Shown here piece by piece: positions 1-64,000 of a stretch of DNA of 64,000 bases (positions are counted from its first letter, which is position 1; each line of letters starts with the position of its first letter). A model generated the notes under the pieces. That model worked only from the letters and a program-made list of their open reading frames with translations. It did no database searches and was not told the origin of the DNA. The stretch is from NCBI GenBank assembly GCA_016235065.1, contig JACRMB010000003.1, positions 1-64,000 on the forward strand. The letters are read 5' to 3'. The position numbers and the translations under genes were made by a program. The DNA comes from Actinomycetota bacterium (GTDB lineage: Bacteria; Actinomycetota; Thermoleophilia; BMS3ABIN01).

Positions 1-2
1 CC

Positions 3-578
3 GGGGAAAACGGCTTCTCGGTGGAGCAGGATGCATATGAAGTCGGCAAAGTGGACCTGTCGAAGCCCGACGCATATTTCGGCGATCCCATCACGCTCAC
101 AGGTAGCGGGCAGCTGCCGAACGCAAATCTGGTGATATTCATGGGGGGCGTTTACTCGGGAGACAACGAGATGTATCTGGCGATACTGGGGGAGACTACT
201 TCAGACAGCAGCGGCAACTGGACATTCACATTCACGGTGCCGACGACCTGTACCAAGGAAAGTGACGACTCAACCGTGGAGATATTTCCGGCATACTGGC
301 CTGTAGCTGGTGTGACCGAAGGCCCGGACATCGGGATCTATGCTTCCTGGGCGGATCCGGATCTGCTGGTGTATGGAGCGCCGCCATCGTCGACTCCGAC
401 AGGCACTGAAAACGCGACATACGGGTCAGGTACTTATTCCAGCGCCACCCTGCCTGCGACCGGATCGTTCACAACGATCCTCGGGATAGGGCTGATCGGC
501 GCAGGCGCCTTGTGTTTCTATGCAACCCGCGTGGTATGTTGCCGCAGCAATCCAGGTGAACACAGGAACGGGCAATAA
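3..578 (+). CDS. LPXTG-anchored surface protein, 5' end outside window
   Basis: The frame is open from the left window edge, so the N-terminus is missing; a GTG at 21 is only an internal candidate start. The visible part is Ser/Thr/Gly-rich with a beta-sandwich-like stretch. It ends with LPATG (residues 144-148 counted from the GTG at 21), a hydrophobic segment and a basic tail (RVVCCRSNPGEHR). That is the canonical sortase cell-wall sorting signal of Gram-positive bacteria. Function beyond surface anchoring is not recognisable. It is followed by a strong intrinsic terminator, so it closes its transcription unit. Confidence 0.8.
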   Translation, partial: GENGFSVEQDAYEVGKVDLSKPDAYFGDPITLTGSGQLPNANLVIFMGGVYSGDNEMYLAILGETTSDSSGNWTFTFTVPTTCTKESDDSTVEIFPAYWPVAGVTEGPDIGIYASWADPDLLVYGAPPSSTPTGTENATYGSGTYSSATLPATGSFTTILGIGLIGAGALCFYATRVVCCRSNPGEHRNGQ

Positions 579-634
579 GGCCAGTTCAACCGTAAGGCCT
601 GTTCAGCTGGCTCACGCCTGAAATAGCACGATCC

Positions 635-663
635 GGGCGGGCTCATGGAGCCCGCCCTTTTTT
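635..663 (+). terminator. Rho-independent terminator after the LPXTG gene
   Basis: A perfect 10-bp GC-rich stem (GGGCGGGCTC / GAGCCCGCCC) with a 3-nt loop is followed by six T residues. It separates the surface-protein gene from the fab operon. The rest of the 579-833 gap holds only an AT-rich TATGAT at 739-744, without a convincing -35. Confidence 0.9.
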
Positions 664-833
664 AATCCGCCCAAAGGAACACGATTTCTCCGCACCCGGG
701 ACTTCGGCAAACAGGACCCCACGCACGCCTCCCCCGTTTATGATAATCTTTTTGCGTCCTGGCTACGGATCCAGGGCGGCCTGTCAGACTAAAAACACCA
801 GCAACCACGAGAAATCCCCGGGAGAGACTAAGC

Positions 834-1274
834 ATGACAGAGCTCAACCGTGAACAGATAAAAAAGATCATTCCTCACCGCGACCCCTTCCTTTTCCTTG
901 ACGAGGTTGTCGAGCTTGTGCCCGGCGAGAAGGTGGTGGCCATCAAGTCGGTAAGGCTGGAAGAGCCGCACTTCAAGGGCCATTTTCCCGGCAGGCCGAT
1001 CATGCCAGGCGTACTCATTGTTGAAGCACTGGCCCAGGCCGGAGCGGTAGCGGCACTTTCCACATCCGGTAACGAGGGCAAGCTGGTGCTGTTCGCGGGC
1101 ATAGACGGGGTCCGTTTCAAGCAGCCGGTGGTCCCCGGCGATACGTTGAGGCTCGAAGTCGAGATGACCCGCATGCGCGGTGCCATCGGCAAGGCTGACG
1201 CACGGGCTCTGGTAGATGGCAAGCTTGCCTGCAAGGCCGAGCTGACTTTCGCTATCGCTGAGAGGGAGGCGTGA
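834..1274 (+). CDS. fabZ: 3-hydroxyacyl-ACP dehydratase FabZ
   Basis: The protein has 146 residues, the normal FabZ length. It dehydrates 3-hydroxyacyl-ACP in the fatty-acid elongation cycle, in the cytoplasm. The hot-dog-fold signature [14 protein letters not shown] is at residues 47-59, giving catalytic His50 and Glu64 in [10 protein letters not shown]. The ATG follows a GGGAGAG Shine-Dalgarno-like sequence. It is the first gene of a co-directional operon running to accA; fabH starts 55 bases downstream. A FabA-type isomerase is unlikely from the sequence. Confidence 0.95.
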
Positions 1275-1329
1275 GTTTGCCCACTACCCGGTCCGCGGCC
1301 ACGACATCCTTGCCGGCAAGACGCCTCAG

Positions 1330-2337
1330 GTGAATCCCAGAAAGGTAAAAATCTCCGCTGTCGGCACCCATGTGCCGGAGCGCATAGTGACCAATGACGA
1401 GCTGTCGCTCACCCTCGACACCTCCGATGAGTGGATTTCAACCCGCAGCGGCATCCGGGAGCGCCGAATCGCCGCCGACAACGAGGCCGCGAGCGACCTG
1501 GGGGCTATTGCCGCATCACGCGCTCTCGAAGCCGCCTCTGTCAGGCCTGAAGAACTCGACCTGATCATAGTCGCCAGCCTGTCACCAGATATGCTTTTCC
1601 CTCCGACCGCCTCGTTCATCTCGGGCAAGATCGGTGCTGACGGCACTCCGGCCTTCGACCTTTCCGCCGCCTGCACAGGTTTCATCTACGCGTTGGCCAC
1701 CGGTAGCTCGTTCATCGCTTCCGGACAGGCCGATAAAGTGCTGGTCGTAGGTGCCGAGGTCGTCTCCAAGATGATAGACTGGACCGACCGCGGCACCGCT
1801 GTCCTTTTTGGAGATGGGGCTGGCGCGGTATTGCTCGAGGCCGCCGCTGGCGACGACGAAGGCATCCTCGGGTTCGATCTGGGGAACGACCCCACTGGTG
1901 CGGATCTGTTGAATCTACCGGCCGGGGGATCCCGTGAGCCGGCATCTGAAGAGACTGTCGCTGCGCGAAGGCATTCGATCCGGATGAACGGTGGCGAAGT
2001 CTTCAAGTTCGCCACCAGGATAATCGCGTCTTCTTGTCGCGAAGTCCTTTCCCGGCAAGGTTGCCAGGTCGAAGATGTGGATCTGTTCATACCGCATCAG
2101 GCCAATATCCGCATCATCGATTCAGCCGCCAAGAAGCTTGGGATCGCACCCGACCGTGTGTTCTCAAATCTGGAACGATATGGCAATACATCCTGTGCCT
2201 CGATTCCCCTCTGTCTGGACGAGGCGGCGGCCGCCGGCAGGATCAGCGGCGGCGAGCTGGTTCTGATGGTTGGATTCGGAGCCGGTCTGTCCTGGGGCTC
2301 GTGCCTGGTTCGCATGGGCGAGCTCAAAAGGATCTAG
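1330..2337 (+). CDS. fabH: beta-ketoacyl-ACP synthase III
   Basis: The 335-residue thiolase-fold enzyme initiates fatty-acid synthesis by condensing acyl-CoA with malonyl-ACP. The Cys-His-Asn triad is complete: C115 in SAACTGF, H256 in IPHQANI and N286 in YGNTS. The GTG at 1330 is the chosen start because the family motif around VGTHVPER follows directly; no strong ribosome-binding site precedes it. A 20-codon frame (GTG at 1271, stop at 1331-1333) overlaps both the fabZ stop and this start. It may couple translation or be chance. Confidence 0.95.
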   Translation: MNPRKVKISAVGTHVPERIVTNDELSLTLDTSDEWISTRSGIRERRIAADNEAASDLGAIAASRALEAASVRPEELDLIIVASLSPDMLFPPTASFISGKIGADGTPAFDLSAACTGFIYALATGSSFIASGQADKVLVVGAEVVSKMIDWTDRGTAVLFGDGAGAVLLEAAAGDDEGILGFDLGNDPTGADLLNLPAGGSREPASEETVAARRHSIRMNGGEVFKFATRIIASSCREVLSRQGCQVEDVDLFIPHQANIRIIDSAAKKLGIAPDRVFSNLERYGNTSCASIPLCLDEAAAAGRISGGELVLMVGFGAGLSWGSCLVRMGELKRI

Positions 2338-2345
2338 GAGATAAC

Positions 2346-3308
2346 ATGACCAATCGTGTCTGTGAGCTGCTTGAGATAGATCACCCGATAATCCAGGGCG
2401 GCATGTCCTGGGTAAGCGATGCAAGCCTTGCGGCAGCTGTTTCCAACGGCGGCGGCCTTGGCATCATCGGCGCGGGCGCCATGCCGCCCGAGATCCTTCG
2501 TGAAGAGATAGCAAGGACCCGTGAACTCACGGACCGTCCCTTCGGCGTCAACATGATCATGATCAATCCCGAATTCGGCGACCAGCTCGAAGTCGTGATG
2601 AAAGAGAAGCCACCAGTATTGACCCTGGGCGCAGTGCAAAGCACCACAGTAATCCCTGACATCAAGGCAAAGGGGATCAAGGTTTTGCCGGTGATCGCCG
2701 CGGTCGCGATGGCGAGGCGGGCAGAGCAGCATGGGGCCGACGCCGTCATCGCAGAAGGCTGTGAGGCTGGCGGCCACATAGGCGAGACGACCACAATGGT
2801 CCTTACCCCACTCATATCGCGATCGGTGGAAATACCGGTCCTCGCGGCCGGTGGCATCGTCGACGGCGCCACCATGGTGGCCGCATTCGCGCTCGGAGCA
2901 GAGGGCGTTCAGATGGGCACCCGTTTCGTCTGCGCGACCGAGTGCACTGTCCACGAGGCGGTCAAGGAGAAGTTTATCAAGGCCGGCGACAGGGCCACCG
3001 TCGTGACCGCTAGGGCTATCGGTTATCCGGTCAGGTCCATCAAGAACAAGCTCGCGAGCAACTACGTCGACCTCGAGCGCGACTTTCTTCTAGGCAAGCG
3101 TTCGGTCGAGGAGATTGAACGGTATGGCCTCGGCAAACTCCGGGAGGCCATGCGCGAAGGCAACGTCAAGGACGGGTCGATGATGGCCGGTCAGGACGTG
3201 GCCCTCGTAGACAGGATCCAGCCAGCTGCCGAGATAATCAGCGAGATCGTCGCCGAAGCGGAATCAGAGGCAGAAAAGCTTATGTCACGGCTGACACTCA
3301 GGCGCTAG
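2346..3308 (+). CDS. fabK: enoyl-ACP reductase II FabK (FMN-dependent)
   Basis: This 320-residue TIM-barrel flavoprotein is of the FabK/nitronate monooxygenase family. In a fab operon it should reduce enoyl-ACP in the last elongation step. It shows the N-terminal PIIQGGM motif and GCEAGGHIG with His144, the position of the catalytic His in studied FabK proteins, plus the FMN-phosphate glycines in AAGGI. The ATG at 2346 has an AGGAG 5 bases upstream. The same frame stays open much further upstream, but that part overlaps fabH and shows no family similarity. No FabI- or FabL-type reductase is present, so FabK is the likely enoyl reductase here. Confidence 0.93.
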   Translation: MTNRVCELLEIDHPIIQGGMSWVSDASLAAAVSNGGGLGIIGAGAMPPEILREEIARTRELTDRPFGVNMIMINPEFGDQLEVVMKEKPPVLTLGAVQSTTVIPDIKAKGIKVLPVIAAVAMARRAEQHGADAVIAEGCEAGGHIGETTTMVLTPLISRSVEIPVLAAGGIVDGATMVAAFALGAEGVQMGTRFVCATECTVHEAVKEKFIKAGDRATVVTARAIGYPVRSIKNKLASNYVDLERDFLLGKRSVEEIERYGLGKLREAMREGNVKDGSMMAGQDVALVDRIQPAAEIISEIVAEAESEAEKLMSRLTLRR

Positions 3309-3316
3309 GAACAACC

Positions 3317-4243
3317 TTGGGCAAGCTCGTCTTCGTCTTTCCCGGTCAGGGATCACAATCTGTTGGAATGGGCAGAGAGTTCGTCGATGCCTGTGAACCC
3401 GCCGCCGCCGTCTACGCCGCCGCCGCTGAGGAGCTTGGCATGGATGTGGCGAAGCTCAGCTTCGACGGTCCTGTGGAGAGTCTCGGACGTACCGAGAACG
3501 CCCAGCTGGCGCTTTTCGTCAACAGCATGGCCGTACAGGCGGTGATTTCCGAAACGACTCAATTGAAAGCGGATATAGTCACGGGACACAGCCTCGGCGA
3601 ATACAGCGCCCTGGCGGCAGCGGGAGCCTTCAGCTTCACTGACGGACTCCTGCTGGTAGCCAGCCGCGGAAAAGCCATGAGCGAGGCCACGGTGGAGCGG
3701 CCGGGAACCATGGCGGCCATCCTCGGCCTGGAAGACAAAAAGGTCGAATCGATCTGCTCGGAAGCCGGCGAGGTCTGGCCTGTGAATTACAACAGCCCCG
3801 GCCAGCTGGTGATAAGTGGTGAAAAAGCTTCTGTCGAGCGGGCAATGCTCCAGGCAGAGAAGGCCGGGGCAAAGAAAACAGTCCAGCTAGCCGTGAGTGG
3901 TTCGTTCCATAGCCCCATGATGCGGCCGGCGGCAGGTGTGATGAAGGAAAAGCTGGCCATGGTGGAATTCCATGAACCGTCACCGGCTTTCATCTCCAGC
4001 ATCAGCTGTGAATACGAAAGCGCAGGAGGATTAGGCGAGCTGCTGGTACGCCAGATCGTATCACCAGTGCGGTGGCGCCAGACTGTCGAGCGGCTTATAG
4101 AAGACGGCGCCGACCGATTCCTCGAAGTTGGCAATGGCAAGGTCTTGTGCGGGCTCATCCGGCGCATCAACAGGGACGTAGTAGCGGTGAACGTTTCAGA
4201 TCCCGCAAGCCTTGAGAAGGCGATCGTGGCCCTGCAGTCATAG
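3317..4243 (+). CDS. fabD: malonyl-CoA:ACP transacylase
   Basis: This 308-residue alpha/beta enzyme loads malonyl groups onto acyl carrier protein. It shows the N-terminal FPGQGSQ motif, the nucleophile Ser92 in GHSLGE and a downstream SGSFHSPMM bearing the catalytic His. It starts with TTG 8 bases after the fabK stop, preceded by AGGA, which implies co-transcription. The length is normal for the family and nothing is missing. Confidence 0.94.
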   Translation: MGKLVFVFPGQGSQSVGMGREFVDACEPAAAVYAAAAEELGMDVAKLSFDGPVESLGRTENAQLALFVNSMAVQAVISETTQLKADIVTGHSLGEYSALAAAGAFSFTDGLLLVASRGKAMSEATVERPGTMAAILGLEDKKVESICSEAGEVWPVNYNSPGQLVISGEKASVERAMLQAEKAGAKKTVQLAVSGSFHSPMMRPAAGVMKEKLAMVEFHEPSPAFISSISCEYESAGGLGELLVRQIVSPVRWRQTVERLIEDGADRFLEVGNGKVLCGLIRRINRDVVAVNVSDPASLEKAIVALQS

Positions 4244-4316
4244 GGGAGAGCTTTAAGGTACAGGCAGAGAACTATAGTATGGGCATGGAAAAAAGTGGCA
4301 ATGGAAAGAATAAATC

Positions 4317-5084
4317 ATGAACTCAGCAACCAGTAATAATCTTAACCTCGAAGGCCAGGTTGCCCTGGTCACTGGCGCCGCCCGCGGCATTGGCAAGGCA
4401 GCCGCTATAGCCCTGGCGGATGCCGGCGCGGACATCGCCATAAATTATCAGCATAGCGCTGAGGCGGCTGAGGCGCTAGCCGCTGAATTGTCAGCTCTCG
4501 GAGTCAAAAGCGTCCCGGTCCAGGGAGATGTGGCCGATTCGGGCCAGGTGGCCGGGATGATCAAGAAGGCTGAAGCGGCTCTCGGCGGTATCAGTATCCT
4601 GGTCAACAACGCGGGGATAACCCGTGACGGCCTGGTCATGAGGATGAGCGACGAGGATTTCGATGCGGTTATCGCCACCAGTCTGCGAGGCGCCTTTCTT
4701 TGCAGCAAGGCCGTCGCTCGTGGCATGATGAAAGCCCGCAGTGGTTCTATAATCAATGTTTCCAGCGTTATCGGCCGGCGCGGCAATGCCGGGCAGGCCA
4801 ACTACGCCGCAGCTAAAGCGGGGCTTATAGGCCTGACCAAGTCCCTGGCGCGGGAACTGGGGCCACGGGGCGTCAGGGTCAACGCCGTAGCCCCCGGCTA
4901 TGTGGTGACCGACATGACTTCGGAGCTTCCTGAAAATATGAAAGAACAGATCATGGGAAACACACCTCTCGGCAGGCTGGCGAGCCCGGAAGAGATTGCC
5001 AGCGTAATCGCATTCCTGGCTTCGCCGGCGGCTGGCTACATTACCGGGGCGGTCATCCCTGTGGATGGAGGGCTGGGAATATGA
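4317..5084 (+). CDS. fabG: 3-oxoacyl-ACP reductase
   Basis: This 255-residue short-chain dehydrogenase reduces 3-oxoacyl-ACP with NADPH. The Rossmann motif TGAARGIG is at 19-26, NNAG at 97-100, and the catalytic set includes S149/S150, Y163 and K167 (YAAAK). A 73-base gap follows fabD, the longest in the operon, containing a TATAGT box at 4273-4278 that could be a weak internal promoter. The stop overlaps the fabF start by 4 nt (ATGA). The usual acpP gene is not between fabG and fabF. Confidence 0.94.
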   Translation: MNSATSNNLNLEGQVALVTGAARGIGKAAAIALADAGADIAINYQHSAEAAEALAAELSALGVKSVPVQGDVADSGQVAGMIKKAEAALGGISILVNNAGITRDGLVMRMSDEDFDAVIATSLRGAFLCSKAVARGMMKARSGSIINVSSVIGRRGNAGQANYAAAKAGLIGLTKSLARELGPRGVRVNAVAPGYVVTDMTSELPENMKEQIMGNTPLGRLASPEEIASVIAFLASPAAGYITGAVIPVDGGLGI

Positions 5085-6328
5085 AAAGCAATGTGCAGCC
5101 GCGACGGGTAGCCGTGACTGGGATGGGAGTGGTCTCCTCTTTGGGAATCGGACTGGAGGATTACTGGCAGGCTCTGATCGCGGGCAAGTCAGGCGTCGGC
5201 CCCATAACCCTTTTTGACTCAAGCGATTATCGTGTGCGGATCGCCGCCGAGGTGCGTGGTTTCGATCCCACCGATTATGTGGACAAAAAGAGCGCCCGGC
5301 GCATGGACCGTTTTTCACAGTTCTCAGTAGCGGCCGCCAGGCTTGCGGCCGATGACAGCACTCTCGATATCGCCGCCGATCCGGAAAATATCGGCGTCCT
5401 TGTTGCAAGTGGCATCGGCGGCCTCAGGACTTTCGAGGACGAGACAGAAGTCCTGATCACAAAAGGCCCCGGCCGCATCAGCCCGTTTTTCATTCCCATG
5501 CAGATCCCCAATATGGCCGCAGCCCAGGTCTCGATCACCTTGGGCACGAGGGGACCCCTAAGCACCGTCTGCACAGCCTGCTCAGCGGCCAGCAACGCCA
5601 TCGGCGATGCTTTCGAGATCATCAGGCGCGGCGCAGCCGACGTCATGCTCGCGGGAGGCAGCGAAGCGGCGATAACCCGCGTGGGAATATCATCCTTTGC
5701 CTCAATGAGGGCTCTTTCTGAGAGGAATGATGAACCGGAACGAGCCAGCCGTCCGTTCGATAAAGACCGTGACGGATTCGTGATGGGAGAAGGTTCCGCG
5801 ATCCTGGTGCTCGAAGAGCTCGAGCGCGCCAGGTCCCGCGGTGCAAGGATATATGCCGAGATAATCGGATACGGCATGAGCTCCGACGCTTATCACATCA
5901 GCGCCCCCGAGCCGTCGGGCAAACATCAGGCGAGGGCCATGTCCGCCGCTCTCGCGGAGGCTGAGATCGAGCCGGCTGAGATCGATTACATCAATGCCCA
6001 TGGGACCTCGACGCCATTAGGAGATGAGATCGAAACCAGGGTGATCAAGACTGCCCTGGGCGACCACGCGGGCAAAGTGGCTATAAGTTCTACTAAGTCG
6101 ATGATCGGCCACTGCCTGGGAGCTTCTGGAGCGCTCGAGGCAGCAGCAAGCATCCTGGCGATCGACCGCGGAGTCATCCCGCCGACGATAAATCTTGAAA
6201 ATCCCGATCCCGAGTGCGATCTGGACTACGTGCCGAACCAGGCCCGGGAACAGAAGGTGCGCGTGGCGGCCTCCAACTCTTTCGGCTTCGGTGGCCACAA
6301 TGTCACGCTTGTCTTCCGGGCGCTCTAA
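5081..6328 (+). CDS. fabF: beta-ketoacyl-ACP synthase II
   Basis: This 415-residue condensing enzyme elongates acyl-ACP with malonyl-ACP. The Cys-His-His triad is C167 (CTACSAA), H307 (NAHGTSTPLGD) and H344 (MIGHCLGASGA). It is translationally coupled to fabG through an ATGA overlap and followed closely by accD, fitting one polycistronic fatty-acid operon. Length and motifs match FabF rather than FabB. Confidence 0.95.
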   Translation: MKSNVQPRRVAVTGMGVVSSLGIGLEDYWQALIAGKSGVGPITLFDSSDYRVRIAAEVRGFDPTDYVDKKSARRMDRFSQFSVAAARLAADDSTLDIAADPENIGVLVASGIGGLRTFEDETEVLITKGPGRISPFFIPMQIPNMAAAQVSITLGTRGPLSTVCTACSAASNAIGDAFEIIRRGAADVMLAGGSEAAITRVGISSFASMRALSERNDEPERASRPFDKDRDGFVMGEGSAILVLEELERARSRGARIYAEIIGYGMSSDAYHISAPEPSGKHQARAMSAALAEAEIEPAEIDYINAHGTSTPLGDEIETRVIKTALGDHAGKVAISSTKSMIGHCLGASGALEAAASILAIDRGVIPPTINLENPDPECDLDYVPNQAREQKVRVAASNSFGFGGHNVTLVFRAL

Positions 6329-6340
6329 GCGGAGGCGACC

Positions 6341-7297
6341 TTGGCTCAGAAAGTCTCGGTAGACATCAGCCGCCGTGGCGGAAACAACCAGAACGGCACA
6401 GAGAGCTGCCCGGGGTGCAAGGAGCTCCTCAGCCCGGGGGATCTATCCCGCAACTCCATGATCTGCCCCCATTGCGGCCATCACTTCCGCATGACCGCCC
6501 GCCAGCGAATCGAGCTGCTCTCGGACAGCGGCAGCTGGAGTGAGATCGCCGGCAATCTGAGGTCGGCCGATCCCCTGGAATTCTTCGATCTGCGTCCTTA
6601 CCCGGACCGCATCGAAGAAGCAGAATATGATACCGGACTATCTGAGGCCATGCTCGCAGGGCGCGCCAGGATGAACAAGATGGATGTGGTACTGGTAGTC
6701 ATGGATTTCGGTTTCATGGGGGGCAGCATGGGCAGCGTTGTTGGCGAGCGCTTCTGGCGCGCAGCCGAAGAAGCCATCGAGACCCGATACCCGCTCGTGG
6801 TCGTCTGTGCTTCGGGAGGCGCCAGGATGCAGGAAGGCATCCTCTCGCTACTGCAGATGGCCAAGACAACCTGTGCCGTCGAGATGCTGGCGGATACGCC
6901 CGTGCCCTTCGTCTCAGTCCTCACCCATCCGACTACAGGCGGTGTCGTGGCCAGCTTCGCAACTCTCGCCGACGTCATAATCGCCGAGCCCGGAGCACTT
7001 TTATGCTTCTCGGGGCCGCGGGTGATCGAGCAGACCATCAAGGAGAAGCTTCCCGAAGATTTTGGTATCGCCGAATCCAACCTGAGGCACGGACAGATAG
7101 ACATGATCGTTCCACGCAGCGAACTCAAGGACCGCCTTGTGCAGATCCTCGGATTGCTGGAAGGGGGTGTAGCCTGTGCCCTCCAACCCCTTTGGGAAGA
7201 AGAGGAGAGCCCTTCACGACGAAGAGGGGCGCTTACACAAGCGTTTGACCGAATTAAAGCGTTTGCCAACCCTTCCCGGCGTACACCTGAAAGATGA
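6341..7297 (+). CDS. accD: acetyl-CoA carboxylase carboxyltransferase subunit beta
   Basis: The 318-residue crotonase-fold subunit transfers carboxyl from carboxybiotin to acetyl-CoA, together with AccA. The N-terminal zinc ribbon is visible as C23-x2-C26 and C42-x2-C45. The TTG start is 5 bases after GGAGG. The conserved domain ends near residue 280. The last 40 or so residues overlap the beginning of accA in another frame and are low-complexity and charged, so the real end may be an unusual extension. The partners accB and accC are not in the window. Confidence 0.93.
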   Translation: MAQKVSVDISRRGGNNQNGTESCPGCKELLSPGDLSRNSMICPHCGHHFRMTARQRIELLSDSGSWSEIAGNLRSADPLEFFDLRPYPDRIEEAEYDTGLSEAMLAGRARMNKMDVVLVVMDFGFMGGSMGSVVGERFWRAAEEAIETRYPLVVVCASGGARMQEGILSLLQMAKTTCAVEMLADTPVPFVSVLTHPTTGGVVASFATLADVIIAEPGALLCFSGPRVIEQTIKEKLPEDFGIAESNLRHGQIDMIVPRSELKDRLVQILGLLEGGVACALQPLWEEEESPSRRRGALTQAFDRIKAFANPSRRTPER

Positions 7298-8165
7298 GAT
7301 AACCAAGATCAGCCAACGGCTTGTTGAGCTAGGCCGCGGTCGCCATCTGGACAAGGCTGTCTGGGACAAGGTCGAACTGGCGCGTCACCCCAAGCGTCCC
7401 TATACGCTCGATTACATCGAGCACATCTTTGCCGGCTTCATCGAGCTTCGCGGTGACCGCTGTTTTGGCGATGATCCGGCGATCGTTGGTGGCCTGGCCG
7501 CATACCAGGGACGCACCCTGATGGTCATCGGCCATCAGAAAGGAAGGGATCTTGCATCGCGGACCGAGCGCAACTTCGGCATGGCTAAGCCCGAGGGATA
7601 CAGGAAGGCACAGCGGCTGATGGAGCTGGCTGACAAGTTCGGGATCCCGGTACTCACTCTTGTAGACACCCCTGGAGCCTTTCCCGGTATCGCCGCAGAA
7701 GAGCGCGGCCAGGGAGGGGCTATCGCCAAAACCCTCGCCTGCCTGGCGAGGATCGATGTTCCCACTGTATCTGTGATCATCGGCGAAGGGGGAAGCGGCG
7801 GGGCGCTGGCGCTGGCGCTGACAGACCGGGTATTGATGCTGGAAAACTCAGTCTATTCGGTCATAACACCGGAAGCATGTGCCGCGATCCTCTGGAAGGA
7901 TTCCAGCGAAGCGCATCTGGCCGCCCAGACTCTGGGGATGACTTCATCAGACCTCGCCCGCCTTGAAGTCGTGGACGAAGTCCTGCCGGAGCCCAGGGGA
8001 GGAGCCCATCGAGATCACGGCGCCGCGGCTCGTATTCTGAAGGACGCCCTGGAAGAGCAGCTTCGCGAACTTGAGACCATGAGCCCCCGCATGAGGAAGA
8101 AAGAGCGCTTCGAAAAATTCCGGAGAATGGGTGTCTGGAAAGAAAACGGGCTGACCCTGTTCTGA
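7176..8165 (+). CDS. accA: acetyl-CoA carboxylase carboxyltransferase subunit alpha
   Basis: The 329-residue partner of AccD. It shows the N-terminal helical hairpin, then ARHPKRPYTLDYI and the glycine-rich GEGGSGGALAL of the carboxyltransferase core. The GTG at 7176 is chosen because a GGAAGGGGGT ribosome-binding site lies just upstream and the AccA N-terminal region needs these codons. This gives a 122-nt out-of-phase overlap with accD. It is the last gene of the fab operon; no clear terminator follows before the converging gene at 8215. Confidence 0.93.
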   Translation: MPSNPFGKKRRALHDEEGRLHKRLTELKRLPTLPGVHLKDEITKISQRLVELGRGRHLDKAVWDKVELARHPKRPYTLDYIEHIFAGFIELRGDRCFGDDPAIVGGLAAYQGRTLMVIGHQKGRDLASRTERNFGMAKPEGYRKAQRLMELADKFGIPVLTLVDTPGAFPGIAAEERGQGGAIAKTLACLARIDVPTVSVIIGEGGSGGALALALTDRVLMLENSVYSVITPEACAAILWKDSSEAHLAAQTLGMTSSDLARLEVVDEVLPEPRGGAHRDHGAAARILKDALEEQLRELETMSPRMRKKERFEKFRRMGVWKENGLTLF

Positions 8166-8214
8166 TCAGCCTTCCGTGGTGTACTTATGGAACGGGTTGG
8201 AAAAAATCCGCTGG

Positions 8215-8697
8215 TTAGGCGGCATCCTCGTCTGATTCATCTTCCCGGAAATCGTTATAGGCGAAATAGCCGGCGATCTCACCTGAAACCAGCACATCTC
8301 CCAGCTCGTTGAGAGCCATGACGATCTCTGTAAGCGCCCGTTCATTCTCGACGCTGCCATGAACGGCGCCATCAAGCACAGTTTCCTGCAGGGCCTGGCG
8401 AAACGCGATCGCCGTCGTCACGATATCCGGCAGACAGAAACCGACTGCAGTTCGGCGGAAAGAAGCATCGCTGGCTATATCTCTAACACCATGAAGGACA
8501 TCCGCCTTGAGATAGTCTTCCGCTTCGAGATAATCGACCGCACAGTTGAGCAGTTTATTGGCTACGCCGCTGCCCATCGGCGTCTTCAGCATCTGCTCGA
8601 AGTCATCGGCGATATGGCCGTGCAGATTATCGAGCCAGCGCCGCATGACCTCTTCGTGGTTTTCTCTCAGGTGGTTCGCCAGAGTATTCGAAATCAT
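8215..8697 (-). CDS. RsbRD N-terminal-like helical protein
   Basis: A 160-residue, mostly helical cytoplasmic protein. Its N-terminus (LRENHEEVMRRWLDNL) resembles the RsbRD_N domain that precedes STAS domains in stressosome proteins, but no STAS or kinase domain follows. The C-terminus is acidic. It stands alone, converging with accA. A TATAAC box lies in the short upstream gap. Family assignment is by motif impression; the function is unknown. Confidence 0.6.
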   Translation of the reverse strand: MISNTLANHLRENHEEVMRRWLDNLHGHIADDFEQMLKTPMGSGVANKLLNCAVDYLEAEDYLKADVLHGVRDIASDASFRRTAVGFCLPDIVTTAIAFRQALQETVLDGAVHGSVENERALTEIVMALNELGDVLVSGEIAGYFAYNDFREDESDEDAA

Positions 8698-8775
8698 AAA
8701 AGCCCCCGTAGATGTTTTGAAGCCTGTTTGTTATATCGGAGGCAAAAAAAGTTATCTTGAAGCGAGTAAGCCGGC

Positions 8776-9558
8776 TCAATCCCGATGTGCTGCCCGATTC
8801 GCGATAAGGGCGCCTGTGGCCCCGGCTCCGACCCCGTTATCGATATTGACTACGACCAGGCCCGGACAGCAACTCTGCAGCATGCTCATCAACGCAGCCA
8901 CTCCACCTCCACCCAGCCCATAACCGGTCGAAGTGGGAAGACCGATCACCGGAACCGGTACCAGTCCAGCGACAACGGAAGGCAGGGCGCCTTCCATTCC
9001 AGCAGCCACAACTATGGCGGCGGCTTTGGAATCAACCATTTCCTTCAGTGGTTCCACCAGCCGGTGTACTCCCGCTACCCCCACATCATAATGAGCCAGC
9101 ACTTCGCATCCCATCTCTTCGGCTATCACCCGCGCCTGTTCTGAAGCGGGGATGTCCGCGGTGCCCGCCGAGATAATCCCGAGCTTGCCGCCGGTTATCT
9201 GCGGCTCTCCGCCAGCCGCACCAGGCCTGCGGACCACCGCGGTCTTCGCATCCCTGTTCGCAACAGCGATCTGTTCACCAAATGCGGTCTCCAAAGCCGT
9301 CCACTGGTCGGAGTCGAGGCCGCAGGCGATCGCTCGCCCGGCATGGTCAAGCAGGGCTTCGCATATCTGCAACAGTTGTTCCGGGGTCTTCCCGGAGGCA
9401 AATACGACCTCAGGAACGCCTTTGCGCGCATGGCGGTCTGTGTCCAGCCGCGCGAAGCCGCCGACTGCGGCTATACCAGCCAGCGAGAGCCTTGTCTGGG
9501 CTTCTTCCACGGTCAGCTCTCCGGCCGCCAGTTGCTCCAGGACCTCGCGGGGATTCAT
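8776..9558 (-). CDS. larB: nickel-pincer cofactor biosynthesis protein LarB
   Basis: The 260-residue protein has the LarB layout: a short N-terminal helical segment (MNPREVLEQLAAGELTVEEA) and a C-terminal AIR-carboxylase-like domain with GTADIPASEQA, GMEGALPSVVAGL and STGYGLGGGG. LarB carboxylates nicotinic acid adenine dinucleotide in synthesis of the nickel-pincer nucleotide used by LarA-type racemases. It overlaps the upstream amidohydrolase by 4 nt. LarC and LarE are not in the window, so the pathway is incomplete here. Confidence 0.85.
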   Translation of the reverse strand: MNPREVLEQLAAGELTVEEAQTRLSLAGIAAVGGFARLDTDRHARKGVPEVVFASGKTPEQLLQICEALLDHAGRAIACGLDSDQWTALETAFGEQIAVANRDAKTAVVRRPGAAGGEPQITGGKLGIISAGTADIPASEQARVIAEEMGCEVLAHYDVGVAGVHRLVEPLKEMVDSKAAAIVVAAGMEGALPSVVAGLVPVPVIGLPTSTGYGLGGGGVAALMSMLQSCCPGLVVVNIDNGVGAGATGALIANRAAHRD

Positions 9559-10400
9559 GATCTCTCCAGGTTTAACAATGTGGAGGCATTCCCGCCCAGA
9601 ATGGCATCCCGATCCGGCTCTTCGAGTCCTGAATCAGCCAGTTCGCTCATGTACCGCTCTGGAGAGATGAGAGGATAATCACTGCCGAACAATATCTTTT
9701 CCGGGCCCGCGGCATCGCAGGCAAGCTTGTAGATATCGGGCCGGTACAGGAACGGACTGGCAGAGCAGTCGTACCAGACGCTTGCCAGGGCTTCCTTTAC
9801 GTCAGGCATTAGTTCATAAAACGGAAGGCCGCCGCCCCAATGGGCGAAAATCAGCTTGAGGCCGGGATTAGACTGAGCGAAGTTGAAGCCTCGACGAGGG
9901 CTGGTGCCACCCTTTCCGGGGTAAAAGCGGCCTACTGGCTCGCTCAGATGGACGAGCACCGGCAAGTCGTTTGCATAAGCGAATTCCGTCAGGGGATGCA
10001 GGCCCTCGACATCATCCAGGTCGAATCCCTGGCCCGAGCCCTTCAGCTCACCGATTCCCCGGAGGCCGAGCTCAAGACAGCGCTTGAGCTCGGAAATGGC
10101 CTTGGGATGCAGCGGCGGCACGTTGGCAAAGCCGATCAGCCGGTCAGGAAAGCGTGAAACCGCGTCCGCGATATAGGTGTTGGTCTCGACATAGAGATCG
10201 AAGCTGTTCCAGGCAAAACCACAGGCGACGGCCTTGTCGACGCCGCAACGGTCCATCTCGGCGACGAGCTCCCGGGCGCTGGCCATGGGCGCATTGGTCG
10301 GCCCGTAGAGATGGGCAAACCATTCCTCCCGTTGCAGGTGGGCCTCACGGCCGGCGATTACACCCGGTGAGAATATGTGGGTGTGACAGTCAACGATCAC
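9555..10400 (-). CDS. amidohydrolase-2 family TIM-barrel hydrolase
   Basis: 281 residues. Metal-binding signatures of the amidohydrolase-related (decarboxylase-like) family are visible: DCHTH at the N-terminus, VHLSEP and AHWGG in the middle and GSDYPL near the C-terminus. Substrate cannot be read from sequence; family members act as hydrolases or non-oxidative decarboxylases. It is translationally coupled to larB by an ATGA overlap, suggesting a shared transcript but not necessarily a shared pathway. Confidence 0.75.
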   Translation of the reverse strand: MIVDCHTHIFSPGVIAGREAHLQREEWFAHLYGPTNAPMASARELVAEMDRCGVDKAVACGFAWNSFDLYVETNTYIADAVSRFPDRLIGFANVPPLHPKAISELKRCLELGLRGIGELKGSGQGFDLDDVEGLHPLTEFAYANDLPVLVHLSEPVGRFYPGKGGTSPRRGFNFAQSNPGLKLIFAHWGGGLPFYELMPDVKEALASVWYDCSASPFLYRPDIYKLACDAAGPEKILFGSDYPLISPERYMSELADSGLEEPDRDAILGGNASTLLNLERS

Positions 10401-10441
10401 GAGCCCAAGTATAGTGGGAAAGGCCCGCCGCCGCTATGCGG

Positions 10442-11398
10442 TCAGACGCCCAGTTTAGAGAAATCGCAAACCTGGCTGCCCTCGTAAACCGCTACGGCCT
10501 CGTCGACTGACATGTCGGCCAGCGTGATCGCAGAGATAGCGTCGCACATACGCACGGCCTCATCCAGTGGCTTCTGGTGGATGTTCCTGCCGGTGGCATT
10601 GCCGATGGCGCCGCTGACATGGATCTGGTCATGGAGCCTCTGCAGGAAAGTCGTCGCGTCCGTGGATGAACCGCCTGCGGCCACTACGTGGGTGTGTCCT
10701 GCCGCGGCGACTGCCTCCTTGAAGATCTCGCTGGAGTCCTGGCCTTCGGCTTTGGGATAGTTCACCTTCACAAAGTCGGAACCCAGAGTCAGGGCGACGC
10801 CCGTGGCGCCGGCGATCAGGTGCGGGTCCATCTCGTCCGCGACGTCCTTGCCACGGGGATAGATCCAGAGAACGGTCAGCATGCCGTGCCTGTGGGCATC
10901 ATTGACGAGCTTTGCAGCCTGCTGAAGCATCTGCGGCTCATAGGTGCTGCCAAGATAGATGGTATATCCGACGGCCGGTATCTTCAGGCCCGAATCTTCC
11001 TTGAACTGGGCTACCGCATCCACATCGAGCCAGAGATTGCTGAAAGGATCCATGGTCGCCGTCTTGACCAGATTGGTCTTGGAGTTGAGCTTCACGAGAT
11101 AGGCCACATCCATATAGTCGGAGCCATAACGGGCGAGCATGCCGATCTGGGTGGCGAAGACGCCGATGGTGCCTTTGCTGGCGATGCGGAACATGTGCTC
11201 AGGGTCCGCGTCATCTTCCGGTATCTGGCCCAGCTCATACTTGCCGACGAAGTCCTTGTTCAGGTGCTCGACCTTCTGGTCACCGGCAAAGAGCATAAGC
11301 CGGCCCGTACCCTTGGTCATGAGATTGAAATTCTCGAGGTACTCTTCCCGCTTCGCGACGGGGACGTCCAGCGGAATGATTACTTCACTGCTTTCCAT
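10442..11398 (-). CDS. class I (DhnA/archaeal-type) fructose-bisphosphate aldolase family protein
   Basis: A 318-residue (beta/alpha)8 aldolase of the DeoC/FbaB/LacD superfamily, with FAGDQKVEH near the N-terminus and the Schiff-base lysine in DFVKVNYP. It probably cleaves or makes fructose 1,6-bisphosphate, though related proteins use other keto sugars. The start follows GGGAGAAGAATC. It is divergent from proA and shares a 186-base intergenic region with it. No class II fba was seen. Confidence 0.75.
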   Translation of the reverse strand: MESSEVIIPLDVPVAKREEYLENFNLMTKGTGRLMLFAGDQKVEHLNKDFVGKYELGQIPEDDADPEHMFRIASKGTIGVFATQIGMLARYGSDYMDVAYLVKLNSKTNLVKTATMDPFSNLWLDVDAVAQFKEDSGLKIPAVGYTIYLGSTYEPQMLQQAAKLVNDAHRHGMLTVLWIYPRGKDVADEMDPHLIAGATGVALTLGSDFVKVNYPKAEGQDSSEIFKEAVAAAGHTHVVAAGGSSTDATTFLQRLHDQIHVSGAIGNATGRNIHQKPLDEAVRMCDAISAITLADMSVDEAVAVYEGSQVCDFSKLGV

Positions 11399-11506
11399 GA
11401 TTCTTCTCCCTTTTCGAATTGCCTGGAATACCCTCTGGCCGGCGTAGCCCCGAGTTGCATCGGTGCCGGCGCCTGAGCCTCAAAGAGCATCGCTACCGCC
11501 ATTTTG

Positions 11507-11514
11507 TATATAAT
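11507..11514 (+). promoter_or_regulatory. AT-rich -10 box between the divergent aldolase and proA genes
   Basis: A perfect TATAAT hexamer (11509-11514) sits in TATATAATAT, about 70 bases before proA. Read on the other strand the same box gives TATTAT, so it could serve the divergent aldolase gene too. No good -35 is visible, so only the -10 element is claimed. Confidence 0.4.
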
Positions 11515-11524
11515 ATGCGGGCTT

Positions 11525-11553
11525 GTGGGTAAATAAACCCACGGATGCGGGTT
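11525..11553 (+). promoter_or_regulatory. Alternative hairpins in the proA leader
   Basis: GTGGGT (11525-11530) pairs perfectly with ACCCAC (11537-11542). The overlapping AACCC (11536-11540) can instead pair with GGGTT (11549-11553). The two hairpins exclude each other. They lie at the start of the predicted proA leader. No T-tract follows, so a classical attenuator is not shown. Confidence 0.3.
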
Positions 11554-11584
11554 CAAGAATATCAAGATTTCGTCCCCGAATAAA

Positions 11585-12832
11585 ATGATGACCGTCAAAG
11601 AAAAAGCAGAGGCAGCCCGGCTCGCGTCACACGAGCTCTCAGTGCTGCCTGCAGAAAAGAAGAATCTGGCCCTGCTGGCAATGGCAGAGGCTCTGGAATC
11701 CGGCCTGGCAGAAATCGAGGAAGCAAACGCCAAGGACCTTGGCGGCGGTAAGGCCAAAGGGCTAACGCCGGCGATGCTGGACCGCCTGCTTCTCGATCGG
11801 AGCCGAGTTGAGCTAATGGCGAGCAACCTCCGTGATGTAGCTGAGCTGGCCGATCCGGTAGGCACTGTGATCAAACAGTGGACAGCCTCAAACGGCATGG
11901 AGATGTCGAGGGTGCGCACACCCATCGGCGTAATCGGCATCGTTTACGAAGCAAGGCCCAATGTCACAACCGATACAGCCGCCCTGTGTATCAAGGCTGG
12001 TAACTGCATAATCCTCCGCGGCGGGACCGAAGCCATCCACTCAAACAGGGTGCTGGCAAGGCTGATGTCCGAAGCCGGAACACGCGCTGGCATGCCCGAG
12101 GGCGCGATCCAGTTCATCGAGACCACGGACCGGGCCGCAGTCGACGAACTCTTAAGTCTTGCAGGCCTGATCGACCTGATAATCGCTCGCGGCAGCCACA
12201 GGCTTATCAACGCCGTGATGGAGAAGACCCGCATCCCGGTGATGAAACACTATCGTGGCTTGTGCCATGTATATGTGGAGAGCGCTGCAGAAGTCGGCAT
12301 GGCCGTGGACATCATTGAGAACGCCAAGGCAAACCGGCCAAGCACGTGCAATTCGGCCGAGACCGCCCTTGTGGATGAGGCTGTAGCCGCGGCGGTCCTG
12401 CCCGAGCTTGCCAAGCGGCTGGCCGTCGCAGGTGTTGAGGTCCGCGCCGACGATAAAGCCAGGGCTATAGTGCCAGAATGGACTCCAGCAACCGAAGAGG
12501 ACTGGGACACGGAATATCTCGACCTGGTGCTGTCTCTGAAGGTTGTCAGTGGTTTCGACGAGGCGATCGACCACATACGGCGCCACCACTCTGGACTTGC
12601 CGACGCCATCATTACTGAAGACAAGTTGCTTGCCGAGCGCTTTCTGGCGCTGATCGATAGCGCTGCGACCTATTGGAACGCATCCACGCGCCTCACCGAT
12701 GGACTGCCTTTCGGCATCGGCCCAGCGAGCGGGATCAACACCGACCGGGTCTATCCACGCGGACCTATGGGGATCGAAGAGATGACCGGCTCCAAGTACG
12801 TGATCAGGGGCTCGGGACAGGTCCGAGGTTAA
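11585..12832 (+). CDS. proA: glutamate-5-semialdehyde dehydrogenase (gamma-glutamyl phosphate reductase)
   Basis: A 415-residue aldehyde-dehydrogenase-fold enzyme that reduces gamma-glutamyl phosphate to glutamate semialdehyde in proline synthesis. It shows the catalytic Cys in RPSTCNSAET, GNCIILRGG, and the C-terminal GIGPASGINTDRVYPRGPMG signature of ProA. Two adjacent ATG codons (11585, 11588) are possible starts, and no Shine-Dalgarno sequence is evident. proB is not in the window. Confidence 0.94.
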   Translation: MMTVKEKAEAARLASHELSVLPAEKKNLALLAMAEALESGLAEIEEANAKDLGGGKAKGLTPAMLDRLLLDRSRVELMASNLRDVAELADPVGTVIKQWTASNGMEMSRVRTPIGVIGIVYEARPNVTTDTAALCIKAGNCIILRGGTEAIHSNRVLARLMSEAGTRAGMPEGAIQFIETTDRAAVDELLSLAGLIDLIIARGSHRLINAVMEKTRIPVMKHYRGLCHVYVESAAEVGMAVDIIENAKANRPSTCNSAETALVDEAVAAAVLPELAKRLAVAGVEVRADDKARAIVPEWTPATEEDWDTEYLDLVLSLKVVSGFDEAIDHIRRHHSGLADAIITEDKLLAERFLALIDSAATYWNASTRLTDGLPFGIGPASGINTDRVYPRGPMGIEEMTGSKYVIRGSGQVRG

Positions 12833-12965
12833 GTAGGACAATCCCTCCTTCAAGAAGCCCGAGTCAGGGTCGATACCTTTTGATATAGGGCATCGGCCAA
12901 AGGGCGGTCGGCACAGGCAACAAATCGTCTCCTTTTACCTCCCCGCTTTCGAGCCCTTTCTGGTC

Positions 12966-15900
12966 ATGAACTGGTTTAGGGAAATATTCGGTGTATTCAG
13001 GACCCGTCTGGGGCGCAAGGCCGCGGTGCCGGTCCTCCTGATCGTCCTCATCTTCCTGGTGCCTTTCTTCTTTGCCTTTCGCTCGGAACGCATAGCAGAT
13101 GCGACCAGCGCGGAGCTGGCCAGCAGAAACGAGATCTCCAAACACCTTTCAGACATGGAAGGGGCACTCCGTACCGAACAGATTTCCGTCTACGAGATGG
13201 TTTATGAGCACGAAACCGAAGACCTGGCAAATTTTGAGGCGGCGGCGGCCGCGGTGCAGTTTTACCATGACGAGGCGACGGAACACGTAGCCAGCGCTGA
13301 GGAGCAGGCGCTACTGGATGAATGCCAGAGTCTGCACGAGCGGGCTGAATATATCACGAGCAGCCAGATCGCCCCGGCAGTCCTATCAGCAGTAGATCCG
13401 CTTGATCATACCGAGATGGTTTCTCTGGAAAACGAGCTTCAGGGCATGTACGGGCGGATGACCGAACTGGGCGGTCAGCTCGAGGCTATGTTCGCGCAGG
13501 ATATGGGCAACGCAAGGTTGAAGCAGATAGAGGCGAGGGAATTTGCCTCAGAATTGACCTGGGCCAGCATCATCTTTGCCGTCTTTGCGGGCTTTCTGAT
13601 CAAGGCCGCCTATACGAGGCAGCTGGTTTATCCGATCAAGCGCATGTCCGAAGCCTCTCTGCAGATCGCCCGGGGCGATCTTTCCCAGAGGGTGGAAGTA
13701 AAGGGCCAGGACGAACTGGCGGACATGGGAAGAGCTTTCAATGATATGGCCGATTCACTCGAGCGTCGCACTGAGCAGCTCGAACGGGAGAAAGCGCGAA
13801 TACGCTCGATTCATCAAAGCATCGGTGACGGCATCCTGGTCATCGATCGCGCCGGCGTCATCATCTCGGTCAATCCCGCTGCTGAAAGGATCCTGGAGCG
13901 GCCAGTCACGCAGCTGGAACGGACCACTAATACCGGCGTGCCCGTATTGCAGGAAGCCCTGGCCCAGAGGATCGGCCCGGAGCAAATGGTCGAGTGCTGG
14001 GAAGAGAAGGACTGTGCCAAGGTGGACTGCCCTTCCCACGGCAGCAAAGACCGACGCTGCTGGTTGCAGTGCGGCACCTTCTGTTACAACCAGATCCAGG
14101 GTACTTTCAAACAGAAACGTGACGCCTGTGAGCGCTGCGACGTCTTCGTGAAAAACGCTGTCATCAATCTGACTCTCGATATCGGCGATCGCCATTACAG
14201 CACATCGATCCTCCCCATACTCGATGACCTGGGCCAGGAAGAAGGCAGAACCGTCGTGATGCATGACATCACTGAGGTGCTGCAGGCGAAGGAGTCGGTC
14301 GAACGCCATAGCGCCGAACTGGCTGCGATCAACAGCATCAGCGAGGTTGTATCAGAATCGCTGGACCTGCAGACGACGCTCGACAATGCCCTTGAGAAGA
14401 TCAAGGAGATCCGTGATGCAGACGCAGTCAGCATCCATTTGATCACAGCGGAGAGTGACGGCCTATATCTGGCTGCAGAGAAAGGACTTCCCGAAGACCT
14501 TAGACAGGTAATGGAAAGGATACCGCTCGGGTTCGGCTGTCCCGGAGTCGCGGTAGATACAGGCGGGCCGGTGTATGTCGGCGATCTCACGAAGCACAGG
14601 GATGTCCCGGTGGCAGCCCTGGAAGCAGGATTTCTATCCAGCATGGCGGTACCGCTCAAGTCCAAGAACAAGATGATCGGCTCACTCTCTTTGGCAGCAG
14701 GCCGGTTGAATGCCTTCACAAGAGAGGACATAAAGCTTTTGAGTCTGATCGGTATGCAAGTAGGTGTTGCTGTAGACAACTCTATCCTCTACGAAGAATC
14801 CGTCAGGCATTCACAGGAGGCGCTTGCCAAAAGTCGGATCGTTTCGACGCTGACCTCGACTCTGGAACTGGAAAAAGTGTTTGATGATTTCAGTGAAGCG
14901 ATACGGGAACTGGTCGATTTCGACCGCTTCAGCGTGATCATCGGTGATGGCGACGGCCCGATCACGAAATTGCTGCTTCCCAGTGGCGTAGGGCCAGCTG
15001 TGCCAGATGAAACCGGAGCCGGCTTCTCCATGACTGGCACCGCCGCCGAATGGACAATCAAAAACAACAGGCCGTATCTGTCGGGCGATATCAGCGCTGA
15101 AAAGAAATATCAAGAACAGGAACACTTCGTACATGAGGGATACCGGTCTCAACTAAACCTGCCACTTGTTGTTAAAGGGACGGTTCTGGGCAGTATGAAC
15201 ATGGTGAGCACCAATGTTGAGGCCTATGATGAAAAGACAATCGGAAAGCTGCAGCCGGTTGCCGACCAGGTGGCACTGACGATCGCAAACCAGAAGCTGT
15301 TCGAGGACGTGGCTCACAGCAAGGCTGAGTGGGAGACAACTTTCGATTCCGCCAGCGAAGGAATCGCCATGGTCGGGACGAACCATCGGATACTAAGACT
15401 GAACAAGGCGGCAGCGGAGATGATGGGGGGAACAGTAGGTGATTTCGTAGGCCGCAGCTGTTTCGAGGTAATACACGATTCCAGCACCAGGCCCGCTGCC
15501 TGTCTGATGAACGAAGCGGTGGCCGGTAGCTCATCCGCGCGCGGCGAGCAGGAAATGGACGACGGTCGCACGATCGAACTGGTAGTAGACCCGGTTTATG
15601 ACAACGAAGGCAGTCCGGCGGGAGCGGTGCACTTCCTGCGCGACATAACCGAGGCCAAACGGTTGCGACAGCAGCTGCTCCAGTCAGAAAAGATGATCGC
15701 AGTCGGACAGCTGGTCGCCGGAGTGGCCCACGAGATCAACAATCCGCTGACGGGCGTAATTGGCTATGCTCAGTTGCTCCTCAAGCGTGATATCGACGAC
15801 CAGGCCAAAAAAGATGCCGAGGGCATCTATCGCGAAGCGGACAGGGCGACCCGCATCGTGCGGCACCTCCTTTCCTTCGCGCGCAAGCACCAGCCCGAGA

Positions 15901-16787
15901 GAAAAACCGTAGACATCAACGCGGTGGTTCGCGAGTCCGTTGAGCTCAAGGCGTATGAGATGAGAGTCAACAACATCGCCACAGAGGCAGTCCTGGACGA
16001 TCGGCTGCCGATGACCGTGGCAGATCCCCATCAGTTACAACAGGTCTTCGTCAATCTCATAAACAACGCCGAACAAGCCATGCTGGATCACCGTGGTTCG
16101 GGGCTGTTGAAGATAAGCACAGCGCTTGTTGATAACAAGATCCGGGTATCGTTCGTTGATAACGGCCCTGGAATCTCAGAAGAGATAGCCGAGCGTATTT
16201 TTGATCCCTTCTTCACGACGAAGGATGTGGGTAAAGGCACGGGCCTGGGTCTCAGCGTCTGCTATGGCGTTGCGCAGGATCACGGAGGCCGGATCTGGAT
16301 CGAGTCGGTCAATGGTCAGGGGGCGGAGGTCATCGTCGAACTGCCGGTGGTCGCAGCCTCTCCCGTCAAGATCGAACGGGACAGCAAGTCGATCAAGAGA
16401 CGGCTTGGCAAGATATTGCTGGTGGACGACGAGGCCGCGATCCGGCAGGTGCTGACGCAAACCCTGAGGCAGGCCGGTCACGAGGTTGAGACCGCGGGTA
16501 ACGGCGTCGTGGCTTTGAGGATGTTGAAGAAGAAGCATTATGACTGCGTCGTCAGCGATGTGAAGATGCCGGTGATGGACGGGCCGTCGCTGCACAAGGC
16601 CGCAGTTGAGATGGATCCGGACATTGCAGACAGCTTTATCTTCATCTCGGGAGACACTATCAGCCCGGATACCAGGTCTTATTTGAACCAGGTGGAAAAC
16701 CCGCGCCTGGCCAAGCCGTTCGATCTGGTTGACCTGGAGACGGCCTTGCAAAAACTGCTAGCGGCCAGAGAAGTCAAGAACGACTGA
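12966..16787 (+). CDS. hybrid histidine kinase: HAMP-PAS(Cys-rich)-GAF-GAF-PAS-HisKA-HATPase-REC
   Basis: 1273 residues. The first membrane helix is about 19-38, an extracytoplasmic helical sensor follows, and the second membrane helix is about 198-215. Then come HAMP (about 216-270) and a PAS domain interrupted by an eight-cysteine insert (C344, 350, 355, 365, 369, 373, 388, 391). Two GAF domains (about 455-600, 620-775) and a second PAS precede HisKA with phospho-acceptor H922 ([10 protein letters not shown]). HATPase with GTGLGLSV and a C-terminal receiver with D1198 (VSDVKMP) complete it. The insert resembles two-CW-type Cys clusters that may bind metal or Fe-S. No response regulator or output gene is adjacent. 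The ligand is unknown. Confidence 0.9.
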
Positions 16788-16793
16788 TAATCC

Positions 16794-17855
16794 TTACGGC
16801 ACGACGTCGATTCTGCCCGTGTCGTCTTCCGCCTCCATAATGCCGATCCTGGCAGCCACGATCGTACCGGCAGCCTTCAGCTCGCCTTCCAACTCGTCAG
16901 CCTTTTCGGCAGAGCACGATATCAGCAGGCCTCCGGAAGTCTGTGCGTCAGCCAGTGTTAGTCGTTCTGCTTCTGTGATCGTGGGATCGAAATTCACAAA
17001 GGCGTTGACGAAGGTGAGATTGTTCTTGCTGCCACCCGGTACTGCATCAAGGTCCGCGTCGATCAGATCGCGGGCTGCCTGCATGACCGGCACTGCCCGG
17101 GCATGGATTCTGGCGCCAACACCACTTCCCCGGGTCATCTCACCGAGGTGCCCCAAAAGTCCGTAGCCGGTGATGTCGGTACAGGCGTTGACCCCCACTT
17201 TGACCATGGCTTCCGACGCGCCTCTGTTGAGCGCGGCCATGACTTCCACTACCCGTGTGACAGCTGCTTCAGAAACAGTCCCACGCTTGATGCCAGTAGT
17301 CAGAATGCCAACTCCCAACGGCTTTGTAAGAAAGAGCACGTCGCCAACTTGCGCCGTCGAGTTGTAGACAACGTCGCCCGGTTTGATAACGCCGGTGACC
17401 GCAAGCCCGTATTTGGGCTCCTTGTCGTCGATGGTATGGCCGCCAATGATGTCGACGCCTGCTTCGCGCGCCTTGTCGCCGCCGCCCTTCATCATCTGAA
17501 TCAGGATCTCAAGCGGCATGCCGCTTGAGTGAAAGCCGACTACATTGAGAGCGAACAGCGGTTTGGCGCCCATGGCATAGACGTCGCTGAGCGCGTTGGC
17601 GACCGCGATGGCGCCGTAATCGTACGGGTCATCCACGATGGGCGTGAAGTAATCCACCGTCTGGATGATCGCCAGATCCTCGGCGATCTGATACACGGCA
17701 CAGTCGTCACCGGTATTAATGCCCACCAGGACGTTAGGATTCGTCACAAGGGGGAGCTCTTTAAGAACTGTTTGCAAGTCCGACGGACTTATCTTGCACG
17801 CTCAGCCGGCCCCGTGGGCCAGCTGGGTCAGGCGGATCTCTTCCTTGTCGCCCAT
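16794..17855 (-). CDS. selD: selenide, water dikinase SelD, a selenoprotein (Sec18)
   Basis: SelD makes selenophosphate from selenide and ATP. The uninterrupted frame starts only at 17777, but the ATG at 17855, 6 bases after GGAGGAG, opens a frame that encodes IRLTQLAHGAG, then TGA (17804-17802), then ACKISPSDLQ and runs straight into the body. Family members carry Cys or Sec exactly there, in GAGC/UxCK. The TGA is therefore read as Sec18 and the protein is 353 residues, a normal length. GDDCAVY, GGHTIDD and DITGYGLLGHL mark the ATP-binding core. A hairpin follows the TGA (separate entry). It converges with the kinase gene. It implies selA, selB and tRNA-Sec elsewhere in the genome. Confidence 0.93.
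17772..17798 (-). promoter_or_regulatory. Candidate bacterial SECIS hairpin in selD
   Basis: Just downstream of the Sec codon the mRNA can fold with an AGUCC/GGACU apical stem, a 3-nt GUC loop and a lower UGCA/UGCA stem with a 5-nt bulge. A small apical loop beginning with G, a few bases past the UGA, fits bacterial SECIS elements bound by SelB. The fold was drawn by hand. Confidence 0.6.
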
Positions 17856-17971
17856 GGTCCTCCTCCGATCGTGAACACGATGATTCTATCACCGTAGCAA
17901 ACATTTCAATCATACATCGGGGAAAATTTTCAGGTTCACGGGGGATTATTCCAGGCCGGCGGGATTCCCCG

Positions 17972-18757
17972 TCAGGCTCCAGCGAGGTCCCAGGCCATGC
18001 GGATTGCGGTTACGCCTATCAGGACGGCGAGGATGTGTCTCAGCCGCCGGCGTCCCGTGCGGATCGAAAGCGCGCCCCCCAGCTGCGCTCCGGCAACCGC
18101 GCCGACGACGCAGAACAGCGCCATGGAATAATCGACCTGGCCCGTGGCGATTTTTCCGAAAGATCCAGCCAGCGCCGCCAGAAAGACGATCCCAAGGGAG
18201 CTGCCGATCACCGTGCGGGTTGGTATCCCGAGAACGTAGAGCATCACGGGAATAAAGATAAAGGCGCCGGATTGTCCTACCATGCCTCCCACAAGTCCGA
18301 TCGCCAGGGCGCAGGAGAGAGCGAGGCCGCGATTGAAATCGACACTTGCGGCGGTTGGCTCTTCAACGGCCTCGCGGTGTGGTGCAAGCATAAGCACCGC
18401 AGCCGCCAGGGCCAGGAGAGCGAAGATGCCTTCGAGGATATCGGAAGAAAGGTTCCTGGAAAAAACAGCACCGGCCAGGGAAGCAGCAGCTGCGCCGCTC
18501 CCCATCCAGAGGACGAGGGACTGGTTTAGGTATTTGAACCGGCGATGGACGGCAGCCCCAGATCCAGTGGCGAAAAGGCTCTGGACCATGGTGAGCCCCG
18601 CGACCGTTTTCATGTCGAGGACACCGGCTCCGACGGCGGAGGGGACATAGAGCAGCAGCGGCGCCATCACAATACCGCCTCCGATCCCGAGCCATCCGGA
18701 GAAAAAGCCCCCGATCAGGCCGAGGCAGATAAGCGTGGTCGCCAGATAAAGGGTCAT
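17972..18757 (-). CDS. TauE/SafE family sulfite/anion exporter-like membrane protein
   Basis: 261 residues with about eight hydrophobic helices in two similar halves. The glycine-rich GGFFSGWLGIGGGIVMAPLL near the N-terminus and GLVGGMVGQSGAFIFIP in the second half are the internal repeat typical of TauE/SafE (DUF81) permeases. The ATG at 18757 is chosen because the upstream part of the open frame overlaps the aldolase gene. Substrate is probably a small organic or inorganic anion, unproven. It lies 17 bases after the class II aldolase gene and is probably co-transcribed. Confidence 0.85.
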   Translation of the reverse strand: MTLYLATTLICLGLIGGFFSGWLGIGGGIVMAPLLLYVPSAVGAGVLDMKTVAGLTMVQSLFATGSGAAVHRRFKYLNQSLVLWMGSGAAAASLAGAVFSRNLSSDILEGIFALLALAAAVLMLAPHREAVEEPTAASVDFNRGLALSCALAIGLVGGMVGQSGAFIFIPVMLYVLGIPTRTVIGSSLGIVFLAALAGSFGKIATGQVDYSMALFCVVGAVAGAQLGGALSIRTGRRRLRHILAVLIGVTAIRMAWDLAGA

Positions 18758-18774
18758 GGCGCCCGGCCTGCGGG

Positions 18775-19338
18775 TCAGCCGTCCAGCTGCTCGCCGCCGG
18801 CGGACTGCGCCAGGTAAGCCACTTCGCAGGATAGCGCCAGAGCCGACGTGTATGCCAGGGCCTCGTTCAGGGTACGCCCAACCACATAACAGCCGTGGCC
18901 CTTGACGATCACGGCGACATGGGCCTGGAGTAGCTGGGGGATGCGGTTGGCCGCCTGCGCTGAAGTGACGACCGGGATCTCGCGCAGGAAGACCGAGCCC
19001 TCCAGATCCTGCGGCGCGATTATTTCGTTCGTCAGCGACATGGCGATGGCGTGCGGCGGATGGGCGTGGATGATGGCCGCGGCTGGGGTGAACTTGTATA
19101 TCAGCTGATGGAGAGCGACATCGTTGGAGGCTTCGTTGGTGATATTGTCCGGCTCCTCGCGCAGAGGCACTTCGACGAGGTCGGCGGGATCCAGCCGGCC
19201 GAGCATGGCGAAATGTGCCGTGATGACGATCTTCCCCTGATGGCGGACGCTCATATTGCCACCATGCGAGGTGGTAAGCCTGAGCCTTAGCAGGTCGTTG
19301 CCAGTTTCCTGGAACTGATCGTAAATGAAGTCTTGCAT
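18775..19338 (-). CDS. class II aldolase/adducin family protein
   Basis: 187 residues. The zinc-site motifs HAHPPHA and KGHGCYVVG and the phosphate-loop-like SHGGNMSV are those of L-fuculose-phosphate/ribulose-phosphate aldolases. It probably cleaves a sugar phosphate to DHAP or an equivalent; the natural substrate is not deducible. The start has a strong GGAGG 4 bases upstream. It is followed by the TauE-like gene. Confidence 0.8.
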   Translation of the reverse strand: MQDFIYDQFQETGNDLLRLRLTTSHGGNMSVRHQGKIVITAHFAMLGRLDPADLVEVPLREEPDNITNEASNDVALHQLIYKFTPAAAIIHAHPPHAIAMSLTNEIIAPQDLEGSVFLREIPVVTSAQAANRIPQLLQAHVAVIVKGHGCYVVGRTLNEALAYTSALALSCEVAYLAQSAGGEQLDG

Positions 19339-19392
19339 CGGACCTCCCCGGAGGTGATGTTTTGCCCCCCTGCAACCGGAGGGATCTCATTT

Positions 19393-19740
19393 CTAAACGG
19401 CTGCTGCTGAAGACGTCGTGTCCAGCAACTCAACAGTATGAATCACCACAGTCTTCGAGCCTAGCCTTGTCAGCATATCTTCCAGCTGCACCCGGCATCC
19501 GGGCAACCGGTGACGATCGTTCTGGCGCCCGTAGCGGTCAGTTCTTCGGCTCGCGACAGGCCTATCTTGAGCGCCAGCTCGTGATGTGACAGGCTGAAGA
19601 TACCGCCCCGCCGCAACACGATGATTCAAGCGCTTCGGCGTATTCTACCCCGGAAAGCCCCGTGATAATCTCCCGGGGTGCCTGGGTCACGCCAAGTCCC
19701 AGTTTCAGGTGACAGGGATCGTGCCAGGTGATCCGGAGGG
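19393..19740 (-). pseudogene. Broken C-terminal part of a GlcF/HdrD-like CCG-domain Fe-S oxidoreductase
   Basis: Read across three frames on the minus strand the region encodes a continuous CCG domain: ITWHDPCHLKLGLG, then SSCCGG, then GIFSLSHHELALKIG, then TGARTIVTGCP, then GCRVQLEDMLTRLG and HTVELL. It matches the C-terminal CCG domain of glycolate-oxidase iron-sulfur subunits and heterodisulfide-reductase-like proteins. The frame breaks twice, each time where one G is missing from a G run, and no intact N-terminal part lies upstream (stops occur before 19740). It is either a decayed remnant or is damaged by sequence errors. Confidence 0.65.
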
Positions 19741-19983
19741 ATCCGGGTATGTGCTATCTTCAGCCATCGAAGACCCGTGGTTCAATAAGGCAGTCACAGA
19801 AGTCTGACAGGAGTATGATTGGCGCAGGTGGCGCCCGAACGGGCTGATTTCCACCTGCCGGCTTCAGACTGTATGATTTTATGAAGGGCCGGATCTTTGG
19901 CTATGGTATTGCCCGTCAATAGCAGGTATCCAGTAAAGGCGACGGGGCTCGCCAGCATTGAAAATAAAGGAAGCGAAAACGGG

Positions 19984-21591
19984 ATGAACAAGCCGGAATC
20001 ACAGACGCCAGAAAACGGCCATTCAAGATATCTCATCGTGGTTATCCTGTTGCTTGCGGCCGTTGTCCGCTTCGCTTTCATCAGCCGAGAGAGCCTGTGG
20101 TTCGACGAGCTGTACAACGTCTGGGCTAACCGGATGCCATTCACCGACATGCTCCGGGAGCAGGTAGCAGGCGGCCATCCGCCGCTATATTACATCGTGG
20201 TCAGAGCCTGGTATGCCTTTGGTACCGGCGAAGCCTGGGTGAGGTCGTTCTCCGCCCTTGCCGGGGTCGCGACTGTCTTTTTTACCTACCTTGCCGGCAA
20301 AGAACTGTTCTCGCGCCGCGCCGGACTGTGGGCAGCGGCTTTCACGGCTCTGTCTCCCCTGCTGGTCATGTACTCGCGGGCCAATACTTTCTATTCCCTG
20401 ATGATCGCCTTGACGGCGCTGTCTTTCTGGTTGCTCGTGCGGGCCTCGTTGCGAAGCGGGTGGGTGAACTGGGCAGCGTATACGGCCGCTGCGGCCGCCG
20501 TGATGATGAGCTACTTTTTCGGAGCCGTGATGGTAGGCGCCGGCTGGCTGGTTTTTTGGATAATCAGGAACCGGGAGGACAGCAAGCTGACTCCCTGGAT
20601 CGCGAGCCAGTCATTGCTTCTGGCAGTGACGGCCGGCTCGTTCCTTCTCAGCAAAGAGGCGATATCGGAGCCATCCCGGCTGGCCATTCCCAGCGCCGGC
20701 CGCCTTTTGGCTTTTTTCTATATGCTGGCGGTCTCACCCTTCGTGCTCGTTGCCGGCCGCATCGATCCGTCCATCGTGTTCAGCGGAACGGAGAGTAAAC
20801 CCGTCTCACATGTAGCGGCACTCGGCGTGGTAGTCATCGCCCTGGTGCTGGCTTTTGTTTTTTCCGGGAGACTGCGGGAGTTGTTGCTCACAAAGGAAAC
20901 CATTGCCCTGGCCATCTATGTCGTCCTGATGATGGCCGGACCACAGCTGCTGCAGATGATAAACGGCGGCCGGCTTTCGAGCCGCTTTTACGTCTGGGCT
21001 GTGCCGGCATTCATGCTGCTCGTCGGCGCGGTTGTCGCGGCGATCCCGAGACGTATCGGCATCGCGCTTGGGGGGATCTTTCTGGCGGCGCTGTTTTCCT
21101 TTTCTTTCATCGAGGTGCAGTACAAGGATAGCGGCGACGCCGACTGGCGGGCGCTGATGGGGACCGTGGCCGACAACCAAGTAGAGGGTGACCTGTTAGT
21201 GAGCTTCCCCATGCACAATGGCCAGCTCGCCGCCAGCTATTACCTGCCTCAGCAGTTACCCATAGTGGGCGGGATGCTGTCGCAGAGTAGCGACGCTATC
21301 TATTTCATGCAGCCAGGCGAGACCTGGGGAGGCTACAAGAGTGGCTACTGGGTGGGATCGGGTGCCGAGCCGCCGCTGTCGGGGGTCGAGCAGGAAGAGC
21401 GCATTAAAATGGACATCGCAGGGGCCGACAGGCTCTGGCTGGTATCGGAACAGGACATGCTCTCCAAATTCCCGGGTGTGAAGCGGGTGCTCGATGAAGG
21501 CTGGGTAGAAAAGGGGCGGTGGGACTACGCTCCGTTTGTGCTTATTCTCTATGAGCCGCGGCCGGGCTTGGTAGACCAGATGCCATCCTGA
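19984..21591 (+). CDS. GT39/PMT-like membrane glycosyltransferase
   Basis: About 535 residues with ten or more membrane helices. The first periplasmic loop carries the GT-C acidic motif in RESLWFDELYNVW, followed by GGHPPLYYIV, typical of ArnT/PMT_2-type transferases that use polyprenyl-phosphate sugars. A soluble C-terminal domain follows the helices. The ATG at 19984 is preferred: it follows GGAAG and the upstream 29 codons look non-coding. Acceptor and sugar are unknown. It converges with galT. Confidence 0.75.
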   Translation: MNKPESQTPENGHSRYLIVVILLLAAVVRFAFISRESLWFDELYNVWANRMPFTDMLREQVAGGHPPLYYIVVRAWYAFGTGEAWVRSFSALAGVATVFFTYLAGKELFSRRAGLWAAAFTALSPLLVMYSRANTFYSLMIALTALSFWLLVRASLRSGWVNWAAYTAAAAAVMMSYFFGAVMVGAGWLVFWIIRNREDSKLTPWIASQSLLLAVTAGSFLLSKEAISEPSRLAIPSAGRLLAFFYMLAVSPFVLVAGRIDPSIVFSGTESKPVSHVAALGVVVIALVLAFVFSGRLRELLLTKETIALAIYVVLMMAGPQLLQMINGGRLSSRFYVWAVPAFMLLVGAVVAAIPRRIGIALGGIFLAALFSFSFIEVQYKDSGDADWRALMGTVADNQVEGDLLVSFPMHNGQLAASYYLPQQLPIVGGMLSQSSDAIYFMQPGETWGGYKSGYWVGSGAEPPLSGVEQEERIKMDIAGADRLWLVSEQDMLSKFPGVKRVLDEGWVEKGRWDYAPFVLILYEPRPGLVDQMPS

Positions 21592-21624
21592 GAAAGTAGC
21601 AGCTTATCCGAAGCTTTCCCGGTG

Positions 21625-22653
21625 CTACCTGAGCAGCGCCGCCGCGTCTTCCGGCGCCACCGTGTTTACCCAGACCCCCGCGCCCAGTTCCAGCCCGCCG
21701 GAAAGGGTCAGCCTTGGCAGGATCTCGATATGCCAGTGGTAGGGACGTGACTCGCCGCGCAGCGGATAGGTATGTACCCAGTAATTGAAAGGCGCATCGC
21801 CGAGGCGCTCCCGGAAACGGTTGAGGACCTCTGTCATGACTCCCGCCAGGTCAGGAAGATCCTCGCAGCGCTCGAAGCGGAGTTCATGCTTGCGCGGGAC
21901 GATCCAGGTCTCGTAGGGAAGACGTGAGGCGAAGGGGGCGTAGACCAGGAAGTCCTCAGTCTCCAGGATCACCCGCGAACCTTCCTTCACCGTCTCGTCG
22001 ATGACATCACAGAGTATGCAGCCAGGAACTCCGGGATTGGCGAAGACGAAACTGTCGAGCTCGGCATCGATGGTCGGCGGTATGAACGGCAGTCCGAAAA
22101 GCTGAGAATGCGGGTGTTCTAGAGAAGAAGCCGCTGCTGCCCTGTGGTTGCGGATGATGTGGACATAACTGGTGCGCCCCTCTTCTTTTAGCGCCAGGAT
22201 GCGGTCGCGGTACATCTCCAGCATGATGAGTGTCTGCTGCGGGCCGACCTGCCAGGGAGGCTGGTTGTGCACGGGGGTGTCGACGATGACCTCGCTGGTG
22301 CCGAGGGCGGGTTGCCGGTCTGGCGAAACGGCGCGTTCGACGCCGCCCCGTGGCACGCCGCTGACAAGGATGGGATAGCGGTTGGGGATGACGCGGATAT
22401 TCCAGCCGGGCTGGTCACAATCGCCCTCCGTTCGGTAGGCGCAGATCTCGGGAGGAGTCCTGTCCTCGTGGCCAGGGCAGAAAGGACATTCTTCGTCCGG
22501 CTGGTCAACCCCTTCAGCCGGACCTGGAGCATGAGGCCGCTTGCCGCGGCTGGTCGCGAGAATCACCCATTCGCCGGTTACCGGATCGCGCCTGAGCTCC
22601 GGCTGGGCTGGATCCGCGGGAGTGGCAGCTTCGCCAGGCGTATCCCCGCTCAT
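21625..22653 (-). CDS. galT: galactose-1-phosphate uridylyltransferase
   Basis: A HIT-superfamily enzyme of the Leloir pathway, here 342 residues. ELRRDPVTGEWVILATSRGK opens the domain. CPFC is a zinc-ligand pair and EHPHSQLFGLP carries the nucleophilic His. The C-terminal SRPYHWHIEILPRL is characteristic. The ATG at 22653 is chosen because it overlaps the upstream stop by 4 nt (ATGA); the 11 upstream codons are not family-like. The enzyme could also act on other hexose phosphates. galE and galK are not adjacent. Confidence 0.9.
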   Translation of the reverse strand: MSGDTPGEAATPADPAQPELRRDPVTGEWVILATSRGKRPHAPGPAEGVDQPDEECPFCPGHEDRTPPEICAYRTEGDCDQPGWNIRVIPNRYPILVSGVPRGGVERAVSPDRQPALGTSEVIVDTPVHNQPPWQVGPQQTLIMLEMYRDRILALKEEGRTSYVHIIRNHRAAAASSLEHPHSQLFGLPFIPPTIDAELDSFVFANPGVPGCILCDVIDETVKEGSRVILETEDFLVYAPFASRLPYETWIVPRKHELRFERCEDLPDLAGVMTEVLNRFRERLGDAPFNYWVHTYPLRGESRPYHWHIEILPRLTLSGGLELGAGVWVNTVAPEDAAALLR

Positions 22654-22982
22654 TTGTCTTCGCGCAGTTCTGGCTCCAGCGTCCATTCACCAGTGCCGGC
22701 ATCGATGGCGATATCGTAGGTGCGGCCGTTATGGGCATGGACGCGGAAGAATGTCTTGCGATGGCGTCCGTGCTCTGATTCTTCCTGCCAGGTCTTCCTC
22801 ACTGAAAGCACGGTCAGGCGCTTGCCCTCGAGTTCGAAAGCCCTGGGCTTCTCGTCCTTCTTGAAGCCCGAGTAGGCATGGACGGTGATGGGCTTCCCGG
22901 CTTTCTGGTCCTGCTCCGGCGGCCCGGTGCTCCCGGCGGCCTTGTCGGACCGGTCCGGTTTCATCTTCTTCTCGATACCCAT
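22650..22982 (-). CDS. conserved small hydrophilic protein of unknown function
   Basis: 110 residues. The first 30 are charged and disordered. The C-terminal 70 look like a compact beta fold (HAYSGFKKDEKPRAFELEG, then RTYDIAIDAGTGEW), resembling small DUF6504-type proteins. The start at 22982 follows AAGGA; a longer frame to 23018 is less likely. It is translationally coupled to galT. No function is assigned. Confidence 0.6.
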   Translation of the reverse strand: MGIEKKMKPDRSDKAAGSTGPPEQDQKAGKPITVHAYSGFKKDEKPRAFELEGKRLTVLSVRKTWQEESEHGRHRKTFFRVHAHNGRTYDIAIDAGTGEWTLEPELREDK

Positions 22983-23036
22983 ATCCGTTTTCCTTCGCGT
23001 ATTGGTTGCGAGCATCACGTAGCGGGTCAGCGAACA

Positions 23037-24299
23037 TTATATATATCCAGGTAGCTGATAGGGAAGAAATCGAAACAGTAGGCATGGAATAAACACATTC
23101 GCGTCGAGGACGCCGTCAGCGGCGCTCCCGGAGGGCCAGCAAAAGGACCAGGGTAGCGGCCAGACCCGAGGTGCTCCGAAGAAGAATGGGGCCCGGGGAC
23201 TGAAGGAATCCCAGAGAAGCCCGGCGATCAGGCTGGAAAAGAAGGCGAGGAGTCCGGTGACTGCGTGGAGGGTGCCAAGGGCGGTACCCCGCGCGTGGGC
23301 TGGAGCCATATCGGCGGCAAAAGCCTTGCCCACCCCTTCAGTCATGGCCATATAGAGGCCGTATACGGCGAAAAGCGGCCAGACCGCGGCGGTTCCGCCG
23401 GTCAGGGCGAATCCCAGGTATACCAGAGAGAAAATGATAAAGCCGCCGGCAATGATGCGGCGGCGGCCGATCCGGTCAGAGAGCATGCCTGCCGGAATCG
23501 ACAGGGCTCCGTAGACGAGGTTGAAGATGACATAGGCCAGGACCGCAGCGAAGGCGGAGAGGCCGAGGTCTTTGGCCCGGAGGATCAGGAAGGCGTCGCT
23601 GGAGTTCCCCAGGGCGAATATGGCGCTCGCCAGAAGGAAGAGCTTGAATCTGCGGTCGTATTGCGAGAGCGACAGCCGGGGCCGCCGTGTCTGCGGGTGG
23701 GCGTGGACGCGCTCCCGGATCAGGAAGAGGCTGGCGACGCCCAGGGCGGCCGGGACGGCAGAGATAAGAAAAATGGTCCGGTACTGTTCTCCCAGAAGGC
23801 CGAGCGCCACCAGTGCCAGCAGCGCTCCCAGGGTTGCTCCTGCGGTATCAGCGGTCCGGTGGAAGCCGAACACGCGGCCACGGGTCTTCGGCTCGGTGGA
23901 GTCGGCGATGAGAGCGTCACGGGGGGCGACACGGATTCCCTTCCCCAGCCGGTCGCCGAAGCGGAGCGCCAGCACCTGTGGCCAGGTCCCGGTTGCGGCA
24001 AGCAGCGGTTTGGCCAGGGCGGAGATGCCATAGCCGATGATCGTCAGGGGCCTTCGTTTGCGCCAGCGGTCTGAGAACCAGCCCGAGAAGACCTTGATCG
24101 TGCTGGCGGTGCTCTCGGCGATGCCCTCGATCAGGCCGACCACCGCTACCGGCGCGCCCAGGGTCGTAGTCAGGAACAGGGGGACCAGCGGGTAGATTGT
24201 CTCGCTGGAAAGATCGGTGAGAAAACTGGTTATCCCCAGGATGAAGACATTGCGGCTGACGCCGGGAACCGGAGAGCCGGGTTCTTCATTCAAATGCAT
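23037..24299 (-). CDS. MFS transporter with a frameshifted C-terminus
   Basis: A 12-helix major facilitator protein with the cytoplasmic loop motif RFGDRLGKGIRVAPRDALIA and DRIGRRR in the second half. Up to about residue 376 it is normal. Then the frame gives an unnatural tail. Shifting by one base near 23170 restores a hydrophobic last helix ending AATLVLLLALRERR with a TGA at 23116-23118. So one base, probably a C, is missing: either a real mutation or a sequence error. The start overlaps the DUF190 stop by 10 nt. Substrate is unknown. Confidence 0.8.
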   Translation of the reverse strand: MHLNEEPGSPVPGVSRNVFILGITSFLTDLSSETIYPLVPLFLTTTLGAPVAVVGLIEGIAESTASTIKVFSGWFSDRWRKRRPLTIIGYGISALAKPLLAATGTWPQVLALRFGDRLGKGIRVAPRDALIADSTEPKTRGRVFGFHRTADTAGATLGALLALVALGLLGEQYRTIFLISAVPAALGVASLFLIRERVHAHPQTRRPRLSLSQYDRRFKLFLLASAIFALGNSSDAFLILRAKDLGLSAFAAVLAYVIFNLVYGALSIPAGMLSDRIGRRRIIAGGFIIFSLVYLGFALTGGTAAVWPLFAVYGLYMAMTEGVGKAFAADMAPAHARGTALGTLHAVTGLLAFFSSLIAGLLWDSFSPRAPFFFGAPRVWPLPWSFCWPSGSAADGVLDANVFIPCLLFRFLPYQLPGYI

Positions 24300-24676
24300 T
24301 TACACGGGGGAAGAAAGTCGTCTTCGGATTTCCCGGCGGGTGAAGCGGTAGCGTCACATCTGATCACGAGGGTGTCGGAAACCTCGATCAATCCCTTCTT
24401 CACCACCTCACAGATGAGTGGCAACACCGCGTCGATCCGTGCCTCGGAATCTACTGCCTCGACCTTCAGAGGCAGGTTTGTGGAGAGATCGAGCATCTTG
24501 GCGGAATGCAGGACCATGTCGGCGCCGTAACCGCTGACTCCGCGGAAGACGCTGGCGCCGGCGATGCCGTTCTTGTGGAGGATGTCCAGCAGGACTTCGT
24601 AGACGGGACGATGATGGACCTTGTCCTTCTCATCGACAAAGACGGTCAGTTTTTTGGCGGTATCTCCGTTTCGCAT
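24290..24676 (-). CDS. DUF190 family protein
   Basis: 128 residues with a PII-like ferredoxin fold pattern, as in DUF190 proteins: KKLTVFVDEKDKVHHRPVYE, then GAGASVFRG-like GIAGASVFRGVSGYG. These proteins often sit next to crcB, as here, and may bind nucleotides to regulate ion handling. An excellent AGGAGG 8 bases upstream sets the ATG at 24676. It lies 10 bases after crcB. Confidence 0.85.
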   Translation of the reverse strand: MRNGDTAKKLTVFVDEKDKVHHRPVYEVLLDILHKNGIAGASVFRGVSGYGADMVLHSAKMLDLSTNLPLKVEAVDSEARIDAVLPLICEVVKKGLIEVSDTLVIRCDATASPAGKSEDDFLPPCKCI

Positions 24677-24686
24677 GTATATCCTC

Positions 24687-25058
24687 CTAGAATGCCCTGG
24701 CGAGGACCTCGCCAAGCTTGAGGGCGGCGAAACCGGCCGCCACGCTCAGAATCACGTTCAGCGCGGCGTATAGCAGCTCGCCGTCCTTGACCAGGCCGCC
24801 CGTCTCATATTCAAAAGCTGAGAAGGTTGTATAGGCGCCCAGGAATCCGACGACTAGGAACGACCTCCACTGGGGGCTGGCCATCGATCTTTCCAGAAAC
24901 AGGGTCATCAGCAAGCCGATGAGGAAACAGCCGCTGACGTTCACTACCAGGGTTCCCATCGGGAAGCTCCTTCCCCAACGTTCGCCGACCCAGAGGCCTA
25001 CCGCGTAGCGGCTGATGGCGCCAGTGAAACCGCCGAGTCCGATAATGAGATAGTTCAT
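24687..25058 (-). CDS. crcB: fluoride channel CrcB/Fluc
   Basis: 123 residues and four membrane helices. The Fluc signatures are GGFTGAISRY at the N-terminus, GTLVVNVSGCF in helix 2, and GFLGAYTTFSAFEYE, which holds the pore phenylalanines and polar track. It exports toxic fluoride as a dual-topology dimer. No fluoride riboswitch was found in the 28-base upstream gap, so regulation would come from the upstream genes. Confidence 0.93.
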   Translation of the reverse strand: MNYLIIGLGGFTGAISRYAVGLWVGERWGRSFPMGTLVVNVSGCFLIGLLMTLFLERSMASPQWRSFLVVGFLGAYTTFSAFEYETGGLVKDGELLYAALNVILSVAAGFAALKLGEVLARAF

Positions 25059-25086
25059 CTTCTTCCCATAGTTCTTCGCATTCTTC

Positions 25087-26574
25087 TCATTCCTGCCCCG
25101 CGGTCGCGTAATCGATGATCATCTGGTCGGTAAGCCACTCGACCGGCGCCCTGTCGTCGGTGAGGACAGTGCCGCCCGGATGCACTTCCGAAAGTCCGGG
25201 AGATATCTCTGCCGCCAGCTCCGCGACTTGCGGCGGCATCCGCCCGGCGCGTGACATCAGGTCGCCGGCGCTGGACGGCTCATTTGTGGCCACGATAAGC
25301 TCGTTGAACTGCCCGGTATTGAAACTGTATACCGACGGGTAGACATCGCGCATCGTGGCGGCGATAGCGTCGGCCACGGCACTGTCGCCCGGAGTCTTGC
25401 CCACATTTATCATGACTACGCCCCGGTCGGCAAGGTGATCGCGGATCTCCTCAAAGAATTCCCTGGTGGTCAGGTAGAAGGGGATATATGGCTGGCGGAA
25501 GGCGTCGACGGCGACCAGGTCCCAGCTTTCGTCGCTCGTCTTCAGGAACGGCCTGCCGTCGGCTACGTGGACGGTAAGGTTCGGCTCGTTCATGTCGAAA
25601 TACCGGCGGCCGGCATCGACTACGCCGGGGTCGATCTCGACGCCGTCGATTTGGACATCCGGGTAGAAAGATGTCATAAGCCGCGGGATGGAACCGGCGG
25701 CATTGCCGATAACCAGGACCCTTTCCGGCGCGTCATCACCGGCGAACCAGGGCGCGACAGAGAAATAATCCCAGTAGCCTCCGGTGAGCAGGCGGTCGGG
25801 ATCATAGACGGAATGGACCGCCCAGCCCTCGTTGAGCTTGAGGTATTTTGTGCCACCTTTATCCACTACCTGGATGTACTGATACGGAGACTCGGTCTCG
25901 AAGATGCTGTCGGGGTCAGGCTTGATCGCCCCCTGGGGCACAGCAAGTCCGACCATGATGATAAGCGGCACTCCCGCCAGGATGCGGTTGCCGAGCCCCG
26001 CAGCCGAGACTGCTGCCAGCGTGCCGGCGAAAAGCAGCATGGTGTTGCGGGTGCCGATCCAGGGGATCAGCACCAGGACCGGCAGGAAAGTGCCGACTAT
26101 GCTGCCCACGGTGGAGAGGGCATAAAGACTGCCGGACACATTCCCGGCTGACTCGATTCCGGTCAGGCGCAGGCGGATGGCAAAAGGCGGCACCATGCCA
26201 AGGATCGTGACCGGAACAGCGAAAAGCAGGACAGTGACAGCGAAGGAACCGAGGAACGCCCCGGCAGAGATCTGCTCGATACCCTCGATGGCCAGGCCCA
26301 TCACCGGGCGGGCGACGAAGGGCAGAGCGGCGATCGAGGCCGCCGCCGCCATCGTGAGCCAGCAGAGCAGCTGCGGCTCCGGCCGGCGGTCAGCCAGCTT
26401 CCCGCCCAGGTAATAACCGATTGTCAGATAGATGAGGATGAGGCCGATGAGGTTGGCCCAGATAAAAAGGGAATTGCCGAAATAGGGAGCGATCAGGCGC
26501 GAGCCGCTCATCTCGGTCGCCATCGTGGTCATGCCGGCGGTCAGGACCAGCAGATATAACAGCGGCCGCGGCAC
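25087..26574 (-). CDS. membrane-fused spermidine synthase-like methyltransferase-fold protein
   Basis: 495 residues. An N-terminal block of about six membrane helices begins TAGMTTMATEMSGSRLIAPY. A soluble spermidine-synthase fold follows, with the nucleotide motif VLVIGNAAGSIPRLM, then EIDPGVVDAGRRYF and DAFRQPYIPFYLTT. The usual GGGDG at motif I is replaced by GNAAG, so polyamine synthesis is uncertain. The GTG start shares one base with the fxsA stop and has an AAGGAG upstream. Probably cotranscribed with fxsA. Confidence 0.8.
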   Translation of the reverse strand: MPRPLLYLLVLTAGMTTMATEMSGSRLIAPYFGNSLFIWANLIGLILIYLTIGYYLGGKLADRRPEPQLLCWLTMAAAASIAALPFVARPVMGLAIEGIEQISAGAFLGSFAVTVLLFAVPVTILGMVPPFAIRLRLTGIESAGNVSGSLYALSTVGSIVGTFLPVLVLIPWIGTRNTMLLFAGTLAAVSAAGLGNRILAGVPLIIMVGLAVPQGAIKPDPDSIFETESPYQYIQVVDKGGTKYLKLNEGWAVHSVYDPDRLLTGGYWDYFSVAPWFAGDDAPERVLVIGNAAGSIPRLMTSFYPDVQIDGVEIDPGVVDAGRRYFDMNEPNLTVHVADGRPFLKTSDESWDLVAVDAFRQPYIPFYLTTREFFEEIRDHLADRGVVMINVGKTPGDSAVADAIAATMRDVYPSVYSFNTGQFNELIVATNEPSSAGDLMSRAGRMPPQVAELAAEISPGLSEVHPGGTVLTDDRAPVEWLTDQMIIDYATAGQE

Positions 26575-27080
26575 TAGTCTTCCAGCTCCTTGCGGCGTTG
26601 TTCCGGTTCGCGGGGCTCTTCAGGACCGGAACCGGGTCCGCCTGGACCGCCGCCGAAGCCGGTGCCATCGCCCGGCCCTCCCCGGCCACCTGGAGACCAG
26701 ATGAATATCGAACGCCTTTCAACCGCTATTTTCAGACGCCGCTTGGCGAAGGATCTGACTGGGATGCGGGTCACGGGCAGGAGCAGCAACAGCCCCACGA
26801 TGTCAGTGAGGAATCCCGGCGTTAGCAGCAGGATAGCGCCTGCGAGTATCAGGGCGCCATCCACGAGGGAGTCGCCCGGCATATTCCCCGACTGGACCTC
26901 GGACTGGATGCGCGCGATCACGCGATAGCCCTGCTGTTTTGCCAGGGCGGCGCCAGCCACGCTGATGAGGATCAGGGAAAGGATGGTATAGACGACACCG
27001 ATCCTCGAGCCGACTTCGATGATCATCCAGAGCTCGAGCAGCGGTATTATTATGAACAATGCCAACAGGACCAGGAACAT
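26574..27080 (-). CDS. fxsA: FxsA family membrane protein
   Basis: 168 residues. FxsA-type hydrophobic segments (LLALFIIIPLLELWMIIEVG and a second pair around ILAGAILLLTPGFLTDIVG) are followed by a Gly/Pro-rich, charged cytoplasmic tail. FxsA in E. coli affects phage exclusion when overproduced; its cellular role is not settled. It shares one base with the next gene. A 200-base divergent region lies upstream. Confidence 0.85.
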   Translation of the reverse strand: MFLVLLALFIIIPLLELWMIIEVGSRIGVVYTILSLILISVAGAALAKQQGYRVIARIQSEVQSGNMPGDSLVDGALILAGAILLLTPGFLTDIVGLLLLLPVTRIPVRSFAKRRLKIAVERRSIFIWSPGGRGGPGDGTGFGGGPGGPGSGPEEPREPEQRRKELED

Positions 27081-27112
27081 GGCCTAATTCTCTACCCGGA
27101 CGCGGTGTAAAT

Positions 27113-27153
27113 ACAAATGGGATGGGCGCCATGCCACAAATGGATGGGCGCCA
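27113..27153. repeat. Two near-identical direct repeats between fxsA and the GT-C-like gene
   Basis: ACAAATGG(G)ATGGGCGCCA occurs at 27113-27131 and 27136-27153, differing by one inserted G. The spacing is about two helical turns. They lie 33 bases upstream of fxsA and could be a binding site or a local duplication. Confidence 0.6.
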
Positions 27154-27193
27154 CGCGGCGGCCGGAGACGCCTTGCCGCGGAGCCGCCCGAAA

Positions 27194-27223
27194 TTGACCT
27201 TGCTCCACCGCCGAATATATAGT
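27194..27223 (+). promoter_or_regulatory. Sigma70-type promoter for the gene at 27281
   Basis: TTGACC (27194-27199), an 18-base spacer and TATAGT (27218-27223), each one mismatch from consensus. The predicted transcript starts near 27230, giving a leader of about 50 bases. Confidence 0.55.
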
Positions 27224-27280
27224 TCCTTATCGCGCGGCGCCTGATCGCAGAGAACCGTAATCGCCAGGGCATGCTAGACC

Positions 27281-28855
27281 TTGCCAGAGCAATCCGACAA
27301 AGGGCCGAGAGAGAACTCACCGGTGCCGCAGGACACTGGTGATAATCCGTGGTTCAATCCCGCCTTCTTCTTTCTTCTGGGAGCAATCGCCCTGATCGCC
27401 TATTGGGCGGCTCTCGACAACACCCTCCTTTGCGACGATTATTACCTGCTCGGGCGGGACCGCCTGCACATGTTCGGCGGCGGCGGTCTGGGCGACCTCT
27501 CCAGCCTGCGCTGGATATTCTATGCCGAGTATCCCGTCCATCTCAGGCCAGTCGTCCTTTCGGCCTGGTTGCTGATCTCCCATTTTTTTGGTGTCGAGCC
27601 CTGGCCGACCCATCTGATGAACATATTCCTTCACGCCGCTACCGCCTGGCTGCTTTTCTGGCTGCTGACCAGGCTCAGGGCAGGGCGGCTCGCGGCAGCC
27701 CTGCCCGCATTGCTGTTCGCTCTCACGCCCATCGCCCCCGAGGCAGTCACCTGGTCCAGCGGGGACGTGGACCTCTTCCCGCTGTTCTTCCTGCTGCTGG
27801 GCCTGGGGTCTTACGCCGTCTTCATGGAAAGCGGCAGGCGGCTCTGGTACGGGGCCTCGCTGCTGGCGATGGCGTTGGCGCTGCTCAGCAAGGAGATGGC
27901 GATGACCATGGTTGTCATGATCCCGGCCATGGAACTGATGTTCGGCAACGTGATCAGGAGGGCTGCGCCTGGCTCAGGGCCTGGGGATGGCCGCCGCAGG
28001 CCACTCCGGCAGGCCGCGATCCGAATCGCTCCTTTTCTGGTCCTGTTCGCCGGTTACCTGGCGCTGCGCCGGGCCATCCTGGGAACCCTGGTGCAGGGCA
28101 GCCAGCTCCCCTCGATAGAGGGCGGATTCGCCAATAATCCCCTGTTCACGATCACGGTCCTGCTCGCGCCATTCAGCAACATATATTTTTCTGCCGGCTT
28201 CATCGCCACCGCTGGCGTATATACCCTGCTGTTGCTGATAGTGTCCCTGGCGCAGGTGGTCAGCGGCTGGTCGACCGCAGATCTGGCCAGGAGGCGCCTG
28301 TGGCTGTTTCTCCTGATGGTGTTCGTCGTGTCCCTCGGGCCGGTCAGCTCATATCTGATCGGCGGTCTCAACCCGGATCTGACCAGGAGCCACTTCCTCT
28401 ATATGGCGACCGCATTCCTGCTATCCCTGCTCGCCGTGGGGCTGCTCGATTTTGGCTGGCGTGGGAAAAGGCGGCCGCTGGCGGGGGCTATCGCTCTCGT
28501 GCTCCTGCTTCCCGTGTATTTCTGGGGCCTGCAGACGAACAATCGTTACTGGGAGGATGCCGCCATGGTCGAAAGCGTGATCCTCGACGAGATGGTCAGG
28601 ATCTTGCCGGAGCCTCCGGAGAACGCCCGCATCTATCTGGTGCTCGAAGGCGAGACCCAGGCAGCGCGCATCTACTGGTGCAAGCCGATGCTGCAGACCG
28701 CGGTGCGTTCGAACTACAACCGGTATGACATCAAGGTGGTGCAGGAAGGCAAGTCTGACAGGATCGAGGATGTCGGCGACACCAGGGACGGCTATCTCTT
28801 CATCTACGACGAAAGCATCAACGAATTGCGGCTCGAACATCCTCCGCAGGTCTGA
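27281..28855 (+). CDS. GT-C-like polytopic membrane protein
   Basis: 524 residues with about ten membrane helices. A conserved acidic loop, TLLCDDYYLL, follows the first helix, and then HLRPVV and WPTHLMNIFLHAATAWLL, a layout seen in GT-C mannosyltransferase-like and TMTC-like proteins. The C-terminal 110 residues are soluble. It starts with TTG; no ATG is suitably placed. It is probably involved in envelope glycan or glycoprotein assembly, with sugar and acceptor unknown. Confidence 0.65.
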   Translation: MPEQSDKGPRENSPVPQDTGDNPWFNPAFFFLLGAIALIAYWAALDNTLLCDDYYLLGRDRLHMFGGGGLGDLSSLRWIFYAEYPVHLRPVVLSAWLLISHFFGVEPWPTHLMNIFLHAATAWLLFWLLTRLRAGRLAAALPALLFALTPIAPEAVTWSSGDVDLFPLFFLLLGLGSYAVFMESGRRLWYGASLLAMALALLSKEMAMTMVVMIPAMELMFGNVIRRAAPGSGPGDGRRRPLRQAAIRIAPFLVLFAGYLALRRAILGTLVQGSQLPSIEGGFANNPLFTITVLLAPFSNIYFSAGFIATAGVYTLLLLIVSLAQVVSGWSTADLARRRLWLFLLMVFVVSLGPVSSYLIGGLNPDLTRSHFLYMATAFLLSLLAVGLLDFGWRGKRRPLAGAIALVLLLPVYFWGLQTNNRYWEDAAMVESVILDEMVRILPEPPENARIYLVLEGETQAARIYWCKPMLQTAVRSNYNRYDIKVVQEGKSDRIEDVGDTRDGYLFIYDESINELRLEHPPQV

Positions 28856-28929
28856 CCGGAGCCGGAGCCGCCGTTGACCATGTCTTGCCCGCCTTCAAAG
28901 CAGACGAGCGGTTCCCTTCGCTCCAGTGA

Positions 28930-29436
28930 TCAGCAGCTGCGGATACGCCTGACTTCTTCGGCCACCAGTTCGCGCACGCGGCCGACGACGGCGGCTACGG
29001 GAGGGCTCAGCTCACGGTCCCGCGGAACCACGCTGGCAACCTGGACCGCCAGGACGATCACTTCCGGATCTGCCCCCTTGAGGCGCGCTGTCGTTATCAG
29101 GTGGGGTACACCCATGCCGTGGATGTTGTTGGTGCGCAGGCTCATCACTCCAGCTTCGTCCGGGTCGAAGCGGAAGATGGCGCCCGGCTCTGTATCCGCT
29201 GCCATGGCGTCGATCACGATGACCGCATCTGACTCCAGGAAATATTTCAGGAGGGCCATGCCGGCGGTATCGCCGGTGACTACCTTGACGTTGGGACCAA
29301 GTGCGGAGGCCTCCAGGTCTTCGACGACGAAGATGCCGAAACCGTCGTCACCCATGAGGGTGTTGCCCACGCCGAGTATGGTAATAGAGGGGGCGCGGGC
29401 GCCTTCGGCGCCCGCGCCCCCATCGAGTTCATTCAT
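28930..29436 (-). CDS. [NiFe] hydrogenase maturation endopeptidase (HyaD/HycI family)
   Basis: 168 residues. GVGNTLMGDDGFG with the nickel-ligand Asp/Glu region, VIDAMAAD and HGMGVPHLI are the signatures of the peptidases that clip the C-terminus of the large subunit after Ni insertion. The target is available in the same operon: the recoded large subunit carries a 15-residue extension after its L2 His. The ATG at 29436 is preferred to a TTG at 29445. It is the last gene of the uptake hydrogenase operon. Confidence 0.9.
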   Translation of the reverse strand: MNELDGGAGAEGARAPSITILGVGNTLMGDDGFGIFVVEDLEASALGPNVKVVTGDTAGMALLKYFLESDAVIVIDAMAADTEPGAIFRFDPDEAGVMSLRTNNIHGMGVPHLITTARLKGADPEVIVLAVQVASVVPRDRELSPPVAAVVGRVRELVAEEVRRIRSC

Positions 29437-29474
29437 GTCCGGCAATCATCTATCCAAGTCCGGCATTCATCAGG

Positions 29475-30125
29475 CTACGTGCGCTTTGGCGGCGCGTTCT
29501 TCCCCTCTTTCCAGGCGAACATGAGAGGCAGCTCTCTTGCTACCTCAGCGACGACCAGATAGAGGTGGATGCCGGCAGTGATGATGAAGGCCCACATGAG
29601 CAGATAGTGATAACTGCGCATGGCCGCAAGTCCGCCGGCCCAATACGTAAGCGGCTCAAAGAAAGACCGCGTCGGTCCCCAGAGGCATAGCCCCGTGAGA
29701 GTCGTCAACGGAATCAGTATGAATAGCCAGAACAGGTAAGTGCCTTTCTGCAGCGGGTTGAATTTGTAGACCGATGGATACGTCTTGCGAAGGAACAGGT
29801 AATACTTCAGCGTGTCCCTGAAGTTACCCTCGCCTTTATGCCTGATAGGGCTGAACCAGTGAAAATCGCGTATCTTGTCGCGTCTGCCGGGAGGCGCCGA
29901 GCCGGCGCCAAAGAACGACCAGTAGACCCTGATGACCGTAGTGAACACGAAGGTCCACATGGCGATCTGGTGGATGACCTCGGCATACCCCATGAAGCCG
30001 CCGAAGAAGGGGCTGCGGATATAGAATCCGGTGAATATCAGCAGCAACAGCGAGATCATGTGAACGGCATGCATGACGATCGCCGGCAGCGGATGTTCTT
30101 CTCTTGTTGGTGGTAGATGACCCAT
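29475..30125 (-). CDS. Ni/Fe-hydrogenase b-type cytochrome subunit
   Basis: About 216 residues with four membrane helices (HyaC/HydC-like). Candidate heme-b His residues are in HAVHMISLLLL, EVIHQIAMWTF, RSYHYLLMW and TAGIHLYL. It should anchor the hydrogenase dimer and pass electrons to quinone. The ATG at 30125 is 10 bases after the true TAG stop of the large subunit. A longer TTG frame to 30179 would overlap the recoded end of that gene and is rejected. Confidence 0.9.
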   Translation of the reverse strand: MGHLPPTREEHPLPAIVMHAVHMISLLLLIFTGFYIRSPFFGGFMGYAEVIHQIAMWTFVFTTVIRVYWSFFGAGSAPPGRRDKIRDFHWFSPIRHKGEGNFRDTLKYYLFLRKTYPSVYKFNPLQKGTYLFWLFILIPLTTLTGLCLWGPTRSFFEPLTYWAGGLAAMRSYHYLLMWAFIITAGIHLYLVVAEVARELPLMFAWKEGKNAPPKRT

Positions 30126-30135
30126 AAGCGTTCGC

Positions 30136-31764
30136 CTACCTAACCTGGAATTCGAGGACTTTATTGGTTTTCGGTTCAATCACGTGAACCGCGCAAGCCA
30201 TTCATGGATCGAATGTGTGCACGGTTCGTAATATCTCCAGAGGTTTCTCCGGATCGAGCACCGGCGTTCCGACCAGGGCCTCTTCTACCGGACCCCTGAC
30301 GCCCTTGTCGTCACGCGGCGAGAGGTTCCAGTTCGACGGCGGCACCGCCGCATAGGTATCTACCTTGTTGTCGCTCAGCTTGGTGTAATGGGCAAGCGCG
30401 CCGCGGGGTGCGTCCCAGCCGCTCTGGCCGGTGCCAGTCTGGGAGAAATCCAGCTCCTGGTAGACAGTCGTCTCGCCCTTGCCGATATTGGCGAGCAGTT
30501 CATCGGCCCAGCGAAGGGCGTTGTCGGAGTTGATCTTGGCCTTGATCACACGAGCGGCGACGCGGCCGAGGTTGGATAGCAGCACTGTCGGATCTCCCGC
30601 GTGGCCGACCGCCGCCAGGGTGTCGTCGACCAGCTTCTTGGCCTCGGGCCTCCCGGCCAGGTAAGAAATGAGCACCTGGGCGAGCGGGCCGACTTCCATC
30701 GGCCGGTCTTCCTTGCCGTAACGTACCGCCTGGGTCCAGTCGTACTTGCCCTGCGGGAATGCCTCGCCCTCGATGGGCGGCATCTTGGTGAAATCGATCG
30801 GCTCCTGACCGACGTTGAGCGGATGCTTGCCGGCTCCGACTCCATCGCCGAACCAGGAATATTTCGTATACTGTCGGGGCTCGTCGAGGCTGACTTTTTG
30901 CAGTTCGAGCTTGCCGTCGAAGATGCCGCCGCGTGGGAACAACCGGTCGTAGGGATCCTGGCTCTTCTCGTCCAGGACACCCCAGCTGAGGAAATTCCCC
31001 ACGCCCTTGCCGTAGCCTGCAAGGTCAAGATAATAAGGAGCGATAGCCAGCAGGTCCGGAAGCATGACGGTGTCGATGAAGTCCTTGACGACGGACATCT
31101 GGGATACGTAGAACTCGATATCCTCGATGCTCGGCATCTGGGTGACGCCGCCGGGCACGTAGTTGTTGATCATTGGGTAACGGCCGCCCAGCATGGCGCT
31201 GGCGTCACAGGCCTTCTGCTGGATATCCAGCGCCTGCAGGTAATGGGCTGTGACCTCGAGGTCCAGTTCCGCCGGCAGTTTGTATCCCGGATGGTCCCAG
31301 TACATATTGGCGAACGGTCCCAGCTGGCCGGAGTCGACGACGGCCTTGACCTGATCCTGAACCGCCTTGAGGCCCGGCGTCGACGCCTTGGCGTTAAGCG
31401 TGTTCGGCACGTTCACATAGTCGAAACCATTCAGATGATAGAACCAGAGGATGTGGTCGTAGCCGAGCTGCGCCGCTTCCATCATGTTGCGCACGAGCCG
31501 GGCGCTGTCGGATACCTTTTCCATCCCGAGAGCTGTTTCTACCGCCCTTACCGAGTTGAACGCATGGGGAGTCGGGCAGACTCCGCAGATGCGCTGGGCG
31601 AACTGCCAGATGCCCTGTGGATCGCGGCCCTTCATGAAGATCTCGAAGCCGCGGAACATGGTCGCAGTGTTCCAGGCGTCCTTCACCACCCCGTTCTCCA
31701 CCTCACAGGTTATCCGCAGGTGGCCTTCTATGCGGGTGATCGGATCGATGACTACCTTGGTCAT
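30136..31764 (-). CDS. [NiFeSe] uptake hydrogenase large subunit, selenoprotein (Sec521)
   Basis: The large subunit of a membrane-bound hydrogenase. L1 is RICGVCPT (C60, C63). The frame reaches a TGA at 30204-30202 just after VHTFDP. Reading it as Sec gives DPU-MACAVH (Sec521, C524, H527), the complete L2 Ni-site motif, followed by a 15-residue tail VIEPKTNKVLEFQVR and TAG. That tail is the type removed by the maturation protease encoded in the operon. Without recoding the protein would lack half its Ni ligands. Length is 542 residues. A perfect hairpin follows the TGA. Strong GGAGG upstream; the ATG overlaps the small-subunit stop by 4 nt. Confidence 0.95.
30172..30191 (-). promoter_or_regulatory. 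SECIS hairpin in the [NiFeSe] hydrogenase gene
   Basis: Ten bases after the UGA-Sec codon the mRNA has a perfect 7-bp stem, CGGUUCA/UGAACCG, with a 6-nt CGUGAU loop that has G as its second base. Distance, small apical loop and G near the loop start agree with bacterial SECIS elements read by SelB. Confidence 0.75.
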
Positions 31765-32879
31765 CGCTTACCTCCTTCATCAGAGCCTTCGTCTTCCATG
31801 CCTTCCACCGGAGCTCCCTTGAATAGACGGCCTGTGGCAGCCTGGCCGATAAAGTGTGCGCCGATGCCAACCGCGGTAATGGCACCGAGGCCGACGCCGA
31901 GCTGGGTCGGGGTAATATCGCCTGGCAACTTGACGCCTGGCGCTTTCTCATAGAACGGTGACTGTGTATCCCAGAAGTCCGGCTCACTGCAGCCGATGCA
32001 GGGGCCGCCGGCCATAACCGGCCAGCTGATGTCGCCATTCCAGCGGGTGACGGGACAGGGGGCGTAGGCGACAGGGCCCTTGCAGCCCACCTTGTATAGA
32101 CACCAGCCCTTCTCGGAGCCCGCGTCTCCGAATACTTCCACGAACTCACCGGCGTCGAAATGGCCGCGCCGCTCGCAGTTGTCATGGACCAGCTGGCCGA
32201 ACAGGAACTTCGGCCGGCCCTGGCTGTCCAGTTCCGGCAGCTGCTTTTTGACGAGTGCGTAGAGCAGGATGGCCACGGTGTCGTCGGCGTTGCCGGGGCA
32301 GCGTGGCGAGTTGATCAATTTATCAGGCGTGATGCCCTCAGACTTCAGAAAGTCGGAGACACCCTTTGAACCGGTGGGATTGGGTGCCGCCGCCTGGATG
32401 CCGCCGTAACAGGCGCAGGTGCCGATGGCTATCGTCGCCTTGGACTTCTGGTAGGCATCCTTGCACATCTCCATCGAGGTCATGCCGCCGATCGTGCAGG
32501 CATCAGGAATAGCGGTGGCGATGCCGCCTTCCACAATATAATAGAAATCCTTGGAGTCGACGATATCGTGGAAACTCTTTTTCGCCTGTGAGCCCGCGGG
32601 GGCCATTACTGCTTCATGGTAGTCGAGGGAGATCTGCTTCAGGATCAGGTTGGCGGGGTTGGGCTTGCGCGACTGGAGGAGATTCACCGAGCAGCCGAGG
32701 CATTCCTGGAAGCATGACCAGACGATTGCCGGCCGCTTTGCCAGTTGTTCGAGGGCGTTTGCCACCCTCGGTACCGCCATCGGCCCACTTAGACCGATAG
32801 CGCCGGCGAGGACGCCACAGCTCTTGAGGAAATCTCTTCGCGTCAACCCGGGAAACAGGGACATCTCTTCGTGTTCCAA
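31761..32879 (-). CDS. [NiFe(Se)] uptake hydrogenase small subunit with Tat signal
   Basis: 372 residues. A twin-arginine signal (TRRDFLK, R14-R15, then a hydrophobic stretch) sends the folded dimer across the membrane. C60-x2-C63 (ECLGCS), GTCACYGG and PRCPGN supply the proximal Fe-S cluster. The C-terminal part has more Cys/His for two further clusters and a final membrane helix (near GVGLGAITAVGIGAHF) that would dock on cytochrome b. The TTG at 32879 has GGGAGG upstream; an ATG at 32864 is an alternative. First gene of the operon. Confidence 0.93.
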   Translation of the reverse strand: MEHEEMSLFPGLTRRDFLKSCGVLAGAIGLSGPMAVPRVANALEQLAKRPAIVWSCFQECLGCSVNLLQSRKPNPANLILKQISLDYHEAVMAPAGSQAKKSFHDIVDSKDFYYIVEGGIATAIPDACTIGGMTSMEMCKDAYQKSKATIAIGTCACYGGIQAAAPNPTGSKGVSDFLKSEGITPDKLINSPRCPGNADDTVAILLYALVKKQLPELDSQGRPKFLFGQLVHDNCERRGHFDAGEFVEVFGDAGSEKGWCLYKVGCKGPVAYAPCPVTRWNGDISWPVMAGGPCIGCSEPDFWDTQSPFYEKAPGVKLPGDITPTQLGVGLGAITAVGIGAHFIGQAATGRLFKGAPVEGMEDEGSDEGGKR

Positions 32880-32959
32880 GGCTCCTCGACCTCCCTCTTT
32901 TCGCGCCGCCGGAATCGGCTGGCGGCTATGTTTTTTGCGCTCCTGATGGAGCCGGTAAA

Positions 32960-32988
32960 ACTCTATAACACTAATTCCGCCGTGTCAC
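32960..32988 (-). promoter_or_regulatory. Putative promoter of the [NiFeSe] hydrogenase operon
   Basis: On the minus strand GTGACA (32988-32983) is separated by 17 bases from TAGAGT (32965-32960). The decamer CACTAATTCC (plus-strand reading) occurs twice, at 32969-32978 and 32986-32995, overlapping the promoter; it may be a regulator site. Confidence 0.35.
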
Positions 32989-33059
32989 TAATTCCCCTTC
33001 TCCCCTCCGGGAAAAAGAATGAAACCGAATTCCATCCGGCGGCTTTGTTAACCTGACAG

Positions 33060-33088
33060 GCGACAGCGCGTTCGAGTGGAAGTAGAAT
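33060..33088 (+). promoter_or_regulatory. Putative promoter of the ABC-class ATPase gene
   Basis: GCGACA (33060-33065), a 17-base spacer and TAGAAT (33083-33088) lie 27 bases before the start codon. Only four and five positions match the consensus. Confidence 0.3.
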
Positions 33089-33115
33089 AAACAGGCGATC
33101 ATTATGGAGGCGCAG

Positions 33116-34840
33116 ATGGACCAATCCGGACTGAGACAGAAGCTGCAAAAAATCGATGGCCGTGGTTATAAAGCCTACCGCGAGCTGGCGGGATCGTATG
33201 ACTTTCCCCGATTCACACTCTTCGTCGATTACATCCAGGGAGATCCCTACGCGTCGCCGTCGAGGATGAGGGTGCGTGTGCCCCGTGAAATGGCAGATTT
33301 TGACGAAAGCCTGTTTGACAGCAAAGTCAGGCGGGTGGCGTTTCAGGACTATCTTTCCCGGATCTTCTCGCGTGCCATCCAGAGACTTGTCAAGGGAAAG
33401 CGCGGAACCGGGAAATCGGGCATCATCGGTGTCGACAGCGGCGGCCAGGAGATCCTGGAACGCACGGCTGCAGTCGCAAGCGGCGATCATCTGGAGATCC
33501 GGTTTGTAGCAGGTCTGCCCGCCGATGGCCGCCGGTGCCTTGCTGGCGAGGCCGCCTCGATGTTGCTGGAAGAAGTGCCGCAGCTGGTGGAGGCATCGCT
33601 GTTTGCGGCGGCCGTAGACGAGCAGGAGCTGCAGGCGCATGTGGAGTCTGCGGAGGACCAGGACTGGCTCAGGCGGCAGCTGCCGGAGTCGGGCCTCACG
33701 GCCTTTGTGGCCGACGGTTCCATTCTGCCCCGGGAGAGCGGTGTGAAGGACCTGCCCCTGAATAGCGGAAATGTAGTCGCCTTCGAATCTCCGCCCGAAC
33801 TCCGGGTTGAGATAGACCTGCCTAACTGGGGTCCTGTGACCGGCATGGGGATCCCCGAGGGCGTGACCCTTATCGTCGGCGGCGGCTATCATGGCAAATC
33901 GACGCTGCTGGCCGCCCTGGAGCGCGGAGTCTACAGCCATCTGCCTGGCGACGGCCGCGATCTGGTGGCCTGCCGTGCTGACGCCGTCAAGATCAGGGCG
34001 GAAGACGGCCGGCGGGTGGAAAGGGTCGATATAAGCCCCTTCATCTCCAACCTGCCCTTCTCAGTCGACACCACCACATTCTGTACTGAAAATGCGAGTG
34101 GCAGCACATCCCAGGCCGCCAACATCGTCGAAGCGCTGGAAGCGGGATCGCGGCTGCTCCTGATCGATGAGGACACATCAGCAACCAACTTCATGATCCG
34201 CGACGAACTGATGCAGCAGCTGATTGCCAAGGAAAGGGAACCGATAACGCCCTTCATCGACCAGGTTCGCAATCTTCACCGCGAACATGCTGTATCGACC
34301 ATCATGGTGATGGGTGGCTCGGGAGATTATTTCGAAGTGGCCGACACGGTCATCGCCATGGATGCTTACAGGCCGGGAGTGGTCACGGCGAGGGCGCGAG
34401 AGATCGCCGCCGCCCGCCGCGATCGCAGAAAGCCGGAAGGAGGAGAAAGATTCGGTTCGCTGCGCGGAAGGGTGCCGCTGTCACAGGGAATCAACCCTCG
34501 CCGGGGCGGCAGGGAAAAAGTGGCAGCCAGGGGCCTTGGGACGATAATGTTCGGAAAGCAGACCGTGGACCTGTCCCTTGTTGAACAGATCGTGGACCGC
34601 AGCCAGACCCGCGCCATCGCCGATCTGGTCTGGCATGGACTCAGGCGGGGATATTTCAACGGCGATGACTCGCTGGCCGAGGTTCTGGACCGTATGCTTG
34701 CCGACATCGAGGCTGGCAGCCTCGATGTTATCTCGCCGTATTCACCCGCGGGCTCGCATCCCGGCGATTACGCACTGCCAAGACGTTTCGAGATAGCCGC
34801 GATGCTAAACCGGATGCGAAGTTTCCAGGTTGGGCAATGA
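33116..34840 (+). CDS. predicted ATPase of the ABC class (PF09818-like)
   Basis: About 574 residues. Walker A GGGYHGKSTLL is near residues 255-265, the ABC-like GSTSQAANIVEALEAG signature follows, and Walker B LLLIDEDTSATNFM is near 345-360. No membrane helices are present. The family is widespread, often single-copy, with no established function. The ATG at 33116 is preferred because GGAGG lies 5 bases upstream; an ATG at 33104 overlaps that ribosome-binding site. It is divergent from the hydrogenase operon. Confidence 0.85.
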   Translation: MDQSGLRQKLQKIDGRGYKAYRELAGSYDFPRFTLFVDYIQGDPYASPSRMRVRVPREMADFDESLFDSKVRRVAFQDYLSRIFSRAIQRLVKGKRGTGKSGIIGVDSGGQEILERTAAVASGDHLEIRFVAGLPADGRRCLAGEAASMLLEEVPQLVEASLFAAAVDEQELQAHVESAEDQDWLRRQLPESGLTAFVADGSILPRESGVKDLPLNSGNVVAFESPPELRVEIDLPNWGPVTGMGIPEGVTLIVGGGYHGKSTLLAALERGVYSHLPGDGRDLVACRADAVKIRAEDGRRVERVDISPFISNLPFSVDTTTFCTENASGSTSQAANIVEALEAGSRLLLIDEDTSATNFMIRDELMQQLIAKEREPITPFIDQVRNLHREHAVSTIMVMGGSGDYFEVADTVIAMDAYRPGVVTARAREIAAARRDRRKPEGGERFGSLRGRVPLSQGINPRRGGREKVAARGLGTIMFGKQTVDLSLVEQIVDRSQTRAIADLVWHGLRRGYFNGDDSLAEVLDRMLADIEAGSLDVISPYSPAGSHPGDYALPRRFEIAAMLNRMRSFQVGQ

Positions 34841-34894
34841 AGCTCAAGGCTGGCGGTCCATGGCCGATGCTGGCTGCAACCGTCGCCGCTAAAT

Positions 34895-34964
34895 CGGTAT
34901 ATAACCGGAATAACAATTCCAAATCCGGTACAATATTTGCATATGCAAAAAGCCGATTTGCATA
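34895..34964 (+). promoter_or_regulatory. Cluster of palindromes upstream of the PAPS/APS-reductase-like gene
   Basis: Three inverted repeats lie within 60 bases: CGGT-ATATA-ACCG, GGAAT-AACA-ATTCC and the perfect 14-mer TTTGCATATGCAAA (34936-34949). A further TTTGCATA half-site is at 34957-34964. A TACAAT box (34929-34934) could be a -10 element. The arrangement suggests operators for a regulator. Confidence 0.4.
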
Positions 34965-35012
34965 GGGTGCGCCGGATCGGTTCGGTACAGGCCATCTAAC
35001 ACTGGGGTAATC

Positions 35013-35705
35013 ATGGGTAGTGAAGAAAGCAAGAGCTGGACACTGGAACAGAAGGAAGAAAAGAGCCTGGAAATCATACGCGAGGCGCTTGAGCGCTATC
35101 CCGGCAGGCTGGCCACGACCTTCACCGGCGGCAAGGATTCCCTGGTAGTGCTGCATCTGTTCAAGCGTGCCGGTGACGGTAAGGTGCCCGTACCGGTCCT
35201 GAACCTGGATACGACGGTCAAATTCAAGGAAGCCCTGGATTTTCGTGATCGCATCGCCAACGAATGGGATCTCGATCTAATCATCACCACCAATGAAGCC
35301 GGACTCAAGGAGATAAAGCTGGCCGAGGATCACGAGAAATGCTGTCTGGTGATGAAAGCGACGGCTATTAACATGGCGGTCGACGAGCACGGCTGGAAAG
35401 CGCTCGCGACAGGTGTTCGCTGGGACGAGCAGCCTGCCCGCATCAACGAGGAATATTTTTCCGAACGTCCTGAACATACTCGCGTGCAACCAATCCTGCA
35501 CTTCAGCGAGCTGGATATCTGGGCTTATATCGAAAAATATAAGCTTCCATACTGTGAGCTATATGACCAGGGATACCGGAGCCTCGGTTGTGAACCATGC
35601 ACCCAGAAGAGTGACAAACCGCGTGGCGAAGGCTGGGAGCGCGAAGGCCGCTCCCAGGAAAAGGAAGAGATCATGGGCCAGTTGCGCGAGCTGGGATATT
35701 TCTAG
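35013..35705 (+). CDS. phosphoadenosine/adenosine phosphosulfate reductase-like PP-loop protein
   Basis: 230 residues. The PP-loop is TFTGGKDS (about 36-43). C110-C111 (EKCCLVMK) and C193-x2-C196 (LGCEPCT) match the paired-cysteine pattern of [4Fe-4S] assimilatory APS reductases, and GYRSLGCEPCT is typical of CysH. The classical C-terminal ECGLH is absent. It may reduce APS/PAPS or act in another sulfur or thiolation reaction. Two membrane/secreted proteins follow with 6-base and 3-base gaps, so an operon is likely. Confidence 0.75.
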   Translation: MGSEESKSWTLEQKEEKSLEIIREALERYPGRLATTFTGGKDSLVVLHLFKRAGDGKVPVPVLNLDTTVKFKEALDFRDRIANEWDLDLIITTNEAGLKEIKLAEDHEKCCLVMKATAINMAVDEHGWKALATGVRWDEQPARINEEYFSERPEHTRVQPILHFSELDIWAYIEKYKLPYCELYDQGYRSLGCEPCTQKSDKPRGEGWEREGRSQEKEEIMGQLRELGYF

Positions 35706-35711
35706 GAAGAT

Positions 35712-35924
35712 TTGCCAAAGCCCTTCCTGTATATCATCATTGTCTGGAGTATCGTCTGTGCCTCAGGGCTTGGAGTGTTCCTGTTCCAGGTCTTTGGGCC
35801 TTCGATCGTAATCGAACCAACCTATAGTACTGCCGCTGTCGTGGTCACTGTCGTATTCTGGGTGATCGCCTGGGCGCTGCCCGTCGCCATCCTGGTGATA
35901 CGCGGGCGAAGGCAGAAAGGATAA
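35712..35924 (+). CDS. small two-helix membrane protein
   Basis: 70 residues with two membrane helices (FLYIIIVWSIVCASGLGVFL and VVVTVVFWVIAWALPVAILV) and a basic C-terminus (RGRRQKG). It starts with TTG, 6 bases after the previous stop, with AGGA upstream. No known domain was recognised. It may anchor or regulate a neighbour. Confidence 0.65.
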   Translation: MPKPFLYIIIVWSIVCASGLGVFLFQVFGPSIVIEPTYSTAAVVVTVVFWVIAWALPVAILVIRGRRQKG

Positions 35925-35927
35925 GGA

Positions 35928-36542
35928 TTGCTGGAGTACCTGCAGGACCATCAGAAACTCGCCACCGTGATCTCGATCACCGTCGCGATAGCAGTCGTCG
36001 TGTTTCTGGTATTGATCTCCGGGGGCAACACGCCTCCATCCACCGGTACCTCGGGGTATCAGTCAGTGGTGGCCCATGGCCAGGACGGCCCTGTAGTGCC
36101 ACCAGTGCAGGGTGGTACGGCGGCCTCCAGCGGCACGGTCACGGGTGGCCAGGGCATCCGCCAGGCCGATCTGCCCGGGTTGGTCGGCGAAGAGACCACG
36201 GGCGACTGGAAGATCGAGAATACGATCTTCATCGATATCGATGGAGACGGCGATGAAGAGGCGTTAGTGCTGGTGCGTGGAGAGGGTGAGAGCGAGCCGC
36301 TGGACTGGCGGCTCTATGGCGTGAAAGACGGCGAGACCGTGCTGCTTTTTGAGCGGACCAGGGTAGCCCGGGGGGAAGTCACGCTACAGGGGCCGATGCT
36401 GGTGGAGACCGAGGGTGTTTACAGCGACGGCGACGATGCCTGCTGTCCCTCGAGCACCAAGCGTACCTATTATGTATGGAAAGGTGGCAGCCTGGTGGTT
36501 TCCCGGATCGAAGCGGCGCCTCCGGTTACTGCTGCCCCCTGA
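35928..36542 (+). CDS. membrane-anchored hypothetical protein with Asp-rich repeat
   Basis: 204 residues. One N-terminal membrane helix (about 12-31), a Gly/Ser/Thr-rich linker, then an extracytoplasmic beta domain containing DIDGDGDEEALVL, a calcium-binding-like FG-GAP/VCBS motif. It starts with TTG after AAGGATAAGG, 3 bases past the previous gene. The function is unknown. The 3' end overlaps the converging ferritin-like gene by 17 bases. Confidence 0.6.
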   Translation: MLEYLQDHQKLATVISITVAIAVVVFLVLISGGNTPPSTGTSGYQSVVAHGQDGPVVPPVQGGTAASSGTVTGGQGIRQADLPGLVGEETTGDWKIENTIFIDIDGDGDEEALVLVRGEGESEPLDWRLYGVKDGETVLLFERTRVARGEVTLQGPMLVETEGVYSDGDDACCPSSTKRTYYVWKGGSLVVSRIEAAPPVTAAP

Positions 36543-36723
36543 TAAGTTTCAACGTCGCCAGGCGTTCCCGCAGGATCCTTTCGTGATCCTCCTCCCAGCG
36601 GGCCAGCTGTTCGAAGATCGACCGGGTCTCCGGATCTTCGGCCGCTTCCGCGCCCTCGCGGTACATCTCCCGGGCATGACGCTCGTTTTCAATCGCCTGT
36701 TCCATTAGCTTGATCACGTCCAA
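36526..36723 (-). CDS. short ferritin-like (rubrerythrin-type) helical protein
   Basis: 65 residues predicted as one helical hairpin: ENERHAREMYREGAEAAEDP and FEQLARWEEDHERIL. The ExxR-H and E-D-H spacing resembles one half of a rubrerythrin/ferritin-like diiron bundle, so a dimer could form a four-helix bundle. It has a TTG start with GGAGG 8 bases upstream. Full-length rubrerythrins are twice as long. The function is inferred only. Confidence 0.6.
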   Translation of the reverse strand: MDVIKLMEQAIENERHAREMYREGAEAAEDPETRSIFEQLARWEEDHERILRERLATLKLIRGQQ

Positions 36724-36741
36724 GGTGTTTTCCTCCGTAGT

Positions 36742-38151
36742 CTAACTGTTGGCTACTGTAAGCATTTCCATTGCGATGAATGCTAAAACCAGGACCGCCG
36801 CCGATACCCAGAGACCGACGCTTTTAACGCTCCGCCGCTGGATTGCCAGGGCCAGGAAATGGGTTCCCACCGCCGCCGAGGCTGAAAAGCTGCCGATCAC
36901 CAGCAGGCGGACGACCGGGGAGATATGCTCGACCGGCTCGATTCCGGCGATTCCCTCCCATGATTTCATCACATAATAAAAAATCAGCACGAATTCGATA
37001 AAACCCGCGGCCACCTGCAAGGCCAGGCGTTCCTCCTGCAAAACCAGGCTGCTGGACAGGAGCTCCTTGCTCTGCCTCTGGATCGCGGCCTCTTCGCCGG
37101 CCCGCATGATCTCCACCTGGGTGCGCACAACTTCGATCGCAGCCTGAGCGTTCTGGCGGGAGAAATCCAGGTTGCGGATCTCGATGTCTGCTTCGTTCAG
37201 GTCGAGATTGAACCGGCCCAGGTAATGGCTGCCGATCTCTTCAGTGGAATCGGGCGTGGCCACCAGCAGAGCAAGCTCCTGATCGAGCAGCTTGATATCC
37301 CGGGACAACCTGTCTGATGACTTGCGCACAAGCAGTGAATCGGTCGCCAGCAATCCGAAGAGCCGCGAGAGGCTGGTTATCTGATTCTCGAGTATCTGCG
37401 TGTCGGGCTCCACGCCACTCTCGTTGACGACCTGGCGATGGAGAAGCTCTCCCACTTGCCGATCGACGTCGGCGCGTTCGCTGACTATGGTCTGACGCTG
37501 GATATCAAAATACGATGAGGTCCGTTTCAGTTTCTTGATCAGCGAATCGAATTCAGGAAGCACAGTCGAAGAGAATGGAACAGGATCATCTGCCACCATC
37601 GCGTAATAATCGCGGCCAGCGGCAGACATATCGGGAAAATGTACCAGCAGCGCCGTCGTGTCCATGTTTTTTGCTCGAGAAGCCAGGCGGGATTGCAGGG
37701 CTGTTCCGCCAGTGTCATCAGCCGCACTGACGATCGCTTCAAAGCTGGTGCCAGCGGGGGCTATCAGCAAGGTCGTTTCGCCGAACACACCATTAAGGCC
37801 TGATAGCAGGCGGTCGCGGTCAGATTCAATGGCATCCGATACCCGGCGCCACTCCTCATCGAGCGTCCCGTCCTGACGGCGGTAATCGACCTCGATCACA
37901 GATATATCCGAAAGCAGGCAGAGGCAGAAGCTGCTTTGTTCTCCATCGATGTGATGGACTATGCGGCAGCGTATTCCTGTTTCGGCCGGTTCATCGAGGC
38001 CAAGTTCGGGTATTCCGGATGCGGGCAGGCCATCGCCCTCCAGGTTCTCTTCCCCGGTTAGCATCCTCCAGAGGCGTCGCAGATCCTCGTCATCGCTTTT
38101 TAGCAGGTAATAATAATGGACCGCGGCCAGCGGCCGGGAATTCTCCGGCAT
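36742..38151 (-). CDS. hypothetical protein with coiled coil and three C-terminal membrane helices
   Basis: 469 residues. The N-terminal 200 residues look globular and cytoplasmic. A coiled-coil-rich middle follows (about 205-370), then three membrane helices at the C-terminus. The topology resembles CorA-like or DUF-type sensor proteins, but no GMN motif is present. No family was recognised. The upstream neighbour at 38222 may be a second gene of the same unit. Confidence 0.6.
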   Translation of the reverse strand: MPENSRPLAAVHYYYLLKSDDEDLRRLWRMLTGEENLEGDGLPASGIPELGLDEPAETGIRCRIVHHIDGEQSSFCLCLLSDISVIEVDYRRQDGTLDEEWRRVSDAIESDRDRLLSGLNGVFGETTLLIAPAGTSFEAIVSAADDTGGTALQSRLASRAKNMDTTALLVHFPDMSAAGRDYYAMVADDPVPFSSTVLPEFDSLIKKLKRTSSYFDIQRQTIVSERADVDRQVGELLHRQVVNESGVEPDTQILENQITSLSRLFGLLATDSLLVRKSSDRLSRDIKLLDQELALLVATPDSTEEIGSHYLGRFNLDLNEADIEIRNLDFSRQNAQAAIEVVRTQVEIMRAGEEAAIQRQSKELLSSSLVLQEERLALQVAAGFIEFVLIFYYVMKSWEGIAGIEPVEHISPVVRLLVIGSFSASAAVGTHFLALAIQRRSVKSVGLWVSAAVLVLAFIAMEMLTVANS

Positions 38152-38221
38152 GTCCCCTCCCGGTTGATTGTGCCATCCAGGACCAGGCCATCAATCGATG
38201 ATAGCCAGACCATTCTATTGT

Positions 38222-38362
38222 TTATTCCCGGCCCGGGACAATCAAATCCGAAGAGCGGCAGGGGCGGCGAAAGGAGATGACAAGCTCGTACAGCAGCAAT
38301 CCGACGAGTGGCAGAGGAGCCACGCTGACGGCTCCGAGGAATATCCAGTCACCAATACTCAT
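38222..38362 (-). CDS. 46-residue single-helix membrane protein
   Basis: This small frame starts at the ATG at 38362, 9 bases after a strong AAGGAG. It encodes one hydrophobic segment (GAVSVAPLPLVGLLLYELVI) and a basic tail, ending with TAA at 38224-38222. Ribosome-binding site and composition support a real gene. It lies upstream of the hypothetical membrane protein on the same strand. Confidence 0.45.
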   Translation of the reverse strand: MSIGDWIFLGAVSVAPLPLVGLLLYELVISFRRPCRSSDLIVPGRE

Positions 38363-38517
38363 GTCGATCAACTCCTTGCGGTCGCTCGGTGGCCGTATCA
38401 GCCGCGGATAGTTCCTTGCGGCGGCCGGCCACGGGCTACGATATTATCAGTGCCATCGGACGGACAATTCGTTGGGTAGCTGGTAAGCAGGCTCAGGCTC
38501 GGTTAGGATTCTGGCGC

Positions 38518-40785
38518 ATGCGTCCATCGATAACAGCCCTCGCAGATGTCGCCTACCGGAGGCGCTGGTGGTTTCTGGTCATCTGGCTGGCGGTTCTGGC
38601 AGCAAGCGCCGTTTTTGCGCCACGGCTTTCAGAGGTCGCCAAAGGCGGCGGTTTTGACCTGGCTGAGAGTGAGTCGTGGCGAGCGGCGGACATTCTGCAG
38701 AACCAGTTCGGCCGTGGCTACAGGCGTTCGGTCCAGATCCTGTACCGGCATCCCACGCTCGATGTCAACGACCCCCGTTATCGCGATGAGCTGACCCGGT
38801 CGCTCGACCGTGTCTCTGATTCAACCGGGGCGGCCAGCCGGATAACATATTACGACAGTGGACTGCCCAACATGGTCAGCGCCGATGGCAGCACCACCTA
38901 TGCGTTGCTGAGCTATTCCGGCACGGAAGAGAACATCCAGCCGCTGATTCCGCAGATACGCGAGGAGGTCTCGCGGGATAACGAACTCGAGACCCACGTG
39001 ATCGGCGGCCCGGCGATCGACTACGACATGGAGCGGACCAGCGAAGCCGACCTCATCAGGGCGGAGACCTACAGCCTGCCGCTCATCCTGATCATACTTC
39101 TGCTCGTCTTCGGTACAGCGATCGCTGCGCTGTTGCCGCTGATCCTCGGTGTGGCCAGCGTCTCTCTCACACTATCACTGCTGTTCGCGCTCGGGCATCT
39201 GCTGCCGCTTTCTGTATTCGCCCGCAACATCGTCACCATGGTCGGCCTGGGGCTCGGAGTCGATTACTGCCTGTTCATCGTCTACCGATTTCGCGAAGAG
39301 CTGGCTGTCACTGATTCAGTCCGTGACGCGCTCAGGTCGACCCTCGATACAGCCGGCCGGGCTGTTGTCTTTTCGGGTGCCGCAGTCGTGGTCGGCCTTG
39401 CCATGCTCACCCTGTTCAGCTTCGTCTTCATGCGCTCCCTCGGTATCGGCGGCATGCTGGTCGCGGCCATCTCGGTGCTGCTGGCCATAACCCTGCTGCC
39501 GGCGTTATTGGCAATATTGAGGAGCAAAGTCAATTCAGCTCGGCTTATCCCGGGGCGTTACCTCCTGGCCGGCGGCGGCAGATTCTGGCATTTCTGGAGC
39601 CGCATGGTGATGCGGCGACCCGTGATCTTCCTGGTCATATCCATGGCGATATTGCTGGCGCTGGCTCTGCCAGTCCGCTCGATGAAGGCGGGGGCTCCCG
39701 GGATAGACAACCTGTCGCCCGAGAGCGACTCCCGTATCGGCGTCGAGCTGTTTGCCGAGAAGTGGGGCGTCGGCGAGATATCGCCCATATATATAGTGGT
39801 CGATGCAGGCGAAGACAACGCTGTCTGGCGCGCGGACTTTCGCGAAAGACTCGCCGAGATCGGCAGGCGGCTGGAAGAAGATCCCCGGGTAGCCCGCGTG
39901 GAGTCGATTGCCGGCCTGAAGCTGCCGGCGGAGCTTCCCCGGAATCCCCTGGAGCTGCAGGAGCTTGTCCGCGCCGAGCCGGTGACGGCGGCCCAGGCGT
40001 TCAGCATGGTTGACATAGAGGGTGGCAGTGGTACAACCATGATGCGGGTCATCACCACTACCGAGCCCAAGGACGCGGAGACCAAGCAGCTGGTGCGGGA
40101 CATCCGCGGCGGCATCCTGCCCCAGGTCGGCTTTTCTGAGGGGACCGAAGTCCTTGTCGGCGGCGGCCCGGCTGAGGCCGTCGATTTCACCGACAAGCTG
40201 GCCAGCTCATTCCCGTATCTTATGGGGGCGGTGCTGGTGATCACTTACGTGGTCCTGCTTCTGCTTTTCCGTTCCGTGATCCTGCCGCTTAAGGCGATAT
40301 TCATGAACCTGCTTTCAGTATCCGCCGCCTTCGGGGTGCTGGTACTGGTCTTCCAGGAAGGCTGGGGCGAGAGCCTTCTGGGTTTCACTTCTCCCGGCGG
40401 CATCATCCCCTTCGTGCCGGTCATCCTTTTTGCCGTGCTCTTCGGTCTCAGCATGGACTACGAGGTCTTCCTGCTCTCAAGGATGAAGGAAGAGTATGAA
40501 CGTTCTGGAGATAACGAGGAGGCAGTTGCCTTCGGGCTGGAAAAGACCGGCAGGATCATCACTTCAGCGGCGCTGATCATGATCGCTGTGTTCGGCGCCT
40601 TCGCCTTCACCGACTCGATCATCATCAAGGAGTTCGGCGTTGGTCTTGCGGTATCGATCTTCCTGGATGCCACCATAGTCAGGATCATCGTGGTGCCGGC
40701 GACGATGAAACTCCTTGGGAAATGGAACTGGTGGCTGCCGGCGTGGCTCGACCGGCTGTTGCCCGACCTGGGACTCAAGCACTGA
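38518..40785 (+). CDS. MMPL/RND-superfamily transporter
   Basis: 755 residues with the duplicated layout of MMPL proteins: one helix, a large external loop, then five helices, repeated. Characteristic motifs are GLGLGVDYCLFIVYRFREEL in the first half and FAVLFGLSMDYEVFLLSRMKEEY in the second. MMPL exporters move lipids or glycolipids using the proton gradient. The ATG at 38518 follows AGGA; upstream in-frame starts look non-coding. The next gene starts 6 bases after its stop. Confidence 0.88.
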   Translation: MRPSITALADVAYRRRWWFLVIWLAVLAASAVFAPRLSEVAKGGGFDLAESESWRAADILQNQFGRGYRRSVQILYRHPTLDVNDPRYRDELTRSLDRVSDSTGAASRITYYDSGLPNMVSADGSTTYALLSYSGTEENIQPLIPQIREEVSRDNELETHVIGGPAIDYDMERTSEADLIRAETYSLPLILIILLLVFGTAIAALLPLILGVASVSLTLSLLFALGHLLPLSVFARNIVTMVGLGLGVDYCLFIVYRFREELAVTDSVRDALRSTLDTAGRAVVFSGAAVVVGLAMLTLFSFVFMRSLGIGGMLVAAISVLLAITLLPALLAILRSKVNSARLIPGRYLLAGGGRFWHFWSRMVMRRPVIFLVISMAILLALALPVRSMKAGAPGIDNLSPESDSRIGVELFAEKWGVGEISPIYIVVDAGEDNAVWRADFRERLAEIGRRLEEDPRVARVESIAGLKLPAELPRNPLELQELVRAEPVTAAQAFSMVDIEGGSGTTMMRVITTTEPKDAETKQLVRDIRGGILPQVGFSEGTEVLVGGGPAEAVDFTDKLASSFPYLMGAVLVITYVVLLLLFRSVILPLKAIFMNLLSVSAAFGVLVLVFQEGWGESLLGFTSPGGIIPFVPVILFAVLFGLSMDYEVFLLSRMKEEYERSGDNEEAVAFGLEKTGRIITSAALIMIAVFGAFAFTDSIIIKEFGVGLAVSIFLDATIVRIIVVPATMKLLGKWNWWLPAWLDRLLPDLGLKH

Positions 40786-40791
40786 GGTGTC

Positions 40792-41355
40792 ATGAAGCCC
40801 TCGTTGCTGATAACGATATTTGACGACGATCCGGAGAATGGTGGTTTTGGCGGGATAGCGAAGCTCCTGGAAGCCCTGGGCGAAGCCGCAACCCGGGCTT
40901 TCGGATTCGCAGTCTCACAGGGATCACCAGAGCCGCTGCCGCCTGGCGCATTCGACAGCCGCCGCCGTCAGTATGCCGCCGTTGAGCTTCTGGCGTCTCT
41001 TGCCCGGAGGGGCGAAAGCGGGCTGGTTGTCCTCGGCGTGACCGGCGCGGACCTGTTCGCACCGCGGCTCAATTTTGTCTTTGGGATGGCCGATCGCACG
41101 GCCGGGACTGCCGTCATATCACTTCATCGCCTGACTCCGGATTTCTACGGGGAGGCCCCCGATCCGGTCCTGGCGCGCGAACGAGCCGCCAAGGAGGCAA
41201 TCCACGAAATCGGCCACGTGCTCGGCCTGGACCATTGCACGAGCAACGGCTGCATCATGCGTTTTTCCAGCGCGATCATGGATACCGACGAGAAGGGTCC
41301 TGGTTTTTGTGGCCGCTGTTCGGCGAAGCTCGGGCCGCTCGCAGCGCCAGAGTGA
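40792..41355 (+). CDS. archaemetzincin-type zinc metalloprotease
   Basis: 187 residues. The extended zinc motif HEIGHVLGLDH (138-148) is followed by C149, C154 and a C173-x2-C176 pair that bind a second zinc, the hallmark of archaemetzincins. No signal peptide, so it is probably cytoplasmic. It is an archaea-associated family with scattered bacterial members, suggesting transfer. It starts 6 bases after the MMPL gene and is likely co-transcribed. Confidence 0.88.
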   Translation: MKPSLLITIFDDDPENGGFGGIAKLLEALGEAATRAFGFAVSQGSPEPLPPGAFDSRRRQYAAVELLASLARRGESGLVVLGVTGADLFAPRLNFVFGMADRTAGTAVISLHRLTPDFYGEAPDPVLARERAAKEAIHEIGHVLGLDHCTSNGCIMRFSSAIMDTDEKGPGFCGRCSAKLGPLAAPE

Positions 41356-41375
41356 TGTGACTCCCTGCTCCGGCT

Positions 41376-41427
41376 CCAATAGTAGCGTTCAAGCTCTCCG
41401 CTTCTAATAGTAGCGTTCCAGCTCTCC
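41376..41427. repeat. 28-bp tandem duplication at the korB 3' end
   Basis: AATAGTAGCGTTC(A/C)AGCTCTCC occurs at 41378-41399 and 41406-41427, period 28. The second copy encodes the KorB terminus (GELERYY and its stop); the first is a diverging copy downstream of the gene. Confidence 0.7.
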
Positions 41428-42258
41428 TGCCACATCTTCCTGGGAGAACGGCTGGTGTACCAGCGGTTCGCGGTTGGCTATCTCTGGCAGGGCTTCTTCG
41501 AGGGTGTGGCGCGGGTGCCGGTAGATGATGCCGGTAGGAATCCGGTCTCCGAACTCGAGGGCCATCCTGAATGCGGCCTCACGGTCTGAAGAGTCGTGTT
41601 CGGGACCGACTGGATAGCAGCGCTCTTTGTACCACTGGAAAGTGTTTAGCTTGTTGAACGTCACACAATTCTGAAGTATGTCAATCAAGGCGAATCCCTT
41701 GTGCTCGAGGGCGGCCTGCATCAGTTTCTGTAGCTGCTCCTGGTTTCCGGAAAAACCGCGGGCCACGAAACTGCAGTCCATAGCCACAGCCAGCGCCATC
41801 GGGTTCATCGGTTCATACAACACTCCGAATGGCTGGGTGCCGGTGACCATCCCTTCATCGGTCGTAGGCGAAGCCTGTCCCTTGGTAAGTCCATAGACCT
41901 GGTTGTCATGGACGAAAACAGTGACATCCAGGTTGCGGCGCATGGCGTGGAGCAGGTGGTTGCCGCCCTCGCCGTAACAGTCGCCGTCACCAGCGACGGC
42001 CAGCACCCGCATATCGTGATTGACAAGATGGATGGCCTGAGCGACTGGCAGCGTCCTCCCGTGGAGACCGTTGAATGTGTTGCAGCGGGTGTAGTGGGGG
42101 AACTTGCCGGCCTGGCCGATGCCCGAGACGATCGTCAGTTCATGGGGCTTGATCCCCAGCTCGACCATCGCCAGTTTGAATGCCCTTAGGATCTGCAGGT
42201 TGCCGCACCCGGGGCACCAGGCAGGGTTCTGGCCGCGGAATTCCTCCAGCTCAGACAC
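41404..42258 (-). CDS. korB: 2-oxoacid:ferredoxin oxidoreductase subunit beta
   Basis: 284 residues from the chosen GTG. WCPGCGN near the N-terminus supplies cluster ligands, and GDGDCYGEGGNHLLHAMRRN is the thiamine diphosphate motif with its Mg ligands. With KorA it oxidises or reductively carboxylates 2-oxoacids, probably 2-oxoglutarate, using ferredoxin. The GTG at 42258 is preferred: an AAGAAGGTGA lies just upstream, and MSELEEFRG is the usual N-terminus. It overlaps korA by 8 bases; a longer frame to 42354 does not look family-like. No separate ferredoxin subunit follows. Confidence 0.88.
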   Translation of the reverse strand: MSELEEFRGQNPAWCPGCGNLQILRAFKLAMVELGIKPHELTIVSGIGQAGKFPHYTRCNTFNGLHGRTLPVAQAIHLVNHDMRVLAVAGDGDCYGEGGNHLLHAMRRNLDVTVFVHDNQVYGLTKGQASPTTDEGMVTGTQPFGVLYEPMNPMALAVAMDCSFVARGFSGNQEQLQKLMQAALEHKGFALIDILQNCVTFNKLNTFQWYKERCYPVGPEHDSSDREAAFRMALEFGDRIPTGIIYRHPRHTLEEALPEIANREPLVHQPFSQEDVAGELERYY

Positions 42259-44008
42259 CGGCTTCACCTTCTTCCGGAACATCTGCTGACGGATTCCCAA
42301 GCTCTTCCAGCAGTTCGTCCAGCAGGAAGGGCCGCCCGTCATATCTGTTGACATGGGAGCCGAACTCGAAACCGGTCTCTGCCCGCATCAGCCGGGCGAA
42401 CTGCGAAGTGGCGTTGTTCTCGACGCAGACTGTATTCTTCGCGCTTCGCAGCACCTCGAGATAATCGAAAACTTTTGTGCCTGGGAACGGCAGGATCTCG
42501 CTGAAGTGCAGCATGGCGATGCTTGCGGATTCGCTCAGCTGATCGACCGCTTCCTTCATGACGCCATAGGTGGAGCCCCAGCCGCAGACCACTGTCTCCG
42601 GATTCTCGGCGCCATGGAGCAGTGGCGGCGAGATCTCGTCGCGTATCAGCGGCAGCTTCCGGAGCAGGCGCTTGTCGACCATGCGGTTTCGCGTCTCTGC
42701 GTCCTCTACCAGGTGGCCGTCCTCATCGTGTTCGTCGCTGTCGGTCACAACCAGGTGGCGGGAAGCGCCGGGCTCCGCCAGTGGGGAGATGCCGGTTTCG
42801 GTATACGCGTGGCGTCTGTAAATCTCCATCTTTTCGAGGTCGCCCGCGCGCACCCGGTAATCCTGATAGTTGATTTTGCCGGGGTCCAGCCCGTCCAGGG
42901 TCCACTCAGTGTCCGCAAGATACTGGTCCGAGAGGATGAAGGCGGGCACCTGGTATTTCTCGGCCAGGTCGAAGGCCTTCCCGGTCAGGTAAAAGGCCTG
43001 TTCGGGGCTTCCGGGGGCGAGGACGATACGCGGGAACTCGCCGTGCGACGCATGCGCCAGATTGAGCAGGTCGCCCTGTTCGGTGCGGGTGGGAAAGCCT
43101 GTTGCCGGCGCCGGGCGCTGGCCGACGAAGATAACCACCGGCGTCTCGGTCATGGCGGCCAGGGACAGGCCCTCCACCATCAGGGCGAAGCCGCCACCGG
43201 CAGTGCCGGTCATCGATCGCACCCCGGCGAACGAGGCGCCGATGGCCATGTTGATCGCGGCTATCTCGTCTTCGGCCTGTTCGACCACCAGACTATGCTT
43301 ACGGCTCTGGTCGGCCATGAAGTTCATGACGCCGGTAGAGGGCGTCATGGGATAGGCGGCATAGAAACGGCAGCCGCTCATGAGGGCTCCCAGGCCGACG
43401 GCGGCCGTGCCATCCAGCAGCATGCGCCTGGGAGCGGTTGCTGTGGTTCCTGGTACAGCGAACCTGCAATCTCCGCAATTTTCCCTGGCGAAGTCGGCTC
43501 CGGCCTTCGCTGCTACAAGGTTCTGGTCGACCACTTCCCGGCCCTTGCGGGCGAAAGTCTCGGTAAGCAGTTCATCAAGGGTCTTCAGTCCCATGCCGAG
43601 CATTCCCAGGGCTGCTCCGACGGCCACAGTGTTTTCCATCAGGCGATTGCCCGCAGCGTCCATTGCGATCTTTCTGAAAGGGACTCCGAGAAATCCTTCG
43701 CCTTCATAGTCTTCCTTTACCGTGTCCGGGTCGTAGACGATGAAACCGCCGGGCGCCATGGAATCGCGATGTTCTTCCACCGTGGTCTTGTCCAGGGCGA
43801 TGAGGATATCGACGAGGCTTCTTGAAGAACTTAACGGGTGGTCGGAAAACCTGACCTGGTAGAAATTGTGGCCGCCGCGGATGCGGGACATGTAATCCTG
43901 GTGGGTGAATACATGAAACCCGGAACGGCTGAACAGCTTTGCCAGCACACTGCCGATGGTCTGGAGACCCTGGCCCGCCTGCCCGCCTATCATGATCGAG
44001 TAGTCCAT
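42251..44008 (-). CDS. korA: 2-oxoacid:ferredoxin oxidoreductase subunit alpha (gamma-alpha fusion)
   Basis: 585 residues. The N-terminal gamma-type domain begins GGQAGQGLQTIG and includes SRIRGGHNFYQVR. The alpha domain follows from about residue 195, with YPMTPSTGVMNFMA and EDEIAAINMAIGASFAG. The fused layout is typical of two-subunit KorAB enzymes of anaerobes and actinobacteria. It lies downstream of the sulfhydrogenase alpha gene with a 96-base gap, suggesting linked redox roles. Substrate preference (2-oxoglutarate versus pyruvate) is not fixed by sequence alone. Confidence 0.9.
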   Translation of the reverse strand: MDYSIMIGGQAGQGLQTIGSVLAKLFSRSGFHVFTHQDYMSRIRGGHNFYQVRFSDHPLSSSRSLVDILIALDKTTVEEHRDSMAPGGFIVYDPDTVKEDYEGEGFLGVPFRKIAMDAAGNRLMENTVAVGAALGMLGMGLKTLDELLTETFARKGREVVDQNLVAAKAGADFARENCGDCRFAVPGTTATAPRRMLLDGTAAVGLGALMSGCRFYAAYPMTPSTGVMNFMADQSRKHSLVVEQAEDEIAAINMAIGASFAGVRSMTGTAGGGFALMVEGLSLAAMTETPVVIFVGQRPAPATGFPTRTEQGDLLNLAHASHGEFPRIVLAPGSPEQAFYLTGKAFDLAEKYQVPAFILSDQYLADTEWTLDGLDPGKINYQDYRVRAGDLEKMEIYRRHAYTETGISPLAEPGASRHLVVTDSDEHDEDGHLVEDAETRNRMVDKRLLRKLPLIRDEISPPLLHGAENPETVVCGWGSTYGVMKEAVDQLSESASIAMLHFSEILPFPGTKVFDYLEVLRSAKNTVCVENNATSQFARLMRAETGFEFGSHVNRYDGRPFLLDELLEELGNPSADVPEEGEAGV

Positions 44009-44104
44009 GATCGTCTAGTAACCCCTTCGTGAGTACATCAAACTTTATGACACGCCGACACCCTGATCGTCACAATCCCGTCGGCGCCATGCCGGGCTAC
44101 CAGC

Positions 44105-45406
44105 TCAGTGCGTAGCGCAGGAGACGCAGGGATCATAGGCGCGGACCAGCCGTTCGATGCCCTCGATCAGCCGGGTAGCCTCCCAGTCGCGGCGGTCGTC
44201 GACGAACCGGTCGATGTCTTCCTCAATATTGGTGAGGTTCTGAGCCGTGGGAGTGATTATGTTGTCATCCGTGATCAGTCCCTCGCCGTCCAGCGTGTAT
44301 GAATGGTAGAGAGTCCCCCGTGGCGCCTCGGTCGCCGCGACGCCGGTGCCCGCTCTGGGTTCTACCGGGACGATTGCCGCTTCAAGGTCTCCTGACAGAA
44401 GTTCATTGATGAGCTTCAGGGAGAGAGTCAGCGCGTGCACCAGTTCCACGGTCTGGCAGAAAGTATTCAGAAACGTGTTACTGCTGGGGAATGTGTGGCC
44501 GGAGTCCGCGAGTATCGAGCCGGCGGTCTCATCCAGGAGCTCCCCACTGAGGTTCACCCGGGCCAGGGCTCCGGTGAAGAAGCCCTTGCCTTCGTGCAGA
44601 CCGGCTTTTGCCGCCATGTTGGGTTTGATCTCCTCACGGAGCGTCGAACAGAAATCTTCCGGAGTGGAACAATAACCTTCGCTGGAACAGACCTCGCCGT
44701 CGTAATAGGCGTACTCGTCGGGGCGCTGCAGGGCCAGGTATGTGGTCTTACGCGAGAAGTCGGGCACTTCCAGCGAGCCGGTCAGCCTCGCCAGCCGCGT
44801 CGCCTCGGGCAGGGCCGCCTGCAGCCGCTGGCGCATATCCACCAGCCTACTCGCCGGAGGAAGGTTGCTGAAGCCGCCGATCATGGTCGTGATCGGGTGC
44901 ACCGCCCGCCCGCCGATGGCGTACACCATGTCATTGCCAAGCTTCTTGAGGATCAGCGCCGAGGCCACATCTTCCGGATGGTCCCTGGCCATGGTTATGG
45001 CGCTCTCAGCTCCCAGGTAGTCGGGCAGAGCCAGGAAGAACGCGTGCAGGGAGTGGCTCTGGATCCACTGGGCCAGGATCATCAGCCGCCGGAGTTTCTC
45101 GGTCACCGGGTCCACCTGGATATCCAGGATCCCCTCCATCGCCTTGATCGCGGTGATGTTGTGGACTGACGGGCAGACGCCACAGATGCGTGAGGTGATC
45201 GTGGGAGCGTCGAAATATTTGCGGCCGCGAAGCAGGCCTTCGAAGAGGCGGGCCCCCTCCTCATACTTCAGTCTCGCCGAATGGACCCGCCCGTCCGCCA
45301 GCATCACTGATAGGGAAGCGTGCCCCTCGATGCGGGTGACATGTTCGAGCCTGATTTTCAATGGCGGCAGGGAGTCATTTGAGGACTTCTTGCCGTATAC
45401 GGGCAT
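44105..45406 (-). CDS. hydA: cytoplasmic [NiFe] hydrogenase (sulfhydrogenase-type) large subunit alpha
   Basis: 433 residues. L1 is RICGVCPS (C75, C78) and L2 is DPCVSCATH (C427, C430, H433). The protein ends exactly at the L2 His, so no C-terminal peptide needs cleaving. Sequence and neighbours (HydB, HydG, HydD) point to group 3b-like NAD(P)-linked enzymes. It is separated from hydD by pyrE, an unusual order. Unlike the membrane hydrogenase it uses Cys, not Sec. Confidence 0.9.
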   Translation of the reverse strand: MPVYGKKSSNDSLPPLKIRLEHVTRIEGHASLSVMLADGRVHSARLKYEEGARLFEGLLRGRKYFDAPTITSRICGVCPSVHNITAIKAMEGILDIQVDPVTEKLRRLMILAQWIQSHSLHAFFLALPDYLGAESAITMARDHPEDVASALILKKLGNDMVYAIGGRAVHPITTMIGGFSNLPPASRLVDMRQRLQAALPEATRLARLTGSLEVPDFSRKTTYLALQRPDEYAYYDGEVCSSEGYCSTPEDFCSTLREEIKPNMAAKAGLHEGKGFFTGALARVNLSGELLDETAGSILADSGHTFPSSNTFLNTFCQTVELVHALTLSLKLINELLSGDLEAAIVPVEPRAGTGVAATEAPRGTLYHSYTLDGEGLITDDNIITPTAQNLTNIEEDIDRFVDDRRDWEATRLIEGIERLVRAYDPCVSCATH

Positions 45407-45461
45407 TTCAAAACCGAAAGGCCTCAGCCGGGGCGGGCAGAAGTCAGATCGGGCCCGGAGA

Positions 45462-45511
45462 GGCGGTCAGATCCCCGGTGGCGGTCAGATCCCCGGCGGC
45501 GCTCAGATAGG
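45462..45511. repeat. 18-bp tandem repeats between pyrE and hydA
   Basis: GGCGGTCAGATCCCCGG(T/C) is repeated at 45462-45479 and 45480-45497, followed by a partial, diverged copy to 45511 that runs into the pyrE stop. An upstream GTCAGATC-like copy may be a further unit. Confidence 0.75.
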
Positions 45512-46057
45512 CAGTTCGCTGTATCTCACCAGTGCCTCCAGGGGGACGCCGCCTTCCTGCTCGATCTTCTCGGCGCCGCCTTCCTCCCGGTCGACGATGG
45601 TATAGGCGACGACCGGCTCCAGACCCTCGGCGCGGGCGCTCTCGATTGCCTTGATGATCGAGCCGCCGCTGGTGACGACGTCGTCGACGATTGCGACGCG
45701 GGCGCCGGTCTCGATCGAGCCCTCGATCCATTTACTGGTGCCGTGCTTCTTTGGTTCTTTGCGGACTATGAAACCCTGTACCGGATATCCCAGCCGCCAG
45801 CTCGCGACTACGGTGCCGGCGACGATCGGGTCGGCGCCTATGGCCAGTCCGCCGATGGCGCTGATATCTGCGGCGCGGAGTTTTTCCACCAGGAGCTCGG
45901 ATGCCACCGACAACCCTTCGGCGTCCAGGGTCACCCTTTTGCAGTCGAAGTAATGGTCACTGTGCTTGCCTGAAGTGAGGATAAAATCCCCTCTGAGGTA
46001 TGCTTTCTCAACCAGCAGGGTGCTAAGTCTGTCAAGAAGCGTTTTCGTATCAGTCAT
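45503..46057 (-). CDS. pyrE: orotate phosphoribosyltransferase
   Basis: 184 residues of the type I PRTase fold; converts orotate and PRPP to OMP in pyrimidine synthesis. The PRPP loop is ARVAIVDDVVTSGGS, and the N-terminal LTSGKHSDHYFDCKRV is characteristic. The ATG has TAGGAGAG upstream. It sits inside the hydrogenase gene group, between hydD and hydA, on the same strand, with a predicted promoter of its own. Confidence 0.93.
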   Translation of the reverse strand: MTDTKTLLDRLSTLLVEKAYLRGDFILTSGKHSDHYFDCKRVTLDAEGLSVASELLVEKLRAADISAIGGLAIGADPIVAGTVVASWRLGYPVQGFIVRKEPKKHGTSKWIEGSIETGARVAIVDDVVTSGGSIIKAIESARAEGLEPVVAYTIVDREEGGAEKIEQEGGVPLEALVRYSELPI

Positions 46058-46091
46058 TGCTCTCCTAATCCGGTACCGGGTTCACGCTGAG

Positions 46092-46119
46092 ATAGTATCA
46101 CAAGGTCTGGCACCGGCAA
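46092..46119 (-). promoter_or_regulatory. Putative promoter for pyrE (and hydA-korAB)
   Basis: On the minus strand TTGCCG (46119-46114), a 16-base spacer and TACTAT (46097-46092) end 34 bases before the pyrE ATG. It would allow pyrE and the following genes to be expressed apart from hydBGD. Confidence 0.4.
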
Positions 46120-46175
46120 CTACAAGGTGGGTCCGGCAGATGCCGGCGCCTGCAACTATGGGATCCGCGCCGCCG

Positions 46176-47000
46176 TCAAAGGGTCTCGCGCCAGCGGTCG
46201 AACAGCTCCTGATATTCCGGAGACAGCGAGCAGAACTTCTGGAACTTGCGGATGAGGTCGGGATAAGTGGTACCCCTCAGCAGGATCTCCACCGCTGAAG
46301 TCAGGTTGGGCTCTTCCGTCGGCCCCCGGCAGCCGTCGCAGGGGACTCCCACCGACGGACAGACGACGCCGCAACCAGCGCGGGTGATCGGCCCCAGGCA
46401 GGGCTGCCCCTCGATCAGCAGGCAGCGGTTCTCCTTGACCTTGCATTCGACGCATTGGGGATAGGCCTTCAGCTGGGGAAGGCGCCCGGCGATGAGCGCG
46501 GTCAGCGTCTCCATGATCTCCCACTTGCTGGCGGGGCAGCCACGAAGTTGCAGGTCTACCCGAACATAATTGGAGATCGGCAGGATCTCGAGGGTGTCCA
46601 GGTCCTCCATCCCGCGATAGACATATTTCTTGAGGTCGCCAAGGTCGTGGAAGCGCTGGGCCGCCGGCACGCCGCCGAAGGACGAGCAGCTTCCCAGCGA
46701 CGCCAGGATCTTTGTGTTGCGCCGCACCTCGCGCAGCAGCTCCAGCTCGTCCTGCCGCGCCGGCACACCGTCGACGAAGGCGACATCGAAGGGTCCGTCG
46801 AGATTGAAGGCACGCGCCATGGGAAAGTGCAGGATGTCGACGGCACTGGCAAGCGCCACCAGGTCATCCTCGAGGTTGAGGAATTCCAGCTGGCAGCCGG
46901 CATCGGAAGTCAGCGGGAAGATGCCTATACGCAACTTGCCGCCGGGATTTGCCGTGATGTCGATCCCGCTATCCATTCCCGATCCGGGTCCCTGTCTCAT
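46176..47000 (-). CDS. hydD: cytoplasmic [NiFe] hydrogenase small subunit (delta)
   Basis: 274 residues without Tat signal. The proximal-cluster loop reads PLTSDAGCQLEF. The first of the usual C-x2-C cysteines is Asp33 here, while C36 is kept. Other ligands are present (LGSCSSFGG, LRGCPASK), and a Cys-rich C-terminal region (CVECKVKENRC, CGVVCPSVGVPCDGC) should hold two more clusters. The ATG overlaps the hydG stop by 4 nt. The Asp is directly visible in the DNA (GAT). Whether it coordinates iron is unknown. Confidence 0.88.
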   Translation of the reverse strand: MRQGPGSGMDSGIDITANPGGKLRIGIFPLTSDAGCQLEFLNLEDDLVALASAVDILHFPMARAFNLDGPFDVAFVDGVPARQDELELLREVRRNTKILASLGSCSSFGGVPAAQRFHDLGDLKKYVYRGMEDLDTLEILPISNYVRVDLQLRGCPASKWEIMETLTALIAGRLPQLKAYPQCVECKVKENRCLLIEGQPCLGPITRAGCGVVCPSVGVPCDGCRGPTEEPNLTSAVEILLRGTTYPDLIRKFQKFCSLSPEYQELFDRWRETL

Positions 47001-47875
47001 CTCAGCGCCGATGATATCCCCCTGATCTGGTCAATGGAGAGCACCGGCCCCTGCCTGCAGGTGTAGAAACTCTCGACCACACAATGCTCGCACTTGCCGA
47101 CACCGCAACGCATGTGGCGCTCGAGCGATATGAAAATATCCTTATCTTCAAAACCGAGCTCCTTGAGCCGTCCCAAAACGAAACTGAACATGACCGGCGG
47201 ACCGCAGATCAGTACCGATGTGTTTGCGGGCTTTAGTTCGACAACGTCAAACAGTGCTGTGATCATTCCTGTCCGGCCCTGCCACTCGGGCGGCGCCTCG
47301 TCGACGATGACCTCCACCCGTCCCTGTTGCCGCCAGGAGTCATATTCGTCGGTGAACAGCAGGTTCTCCGGATTGCGAGCCCCGTAAAGCACGGTGAGTT
47401 CACCGAACTCCTCGTTAAGGCAGACAGCGCAGTCAATCGCACTCCGGAGCGGCGCCAGGCCGATGCCGCCGCCGACGAAGACCAGGTCGCGGCCGGCCAT
47501 TTCCGCCAGTGGGAAACCCTGGCCGTACGGGCCTCTGACCCAGAGCGTATCGCCAGGACGCAGCCGGTGCAGGGCTCTGGTGAGATTGCCCGCCTCGCGG
47601 ACGCAAAGTTCGAAAGTATCGCTCTTCGTCGGTGGAGAGCAGATGGAGATAGGCGCTTCGCCGATACCCAGGAGCGAGACCTGCAGAAACTGGCCGCTGC
47701 AGAAGGAGAATGCCTTATTCAGACCGGGGTCGACGAATTCCAGTATGAAATGGCGGATACCCGGCGCCAGTTCGCGCGTCTCCAGCACCCGTGCCTGGCT
47801 GGGCACGTATTCGTCGAGCGGTGGTGCTCCGTCGCGTGGAAGCATCTCAGACATGGGCGGCGCCTTCACGATCAT
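46997..47875 (-). CDS. hydG: hydrogenase FAD/NAD(P)-binding subunit (gamma)
   Basis: 292 residues of the ferredoxin-NADP reductase/PyrK type. An FAD domain (GIGEAPISICSP) is followed by an NAD(P) domain (VFVGGGIGLAPLRSAID, VLICGPPVM) and a C-terminal [2Fe-2S] motif (CGVGKCEHC, then YTCRQGP). It should pass electrons between the small-subunit clusters and NAD(P)H. The 4-nt overlap with hydD shows tight coupling. An ATG at 47854 is an alternative start. Confidence 0.9.
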   Translation of the reverse strand: MIVKAPPMSEMLPRDGAPPLDEYVPSQARVLETRELAPGIRHFILEFVDPGLNKAFSFCSGQFLQVSLLGIGEAPISICSPPTKSDTFELCVREAGNLTRALHRLRPGDTLWVRGPYGQGFPLAEMAGRDLVFVGGGIGLAPLRSAIDCAVCLNEEFGELTVLYGARNPENLLFTDEYDSWRQQGRVEVIVDEAPPEWQGRTGMITALFDVVELKPANTSVLICGPPVMFSFVLGRLKELGFEDKDIFISLERHMRCGVGKCEHCVVESFYTCRQGPVLSIDQIRGISSALR

Positions 47876-47908
47876 TCATCATCGGCACTTCCTCAATAGA
47901 CATCGCTT

Positions 47909-48961
47909 TCACTCCTCATAAGACTTTTTAGTCACTTCCAGGACTCCGGCGATTACCTGCCTTGGATCGATGCCCACGGGGCAGAAGTGGAAGCAGGCAC
48001 CGCAGCCACTGCATCCGGGGGCGCCAAACGTCTGCTGGGTGCGCATGAACTTGTGGGAAAAGCGGTACCAGATGCGCTCAGACCGGGCTTCGCGGAAGTT
48101 GTGGCCGCCAGCCACCCGGGCGAAGGCGAGCAACTGGCAGGAGTCCCAGAGACGCAGCCTTCTGCCCATCGCGGGATCCAGTTCCGTCTCATCGCGGGTA
48201 TAGAAGCAGTAGCAAAGCGGGCAGACGATCGTGCAGTTACCGCAGCCGAGGCATCGCGCCGCCAGTTCATCCCACATGACCGCGCCGAAGGAGTCGTGTA
48301 TCCTCTCTGGCAGGCTTTCCAGTGGCCAGCGTTCCGGATTCGAGGCTGGGGGCGCCGTGATCTCTTGAGCGGCTTCCTCCAGGACGAAAGGCGCAGCCGC
48401 GGCAAGCTCGCGCCCGGCGTCGCTACCGGCAAGCAGCCGCGGCCGCCCGGGCTCGCCCAGGTCGAGGAAGAGGTCAAAGCTGCCCGGGCTCACATGGTCG
48501 TGCCCGGTCTTCTCGCAAAAACAGCCTGGAGAGCGCTGACAGGTCACTCCTATTGTGAGACCACGGTCTCTTCTGGAGAGATAAGGGAAATCAGGCCGGT
48601 CGTTGGCCATATTGGCGGTGAGCAGACTGTCCGCTGAAAGCTCGCAGACATGAAGACCGAAAACGACTATATCCTCAGGCTCAGCCGGCGGCCGTATTAC
48701 TTCGTGGCTGAAATCGAATAATATCTCCGAAGGTGGCAGGAACAGCTTTTTGACGGGCAGCACGGTCCTCTCCTGGAGCTGGTTGAGGACGGGCCCGTCG
48801 CTCAGGCCGAATTCCTCGAAAATGCGGTTTCCGCCTTTATCCGCTGGGATATACAGGCGCTGACGGGCGGAAATCCCCCGTAGCCAGGCGAGCAGCTCCG
48901 GAATCGCCTGCACGCCGGCAAGGCCTGGTATTTCTTGATTCTCTGACTCTCTGCTGTTCAT
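47909..48961 (-). CDS. hydB: hydrogenase 4Fe-4S dicluster subunit (beta, sulfhydrogenase HydB-like)
   Basis: 350 residues. Two [4Fe-4S] motifs lie near the C-terminus: CLGCGNCTIVCPLCYC and CSGCGACFHFCPVGIDP. The N-terminal region has the HydB-type GLHVCELSADSLL and CQRSPGCFCEKTG. It is the first gene of the hydBGD unit and probably links the flavin subunit with other electron carriers. In Pyrococcus related subunits take part in sulfur reduction; that activity is not shown here. A structured leader precedes it. Confidence 0.88.
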   Translation of the reverse strand: MNSRESENQEIPGLAGVQAIPELLAWLRGISARQRLYIPADKGGNRIFEEFGLSDGPVLNQLQERTVLPVKKLFLPPSEILFDFSHEVIRPPAEPEDIVVFGLHVCELSADSLLTANMANDRPDFPYLSRRDRGLTIGVTCQRSPGCFCEKTGHDHVSPGSFDLFLDLGEPGRPRLLAGSDAGRELAAAAPFVLEEAAQEITAPPASNPERWPLESLPERIHDSFGAVMWDELAARCLGCGNCTIVCPLCYCFYTRDETELDPAMGRRLRLWDSCQLLAFARVAGGHNFREARSERIWYRFSHKFMRTQQTFGAPGCSGCGACFHFCPVGIDPRQVIAGVLEVTKKSYEE

Positions 48962-48977
48962 GGCGCTCCATGTAGGT

Positions 48978-49034
48978 ACTCGGTTTGCAGCCGGGGCCTG
49001 TGGCTGCGGCTTTATTCCCCCTTTCGTCCCGAGT
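48978..49034 (-). promoter_or_regulatory. Structured, possibly pseudoknotted leader of hydB
   Basis: In the hydB leader ACUCGG (49034-49029) pairs with CCGAGU (48983-48978), enclosing a second 6-bp hairpin GCAGCC/GGCUGC with a 9-nt loop. CCCC in that loop can pair with a GGGGG in the junction, giving a pseudoknot. The outer stem ends 16 bases before the ATG. It matches no riboswitch class I recognise. Confidence 0.35.
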
Positions 49035-49111
49035 TATGCCAGCGGGCAGGAAAAGGGCTGGCGGCATGCAATATTTGAGAAGGCAGTGACGCAAACACGT
49101 GGAGGTTGAAT

Positions 49112-49309
49112 ATGACAGGCACTGACGGAAAGTACGATCGCGCGACGCTTATGGCTGCGGTCCAGATAATCTTCGGCATCGTGATCTTTTCCAGCTCCTG
49201 GTGGCTATCAGCCGATCAGGCAAAGGGTTCAGCGCTTTATATATTCGGCTTCCTGACGGTGCTGCTCGGCATCGCCACGGGCATTTTCCTGTCCTCAAGG
49301 CGTTCCTGA
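49112..49309 (+). CDS. small two-helix membrane protein
   Basis: 65 residues, two membrane helices (VQIIFGIVIFSSSWWLS and ALYIFGFLTVLLGIATGIFL) and a short basic tail (SSRRS). GGAGG 6 bases before the ATG sets the start. It lies between hydB (divergent) and the csoR promoter. No known domain; function unknown. Confidence 0.65.
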   Translation: MTGTDGKYDRATLMAAVQIIFGIVIFSSSWWLSADQAKGSALYIFGFLTVLLGIATGIFLSSRRS

Positions 49310-49325
49310 AGCGCCAACCTGTTTC

Positions 49326-49355
49326 TTGACACCTTCCAAAACTGCGTGGGATAAT
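49326..49355 (+). promoter_or_regulatory. Sigma70-type promoter of csoR
   Basis: A perfect TTGACA (49326-49331), 18-base spacer and GATAAT (49350-49355). The predicted start lies inside the CsoR-like operator, so repressor binding would block initiation. Confidence 0.65.
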
Positions 49356-49360
49356 AATCG

Positions 49361-49376
49361 ATACCCTGAGGGGTAC
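49361..49376 (+). promoter_or_regulatory. CsoR-type operator
   Basis: ATACCCTGAGGGGTAC: arms TACCC/GGGTA around a 4-base centre, matching G/C-tract palindromes bound by CsoR/RcnR-family repressors. It overlaps the predicted transcription start of the downstream csoR-like gene, indicating autoregulation. Confidence 0.65.
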
Positions 49377-49446
49377 ACCGGTTCCCTTGGATTCCGGTAT
49401 CCGCCTGAAACTGACCAGAGATCCGTCTCTCCTCCATCAAGGCAAG

Positions 49447-49737
49447 GTGATCGCTGCGGTTGCGAAAACAGATATAGAGAAGGTATTAAACAGGCTTCGT
49501 CGCATAGAGGGCCAGGTGCGGGGGTTGCAGCGCATGATCTCAGAGGACAAGCGCTGCGAAGATGTTCTGACACAGCTTGCCGCCACCAGGGCGGCTCTCG
49601 ATCGCGTCGGCGTCTACCTCATCAGCCATCGTATGAAGGAATGCCTCAAGCACAGTTCCGAAGAGATGGGCCTCGACGATGTGGCAGTGGAAGAAGCTTT
49701 CGAGATATTCATGAAGTACATCCAGCATGTGAAATGA
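49447..49737 (+). CDS. csoR: CsoR/RcnR family metal-sensing repressor
   Basis: 96 residues, all helical. RRIEGQVRGLQRMI is the family signature. Metal ligands C37, H61 and C65 fall at the Cys-His-Cys positions of copper-sensing CsoR, which favours Cu(I), though related sensors bind other signals. The GTG at 49447 is chosen for its family-sized N-terminus; a longer frame to 49387 is possible. No copper exporter lies next to it. Promoter and operator upstream suggest it represses itself. Confidence 0.85.
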   Translation: MIAAVAKTDIEKVLNRLRRIEGQVRGLQRMISEDKRCEDVLTQLAATRAALDRVGVYLISHRMKECLKHSSEEMGLDDVAVEEAFEIFMKYIQHVK

Positions 49738-49878
49738 GATTGCCGGCCGCCGGCTGCTTAAGCGGCAGGCGTATGCTATTATCTTTGCCAGTCCGCAGTT
49801 CTTCCGCAAAGCAAAATAATGTTCGCGTCCGGACAGCGCGACACTCCGCTATGAATTCACTCAAGGTGGCAATTCCCA

Positions 49879-51882
49879 ATGCCTCGTCGGCGTAAGCAAC
49901 AAAAACGCAAGAAGGGACGCAGGTCTTTCCTGTATTTCGGCGTTGGTTTTTTCGTCCTCTTCCTGGTCGCAGCTCTCCTGATCGGTATCCCGGCTGTCAT
50001 GGCCCTTGTTCACGACCTGCCTAAACTGGAAGAAGAGAACTTCCTGTCCCTTGGCCAGACCTCGAGGATCTATGCCGCTGACGGTTCCCTGCTGGCGGAG
50101 ATCTATGGAACCGAGAACCGCACGGTCGTACCCCTGGCTGCCATGCCTGAATACCTCAAACAGGCGACCATCGCCATCGAGGATGAAAGGTTTTACGAAC
50201 ATGGTGGCGTCGATTACGAGGCCATCGGCCGCGCGGCGGTTACCGATCTCAGCCGTGGCAGGATGGCGGAGGGCGGCAGCACCATAACCCAGCAGCTGGT
50301 AAAAAGAGTCTATCTGTCAGATGAGCAGAGTTTCACCCGCAAGTTCGTCGAGGCGGTGCTTGCAACGCAGCTGGAGAGGACCGCCTCCAAGGACACCATC
50401 CTCGAACGCTATCTGAATACGATCTACTATGGCGAGAATGCTTATGGCGTCGAAGCGGCGGCGCAGACCTATTTCGGCAAGAGCGTCACCCAGCTGGACC
50501 TGGCCGAGTGTGCGCTTCTGGCAGGGCTGCCCCAGGCGCCTTCGGCTTATTCTCCGAAGCAGGATCTCCCAGCCGCCACCGAGCGTCGTGATGTCGTCCT
50601 CCAGAAGATGGCAGACCTTGGATATATCAATCAGGCTGCGGCTCACGGCGCCGCCTCCCTGCCGATCAACCTGGTTCAGACCGCGGGTGGAGTCAACGAG
50701 CCATATTTCGTCGAGTACGTCAAACAGCAGCTTATCGACAAATACGGAGCCAAGAAAGTTTTCGAAGGTGGCCTGAAAGTGCAGACGACCATCGAGCCGT
50801 CGCTGCAGGCCGCGGGTCTCGAAGCGATCAAGGGCACGCTGGATGAGGCAGGCGATCCGGCAGCGGCGCTTGTGTCCATCGATCCTTCCAATGGATATAT
50901 AAAAGCCATGGTCAGCAGCCAGGATTTCGGGCAGTCGCAATTCAACCTGGCCGTCCAGGCAAAGCGCCAGCCTGGCTCCACCTTCAAGCCCTTCGTCCTG
51001 ACTGCCGCAGTGGAGCAGGGCGCCGATCCCAAAAAGACTTACTACATGTCAAAGCAGATCGACATACCCATGGCGGGAGGTGGGCCGCCCTGGCACGTGG
51101 AGACATACGACAACCATTACTTCGGGGTCTCGAGTCTGGAAGCAGGGATGCTCCGGTCTGACAACACAGTCTACGCTCAGCTGGTGATGGATGTGGGCCC
51201 GGAAAAGGCCCGCGATGCCGCTGAACGGCTCGGCATCAAGAGCCAGATGGCCACAAATCCGTCAATTGCGCTCGGTGGTCTGGGGCAGGGTGTTTCGCCG
51301 CTTGAGATGTCTTCCGCCTACGCTACTCTCTCAGCCAACGGTATGTACGCCGAGCCTATCGCCATAACCCGGGTAGAGATGCCTGACGGCACCGTGGATT
51401 ACCAGGCCAACCCTGTTCCCCGCAGGGTAGTCAAGGATGCCGTCGCCTATGAGGTGACCAAGGTCCTCAAGGCTGACATCGAGAAGGGGACTTCCTCAAA
51501 GGCGAATTTCGGCCGGCCGGCCGCCGGCAAGACCGGTTCTACTGAAAACCTTCAGGATGCCTGGTTTGTCGGTTACACTCCGGAACTTTCCACTTCTGTC
51601 TGGGTGGGCTATCCTGACGAGCAGCTCCCGATGACCAATGTGCATGGAGGCAGCGTCTGGGGTAGCGGCTTCCCCGCCACCATCTGGAAGGGCTTCATGT
51701 CGGATGCGCTGAACGACAAGCCGAAGCAGGATTTTGCCTTGCCGAAGGAGAAACCGGACTTCAAGAAGCTGACCGGCAAATATGTGCTCTACTCCGGTGG
51801 CGACGCGCCCGCGACCCAGACTGACGCCTATGGCAACACCGGGCGGACGACGCCGGGTGCGGGAAATTCAGCCGTCGACTGA
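49879..51882 (+). CDS. mrcA: class A penicillin-binding protein (GT51 transglycosylase/transpeptidase)
   Basis: 667 residues. A basic cytoplasmic start and one membrane helix (about 17-42) precede the GT51 domain with IEDERFYEHGG (catalytic E101) and GGSTITQQL. The transpeptidase has SxxK at S367 (GSTFKPF), SDN in LRSDNTVY and KTGS in AAGKTGSTEN. It polymerises and cross-links peptidoglycan at the outer membrane face. AAGGTGG precedes the ATG. Two terminators follow. Confidence 0.94.
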   Translation: MPRRRKQQKRKKGRRSFLYFGVGFFVLFLVAALLIGIPAVMALVHDLPKLEEENFLSLGQTSRIYAADGSLLAEIYGTENRTVVPLAAMPEYLKQATIAIEDERFYEHGGVDYEAIGRAAVTDLSRGRMAEGGSTITQQLVKRVYLSDEQSFTRKFVEAVLATQLERTASKDTILERYLNTIYYGENAYGVEAAAQTYFGKSVTQLDLAECALLAGLPQAPSAYSPKQDLPAATERRDVVLQKMADLGYINQAAAHGAASLPINLVQTAGGVNEPYFVEYVKQQLIDKYGAKKVFEGGLKVQTTIEPSLQAAGLEAIKGTLDEAGDPAAALVSIDPSNGYIKAMVSSQDFGQSQFNLAVQAKRQPGSTFKPFVLTAAVEQGADPKKTYYMSKQIDIPMAGGGPPWHVETYDNHYFGVSSLEAGMLRSDNTVYAQLVMDVGPEKARDAAERLGIKSQMATNPSIALGGLGQGVSPLEMSSAYATLSANGMYAEPIAITRVEMPDGTVDYQANPVPRRVVKDAVAYEVTKVLKADIEKGTSSKANFGRPAAGKTGSTENLQDAWFVGYTPELSTSVWVGYPDEQLPMTNVHGGSVWGSGFPATIWKGFMSDALNDKPKQDFALPKEKPDFKKLTGKYVLYSGGDAPATQTDAYGNTGRTTPGAGNSAVD

Positions 51883-51898
51883 GTCGAACGCCGACGCC

Positions 51899-51924
51899 GG
51901 CCGGCTTCGAAGCCGGCCCTTTTG
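51899..51924 (+). terminator. Rho-independent terminator after mrcA
   Basis: GGCCGGCTTC/GAAGCCGGCC is a perfect 20-base palindrome followed by CTTTT; it lies 17 bases after the mrcA stop. Confidence 0.8.
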
Positions 51925-51950
51925 ATAAATCGTTCACTACATGGTACTAT
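51922..51950 (+). promoter_or_regulatory. Sigma70-type promoter directly before a terminator
   Basis: TTGATA (51922-51927), a 17-base spacer and TACTAT (51945-51950), each one mismatch from consensus. Transcription would begin near 51957, immediately before the hairpin at 51964. Confidence 0.5.
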
Positions 51951-51963
51951 TGCAACAGTTTTA

Positions 51964-51993
51964 GGGCCGCTGGTTTCAGCGTGCCCTTTTTTT
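51964..51993 (+). terminator. Intrinsic terminator/attenuator before the secreted repeat-protein gene
   Basis: GGGCCGCTG and CAGCGTGCCC form a 9-bp stem with one bulged T and a GTTT loop, followed by seven T residues. It lies between a promoter and the gene at 52030. Confidence 0.75.
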
Positions 51994-52029
51994 ATTCACG
52001 GTCGGTAGCGGCCCGGAACGGGGAAGATA

Positions 52030-53640
52030 TTGGCGAATTCAATAGCCAGGCAGCCATGGAGGCTCGGGGCGATACTCCTGCTGCTCGCGGCCTTTGTGGC
52101 GGGGCTGCTGATCGTTCAGATCAGTCTGTCAGGATCCTCTGAGACAGCCGCCGATGAAGGGCCCATTGTAGAGCAGGCCGGGACTATCGATGCCGAAAAT
52201 CCCGTAGTGAGGCCGCAAGGCGCTATTGCAGGTACAGCCGCTGACAGCACCGGCTCCGGCAACCCCGATCTCGCCGGCCTCACAGCCGAACCCGGTTCTG
52301 CTTTTTACATCAGTCTTGCCGATTCGACGGGAGCTTCGGGGATCGAAAGCGACCCGGCTCCGCCTGTGGATCAGCCAGCAGGCGCAGGTTCCCTTTCCGG
52401 TAACGTCTACGAAGCGACGGGGCGCGGCAATGACCATGTCCCGCGCATCACTGTTTACCTGGCACGTAGTGATGGCGTATTTACCGGCGCCACTACAATG
52501 ACGGGCGAGGACAGCAGGTTTCATTTTGATGGCCTGGCACCGGGTGAATACAAGCTTTATTTCTTCGACCTCGCGGGAACCTTCGAGGCCGCCTGGTATG
52601 GAGCCCCAGCTGTGCCCGCAGGCATTTCGATCACCGTGACACCAGGTCGCGATGTCTATGTCGTGCAGCGATTGAACCGGGCAGATCCTGCAGACGGGAC
52701 TATTTCCGGCAGGGTAACGGATGCTGACGGAAAAGGCGTGGCCAGCGTTGCCGTCCTGGCATACTTTGTCGATGAAGCCAGCGGAGTCCACCTGCTTCTG
52801 AAGGGAGCAGCAGTGACCGATGCTGAGGGGAATTACGAAATCTCGGGATTGCCACCATGCGATTCTGCAGGATCAGGTGGCGGCGCCGGCTATGTGACGG
52901 GCTACAAGGTACAGTTCGCAACTTCCGGAGAATTATTTTCCAGCCAGTGGTACGATGGCCAGCCTACTCATCTGACAGCGAAACTGATGCAGCTGAAGCC
53001 GGCTGAAAAGCTGGGAGGGGTAGATGCGGTACTGACAGGAGGCGGCACGATCTCGGGCCGTATAACCCTTGAAGGTGACGAAGCGGCAGCCTCCACCCTG
53101 GTAGATATCTTCGATGCTTCTGGTGTGATCGTCGACACACAGATCACCGCGAGCGATGGCAGCTACCAGAGCGACATGCTGCCGGCCGGCACATATCATC
53201 TCAGGGCGGTTCCGCGATCCAGTGAATACTCCATGGAATGGTATGACAACGCTGGCGATCTGGCATCATCGGCTGCTATCCAGGTCACGGCGGGGAATAA
53301 CACCGGTGGTCTGGACCTGGTTCTCGCAAGAGTCACACCGTCGCCGGTTGCCACGGGCGAGCCTTCAGTCGGGGATGCCGAAAGCCGGCCCCCGCTTGAA
53401 GCCGCGTTACATGAGTCCGAAGCGGACGGGTTGGTTGACACCCCTGCCGGAAGCGAGGCGATAGAAGAGACCGGCGATGTTGATGCCGCAGATGGGAATG
53501 ACGGCGGCTATACCGATGAGCAGACCGGCAGCGAAAACGCGCCTGTTGATAATGGCAACGGTGTGAGCCGGGATGGGGCTGGCAACTGTGAGCCTGTCTA
53601 TCAAAAAGAAGACTGTGAGAAAAACGAACTCACTTTTTGA
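52030..53640 (+). CDS. exported protein with carboxypeptidase-regulatory-like beta-sandwich repeats
   Basis: 536 residues. An N-terminal membrane/signal helix (LGAILLLLAAFVAGLLIVQI) is followed by a linker and three Ig-like repeats starting GSLSGNV, GTISGRVTDADGKG and GTISGRITLEGDE, each with the SAWYG/SQWYD/MEWYD pattern near its end. These resemble carboxypeptidase-regulatory (SdrD B-like) domains of surface proteins. The tail is acidic. A TTG start follows GGGGAAG. No LPXTG is present; it may be membrane-anchored or secreted. Confidence 0.7.
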   Translation: MANSIARQPWRLGAILLLLAAFVAGLLIVQISLSGSSETAADEGPIVEQAGTIDAENPVVRPQGAIAGTAADSTGSGNPDLAGLTAEPGSAFYISLADSTGASGIESDPAPPVDQPAGAGSLSGNVYEATGRGNDHVPRITVYLARSDGVFTGATTMTGEDSRFHFDGLAPGEYKLYFFDLAGTFEAAWYGAPAVPAGISITVTPGRDVYVVQRLNRADPADGTISGRVTDADGKGVASVAVLAYFVDEASGVHLLLKGAAVTDAEGNYEISGLPPCDSAGSGGGAGYVTGYKVQFATSGELFSSQWYDGQPTHLTAKLMQLKPAEKLGGVDAVLTGGGTISGRITLEGDEAAASTLVDIFDASGVIVDTQITASDGSYQSDMLPAGTYHLRAVPRSSEYSMEWYDNAGDLASSAAIQVTAGNNTGGLDLVLARVTPSPVATGEPSVGDAESRPPLEAALHESEADGLVDTPAGSEAIEETGDVDAADGNDGGYTDEQTGSENAPVDNGNGVSRDGAGNCEPVYQKEDCEKNELTF

Positions 53641-53661
53641 CCCTGGAAAAACCCTGATGTG

Positions 53662-53973
53662 CTAGCGGCTGCCCATCAGTAGCAGAAAAAGGTCGACTGT
53701 CAATGGTGTCAGCGTCAGATGGTTGCCGGCAAGTTCCAGCGTGACGCTTCCGGAAAGATCCGTATCCAGTTCTTCCGCCAGGCCGACCGCAGCTGACAAT
53801 GCTGCTGCTGAATAAGCAGCGAGCGCCTCGCGGTCGTATTCCTGGTTCCCGGCCGATGCGATCAGGAGTCCGTCGGTAGAGACAAGCATCGCCGCATCGA
53901 TTCCATCGAATTCAAGGTACGGCGACAGGATGCCCTGCAGGGCCTGGCTACTGTTACCGGCTTCCCGGTTCAA
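53662..53973 (-). CDS. roadblock/LC7 domain protein
   Basis: 103 residues with the LC7/MglB fold. GIDAAMLVSTDGLLIASAG is the typical strand-turn-strand start; LAGNHLTLTPL is near the end. Such proteins regulate small GTPases. No MglA-like GTPase lies beside it. The TTG start abuts the parB stop without a gap, so it should be translated with parAB. Confidence 0.8.
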   Translation of the reverse strand: MNREAGNSSQALQGILSPYLEFDGIDAAMLVSTDGLLIASAGNQEYDREALAAYSAAALSAAVGLAEELDTDLSGSVTLELAGNHLTLTPLTVDLFLLLMGSR

Positions 53974-54882
53974 TTAAGTGCTTTCCAGGACATCGATCAT
54001 GCGCTTGAGCTGCTCCTCGTTTTCAAACTCCAACTCCACCTTGCCGCCGCTAGCCACCCAGCGGACCTTGACCGGAAGCCTGAACGCCGAATAGAGAGCA
54101 TCGGTGGTCTCGTCCATCAACTCCTGCCCGACGGGTATCGTGAGTGGTTCCCGGACCCTGCGCCTGTCAGCGCTCTCCTTCTTCGCAAGCTCTTCAGTCT
54201 GTCTTACCGAAAGGCCTTTTTTTGCTACGCGAACCGCCAGTTTCTTCTGCTTTACCCGGTCCGGGACAGCCAGTAGTGCCCGTCCGTGACCCTCACTGAG
54301 TCTCCCCTGCTCGATGAGTTCCTGAACCTCGTCCGGAAGGTCGAGCAGGCGGAGGGTATTGGCGACTGCGGAGCGGCTGCGGCCAAGCTTGGCCGCCAGC
54401 GCTTCCTGGGTGGCGCCGAAGTCCTCCTGCAGGATCGCGTATGCACGGGCGGTGTCGATGGGATTCAGGTCCTCCCTGCTCAGATTCTCGATGAGCGCCA
54501 GTTCGAGCGATTCACCGTCGTTAGCCTCACGGATCACAGCCGGGATCTCCTTGAGGCCGGCGAGCTGAGCCGCTCGCCAGCGGCGCTCACCCGCGACTAA
54601 CTCGTAGCGCTCTCCATGGCGGCGGACGACGACCGGCTGGACCAGACCGACCGCTTTCAGGGATTCAGCAAGTTCCGCGAGGGCCTCGTCGTCGAAGATG
54701 GTGCGTGGCTGCTTGGGATTACCATGTATTTGACTTACAGGTAATACCTGGTAGCTTGAATCAGTGCGGCCGGAATCAGCAGCTGCCGCTGCCGGGGGAC
54801 CGGTGACAGTAACACCTTTAGTATCACCTATCAACGCAGCAAGTCCGCGGCCCAGACCTTTGTTGCCTTTGGGATTACTCAC
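53974..54882 (-). CDS. parB: chromosome partitioning protein ParB
   Basis: 302 residues. KGLGRGLAALIG opens the protein, and GERRWRAAQLAG and LIENLSREDLNPIDTA mark the CTP-binding ParB domain. A helix-turn-helix follows (GATQEALAAKLGRSRSAVANTLRLL). It loads at parS and spreads to organise the origin region. The GTG at 54882 overlaps the parA stop by 8 nt with AGGTGG upstream. A longer frame to 54978 overlaps parA and is not family-like. Confidence 0.95.
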   Translation of the reverse strand: MSNPKGNKGLGRGLAALIGDTKGVTVTGPPAAAAADSGRTDSSYQVLPVSQIHGNPKQPRTIFDDEALAELAESLKAVGLVQPVVVRRHGERYELVAGERRWRAAQLAGLKEIPAVIREANDGESLELALIENLSREDLNPIDTARAYAILQEDFGATQEALAAKLGRSRSAVANTLRLLDLPDEVQELIEQGRLSEGHGRALLAVPDRVKQKKLAVRVAKKGLSVRQTEELAKKESADRRRVREPLTIPVGQELMDETTDALYSAFRLPVKVRWVASGGKVELEFENEEQLKRMIDVLEST

Positions 54883-55633
54883 GCTCAACCACCTCCGTAG
54901 CCAGATCGAAATACGCGTCAGAACCGGCGCATGTAGCATCATAATGAGATATTGGCATACCAAAACTCGGCGCTTCACTCAACCTGACATTGCGGGGGAT
55001 GACCGTCCTGTAGATCAGCTCCGGGAAATGTGAGCGGACTTCCTGGACGACCTGTGTTGAAAGCCGGGTCCTGGGATCGTACATCGTCATCAGCAGGCCA
55101 GCCACCTGGAGCCGTGGATTAAGCCCCGCCCGGATAGCCTCGACTGTCTGCATCAGCTGCCCGAGCCCTTCGAGGGCGTAGTACTCACACTGGATAGGGA
55201 CGATGACCTTGTCTGCGGCAACAAGCGCATTCAGTGTCAACAGGCCGAGAGATGGCGGGCAGTCGATGAAAAGGTAGTCGAAGCTGTGGGCGATGGATTT
55301 GAGAGCCTCGTCGAGGATATATTCCCTCCGGTCCCTGGAAGGCAGCTCGACCGCGGTGCCAGCAAGGTCGGGAGTCGAGGGGATCAGATAAAGGTTGCGG
55401 ACATCCGTCGTGATGACAGCATCGGCGGCGGGAGCATCTCCGGAAAAGACATCATACGAGGACGGACCCTCGATATCGTGCACACCCAGGCCATGAGTAG
55501 CATTGCATTGGGGATCGATATCGATCAGCAGCACCGTTGCCCCGGCTTCGGCAAGGCAGACTGCTGTGTTGACGCAGGTTGTGGTTTTGCCCACGCCGCC
55601 CTTCTGATTAGCAACAACGTAGGTTTTACCCAA
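54875..55633 (-). CDS. parA: chromosome partitioning ATPase ParA/Soj
   Basis: 252 residues. The deviant Walker A is ANQKGGVGKTTT, Walker A' LLIDIDPQCNATHG and Walker B YLFIDCPPSLGLLT. It cooperates with ParB to segregate the chromosome origin. It starts with TTG and has AGGTTGA upstream; its end overlaps parB. It follows rsmG after a 90-base gap, which contains a TAGAAT box (55679-55674, minus). Confidence 0.95.
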   Translation of the reverse strand: MGKTYVVANQKGGVGKTTTCVNTAVCLAEAGATVLLIDIDPQCNATHGLGVHDIEGPSSYDVFSGDAPAADAVITTDVRNLYLIPSTPDLAGTAVELPSRDRREYILDEALKSIAHSFDYLFIDCPPSLGLLTLNALVAADKVIVPIQCEYYALEGLGQLMQTVEAIRAGLNPRLQVAGLLMTMYDPRTRLSTQVVQEVRSHFPELIYRTVIPRNVRLSEAPSFGMPISHYDATCAGSDAYFDLATEVVERE

Positions 55634-55723
55634 TTCAACCTGCCTAAAAAGAGGAAATAGCCTGTCGGGAAGGATTCTAACAGATGGCTCGGATGGAGAC
55701 CAGACGCCAACTGGTGCTCAACC

Positions 55724-56428
55724 TCAGGCTAATGGCCTCTTTTTTGCCATGCCAGGACGCCGGGGAAAACGGTCAGGAGTACGAATTAGCTTGGTAAGCA
55801 CCCAGACATGAAGGTTTTTTGAATCCGGATAAGGATGGACACTCTCGATTCTATCCAGCCTGCCGCCCAGCTGACCGGCGACCGCGCTGGCTGTGGATTC
55901 ATCTCCTTCTTCTCTGGCGCCACGCTGCAATAAAACCGCCCCGGCAGGCTTTACCAGTGGCAAGACGTACTCGATGACGACAGCAAGCGGGCCTACCGCA
56001 CGGGCAATCGCCAGATCAAAACGATCACGCTGTTCGCCGAGTGCAGCCTCCTCGGCGCGTGCTCGGATGGTCTTTACATTATCGATCTCAAGCAGCTCAA
56101 TTGCTTCGTCGATAAAATCGCACTTTTTTGAACTTGCCTCCAGTAGCGAAAAGGATTTATCCGGACAGGCTATAGCCAGGGGAAGGCCGGGAAAACCGGC
56201 GCCGCTGCCGATATCCACGATATTCTGCGCCCCTGCGAACTCCTCAAAGCCAATCAGACTGAGGCTGTCCCTGAAATGGAAGTCGACGATTTTTCTCTCG
56301 CTGGTCACAGCAGTCAGATTTCGATCGGAAATACTGGCCAGGAAGTCCAGAAGGGCCTGAAGCTTCGAGATCTGATCGACAGAGAGAGGATATTCAGAGG
56401 CTATCTCCATTTTCCAGCTCATTGGCAT
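55724..56428 (-). CDS. rsmG: 16S rRNA (guanine-N7) methyltransferase RsmG
   Basis: 234 residues. Class I methyltransferase fold with [17 protein letters not shown] (SAM site), [14 protein letters not shown] and the N-terminal FHFRDSL. It methylates G527 of 16S rRNA in E. coli. It overlaps mnmG by 10 nt; an ATG at 56422 would give a 4-nt ATGA overlap instead. The gidA-gidB order is standard near bacterial origins. Confidence 0.92.
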
Positions 56429-58293
56429 CGTGCGTGCAGGAAAATGGAGAGGACGGATATGTCTGCGGGAGAGACTCCGGCGATTCGCGAAGCCTGGCCT
56501 AATGAGAGCGGTCTTATCCGGGAGAGCTTCTCTCTGGCCTCGGCGGTGATACCAGGAAGGTCTTCATAACTGAAATCCAGTGGGATCTCGCTGTTTTCCA
56601 GGCGCGACTGGCGATTTATCTGCTCCTGTTGCCTTGATATATAGCCTTCATATTTTATCTCGATGCCTGCCCTCTGGATTATTTCTGTATCAGGCGCAGG
56701 GCTGCCTGGATCGAGCAGAAAAGGAAGGAGGTCATCGACTTCCAGCTCAGGCCGCTTTAACAGGCGAGCCGCGGACTGCGGCTCAGTGATCATGGAGCTG
56801 CCTTTTTGCGCCAGCAGGGTATTAACGGCGTCATCAGCTGGAATCCGGACATCGTGAATACGTGAGATGAGCTGCTCGAGCGCACACTGACTTGCATCGA
56901 TCAGATCCATATTTCTGAGCGGCACAAGGCCGATCTGGAAACCTTTGGGAGCAAGCCGCGCATGAGCATTGTCATGACGTAACAGCAAGCGATACTCAGC
57001 TCTCGATGTGAACATTCGATACGGCTCGTCTACATCTTTTGTCACCAGGTCATCAATAAGGACGCCTATATAGGCTTCTGAGCGTTTCAAAATCAGCGGA
57101 GCATCACCTTTTACGGAAAGAGCAGCGTTTATGCCGGCTATAAGCCCCTGGGCTGCGGCTTCCTCGTAACCGCTGGTCCCATTGATCTGGCCGGCCAGAA
57201 AAAGCCTCGAAACCGCTTTTGTCTCCAGGGAAAGGCGAAGTTGGCTCGGATAGATGTAATCATACTCGACTGCATACCCTGGGCGCATAAGACGGGCGTT
57301 TTCCAGCCCAGGCGTTGCCCGTATCACTTTTTCCTGTACCCAGACAGGAAGGCTTGTTGTAAGGCCTTGCAGGTAGAGTTCATTGGTGTGCCGGCCCTCC
57401 GGCTCTACAAACACTGGATGACGATCACGGTCGGGAAAATTCATGACCTTCCGGTCGATAGAAGGGCAATAGCGGGGACCTTTGCCACTTACAGAACCAG
57501 TCTTGATTGGGGAAAGATGAAGATATTTTCGGACGACATCGTGCGTCGCAGATGTCGTGTATGTCAGATAACAGGGAATCTGCTCCTGAGGCTCCGGCCT
57601 GGAGAAAGGAGAAAAGGTTGGAGGAACTAAATCGCCTGGCTCAAGGGACATTTTCCCAGGGTCGACTGACCGTGAATCGATACGCGGTGGAGTAGCAGAC
57701 TGAAAACGGCCAAGATCAAGGGAATTGGCTTCAAGGCTCTCAGATAGTTGCAGGGCCGGCGGTTCTCCCATGCGGCCTGCGGGAAAGCGAAGATCTCCAA
57801 TAACGATATTTCCCCGGAGGAAAGTGCCGCAGGCCAGAACCAGCGATTTGGTCTTAATCAGACTGCCATCAGCGAGTTTTACTCCTGCGATTGTTTCACG
57901 TGAAACATGTATGCCGGCAGCGACACCTTCAAGGATTTTAAGGTTGGCTTCAGCAGCGAGCACTTTCTTCATATTGTCTTCGTAAAGCTTCTTGTCTGCC
58001 TGAGCTCTCAGCGCTCTCACAGCCGGTCCTTTTCCGGTATTTAGGGTTTTCATCTGGATAAAGGAGCGGTCTGTGTTGCGTCCCTGCTCTCCACCCAGGG
58101 CATCGATCTCCCTGGTCAGCTGACCTTTGCCGACCCCGCCAATAGCGGGATTACAGGGCATGAGGCCGATCTTCTCAAGGTTGATAGTAAGCAGAAGTGT
58201 GGTACAGCCCATCCTGGCCGCGGCCAGGGCTGCTTCGCAGCCTGCGTGCCCGCCGCCTACCACTACGACATCGAATGCCCCCTCGCCGCTCAT
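56419..58293 (-). CDS. mnmG: tRNA uridine-5-carboxymethylaminomethyl modification enzyme MnmG (GidA)
   Basis: 624 residues from the chosen ATG. FAD motif [20 protein letters not shown], then [25 protein letters not shown] and [13 protein letters not shown]. The C-terminal helical domain is complete. With MnmE it modifies wobble uridines in tRNA. The start at 58293 gives the usual short lead before FDVVVVGGG; a longer frame to 58389 overlaps the previous gene. A perfect parS lies within it (57892-57907). Confidence 0.94.
57892..57907. promoter_or_regulatory. parS: parS centromere site
   Basis: TGTTTCACGTGAAACA, the exact 16-bp consensus ParB-binding palindrome, lies inside mnmG, where it encodes VSRET. 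It is 3 kb from parB and marks this as origin-proximal DNA. Confidence 0.92.
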
Positions 58294-58366
58294 GCGGCCT
58301 GGCCAGTGATGTAGCGGAGATCCCACAGGATCGTCGCTAACGGCTTCATCTCGTGGGCGACCTTCA

Positions 58367-59500
58367 TCAGCAGCCGCTTTCTTCATCAACCCGGATGGTC
58401 ACCGGTCTGTTCGGCTTGTGGACGATCCGGTCGATCAGCGAATCAAGAAGTGGAGCCGGACCCTCCGGGCTGATGATGCCCGTCGGGGAGCGCGGATCTG
58501 TGTCCGGGCCGGAATCCGGGCCAGGCTCTGCCGCCATGCCGGCGAAAAGGCCAGCTGCTGCCGCCCTGCCGGCAACCAGGCCGAGCGCCGCCGCTTCTGT
58601 GTAGTTGCAGCCTCCGGCCGCCCTCCCGGCAAGGAAGAGCCCTGGCCTGGAAACAGACCCAAGATTCTCGCCGACCTGCTCCGCCGCCGTCACTTCGTGG
58701 AGGACCATATATGACGCCCTGGTCATCCAGGCGTGTTCCAGGCCCGCATGACTTCGGACCCCCTCCAATTGGCTGGTGCGGTCACCTTCAGTCTCCATCC
58801 CAAGCGCGTATAGTTCATCCAGCTGCTGGCCATCACGAAACAGCACATCCGGGGCAACCAGATCCCGCTCGACCGTACTCGAAGAAAGCCGTGGAGAGGT
58901 CCTCGCCCAGACTTCGGCGAGCTCGACGCCCAGCTCCTTCAGGCAGACAGCCAGAGAGTCCGAGGGAATCTCTGCCCAGCGGCCACCAGGAGTGACCTCA
59001 TCGCCATCAACGATCCGGCCATGCAGGAAAGTGCCGGCAGCGACAACCACCGAGGCTGCGCTGAATCTTTCAGACAGGCTCGTCGTGACAAGCCAATCCC
59101 GGCCCCGAGGCTCCAGGTTCGTGACCAGAGCCTGCCGCAGTTCCAGACCGCTGGCATTTTCAAGAGTCTCCTTCCAGGCGAGGCCCAAAAGGCGTCTGTC
59201 GACCAACAGACAGCCGGAGCTGTTGTCAATAGTGGCAACACCTTCCTTCTCCAGCAAGCCCGGCAATCTTCCACCAAGAGTCCCGACCTCTTTCAATAGC
59301 GCGTGACGACGGTCCACACTGTCGTCGGCTAGGATCGGTGTCGCCGGCGGGAAGCCGACCATGTCGAGATTTATCGTGAGGCATAAAACAGTCGCTCCGG
59401 CGCTGGCTGCGGCCAGCGCCGCTTCGCATCCTGCCGGGCCGGCGCCTATTACCAGGACGTCATATCTTGGGGATTCGATATCTTCAGACAAGTCCGTCAT
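58367..59500 (-). CDS. truncated GidA/MnmG-like FAD protein (MnmG paralogue)
   Basis: 377 residues, homologous to the FAD-binding half of Mnm[44 protein letters not shown] and [14 protein letters not shown]. It lacks the C-terminal tRNA/MnmE-binding helical domain, and the MPCNPAIGG motif is replaced by [10 protein letters not shown]. It is placed between mnmE and mnmG on the same strand, 21 bases after mnmE, and it ends upstream of the mnmG ATG. TrmFO-like or novel tRNA-related function is possible; none can be assigned. Confidence 0.8.
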
Positions 59501-59521
59501 TGATGAGGTCGCCGGGCGCTG

Positions 59522-60904
59522 CTACTTGCCGATGCAGAATTCGCGGAAGATGGTCTCCAGCAGGTCTTCGACGATCTCTTCGCCGGTGATCGCGCCGAGC
59601 GATGTGAGCGCCCCCCTCAGTTCTTCAGCGATAAGCTCTTCGCCAATGCCGACCCGCAGCCCCTGGCGGGCCCTGCCTAAAAAGACACGTGACTGTTCCA
59701 GCAGAAGCCGGTGCCTCTCGTGGGTGACGATAGGCCCTTCGAGCGGAGGCAGCGAGCCGCCCAGCACCAGTTGGGCGATCCTCTCTTTCAGCACCTGCAT
59801 CCCCTGGCGGGTCATGGCTGAGATCACGACAGGCTCCGCAGGCAGCAGGCCGCGGTTGAAACGGGGCGCCTGGCCCCGGAAGCGGTCACATTTGTTGATC
59901 ACATAGATCGCCCTGTCAGCGGGAACCGAAGTCAGCAGGGCGCGGTCATGGTCGTCCTCGGGTTCGCTGCCATCGAACATGCAGATTATGAGGTCGGCCT
60001 CCTTCATGGCGCGGCGGCTGCGATCGACTCCTATCTGCTCTACTTCGTCCTCTGCGGGCCGGAGGCCGGCGGTGTCGATCAACTGCAGGGGGATTCCCTG
60101 GATATTGATGATTTCCTCGATAGTGTCGCGGGTAGTGCCCGGGATCTCGGTGACGATCGCCCGCTCCCGCATCAGCAACGAATTGAGCAGGCTGGATTTG
60201 CCGACATTGGGTTTACCGACGATAGCAGTGCGTACTCCCTCGTTGAGCACGCGGCCGATGAAAGCCGTATCGATCAGCTCCTGAAGACGCTCCTCGATCT
60301 GGCCGAGCCGCTCGTCAGCGGTCTCGCGGTCGAGCTCCTCGATATCCTCGTCTGAGAAGTCGATATCGGCTTCGATCGCTGCCATGACTGCCAGGATCGA
60401 GAGCCTTAAAGTTCGCATCTCCGCTGAGATCGAGCCATCGAGCTGGGACATGGCGACGCGCAGACCGGCCTCGGTCTTGGCGCCTATGATCTGGGCGACG
60501 CTTTCAGCCTGGGCAAGGTCTATGCGGCCATTGAGAAAGGCGCGACGGGTGAATTCCCCGGGTGAAGCCAGCTGCGCTCCCTGTTCGAGGAATAGCGAAA
60601 GCAGCTTCTGCTGGGCGACCGGACCACCATGGCAGTTGACCTCGACGATATCTTCCCTTGTATAGGTTCCGGGCGCCCGCATCACGCCCACGAGGACCTC
60701 GTCGACCAGTGCTCCGGATCCCGGGTCATGGATCGCCCCATAAGAGAGACTGTGCGATGGTGCTTCGGCGAGATCCTTCCCGCCGGGCTGGCTGAACAGG
60801 CGGCCGCAGATATCAACGGCTTCAGGCCCGGTCATGCGGACGATACCGATCGCACCCGCCCCCATGGGTGTCGAGATCGCAGCTATGGTCGGAACTTCAT
60901 GCAT
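59522..60904 (-). CDS. mnmE: tRNA modification GTPase MnmE (TrmE)
   Basis: 460 residues. N-terminal tetrahydrofolate-binding domain; GTPase motifs IVGKPNVGKSSLLNSL (G1), IPGTTRD (G2), LIDTAGLR (G3) and NKCD (G4). It ends with the conserved FCIGK. It forms the MnmEG complex with MnmG. The ATG has no ribosome-binding site; an extended -10 element 7 bases upstream suggests a leaderless mRNA. The usual yidC-jag-rnpA-rpmH genes upstream are missing. Confidence 0.94.
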   Translation of the reverse strand: MHEVPTIAAISTPMGAGAIGIVRMTGPEAVDICGRLFSQPGGKDLAEAPSHSLSYGAIHDPGSGALVDEVLVGVMRAPGTYTREDIVEVNCHGGPVAQQKLLSLFLEQGAQLASPGEFTRRAFLNGRIDLAQAESVAQIIGAKTEAGLRVAMSQLDGSISAEMRTLRLSILAVMAAIEADIDFSDEDIEELDRETADERLGQIEERLQELIDTAFIGRVLNEGVRTAIVGKPNVGKSSLLNSLLMRERAIVTEIPGTTRDTIEEIINIQGIPLQLIDTAGLRPAEDEVEQIGVDRSRRAMKEADLIICMFDGSEPEDDHDRALLTSVPADRAIYVINKCDRFRGQAPRFNRGLLPAEPVVISAMTRQGMQVLKERIAQLVLGGSLPPLEGPIVTHERHRLLLEQSRVFLGRARQGLRVGIGEELIAEELRGALTSLGAITGEEIVEDLLETIFREFCIGK

Positions 60905-60911
60905 GGCCGCT

Positions 60912-60917
60912 ATTATA
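60912..60917 (-). promoter_or_regulatory. Extended -10 promoter giving a leaderless mnmE transcript
   Basis: On the minus strand TGATATAAT is a perfect extended -10. Its last base (60912) is 8 bases from the A of the mnmE ATG (60904), so transcription should start at or next to the start codon. No -35 is needed and no Shine-Dalgarno is present. Confidence 0.55.
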
Positions 60918-60975
60918 TCAGCGTCATGTTAAAACCGGCGCCGGGGTTGAAGCGAATCGGCTCCTGATTTCATAC

Positions 60976-61005
60976 GGAAAGAGAACGGCGGCCCGGAGGC
61001 CGCCG
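60976..61005 (-). terminator. Terminator after the beta-helix protein gene
   Basis: On the minus strand CGGCGGCC-TCCG-GGCCGCCG (8-bp stem) is followed by TTCTCTTTCC, a weak T-rich tract. It separates the beta-helix gene from mnmE. Confidence 0.55.
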
Positions 61006-61037
61006 CAATAATGCTGTTTTTATCCGGGTCTAACGGC

Positions 61038-62192
61038 TCAGGCTCCCGGCCATGGTCCCGGATAGCTCCGCGGGTTGCCGCAGGAATCCGAGGCGGTGGC
61101 ATAAACCGTAGTACGGAATGATGAGACGCCCGGCGGTACGTTATAGAGGATCGTGAAGCTGGCGCTTGCCCCCGGTGCGATGTTCCCGACCGTCGGTAGT
61201 GGCGGCAGGCTGGTGGCTCCGCCGGTATCCACCGTGCCAACGATGCTGACGCCATAGGCCTCGGCAGCCGCACTGTTGGAGATGGTGTAATCGACGGAGA
61301 GCTGGCGCTGCTGGTAATCGCCCAGGCTCGCCCAGTAAGGAGACGGCCTTGAGACAGACAGCTCAGCCGCTGAACACCAGCTGTTCATCGTCGTCCTGGG
61401 GAGGTAATCTGTGCCGGCTATGCCGGCGGTATAGGGCGTATCGACATAACCGTCGCCATTGGCGTCCGGACCGGTCCAGTTGCTCCAGTAATTACCGCCT
61501 GCCGGCAGACTGGAGTTGAAGTCGTTGATATATGCTGAATCCGCGTCGGCCTGATAGGTGTTGTCTATGAAGTTGTTGTTATAGATGGAGTTATTGCTGG
61601 ATCCCGCCACCCAGAGGCCCCACTGGTTGTTGGCGATGGTGTTGTAGCGCACCAGATTGTTGCCGCCACCGAATACGAGGCCGATGCCGTCCCAGTAGCT
61701 GTTGGTGACTGTGTTTCCTTCGATGACGTTGGAGCTGGATCCCCAGAGGGCGATGCCTTCCTCAGAACTGTTGGAGACTGTATTTCCGATCACGCGGTTG
61801 TTACCGTTGAAGCACAGGAAGACGCCATAGGAGAAATTGGTGAGAACCAGGTTCCTGATCGTGACCCCGCTGAAGCCGTCGTTATAAATACCGTAAGCGC
61901 CGCCGCCGTTCAGCATGTGGCCATTGCCATCAATGGTGATGTTGCTGCTGCCCACCGAGAGAGTAGTCCCGACCTGGTCCGCTGTCAGGGTACAGGTGTG
62001 GCTGTACTGGTCCCAGGCGCCTATCTGGGCGCAGGCCCCATTCGTGTCGCCGTCGACGATCGTCAGTTGTCCAGCGGCTATCGCCTCAGTCCCGGAAATG
62101 GATAAGATGACGACGGACGTCAGAACCAGCAGAATACAAAAAGCAGAAAAAAACCGTGCAGCGCTACCATGCTGAATCACCCGTGATTCCAT
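61038..62192 (-). CDS. secreted right-handed parallel beta-helix (NosD-like) protein
   Basis: 384 residues. A signal peptide (FCILLVLTSVVILSISG, then AIAA) precedes a run of about 22-residue Asn/Gly-rich turns (NRVIGNTVSNSSEEGIALWG, NNLVRYNTIANNQWGLWVAG) typical of NosD/PbH1 coils that bind or cleave polysaccharide. A C-terminal DUF11/CARDB-like beta domain follows. AAGGGGAG precedes the ATG. Probable surface carbohydrate-binding or lyase role, unproven. Confidence 0.8.
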   Translation of the reverse strand: MESRVIQHGSAARFFSAFCILLVLTSVVILSISGTEAIAAGQLTIVDGDTNGACAQIGAWDQYSHTCTLTADQVGTTLSVGSSNITIDGNGHMLNGGGAYGIYNDGFSGVTIRNLVLTNFSYGVFLCFNGNNRVIGNTVSNSSEEGIALWGSSSNVIEGNTVTNSYWDGIGLVFGGGNNLVRYNTIANNQWGLWVAGSSNNSIYNNNFIDNTYQADADSAYINDFNSSLPAGGNYWSNWTGPDANGDGYVDTPYTAGIAGTDYLPRTTMNSWCSAAELSVSRPSPYWASLGDYQQRQLSVDYTISNSAAAEAYGVSIVGTVDTGGATSLPPLPTVGNIAPGASASFTILYNVPPGVSSFRTTVYATASDSCGNPRSYPGPWPGA

Positions 62193-62323
62193 CGGTTGCT
62201 CCCCTTATTAAATTTACATAATTTCGCTGGAGATTAAATGTACTTTTTGTGCCATAAAATGTCAATAAACTGGGGAATCGCTGATAGAATATCGCTGATA
62301 GCATAATCTGGAAAAGGACGAAC

Positions 62324-64000
62324 ATGTCTTCCAAAAAAGAAAAAAAGACGGCAGCATCAGACGTCGCATTTCGCTTTTCGCCGCGACCGAATAGTGCTGG
62401 GCAGATTGCCTGGCAGCCGTGGGGCGAGGAGGCATTCCTGCGGGCAAAACAGGAAAAGAAGCCTCTCCTGCTGGCCATATCCGCGGTCTGGTGCCACTGG
62501 TGCCATGTGATGGACGAGACTGGCTATTCGGATGAAGAGGTGATAGCCCTCATCAACGAGAGCTTCATCCCGCTCAGGGTGGACAGCGACCAGCGGCCTG
62601 ATATCAACCAGCGTTACAACCAGGGCGGCTGGCCGACCACGGCTTTCCTGACCGACGATGGCGAGGTGATCACCGGGACGACCTACATCCCTCCAGATCA
62701 GTTCAAGCGGCTGCTGGTAGACGTGAGGGACCTGTATGCCAACAACCTGGATGAGATCAGGCTCGCAATAAACAATATCCGGGAACAGCGTGAAGCGGCC
62801 GTTGTCAGCCCGCCCGAAGGGCCACCGCCGGGACCGTCGGTGGCAGCTTATCTACTGGAGGTCGCCGGTGACGTTTACGACCGAGAATACGGAGGATTCG
62901 GCAGTACCACAAAATTCCCGTATGCCAATGTCATTTCCCTTATCCTCTCAATCCTCGCGGAAGGTCGTATAGAGGAGCTGGAAAAGATGCTGACCACGAC
63001 GCTCGACGCCATGAGCGCCGGCGGCATGTATGACCAGGTGGAAGGCGGGTTCTTCCGCTACTCGACGGACAGGGAATGGACTACACCCCATTATGAGAAG
63101 ATGCTCGAGGATAACGCCGCCCTCCTGGGCGCTTATATAGAAGCAGCCCATGTTACCGGCCTCAAGGAATATGAGGCCGTGGCCCGTGATATCTATCGCT
63201 ATCTGACTTCGGTGCTGCTTGATCCTGAATCCGGCGCTTTCCGTGGCAGCCAGGATGCTGACGAGGAGTATTATCAGCTGGATGCGTCCGGAAGGGAGAA
63301 AGCGGGCAGGCCATATGTCGATCCGACGATAATCTCCGGCTGGAACGCGACAGCGGCGTCCGCGCTTATCCGTGGTTTTCAGCTGATGGGTGACCCTGAA
63401 TACCGGGACCGGGCAATCGCAGCACTCGAATTCGTATGGGAGAAGATGTGGGAGCCCTCCTCGGGCTTAAGCCATTATTATTCCAATGGAACCGCGTATT
63501 TGCCCGGGATGCTGTCTGATGCGGCCCGGATGCTCAATGCCTGTCTCGACGCTTATGAGAGCGGCACCGGCGAGATATGGCTTGACCGGTCCCTGAAGCT
63601 CGCCCAGTGGCTTCTCGCCAACCTTGCCGACGAGAAAAGCGGAGGCTTTTATGACTGCATGACCCCTCCAGGTCAGGCCGGCTTGCCTGCGGAGCGTACG
63701 GTGCCGCTGGTTGAGAACTCTATCGCTGCCACGGCGCTCATCCGTCTGGCCCAGAATAGCGGTCAGCCGCGGTTCGGGGAAGCGGCGGCTCAGGCGTTGA
63801 ACCGGTTCTCGGGAAACTACAAGGAAAGCGGCCTTTTTGCAGCCGATTACGCGATCGCGGTCGAACGCCTGCTGGACCCGCCGGTGAGGGTGACCATAAC
63901 CGGACCTCCTGGTGAGAATGAGACTCTGGAGCTGATCAGGGCAGCTCATATGGCGCGTATACCCTTCCGGTCTGTGGAAGTCCTCGACCCGGCAGTACAT
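62324..64000 (+). CDS. DUF255 thioredoxin-domain protein (YyaL/SPATA20-like), 3' end outside window
   Basis: The frame is open from the ATG at 62324, with AAGGA upstream, for 559 codons to the window end. The N-terminal thioredoxin-like domain has SAVWCHWCHVMDETGYS (CxxC). Then RPDINQRY and GGWPTTAFLTDDG are typical of the DUF255 family, followed by an (alpha/alpha)6 toroid with GGMYDQVEGGFFRYSTD and HYEKMLEDNAALL. Family function is uncertain; N-acylglucosamine epimerase-like fold. The C-terminus is not seen. Confidence 0.88.
   Translation, partial: MSSKKEKKTAASDVAFRFSPRPNSAGQIAWQPWGEEAFLRAKQEKKPLLLAISAVWCHWCHVMDETGYSDEEVIALINESFIPLRVDSDQRPDINQRYNQGGWPTTAFLTDDGEVITGTTYIPPDQFKRLLVDVRDLYANNLDEIRLAINNIREQREAAVVSPPEGPPPGPSVAAYLLEVAGDVYDREYGGFGSTTKFPYANVISLILSILAEGRIEELEKMLTTTLDAMSAGGMYDQVEGGFFRYSTDREWTTPHYEKMLEDNAALLGAYIEAAHVTGLKEYEAVARDIYRYLTSVLLDPESGAFRGSQDADEEYYQLDASGREKAGRPYVDPTIISGWNATAASALIRGFQLMGDPEYRDRAIAALEFVWEKMWEPSSGLSHYYSNGTAYLPGMLSDAARMLNACLDAYESGTGEIWLDRSLKLAQWLLANLADEKSGGFYDCMTPPGQAGLPAERTVPLVENSIAATALIRLAQNSGQPRFGEAAAQALNRFSGNYKESGLFAADYAIAVERLLDPPVRVTITGPPGENETLELIRAAHMARIPFRSVEVLDPAVH

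Follow-up and report, generated by a model that had tools for sequence, protein, structure and literature searches.

Does a selD frame with an in-frame TGA in its active-site loop encode a selenophosphate synthetase (SelD) that is itself a selenoprotein, or is the gene shortened, decayed or differently decoded? The locus lies in a window of 64,000 nucleotides, the whole stretch of DNA that was analysed, and an earlier note on this DNA had proposed that its SelD is a selenoprotein. From the alignment of the UGA with Cys codons of homologues, its conservation among relatives and the selenocysteine (Sec) machinery of the genome, which support this proposal, we regard it as almost certain that 17855-16794 on the minus strand encodes a functional Sec-containing SelD. 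The features are collected in Table 1.

Table 1. Features of the selD locus and of the Sec machinery. Positions prefixed C3 refer to the contig that also carries selD.
Feature	Position	Strand	Description and basis
selD, selenide water dikinase (selenophosphate synthetase)	16794..17855	(-)	353 aa, Sec at residue 18 (predicted), stop TAA
ATG start codon	17853..17855	(-)	ATG, GTG or TTG here or one codon later in 17/17 family SelD genes
Shine-Dalgarno-like GGAGGAGGA	17858..17866	(-)	ends 2 bases before ATG; from sequence
In-frame UGA, codon 18, predicted to be read as Sec	17802..17804	(-)	aligned with Cys in HGAGCGCK of 3u0o; UGA in 17/17 family SelD genes
Probable bacterial SECIS hairpin	17773..17798	(-)	TGCA / AGTCC-GTC-GGACT / TGCA; fold, synonymous conservation, loop position
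TauE/SafE permease	17972-18757	(-)	directly upstream of selD, with the aldolase
Class II aldolase	18775-19338	(-)	directly upstream of selD, with the permease
selA	C3:296728-298125		575 bits
selB	C3:294715-296601		359.3 bits with neighbours in frame
tRNA-Sec	C3:294333-294424		67.8 bits, gathering score 47; anticodon TCA by ARAGORN

Reading frame, start and active-site position

When TGA was read as U, the frame was open over its full length with exactly one in-frame TGA. The predicted N-terminal protein sequence is MGDKEEIRLTQLAHGAG-U-ACKISPSDL..., which places the UGA in the loop HGAG-U-ACKISP. The earlier note had given the coordinates of the gene correctly and had left its strand unstated. 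The product matched TIGR00476 (NCBIfam) with 376.5 bits (cut-off 125) over model positions 1-310 of 311, and both AIR synthase domains, AIRS and AIRS_C, were found in it. Its best match among sequences of solved structures was SelD 3u0o (E 1e-81, aligned over residues 5-328), which we take to be the E. coli protein. In this alignment HGAGCGCK of 3u0o lies over HGAGUACK, with U18 and K21 opposite the Cys and the Lys, presumably the catalytic residues of 3u0o. The proposal that TGA replaces the catalytic Cys codon in a GAG-U-ACK loop is borne out by this alignment. A second structure, 2yye, was aligned over residues 6-326; it is presumably SelD of Aquifex, with Sec as the native residue at its SSGCAAK loop.

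The sequence upstream of the ATG reads GGAGGAGGACC, and all 17 family genes have, before the start, a run rich in purines that resembles a Shine-Dalgarno sequence by eye. The Shine-Dalgarno-like GGAGGAGGA is the candidate for the ribosome-binding site that had been claimed for the extended frame. The list of table-11 ORFs held a different model, namely only a 327-aa ORF that begins at TTG 17777 and is 26 residues shorter than the 353-aa frame, as the earlier note had predicted of gene callers. Taken at face value, this ORF would mean that translation begins after the UGA and that the 327-residue product lacks the Sec loop. The probability of such a product is practically negligible: in each of the 110 homologous loci that were read at the level of single bases the alignment spans the site, as a UGA or a Cys codon, the conserved hairpin described below contains the TTG, and no clear Shine-Dalgarno sequence was seen before it by eye. 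Likewise, a truncated gene model is very unlikely because the position of the upstream start is kept in 17/17 family genes. Homologues without this N-terminus, which the earlier note had named, together with a better ATG/SD pair downstream, as an observation that would speak against the extended frame, did not appear among the 110 loci, in all of which the alignment covers the site.

Conservation of the UGA and Sec machinery of the genome

The search for SelD covered a sample of 299 genomes of the class at a threshold of E 1e-50, and 165 of them gave a match. The codon at the site was then read base by base in 110 loci, which comprise the gene itself, 29 of the best matches among the 299 class genomes and 80 relatives' loci kept of 126 found. 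TGA was present in 99 loci, TGC in 9 and TGT in 2, a proportion that is not informative on SelD generally, since the loci are those most closely related to a query of the Sec type. The codon regions of eight of them (L051-L058) recur in L022-L037, and both sets probably come from the same genomes. The alignment with Sec- and Cys-type SelD that the earlier note had suggested as a check accordingly gives a UGA or a Cys codon at the site throughout. Within the family, UGA occupies the site in all 17 SelD genes found across 19 genomes, even in those with as little as 68% protein identity. The 13 loci examined from a second family of the class all carry it as well. The nearest titled relatives (84-91% identity) are metagenome assemblies labelled Thermoleophilia bacterium or Actinomycetes bacterium, which makes an uncultured actinobacterium the probable source of the DNA. 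The 110 loci show the pattern by which a bacterial selenoprotein is recognised, a conserved in-frame UGA at a redox site with homologues that carry Cys there.

An in-frame stop codon could also be the mark of a nonsense mutation, which would make selD a pseudogene. However, the same codon is shared by the 17 family genes down to the most distant of them, the remainder of the frame is intact and the Sec machinery is present, and we attach virtually no probability to a pseudogene.

Three family genomes showed gaps. In G054 (94% complete) and G082 (86%) no SelD match was found at E 1e-50, only weak matches of 23-29% identity, despite the presence of selB in both; G099 (85% complete) carries a Sec-type selD and gave no selB match at E 1e-60. 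These gaps reflect incomplete assemblies or real losses, of which the former are a likely reason.

Only loci read base by base were counted, and the search flag '1 TGA' was not used to number the Sec genes of the class. Three long frames that were inspected, in G231, G183 and G111 (L142-L144), proved to be neither Sec genes nor fusions: they encode Cys-type SelD with the flagged TGA at the C-terminal end, where the search had read on in a GC-rich frame. In L142 and L144, from other members of the class, the Cys-type selD was seen by eye to lie near a downstream selB-like GTPase gene.

The genome that carries the window (2.37 Mb in 10 contigs, 98.87% complete) contains selA, selB and tRNA-Sec. 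The three adjoin one another, share a strand and are separated from selD, which is on the same contig, by about 277 kb. Among 18 matches to tRNA-Sec, only one scored above the cut-off of 47. The absence of Sec machinery, a finding that the earlier note had held would count against its reading, was therefore not what the genome showed. Since the adjoining histidine-kinase gene has an ordinary TGA terminus, UGA also serves as a stop here. A genome-wide reassignment of UGA to Trp or Gly, in favour of which nothing was found, can be dismissed as exceedingly improbable in view of this UGA-terminated neighbour, of tRNA-Sec, selA and selB, and of the single UGA in the frame, which falls exactly at the active-site position.

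A second gene with an in-frame UGA encodes formate dehydrogenase alpha (L131, C2:52350-53618; TIGR01591, 863.9 bits, cut-off 666.25). Its UGA lies in CART-U-HAPT, and a hairpin that has GGTC as its loop comes after it. The frame upstream in L131 (residues 1-392 of the stretch) matches NAD(P)-binding models of the glutamate-synthase-small-subunit-like type, which suggests a fusion of such a part with formate dehydrogenase alpha. A search of the genome for the selenouridine synthase SelU/YbbB (TIGR03167) gave no match at E 0.001.

With regard to the genes directly upstream of selD, the aldolase was present in 15 and TauE in 7 of 16 related loci (L022-L037), which extend up to about 4 kb, so that some genes are perhaps cut off. 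A link of the TauE/SafE permease to selenium or sulfur supply would be a guess.

RNA-level constraint downstream of the UGA

Constraint on the RNA was assessed as synonymous identity per codon, for which sequences that agreed in the amino acid were compared two by two and identical codons counted; Met, Trp and codons with too few pairs were excluded. In the 17 family genes the mean synonymous identity was 0.90 for codons 20-28 and 0.53 for the whole gene, and none of 100,000 random codon sets reached 0.90. The top eight among 340 nine-codon windows start at codons 15-22. Codons 16 and 17, directly before the UGA, are likewise conserved, so that the synonymous peak extends around codons 16-28. 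The second family gave a value of 0.84 versus 0.48 overall, again reached by 0/100,000 random codon sets. Because synonymous sites are nearly frozen directly after the UGA, an overlapping RNA element is indicated, and the sequences point to a SECIS.

The candidate element is the hairpin listed in Table 1, the apical loop of which, GUC (G-first), occupies +18 to +20 downstream of the UGA. The earlier note had placed a hairpin at 17772-17798 and had proposed to scan it with a SECIS model. The fold at 17773-17798 confirmed the position. With Rfam as the SECIS model, nothing reached gathering score in the window, no family reached E 4 at the hairpin, and the only two matches in 17600-17900 had E-values of 4.5 and 8.1. 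The stability of the hairpin as a single sequence was within chance (37 bases, z -0.67, 38/200 shuffles as good), and a longer stretch of 61 bases gave no significant fold signal (z +0.50). It is the G-first loop at +18 together with the synonymous conservation that mark the hairpin as a probable SECIS; its single-sequence stability is not significant.

Structure after the codon was also compared with synonymous reshuffling, with identical stretches merged and the Sec locus L127 left out as incomplete. For 87 distinct Sec sequences the mean z was -1.55, with 62/87 below -1 and 25/87 failing to reach this value. The mean was -0.03 for 11 Cys sequences (0/11 below -1) and -0.29 for 389 control windows (99/389 below -1). 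The Sec sequences differed from the controls with p 1.4e-19 and from the Cys sequences with p 3.2e-6, p-values that are too small in that the sequences are related. The signal of the gene's own family was weaker than that of the 87 Sec sequences overall (mean z -0.91), and the gene's own sequence had a z of -0.68.

The position of the most stable local hairpin varied among SelD genes. Its loop was at +18 in 13/16 distinct family sequences (+14, +14 and +27 in the others) and at +21 in 12/12 sequences of the second family. Among 59 other distinct Sec sequences it was at +33 or +34 in 23, and elsewhere in the remaining 36, many of them at +17 to +21. Judged by record titles, the +33/+34 group takes in Chloroflexi, Planctomycetes and Acidobacteria and one record of Actinomycetota (L101). 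In several SelD genes of other groups (L113, L063, L064 and others), the region 10-50 bases after the UGA seems by eye able to form both a proximal hairpin and a distal hairpin whose loop, of the GGU type, lies near +33/+34. As a side observation, the SECIS may have shifted within the SelD family. We think it unlikely, if conceivable, that the element has moved in such a way that the proximal hairpin is under selection in the class (two families, loop at about +18 to +21) and the distal one at +33/+34 serves many genes of other groups, where both hairpins might compete and tune read-through to selenium supply.

Proposed pathway and comparison with known Sec-SelD

By analogy with the known pathway, SelB and Sec-tRNA-Sec would act with the hairpin directly after the UGA to insert selenocysteine at residue 18. 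The resulting SelD would convert ATP and selenide to selenophosphate, which SelA would use to form the Sec-tRNA-Sec that both formate dehydrogenase and SelD itself require, and SelD would in this manner depend on its own product. It was proposed in the 1990s that Sec-SelD has an autoregulatory role.

The gene is a valid further example of Sec-SelD, which has been familiar from many bacteria for a long time, and it opens no new question on the function of Sec or SelD. It restores to the SelD model the 26 residues that standard gene calling would cut off, and it assigns a Sec-decoding trait, with SelD and formate dehydrogenase alpha as the minimum set of selenoproteins, to an actinobacterial lineage whose nearest named relatives among the records compared are metagenome assemblies. 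Among the literature that pairs selenoproteins with Thermoleophilia, no title concerned Sec.

Sec-containing SelD is established, and PMC1794560 ranks it with FdhA as one of the two bacterial selenoproteins of widest occurrence and reports it in Deltaproteobacteria, Clostridia and 'Actinobacteria', including Rubrobacter. SelD-Sec is likewise treated in PMC4561486.

Compared with the solved structures, the gene described here encodes a homologue of 3u0o, which has Cys in GAGCGCK whereas the gene here has Sec in GAGUACK, and a homologue of 2yye, the deposited chain of which has the SSGCAAK loop. With known bacterial Sec-SelD it shares the UGA at the catalytic position, the bacterial Sec machinery and formate dehydrogenase as companion selenoprotein. 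It differs from them in its loop, GAG-U-ACK, and in the hairpin of two families of its class, the loop of which lies mostly at +18 to +21, in contrast to the +33/+34 of 23/59 others.

Follow-up and report, generated by a model that had tools for sequence, protein, structure and literature searches.

A second, shortened member of the MnmG (GidA) family is encoded between mnmE and mnmG in the genome of an Actinomycetota bacterium (GCA_016235065.1, contig JACRMB010000003.1), of which the stretch from position 1 to 64,000 was analysed and is called here the window. This paralogue was given the name MnmG2, and it is a widespread variant of the MnmG family that had gone unremarked in the open literature searched; no report of MnmG2 or of tandem mnmG genes was found there, most subscription journals lying outside the search. 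We put the probability at about one half that MnmG2 is a non-catalytic partner, blind to MnmE, in an MnmG-MnmG2 heterodimer in which it takes the place of the subunit that is free of MnmE. More tentatively, such a heterodimer could be obligate in deep-branching Actinomycetota, MnmG2 being a repeatedly evolved MnmE-blind pseudoenzyme and the alpha2beta2 state being genetically fixed, with alpha4beta2 never forming. Labels such as f1, f5 and f14 denote genome families, f1 being that of the window genome.

The mnmG2 gene is placed downstream of mnmE, at a spacing of 21 bases, and just upstream of mnmG (Table 1). The translated MnmE ends in FCIGK. An overlap between mnmG2 and mnmG is probably absent, since the conserved start of MnmG fits the ATG at 58293, which is the likely start of the gene. 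Directly after the parB-like frame there is a gene for a Roadblock/LC7 domain protein (53662-53973, minus strand, E 2.3e-11), possibly a small GTPase regulator beside parAB, and upstream of mnmE a right-handed beta-helix (NosD-like) protein is encoded (61038-62192, minus strand).

Table 1. Genes of the mnmE-mnmG2-mnmG locus in the window and motifs of MnmG2
Feature	Position	Strand	Basis and remarks
mnmE (GTPase partner)	59522..60904	-	Complete; NCBIfam PRK05291.1-3, 384 bits (cut-off 380)
mnmG2	58367..59500	-	377-aa MnmG/GidA paralogue without catalytic motifs; ORF with ATG start
FAD dinucleotide motif GAGPAG, residues 19-24	59429..59446	-	Retained
Degenerate counterpart of the C47 motif, residues 50-60	59321..59353	-	Shows A at the position of C47 when aligned with E. 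coli MnmG
C-terminal FAD-side motif, residues 290-304	58589..58633	-	Alignment; counterpart of an MnmG motif
Conserved C-terminal tail, residues 365-377	58370..58408	-	Aligns with the start of an MnmG segment
mnmG (canonical, complete)	56419..58389 (longest ORF)	-	TIGR00136, 791.7 bits; CNPAIGG and GPRYCPSI present
rsmG (gidB), downstream of mnmG	55724..56428	-	Pfam GidB, 2e-41
parA	54875..55633	-	Pfam AAA_31, 1.2e-59
parB-like ORF	53974..54978	-	Named from its own sequence; related loci also have a homologous ORF after parA

The Pfam profile GIDA (PF01134) matches MnmG2 with an E value of 2.8e-47 and 162.1 bits, the gathering cut-off being 22.1, and it also matches all 20 members of alignment A2. 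The match falls in two stretches, residues 14-213 covering profile positions 1-206 and a second stretch covering positions of about 291-385; the gap between them corresponds to the middle part, in insertion domain 2, that carries the C277 motif. No Pfam match to GIDA_C_1st or SAM_GIDA_C was obtained for MnmG2, while the neighbouring MnmG has both. The score against the NCBIfam equivalog of MnmG (TIGR00136) was 134.5 bits, under the cut-off of 524.85, and by these membership tests MnmG2 is a protein of the GidA superfamily but not an MnmG.

MnmG, the flavoprotein of tRNA U34 cmnm5 synthesis, is like MnmG2 in its homologous fold and its FAD domain, and the two neighbours are about 31% identical. 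The glycines of the GxGxxG motif (G19, G21 and G24) are invariant in the f1 and f5 alignments of MnmG2, FAD binding itself being a prediction. MnmG2 differs from MnmG in having lost the motifs of both catalytic cysteines (C47 and C277 in E. coli): the alignment gives PPATPIL in place of CNPAIGG, and the GPRYCPSI motif with C277 is missing. Motif 1 has largely disappeared as well, insertion domain 2 is reduced to about half, and the helical domain at the C-terminus is absent. A preliminary description of the locus, which had recognized a truncated GidA-like flavoprotein inside the tRNA-modification operon, with its FAD core kept and the NPAIGG motif and the C-terminal MnmE/tRNA-binding domain gone, is borne out in these respects. 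The C-terminus of the f1 proteins is conserved as RPVTIR....GC, with a terminal cysteine in 12 of the 17 family members. An overlap with the start of mnmG was considered as the cause of this final GC and rejected, as the codons and the downstream sequence differ and mnmG is likely to start 73 bases further.

The single-chain AlphaFold2 model of MnmG2 (pLDDT 84.7, pTM 0.86) has MnmG structures as its closest solved relatives (9hip_C, 8zu0 and 9hip_D, E about 1e-29, TMq 0.73-0.78; best PDB match E 9e-30). Among the top four matches the lowest rmsd (3.8) belongs to 9hip_D, the subunit free of MnmE. For a member of f5, modelled with a pLDDT of 73, MnmG was likewise the best structure match. A TrmFO-like identity was rejected: TrmFO, the small GidA form (about 440 aa), belongs to the same superfamily and is not far in length, but MnmG2 reaches only 26 bits with TIGR00137 (cut-off 428.65) and its model only a TM of 0.51 with the TrmFO fold. 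No true TrmFO was found in the window genome.

Beside mnmE and mnmG, mnmG2 is present in 17 of the 18 other f1 genomes, so the reading frame is not a chance one. Its products are 40-61% identical to the window protein, compared with mostly 74-83% for the neighbouring MnmG. The exception, G011 (86% complete), gave no strong GIDA match at all, and among the carriers the frame is broken in G003, the only frameshifted copy seen in f1. At least 11 families of the Actinomycetota share the order mnmE-mnmG2, and the longer order mnmE-mnmG2-mnmG-rsmG-parA-parB is constant where contigs span it (f1, f5, f14, f27, f38, f53 and f78); it is partly visible in f15, f57, f66 and f71, where most contigs break off inside the first copy or behind it. 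Outside f1, twelve genomes of f5 were read, and 17 genomes of f14 have both copies. A single mnmG and no mnmG2 were found in f26 and f65, and in f70 the 2.2 kb that precede mnmG contain no mnmG2. Contig ends excepted, no genome of the class sample has mnmG2 without mnmG, and MnmG is missing from most of the class, 111 of 149 genomes having given no strong match. The phylum was assigned as Actinomycetota by WhiB, which occurs in 32 of the 60 genomes sampled and, of 14 controls, in Corynebacterium alone; the MnmG2-bearing genomes of that sample are themselves without WhiB. A scan of named genomes returned only the ordinary MnmG of Firmicutes.

In a mixture-model tree of slowly evolving copies, the MnmG2 proteins of f27, f66 and f14 stand together on one side (99/98), the MnmG proteins of the phylum form a separate group (100/98) and the first copies of the tandem pairs in three Firmicutes genomes form a third (99/96). 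When f1 is added its MnmG2 groups with the other MnmG2 proteins (88/97). A clade of f1 MnmG2 with f1 MnmG, the expectation of a partial duplication of the lineage's own, was rejected in the AU test (p-AU 0.0104), and with it such a duplication. The alternative in which f1 MnmG2 joins the MnmG of the phylum, apart from other MnmG2, was not rejected (p 0.24), and for this reason a single origin of all MnmG2 is likely rather than proven. A grouping of all MnmG2 with the MnmG of the phylum against the outgroups is compatible with the best tree; a tree rooted on TrmFO was distorted by long branches. Judged from these trees the duplication is an old one that probably took place within the phylum. 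Of 101 sampled Firmicutes genomes, four likewise have two mnmG genes in tandem behind mnmE (L167, L168, L169 and L170, in G549, G526, G572 and G553, respectively), and the first copy of G553 lacks C47, C277 and the C-terminal segment, in parallel to MnmG2. A kinship of MnmG2 with these pairs was rejected, as the latter form their own groups in the tree and can be regarded as separate events.

In close pairs of genomes dN/dS was 0.17-0.35 for mnmG2 and 0.05-0.19 for mnmG, which indicates that mnmG2 is under purifying selection, less strictly than mnmG, and which rules out a pseudogene for most genomes.

By the alignments, the catalytic and MnmE-binding parts have been lost repeatedly while mnmG2 stayed in place. 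In full-length forms of MnmG2 (f27, part of f14 and f78) neither cysteine has been lost and the helical domain is present; the variant motif of these proteins is close to CN[ST]-x-[IVF]-GG-[PQ]-GR, and those of f27 and part of f14 also keep motif 1. C47, C277 or both are gone in f1, f5, f53, f38, f15 and about twelve f14 genomes, and the same proteins have lost all or most of the last helical segment. Mapped on the MnmG tree, the intact and lost states need at least four changes by parsimony; if loss is assumed to be irreversible the drawn topology gives about six or seven losses, two of which are forced by the starred branches alone. Contacts and domains were assigned from the E. coli residue lists of a cryo-EM study (PMC12397908), and the shares depend on the alignment. 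At the MnmE-contact positions, 30% are present in f1 MnmG2, with 3% of those identical to E. coli; in f1 MnmG 100% are present and 73% identical. The FAD-domain positions are 99% present in f1 MnmG2, with 37% identity to E. coli (48% for f1 MnmG), and of positions 398-629, in the C-terminal helical domain, 15% are present on average in the same proteins. In motif 1 the MnmG of the phylum reads CPSIDRK, and most full-length MnmG2 as well as the E. coli and Firmicutes proteins read CPSIEDK; this change adjoins K283, whose counterpart in human MTO1 is a disease site (PMC12397908).

The E. coli complex offers a position into which such a protein could fit. In E. coli, MnmG forms a homodimer of which a single subunit engages MnmE in the alpha2beta2 complex; this subunit binds FAD and has its helical domain and motif 1 ordered, whereas subunit D of 9hip, free of MnmE, is without FAD and its helical domain is disordered (PMC12397908). 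By SAXS a single tRNA was found for each MnmG dimer; the authors considered that one subunit may hold MnmE and the other tRNA (PMC12397908). MnmG2 fits the idle position because it has kept the core and shed the parts that touch MnmE. In the proposed mechanism an ancient tandem paralogue of MnmG would have become a non-catalytic, MnmE-blind subunit in the f1 lineage and several others, would pair with catalytic MnmG through the core fold and would permanently replace the subunit that in E. coli is free of MnmE and FAD. This pairing would fix an asymmetric 2:1:1 MnmE:MnmG:MnmG2 complex and block alpha4beta2, and MnmG2 may perhaps help to place the tRNA or to structure the active site of MnmG. 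The sequences show the descent, conservation, gene position and selection of MnmG2 as well as the loss of catalytic and MnmE-contact positions from a protein that retains the FAD-domain fold; heterodimerization, the 2:1:1 stoichiometry, any FAD binding and any effect on tRNA modification are what we infer. The state of subunit D is the one that MnmG2 would fix, although in 9hip both MnmG subunits come from one gene.

An origin separate from MnmG together with purifying selection, as would be looked for in a heterodimer partner, is what the sequences point to. Other results are less favourable to the heterodimer. The evolutionary rates of MnmG2 and MnmG covary weakly (partial Spearman 0.12 over 35 genomes, the MnmG2 distances being near saturation), which leaves the pairing unsupported; the values were 0.68 for MnmE-MnmG and 0.40 for MnmE-MnmG2. 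The full-length MnmG2 proteins with both cysteines may be catalytic, and the ancestral role may thus not have been silent. The dN of MnmG2, 1.3 to 4.6 times that of MnmG in the same genome pairs, might be above the expectation for an obligate tight interface. Moreover, f26 and f65 do without the protein.

MnmG2 could also be a separate flavoenzyme or flavin-binding protein that is translated with the operon and carries out its own reaction outside the MnmG dimer. The FAD motifs of all 17 f1 members, as well as family-specific conserved elements (DRR, RQ, PGGR-x-x-EIP, RPVTIR and the terminal GC, 12/17) that suggest a function of its own, agree with this, and T. thermophilus has a stand-alone protein related to GidA (2cul) whose minimal fold resembles that of MnmG2 (TMt 0.82), although that protein has 232 aa and 20% identity to MnmG2 and was compared by fold and sequence only. 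Nevertheless we regard this explanation as unlikely, as mnmG2 is always flanked by mnmE and mnmG where contigs are long enough, the cysteines known to be catalytic have been lost together with the motif-1 region, and more than half of the positions invariant in f1 vary once three f5 sequences are included, which would not be expected of a conserved active site. A negative regulator that competes with the self-pairing of MnmG, and so poisons or tunes MnmEG, would be served by the same pairing as heterodimer formation, and the position directly upstream of mnmG and the loss of the MnmE contacts would suit it; a long-fixed poison subunit beside its target, with presumably similar expression, would however be costly, and the catalytic-looking full-length proteins of several families do not fit, which makes this role quite improbable.

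It is equally doubtful that MnmG2 was at first another catalytic MnmG, differing in its tRNA or amine preference (glycine or ammonium), of which the truncated forms are slowly decaying remnants. In favour of this, MnmG2 of f27 and part of f14 keeps C47, C277, motif 1 and the helical domain, some Firmicutes have independently acquired tandem pairs of full-length MnmG, and MnmG2 evolves faster, but the truncated forms are under purifying selection, have been kept in 17 of 18 f1 genomes and 12 f5 genomes, longer than a remnant should last, and include only the one frameshifted copy of G003 in f1. A recent, functionless partial duplication of the genome's own mnmG, named in the preliminary description as the outcome that would overturn it, was tested and rejected: nothing was found in its favour, and the low identity to the neighbouring MnmG, the occurrence in at least 11 families and the rejected f1 clade all oppose it. 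The same description had suggested a regulatory or new modification subunit specific to this lineage. An additional subunit of MnmE-MnmG is indeed the most plausible reading; the restriction to one lineage falls, given the number of families and the full-length members with both cysteines, and no evidence pointed towards a new modification; in the window protein the loss of the catalytic cysteines argues against one.

The heterodimer reading has an analogue in the eukaryotic tRNA-guanine transglycosylase QTRT1/QTRT2, in which the bacterial homodimer became a heterodimer with a paralogue lacking catalytic residues (PMC6165067). Both cases concern a wobble-base tRNA enzyme with a dead paralogue as partner; fold and chemistry are unrelated and the likeness is one of analogy only. 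If the proposal is true, MnmG-MnmG2 would be its bacterial parallel. Whether the two subunits of the MnmG dimer act alike, and whether MnmE docks on one of them and tRNA on the other, was left open by the 2025 cryo-EM study (PMC12397908), and if the two positions are encoded by different genes the natural set of genomes, from near-intact to stripped MnmG2, would allow dimer asymmetry to be tested directly. It would also caution that a second gidA match in such genomes need not be an active MnmG.

Some unusual forms were met in related loci. Tandem peptide repeats (e.g. QGGFDTDAVARDGSA, SGDPRNSEDMRFA, VGPSA) are inserted in or before the loops of MnmG2 in L020, L023 and L083 (G002, G006 and G057). 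In L110 (G150, family f12) one 873-aa frame (550-3168, minus strand) covers MnmG (15-625) and RsmG (673-871), apparently as a natural fusion, and is preceded by a 229-aa fragment of MnmG2. The MnmG2 of L105 (G153, family f15; 3873-4895, minus strand) combines an unusual N-terminal half with a C-terminal part that shares 62% identity with the MnmG of the window, as if it had been partly overwritten by gene conversion.
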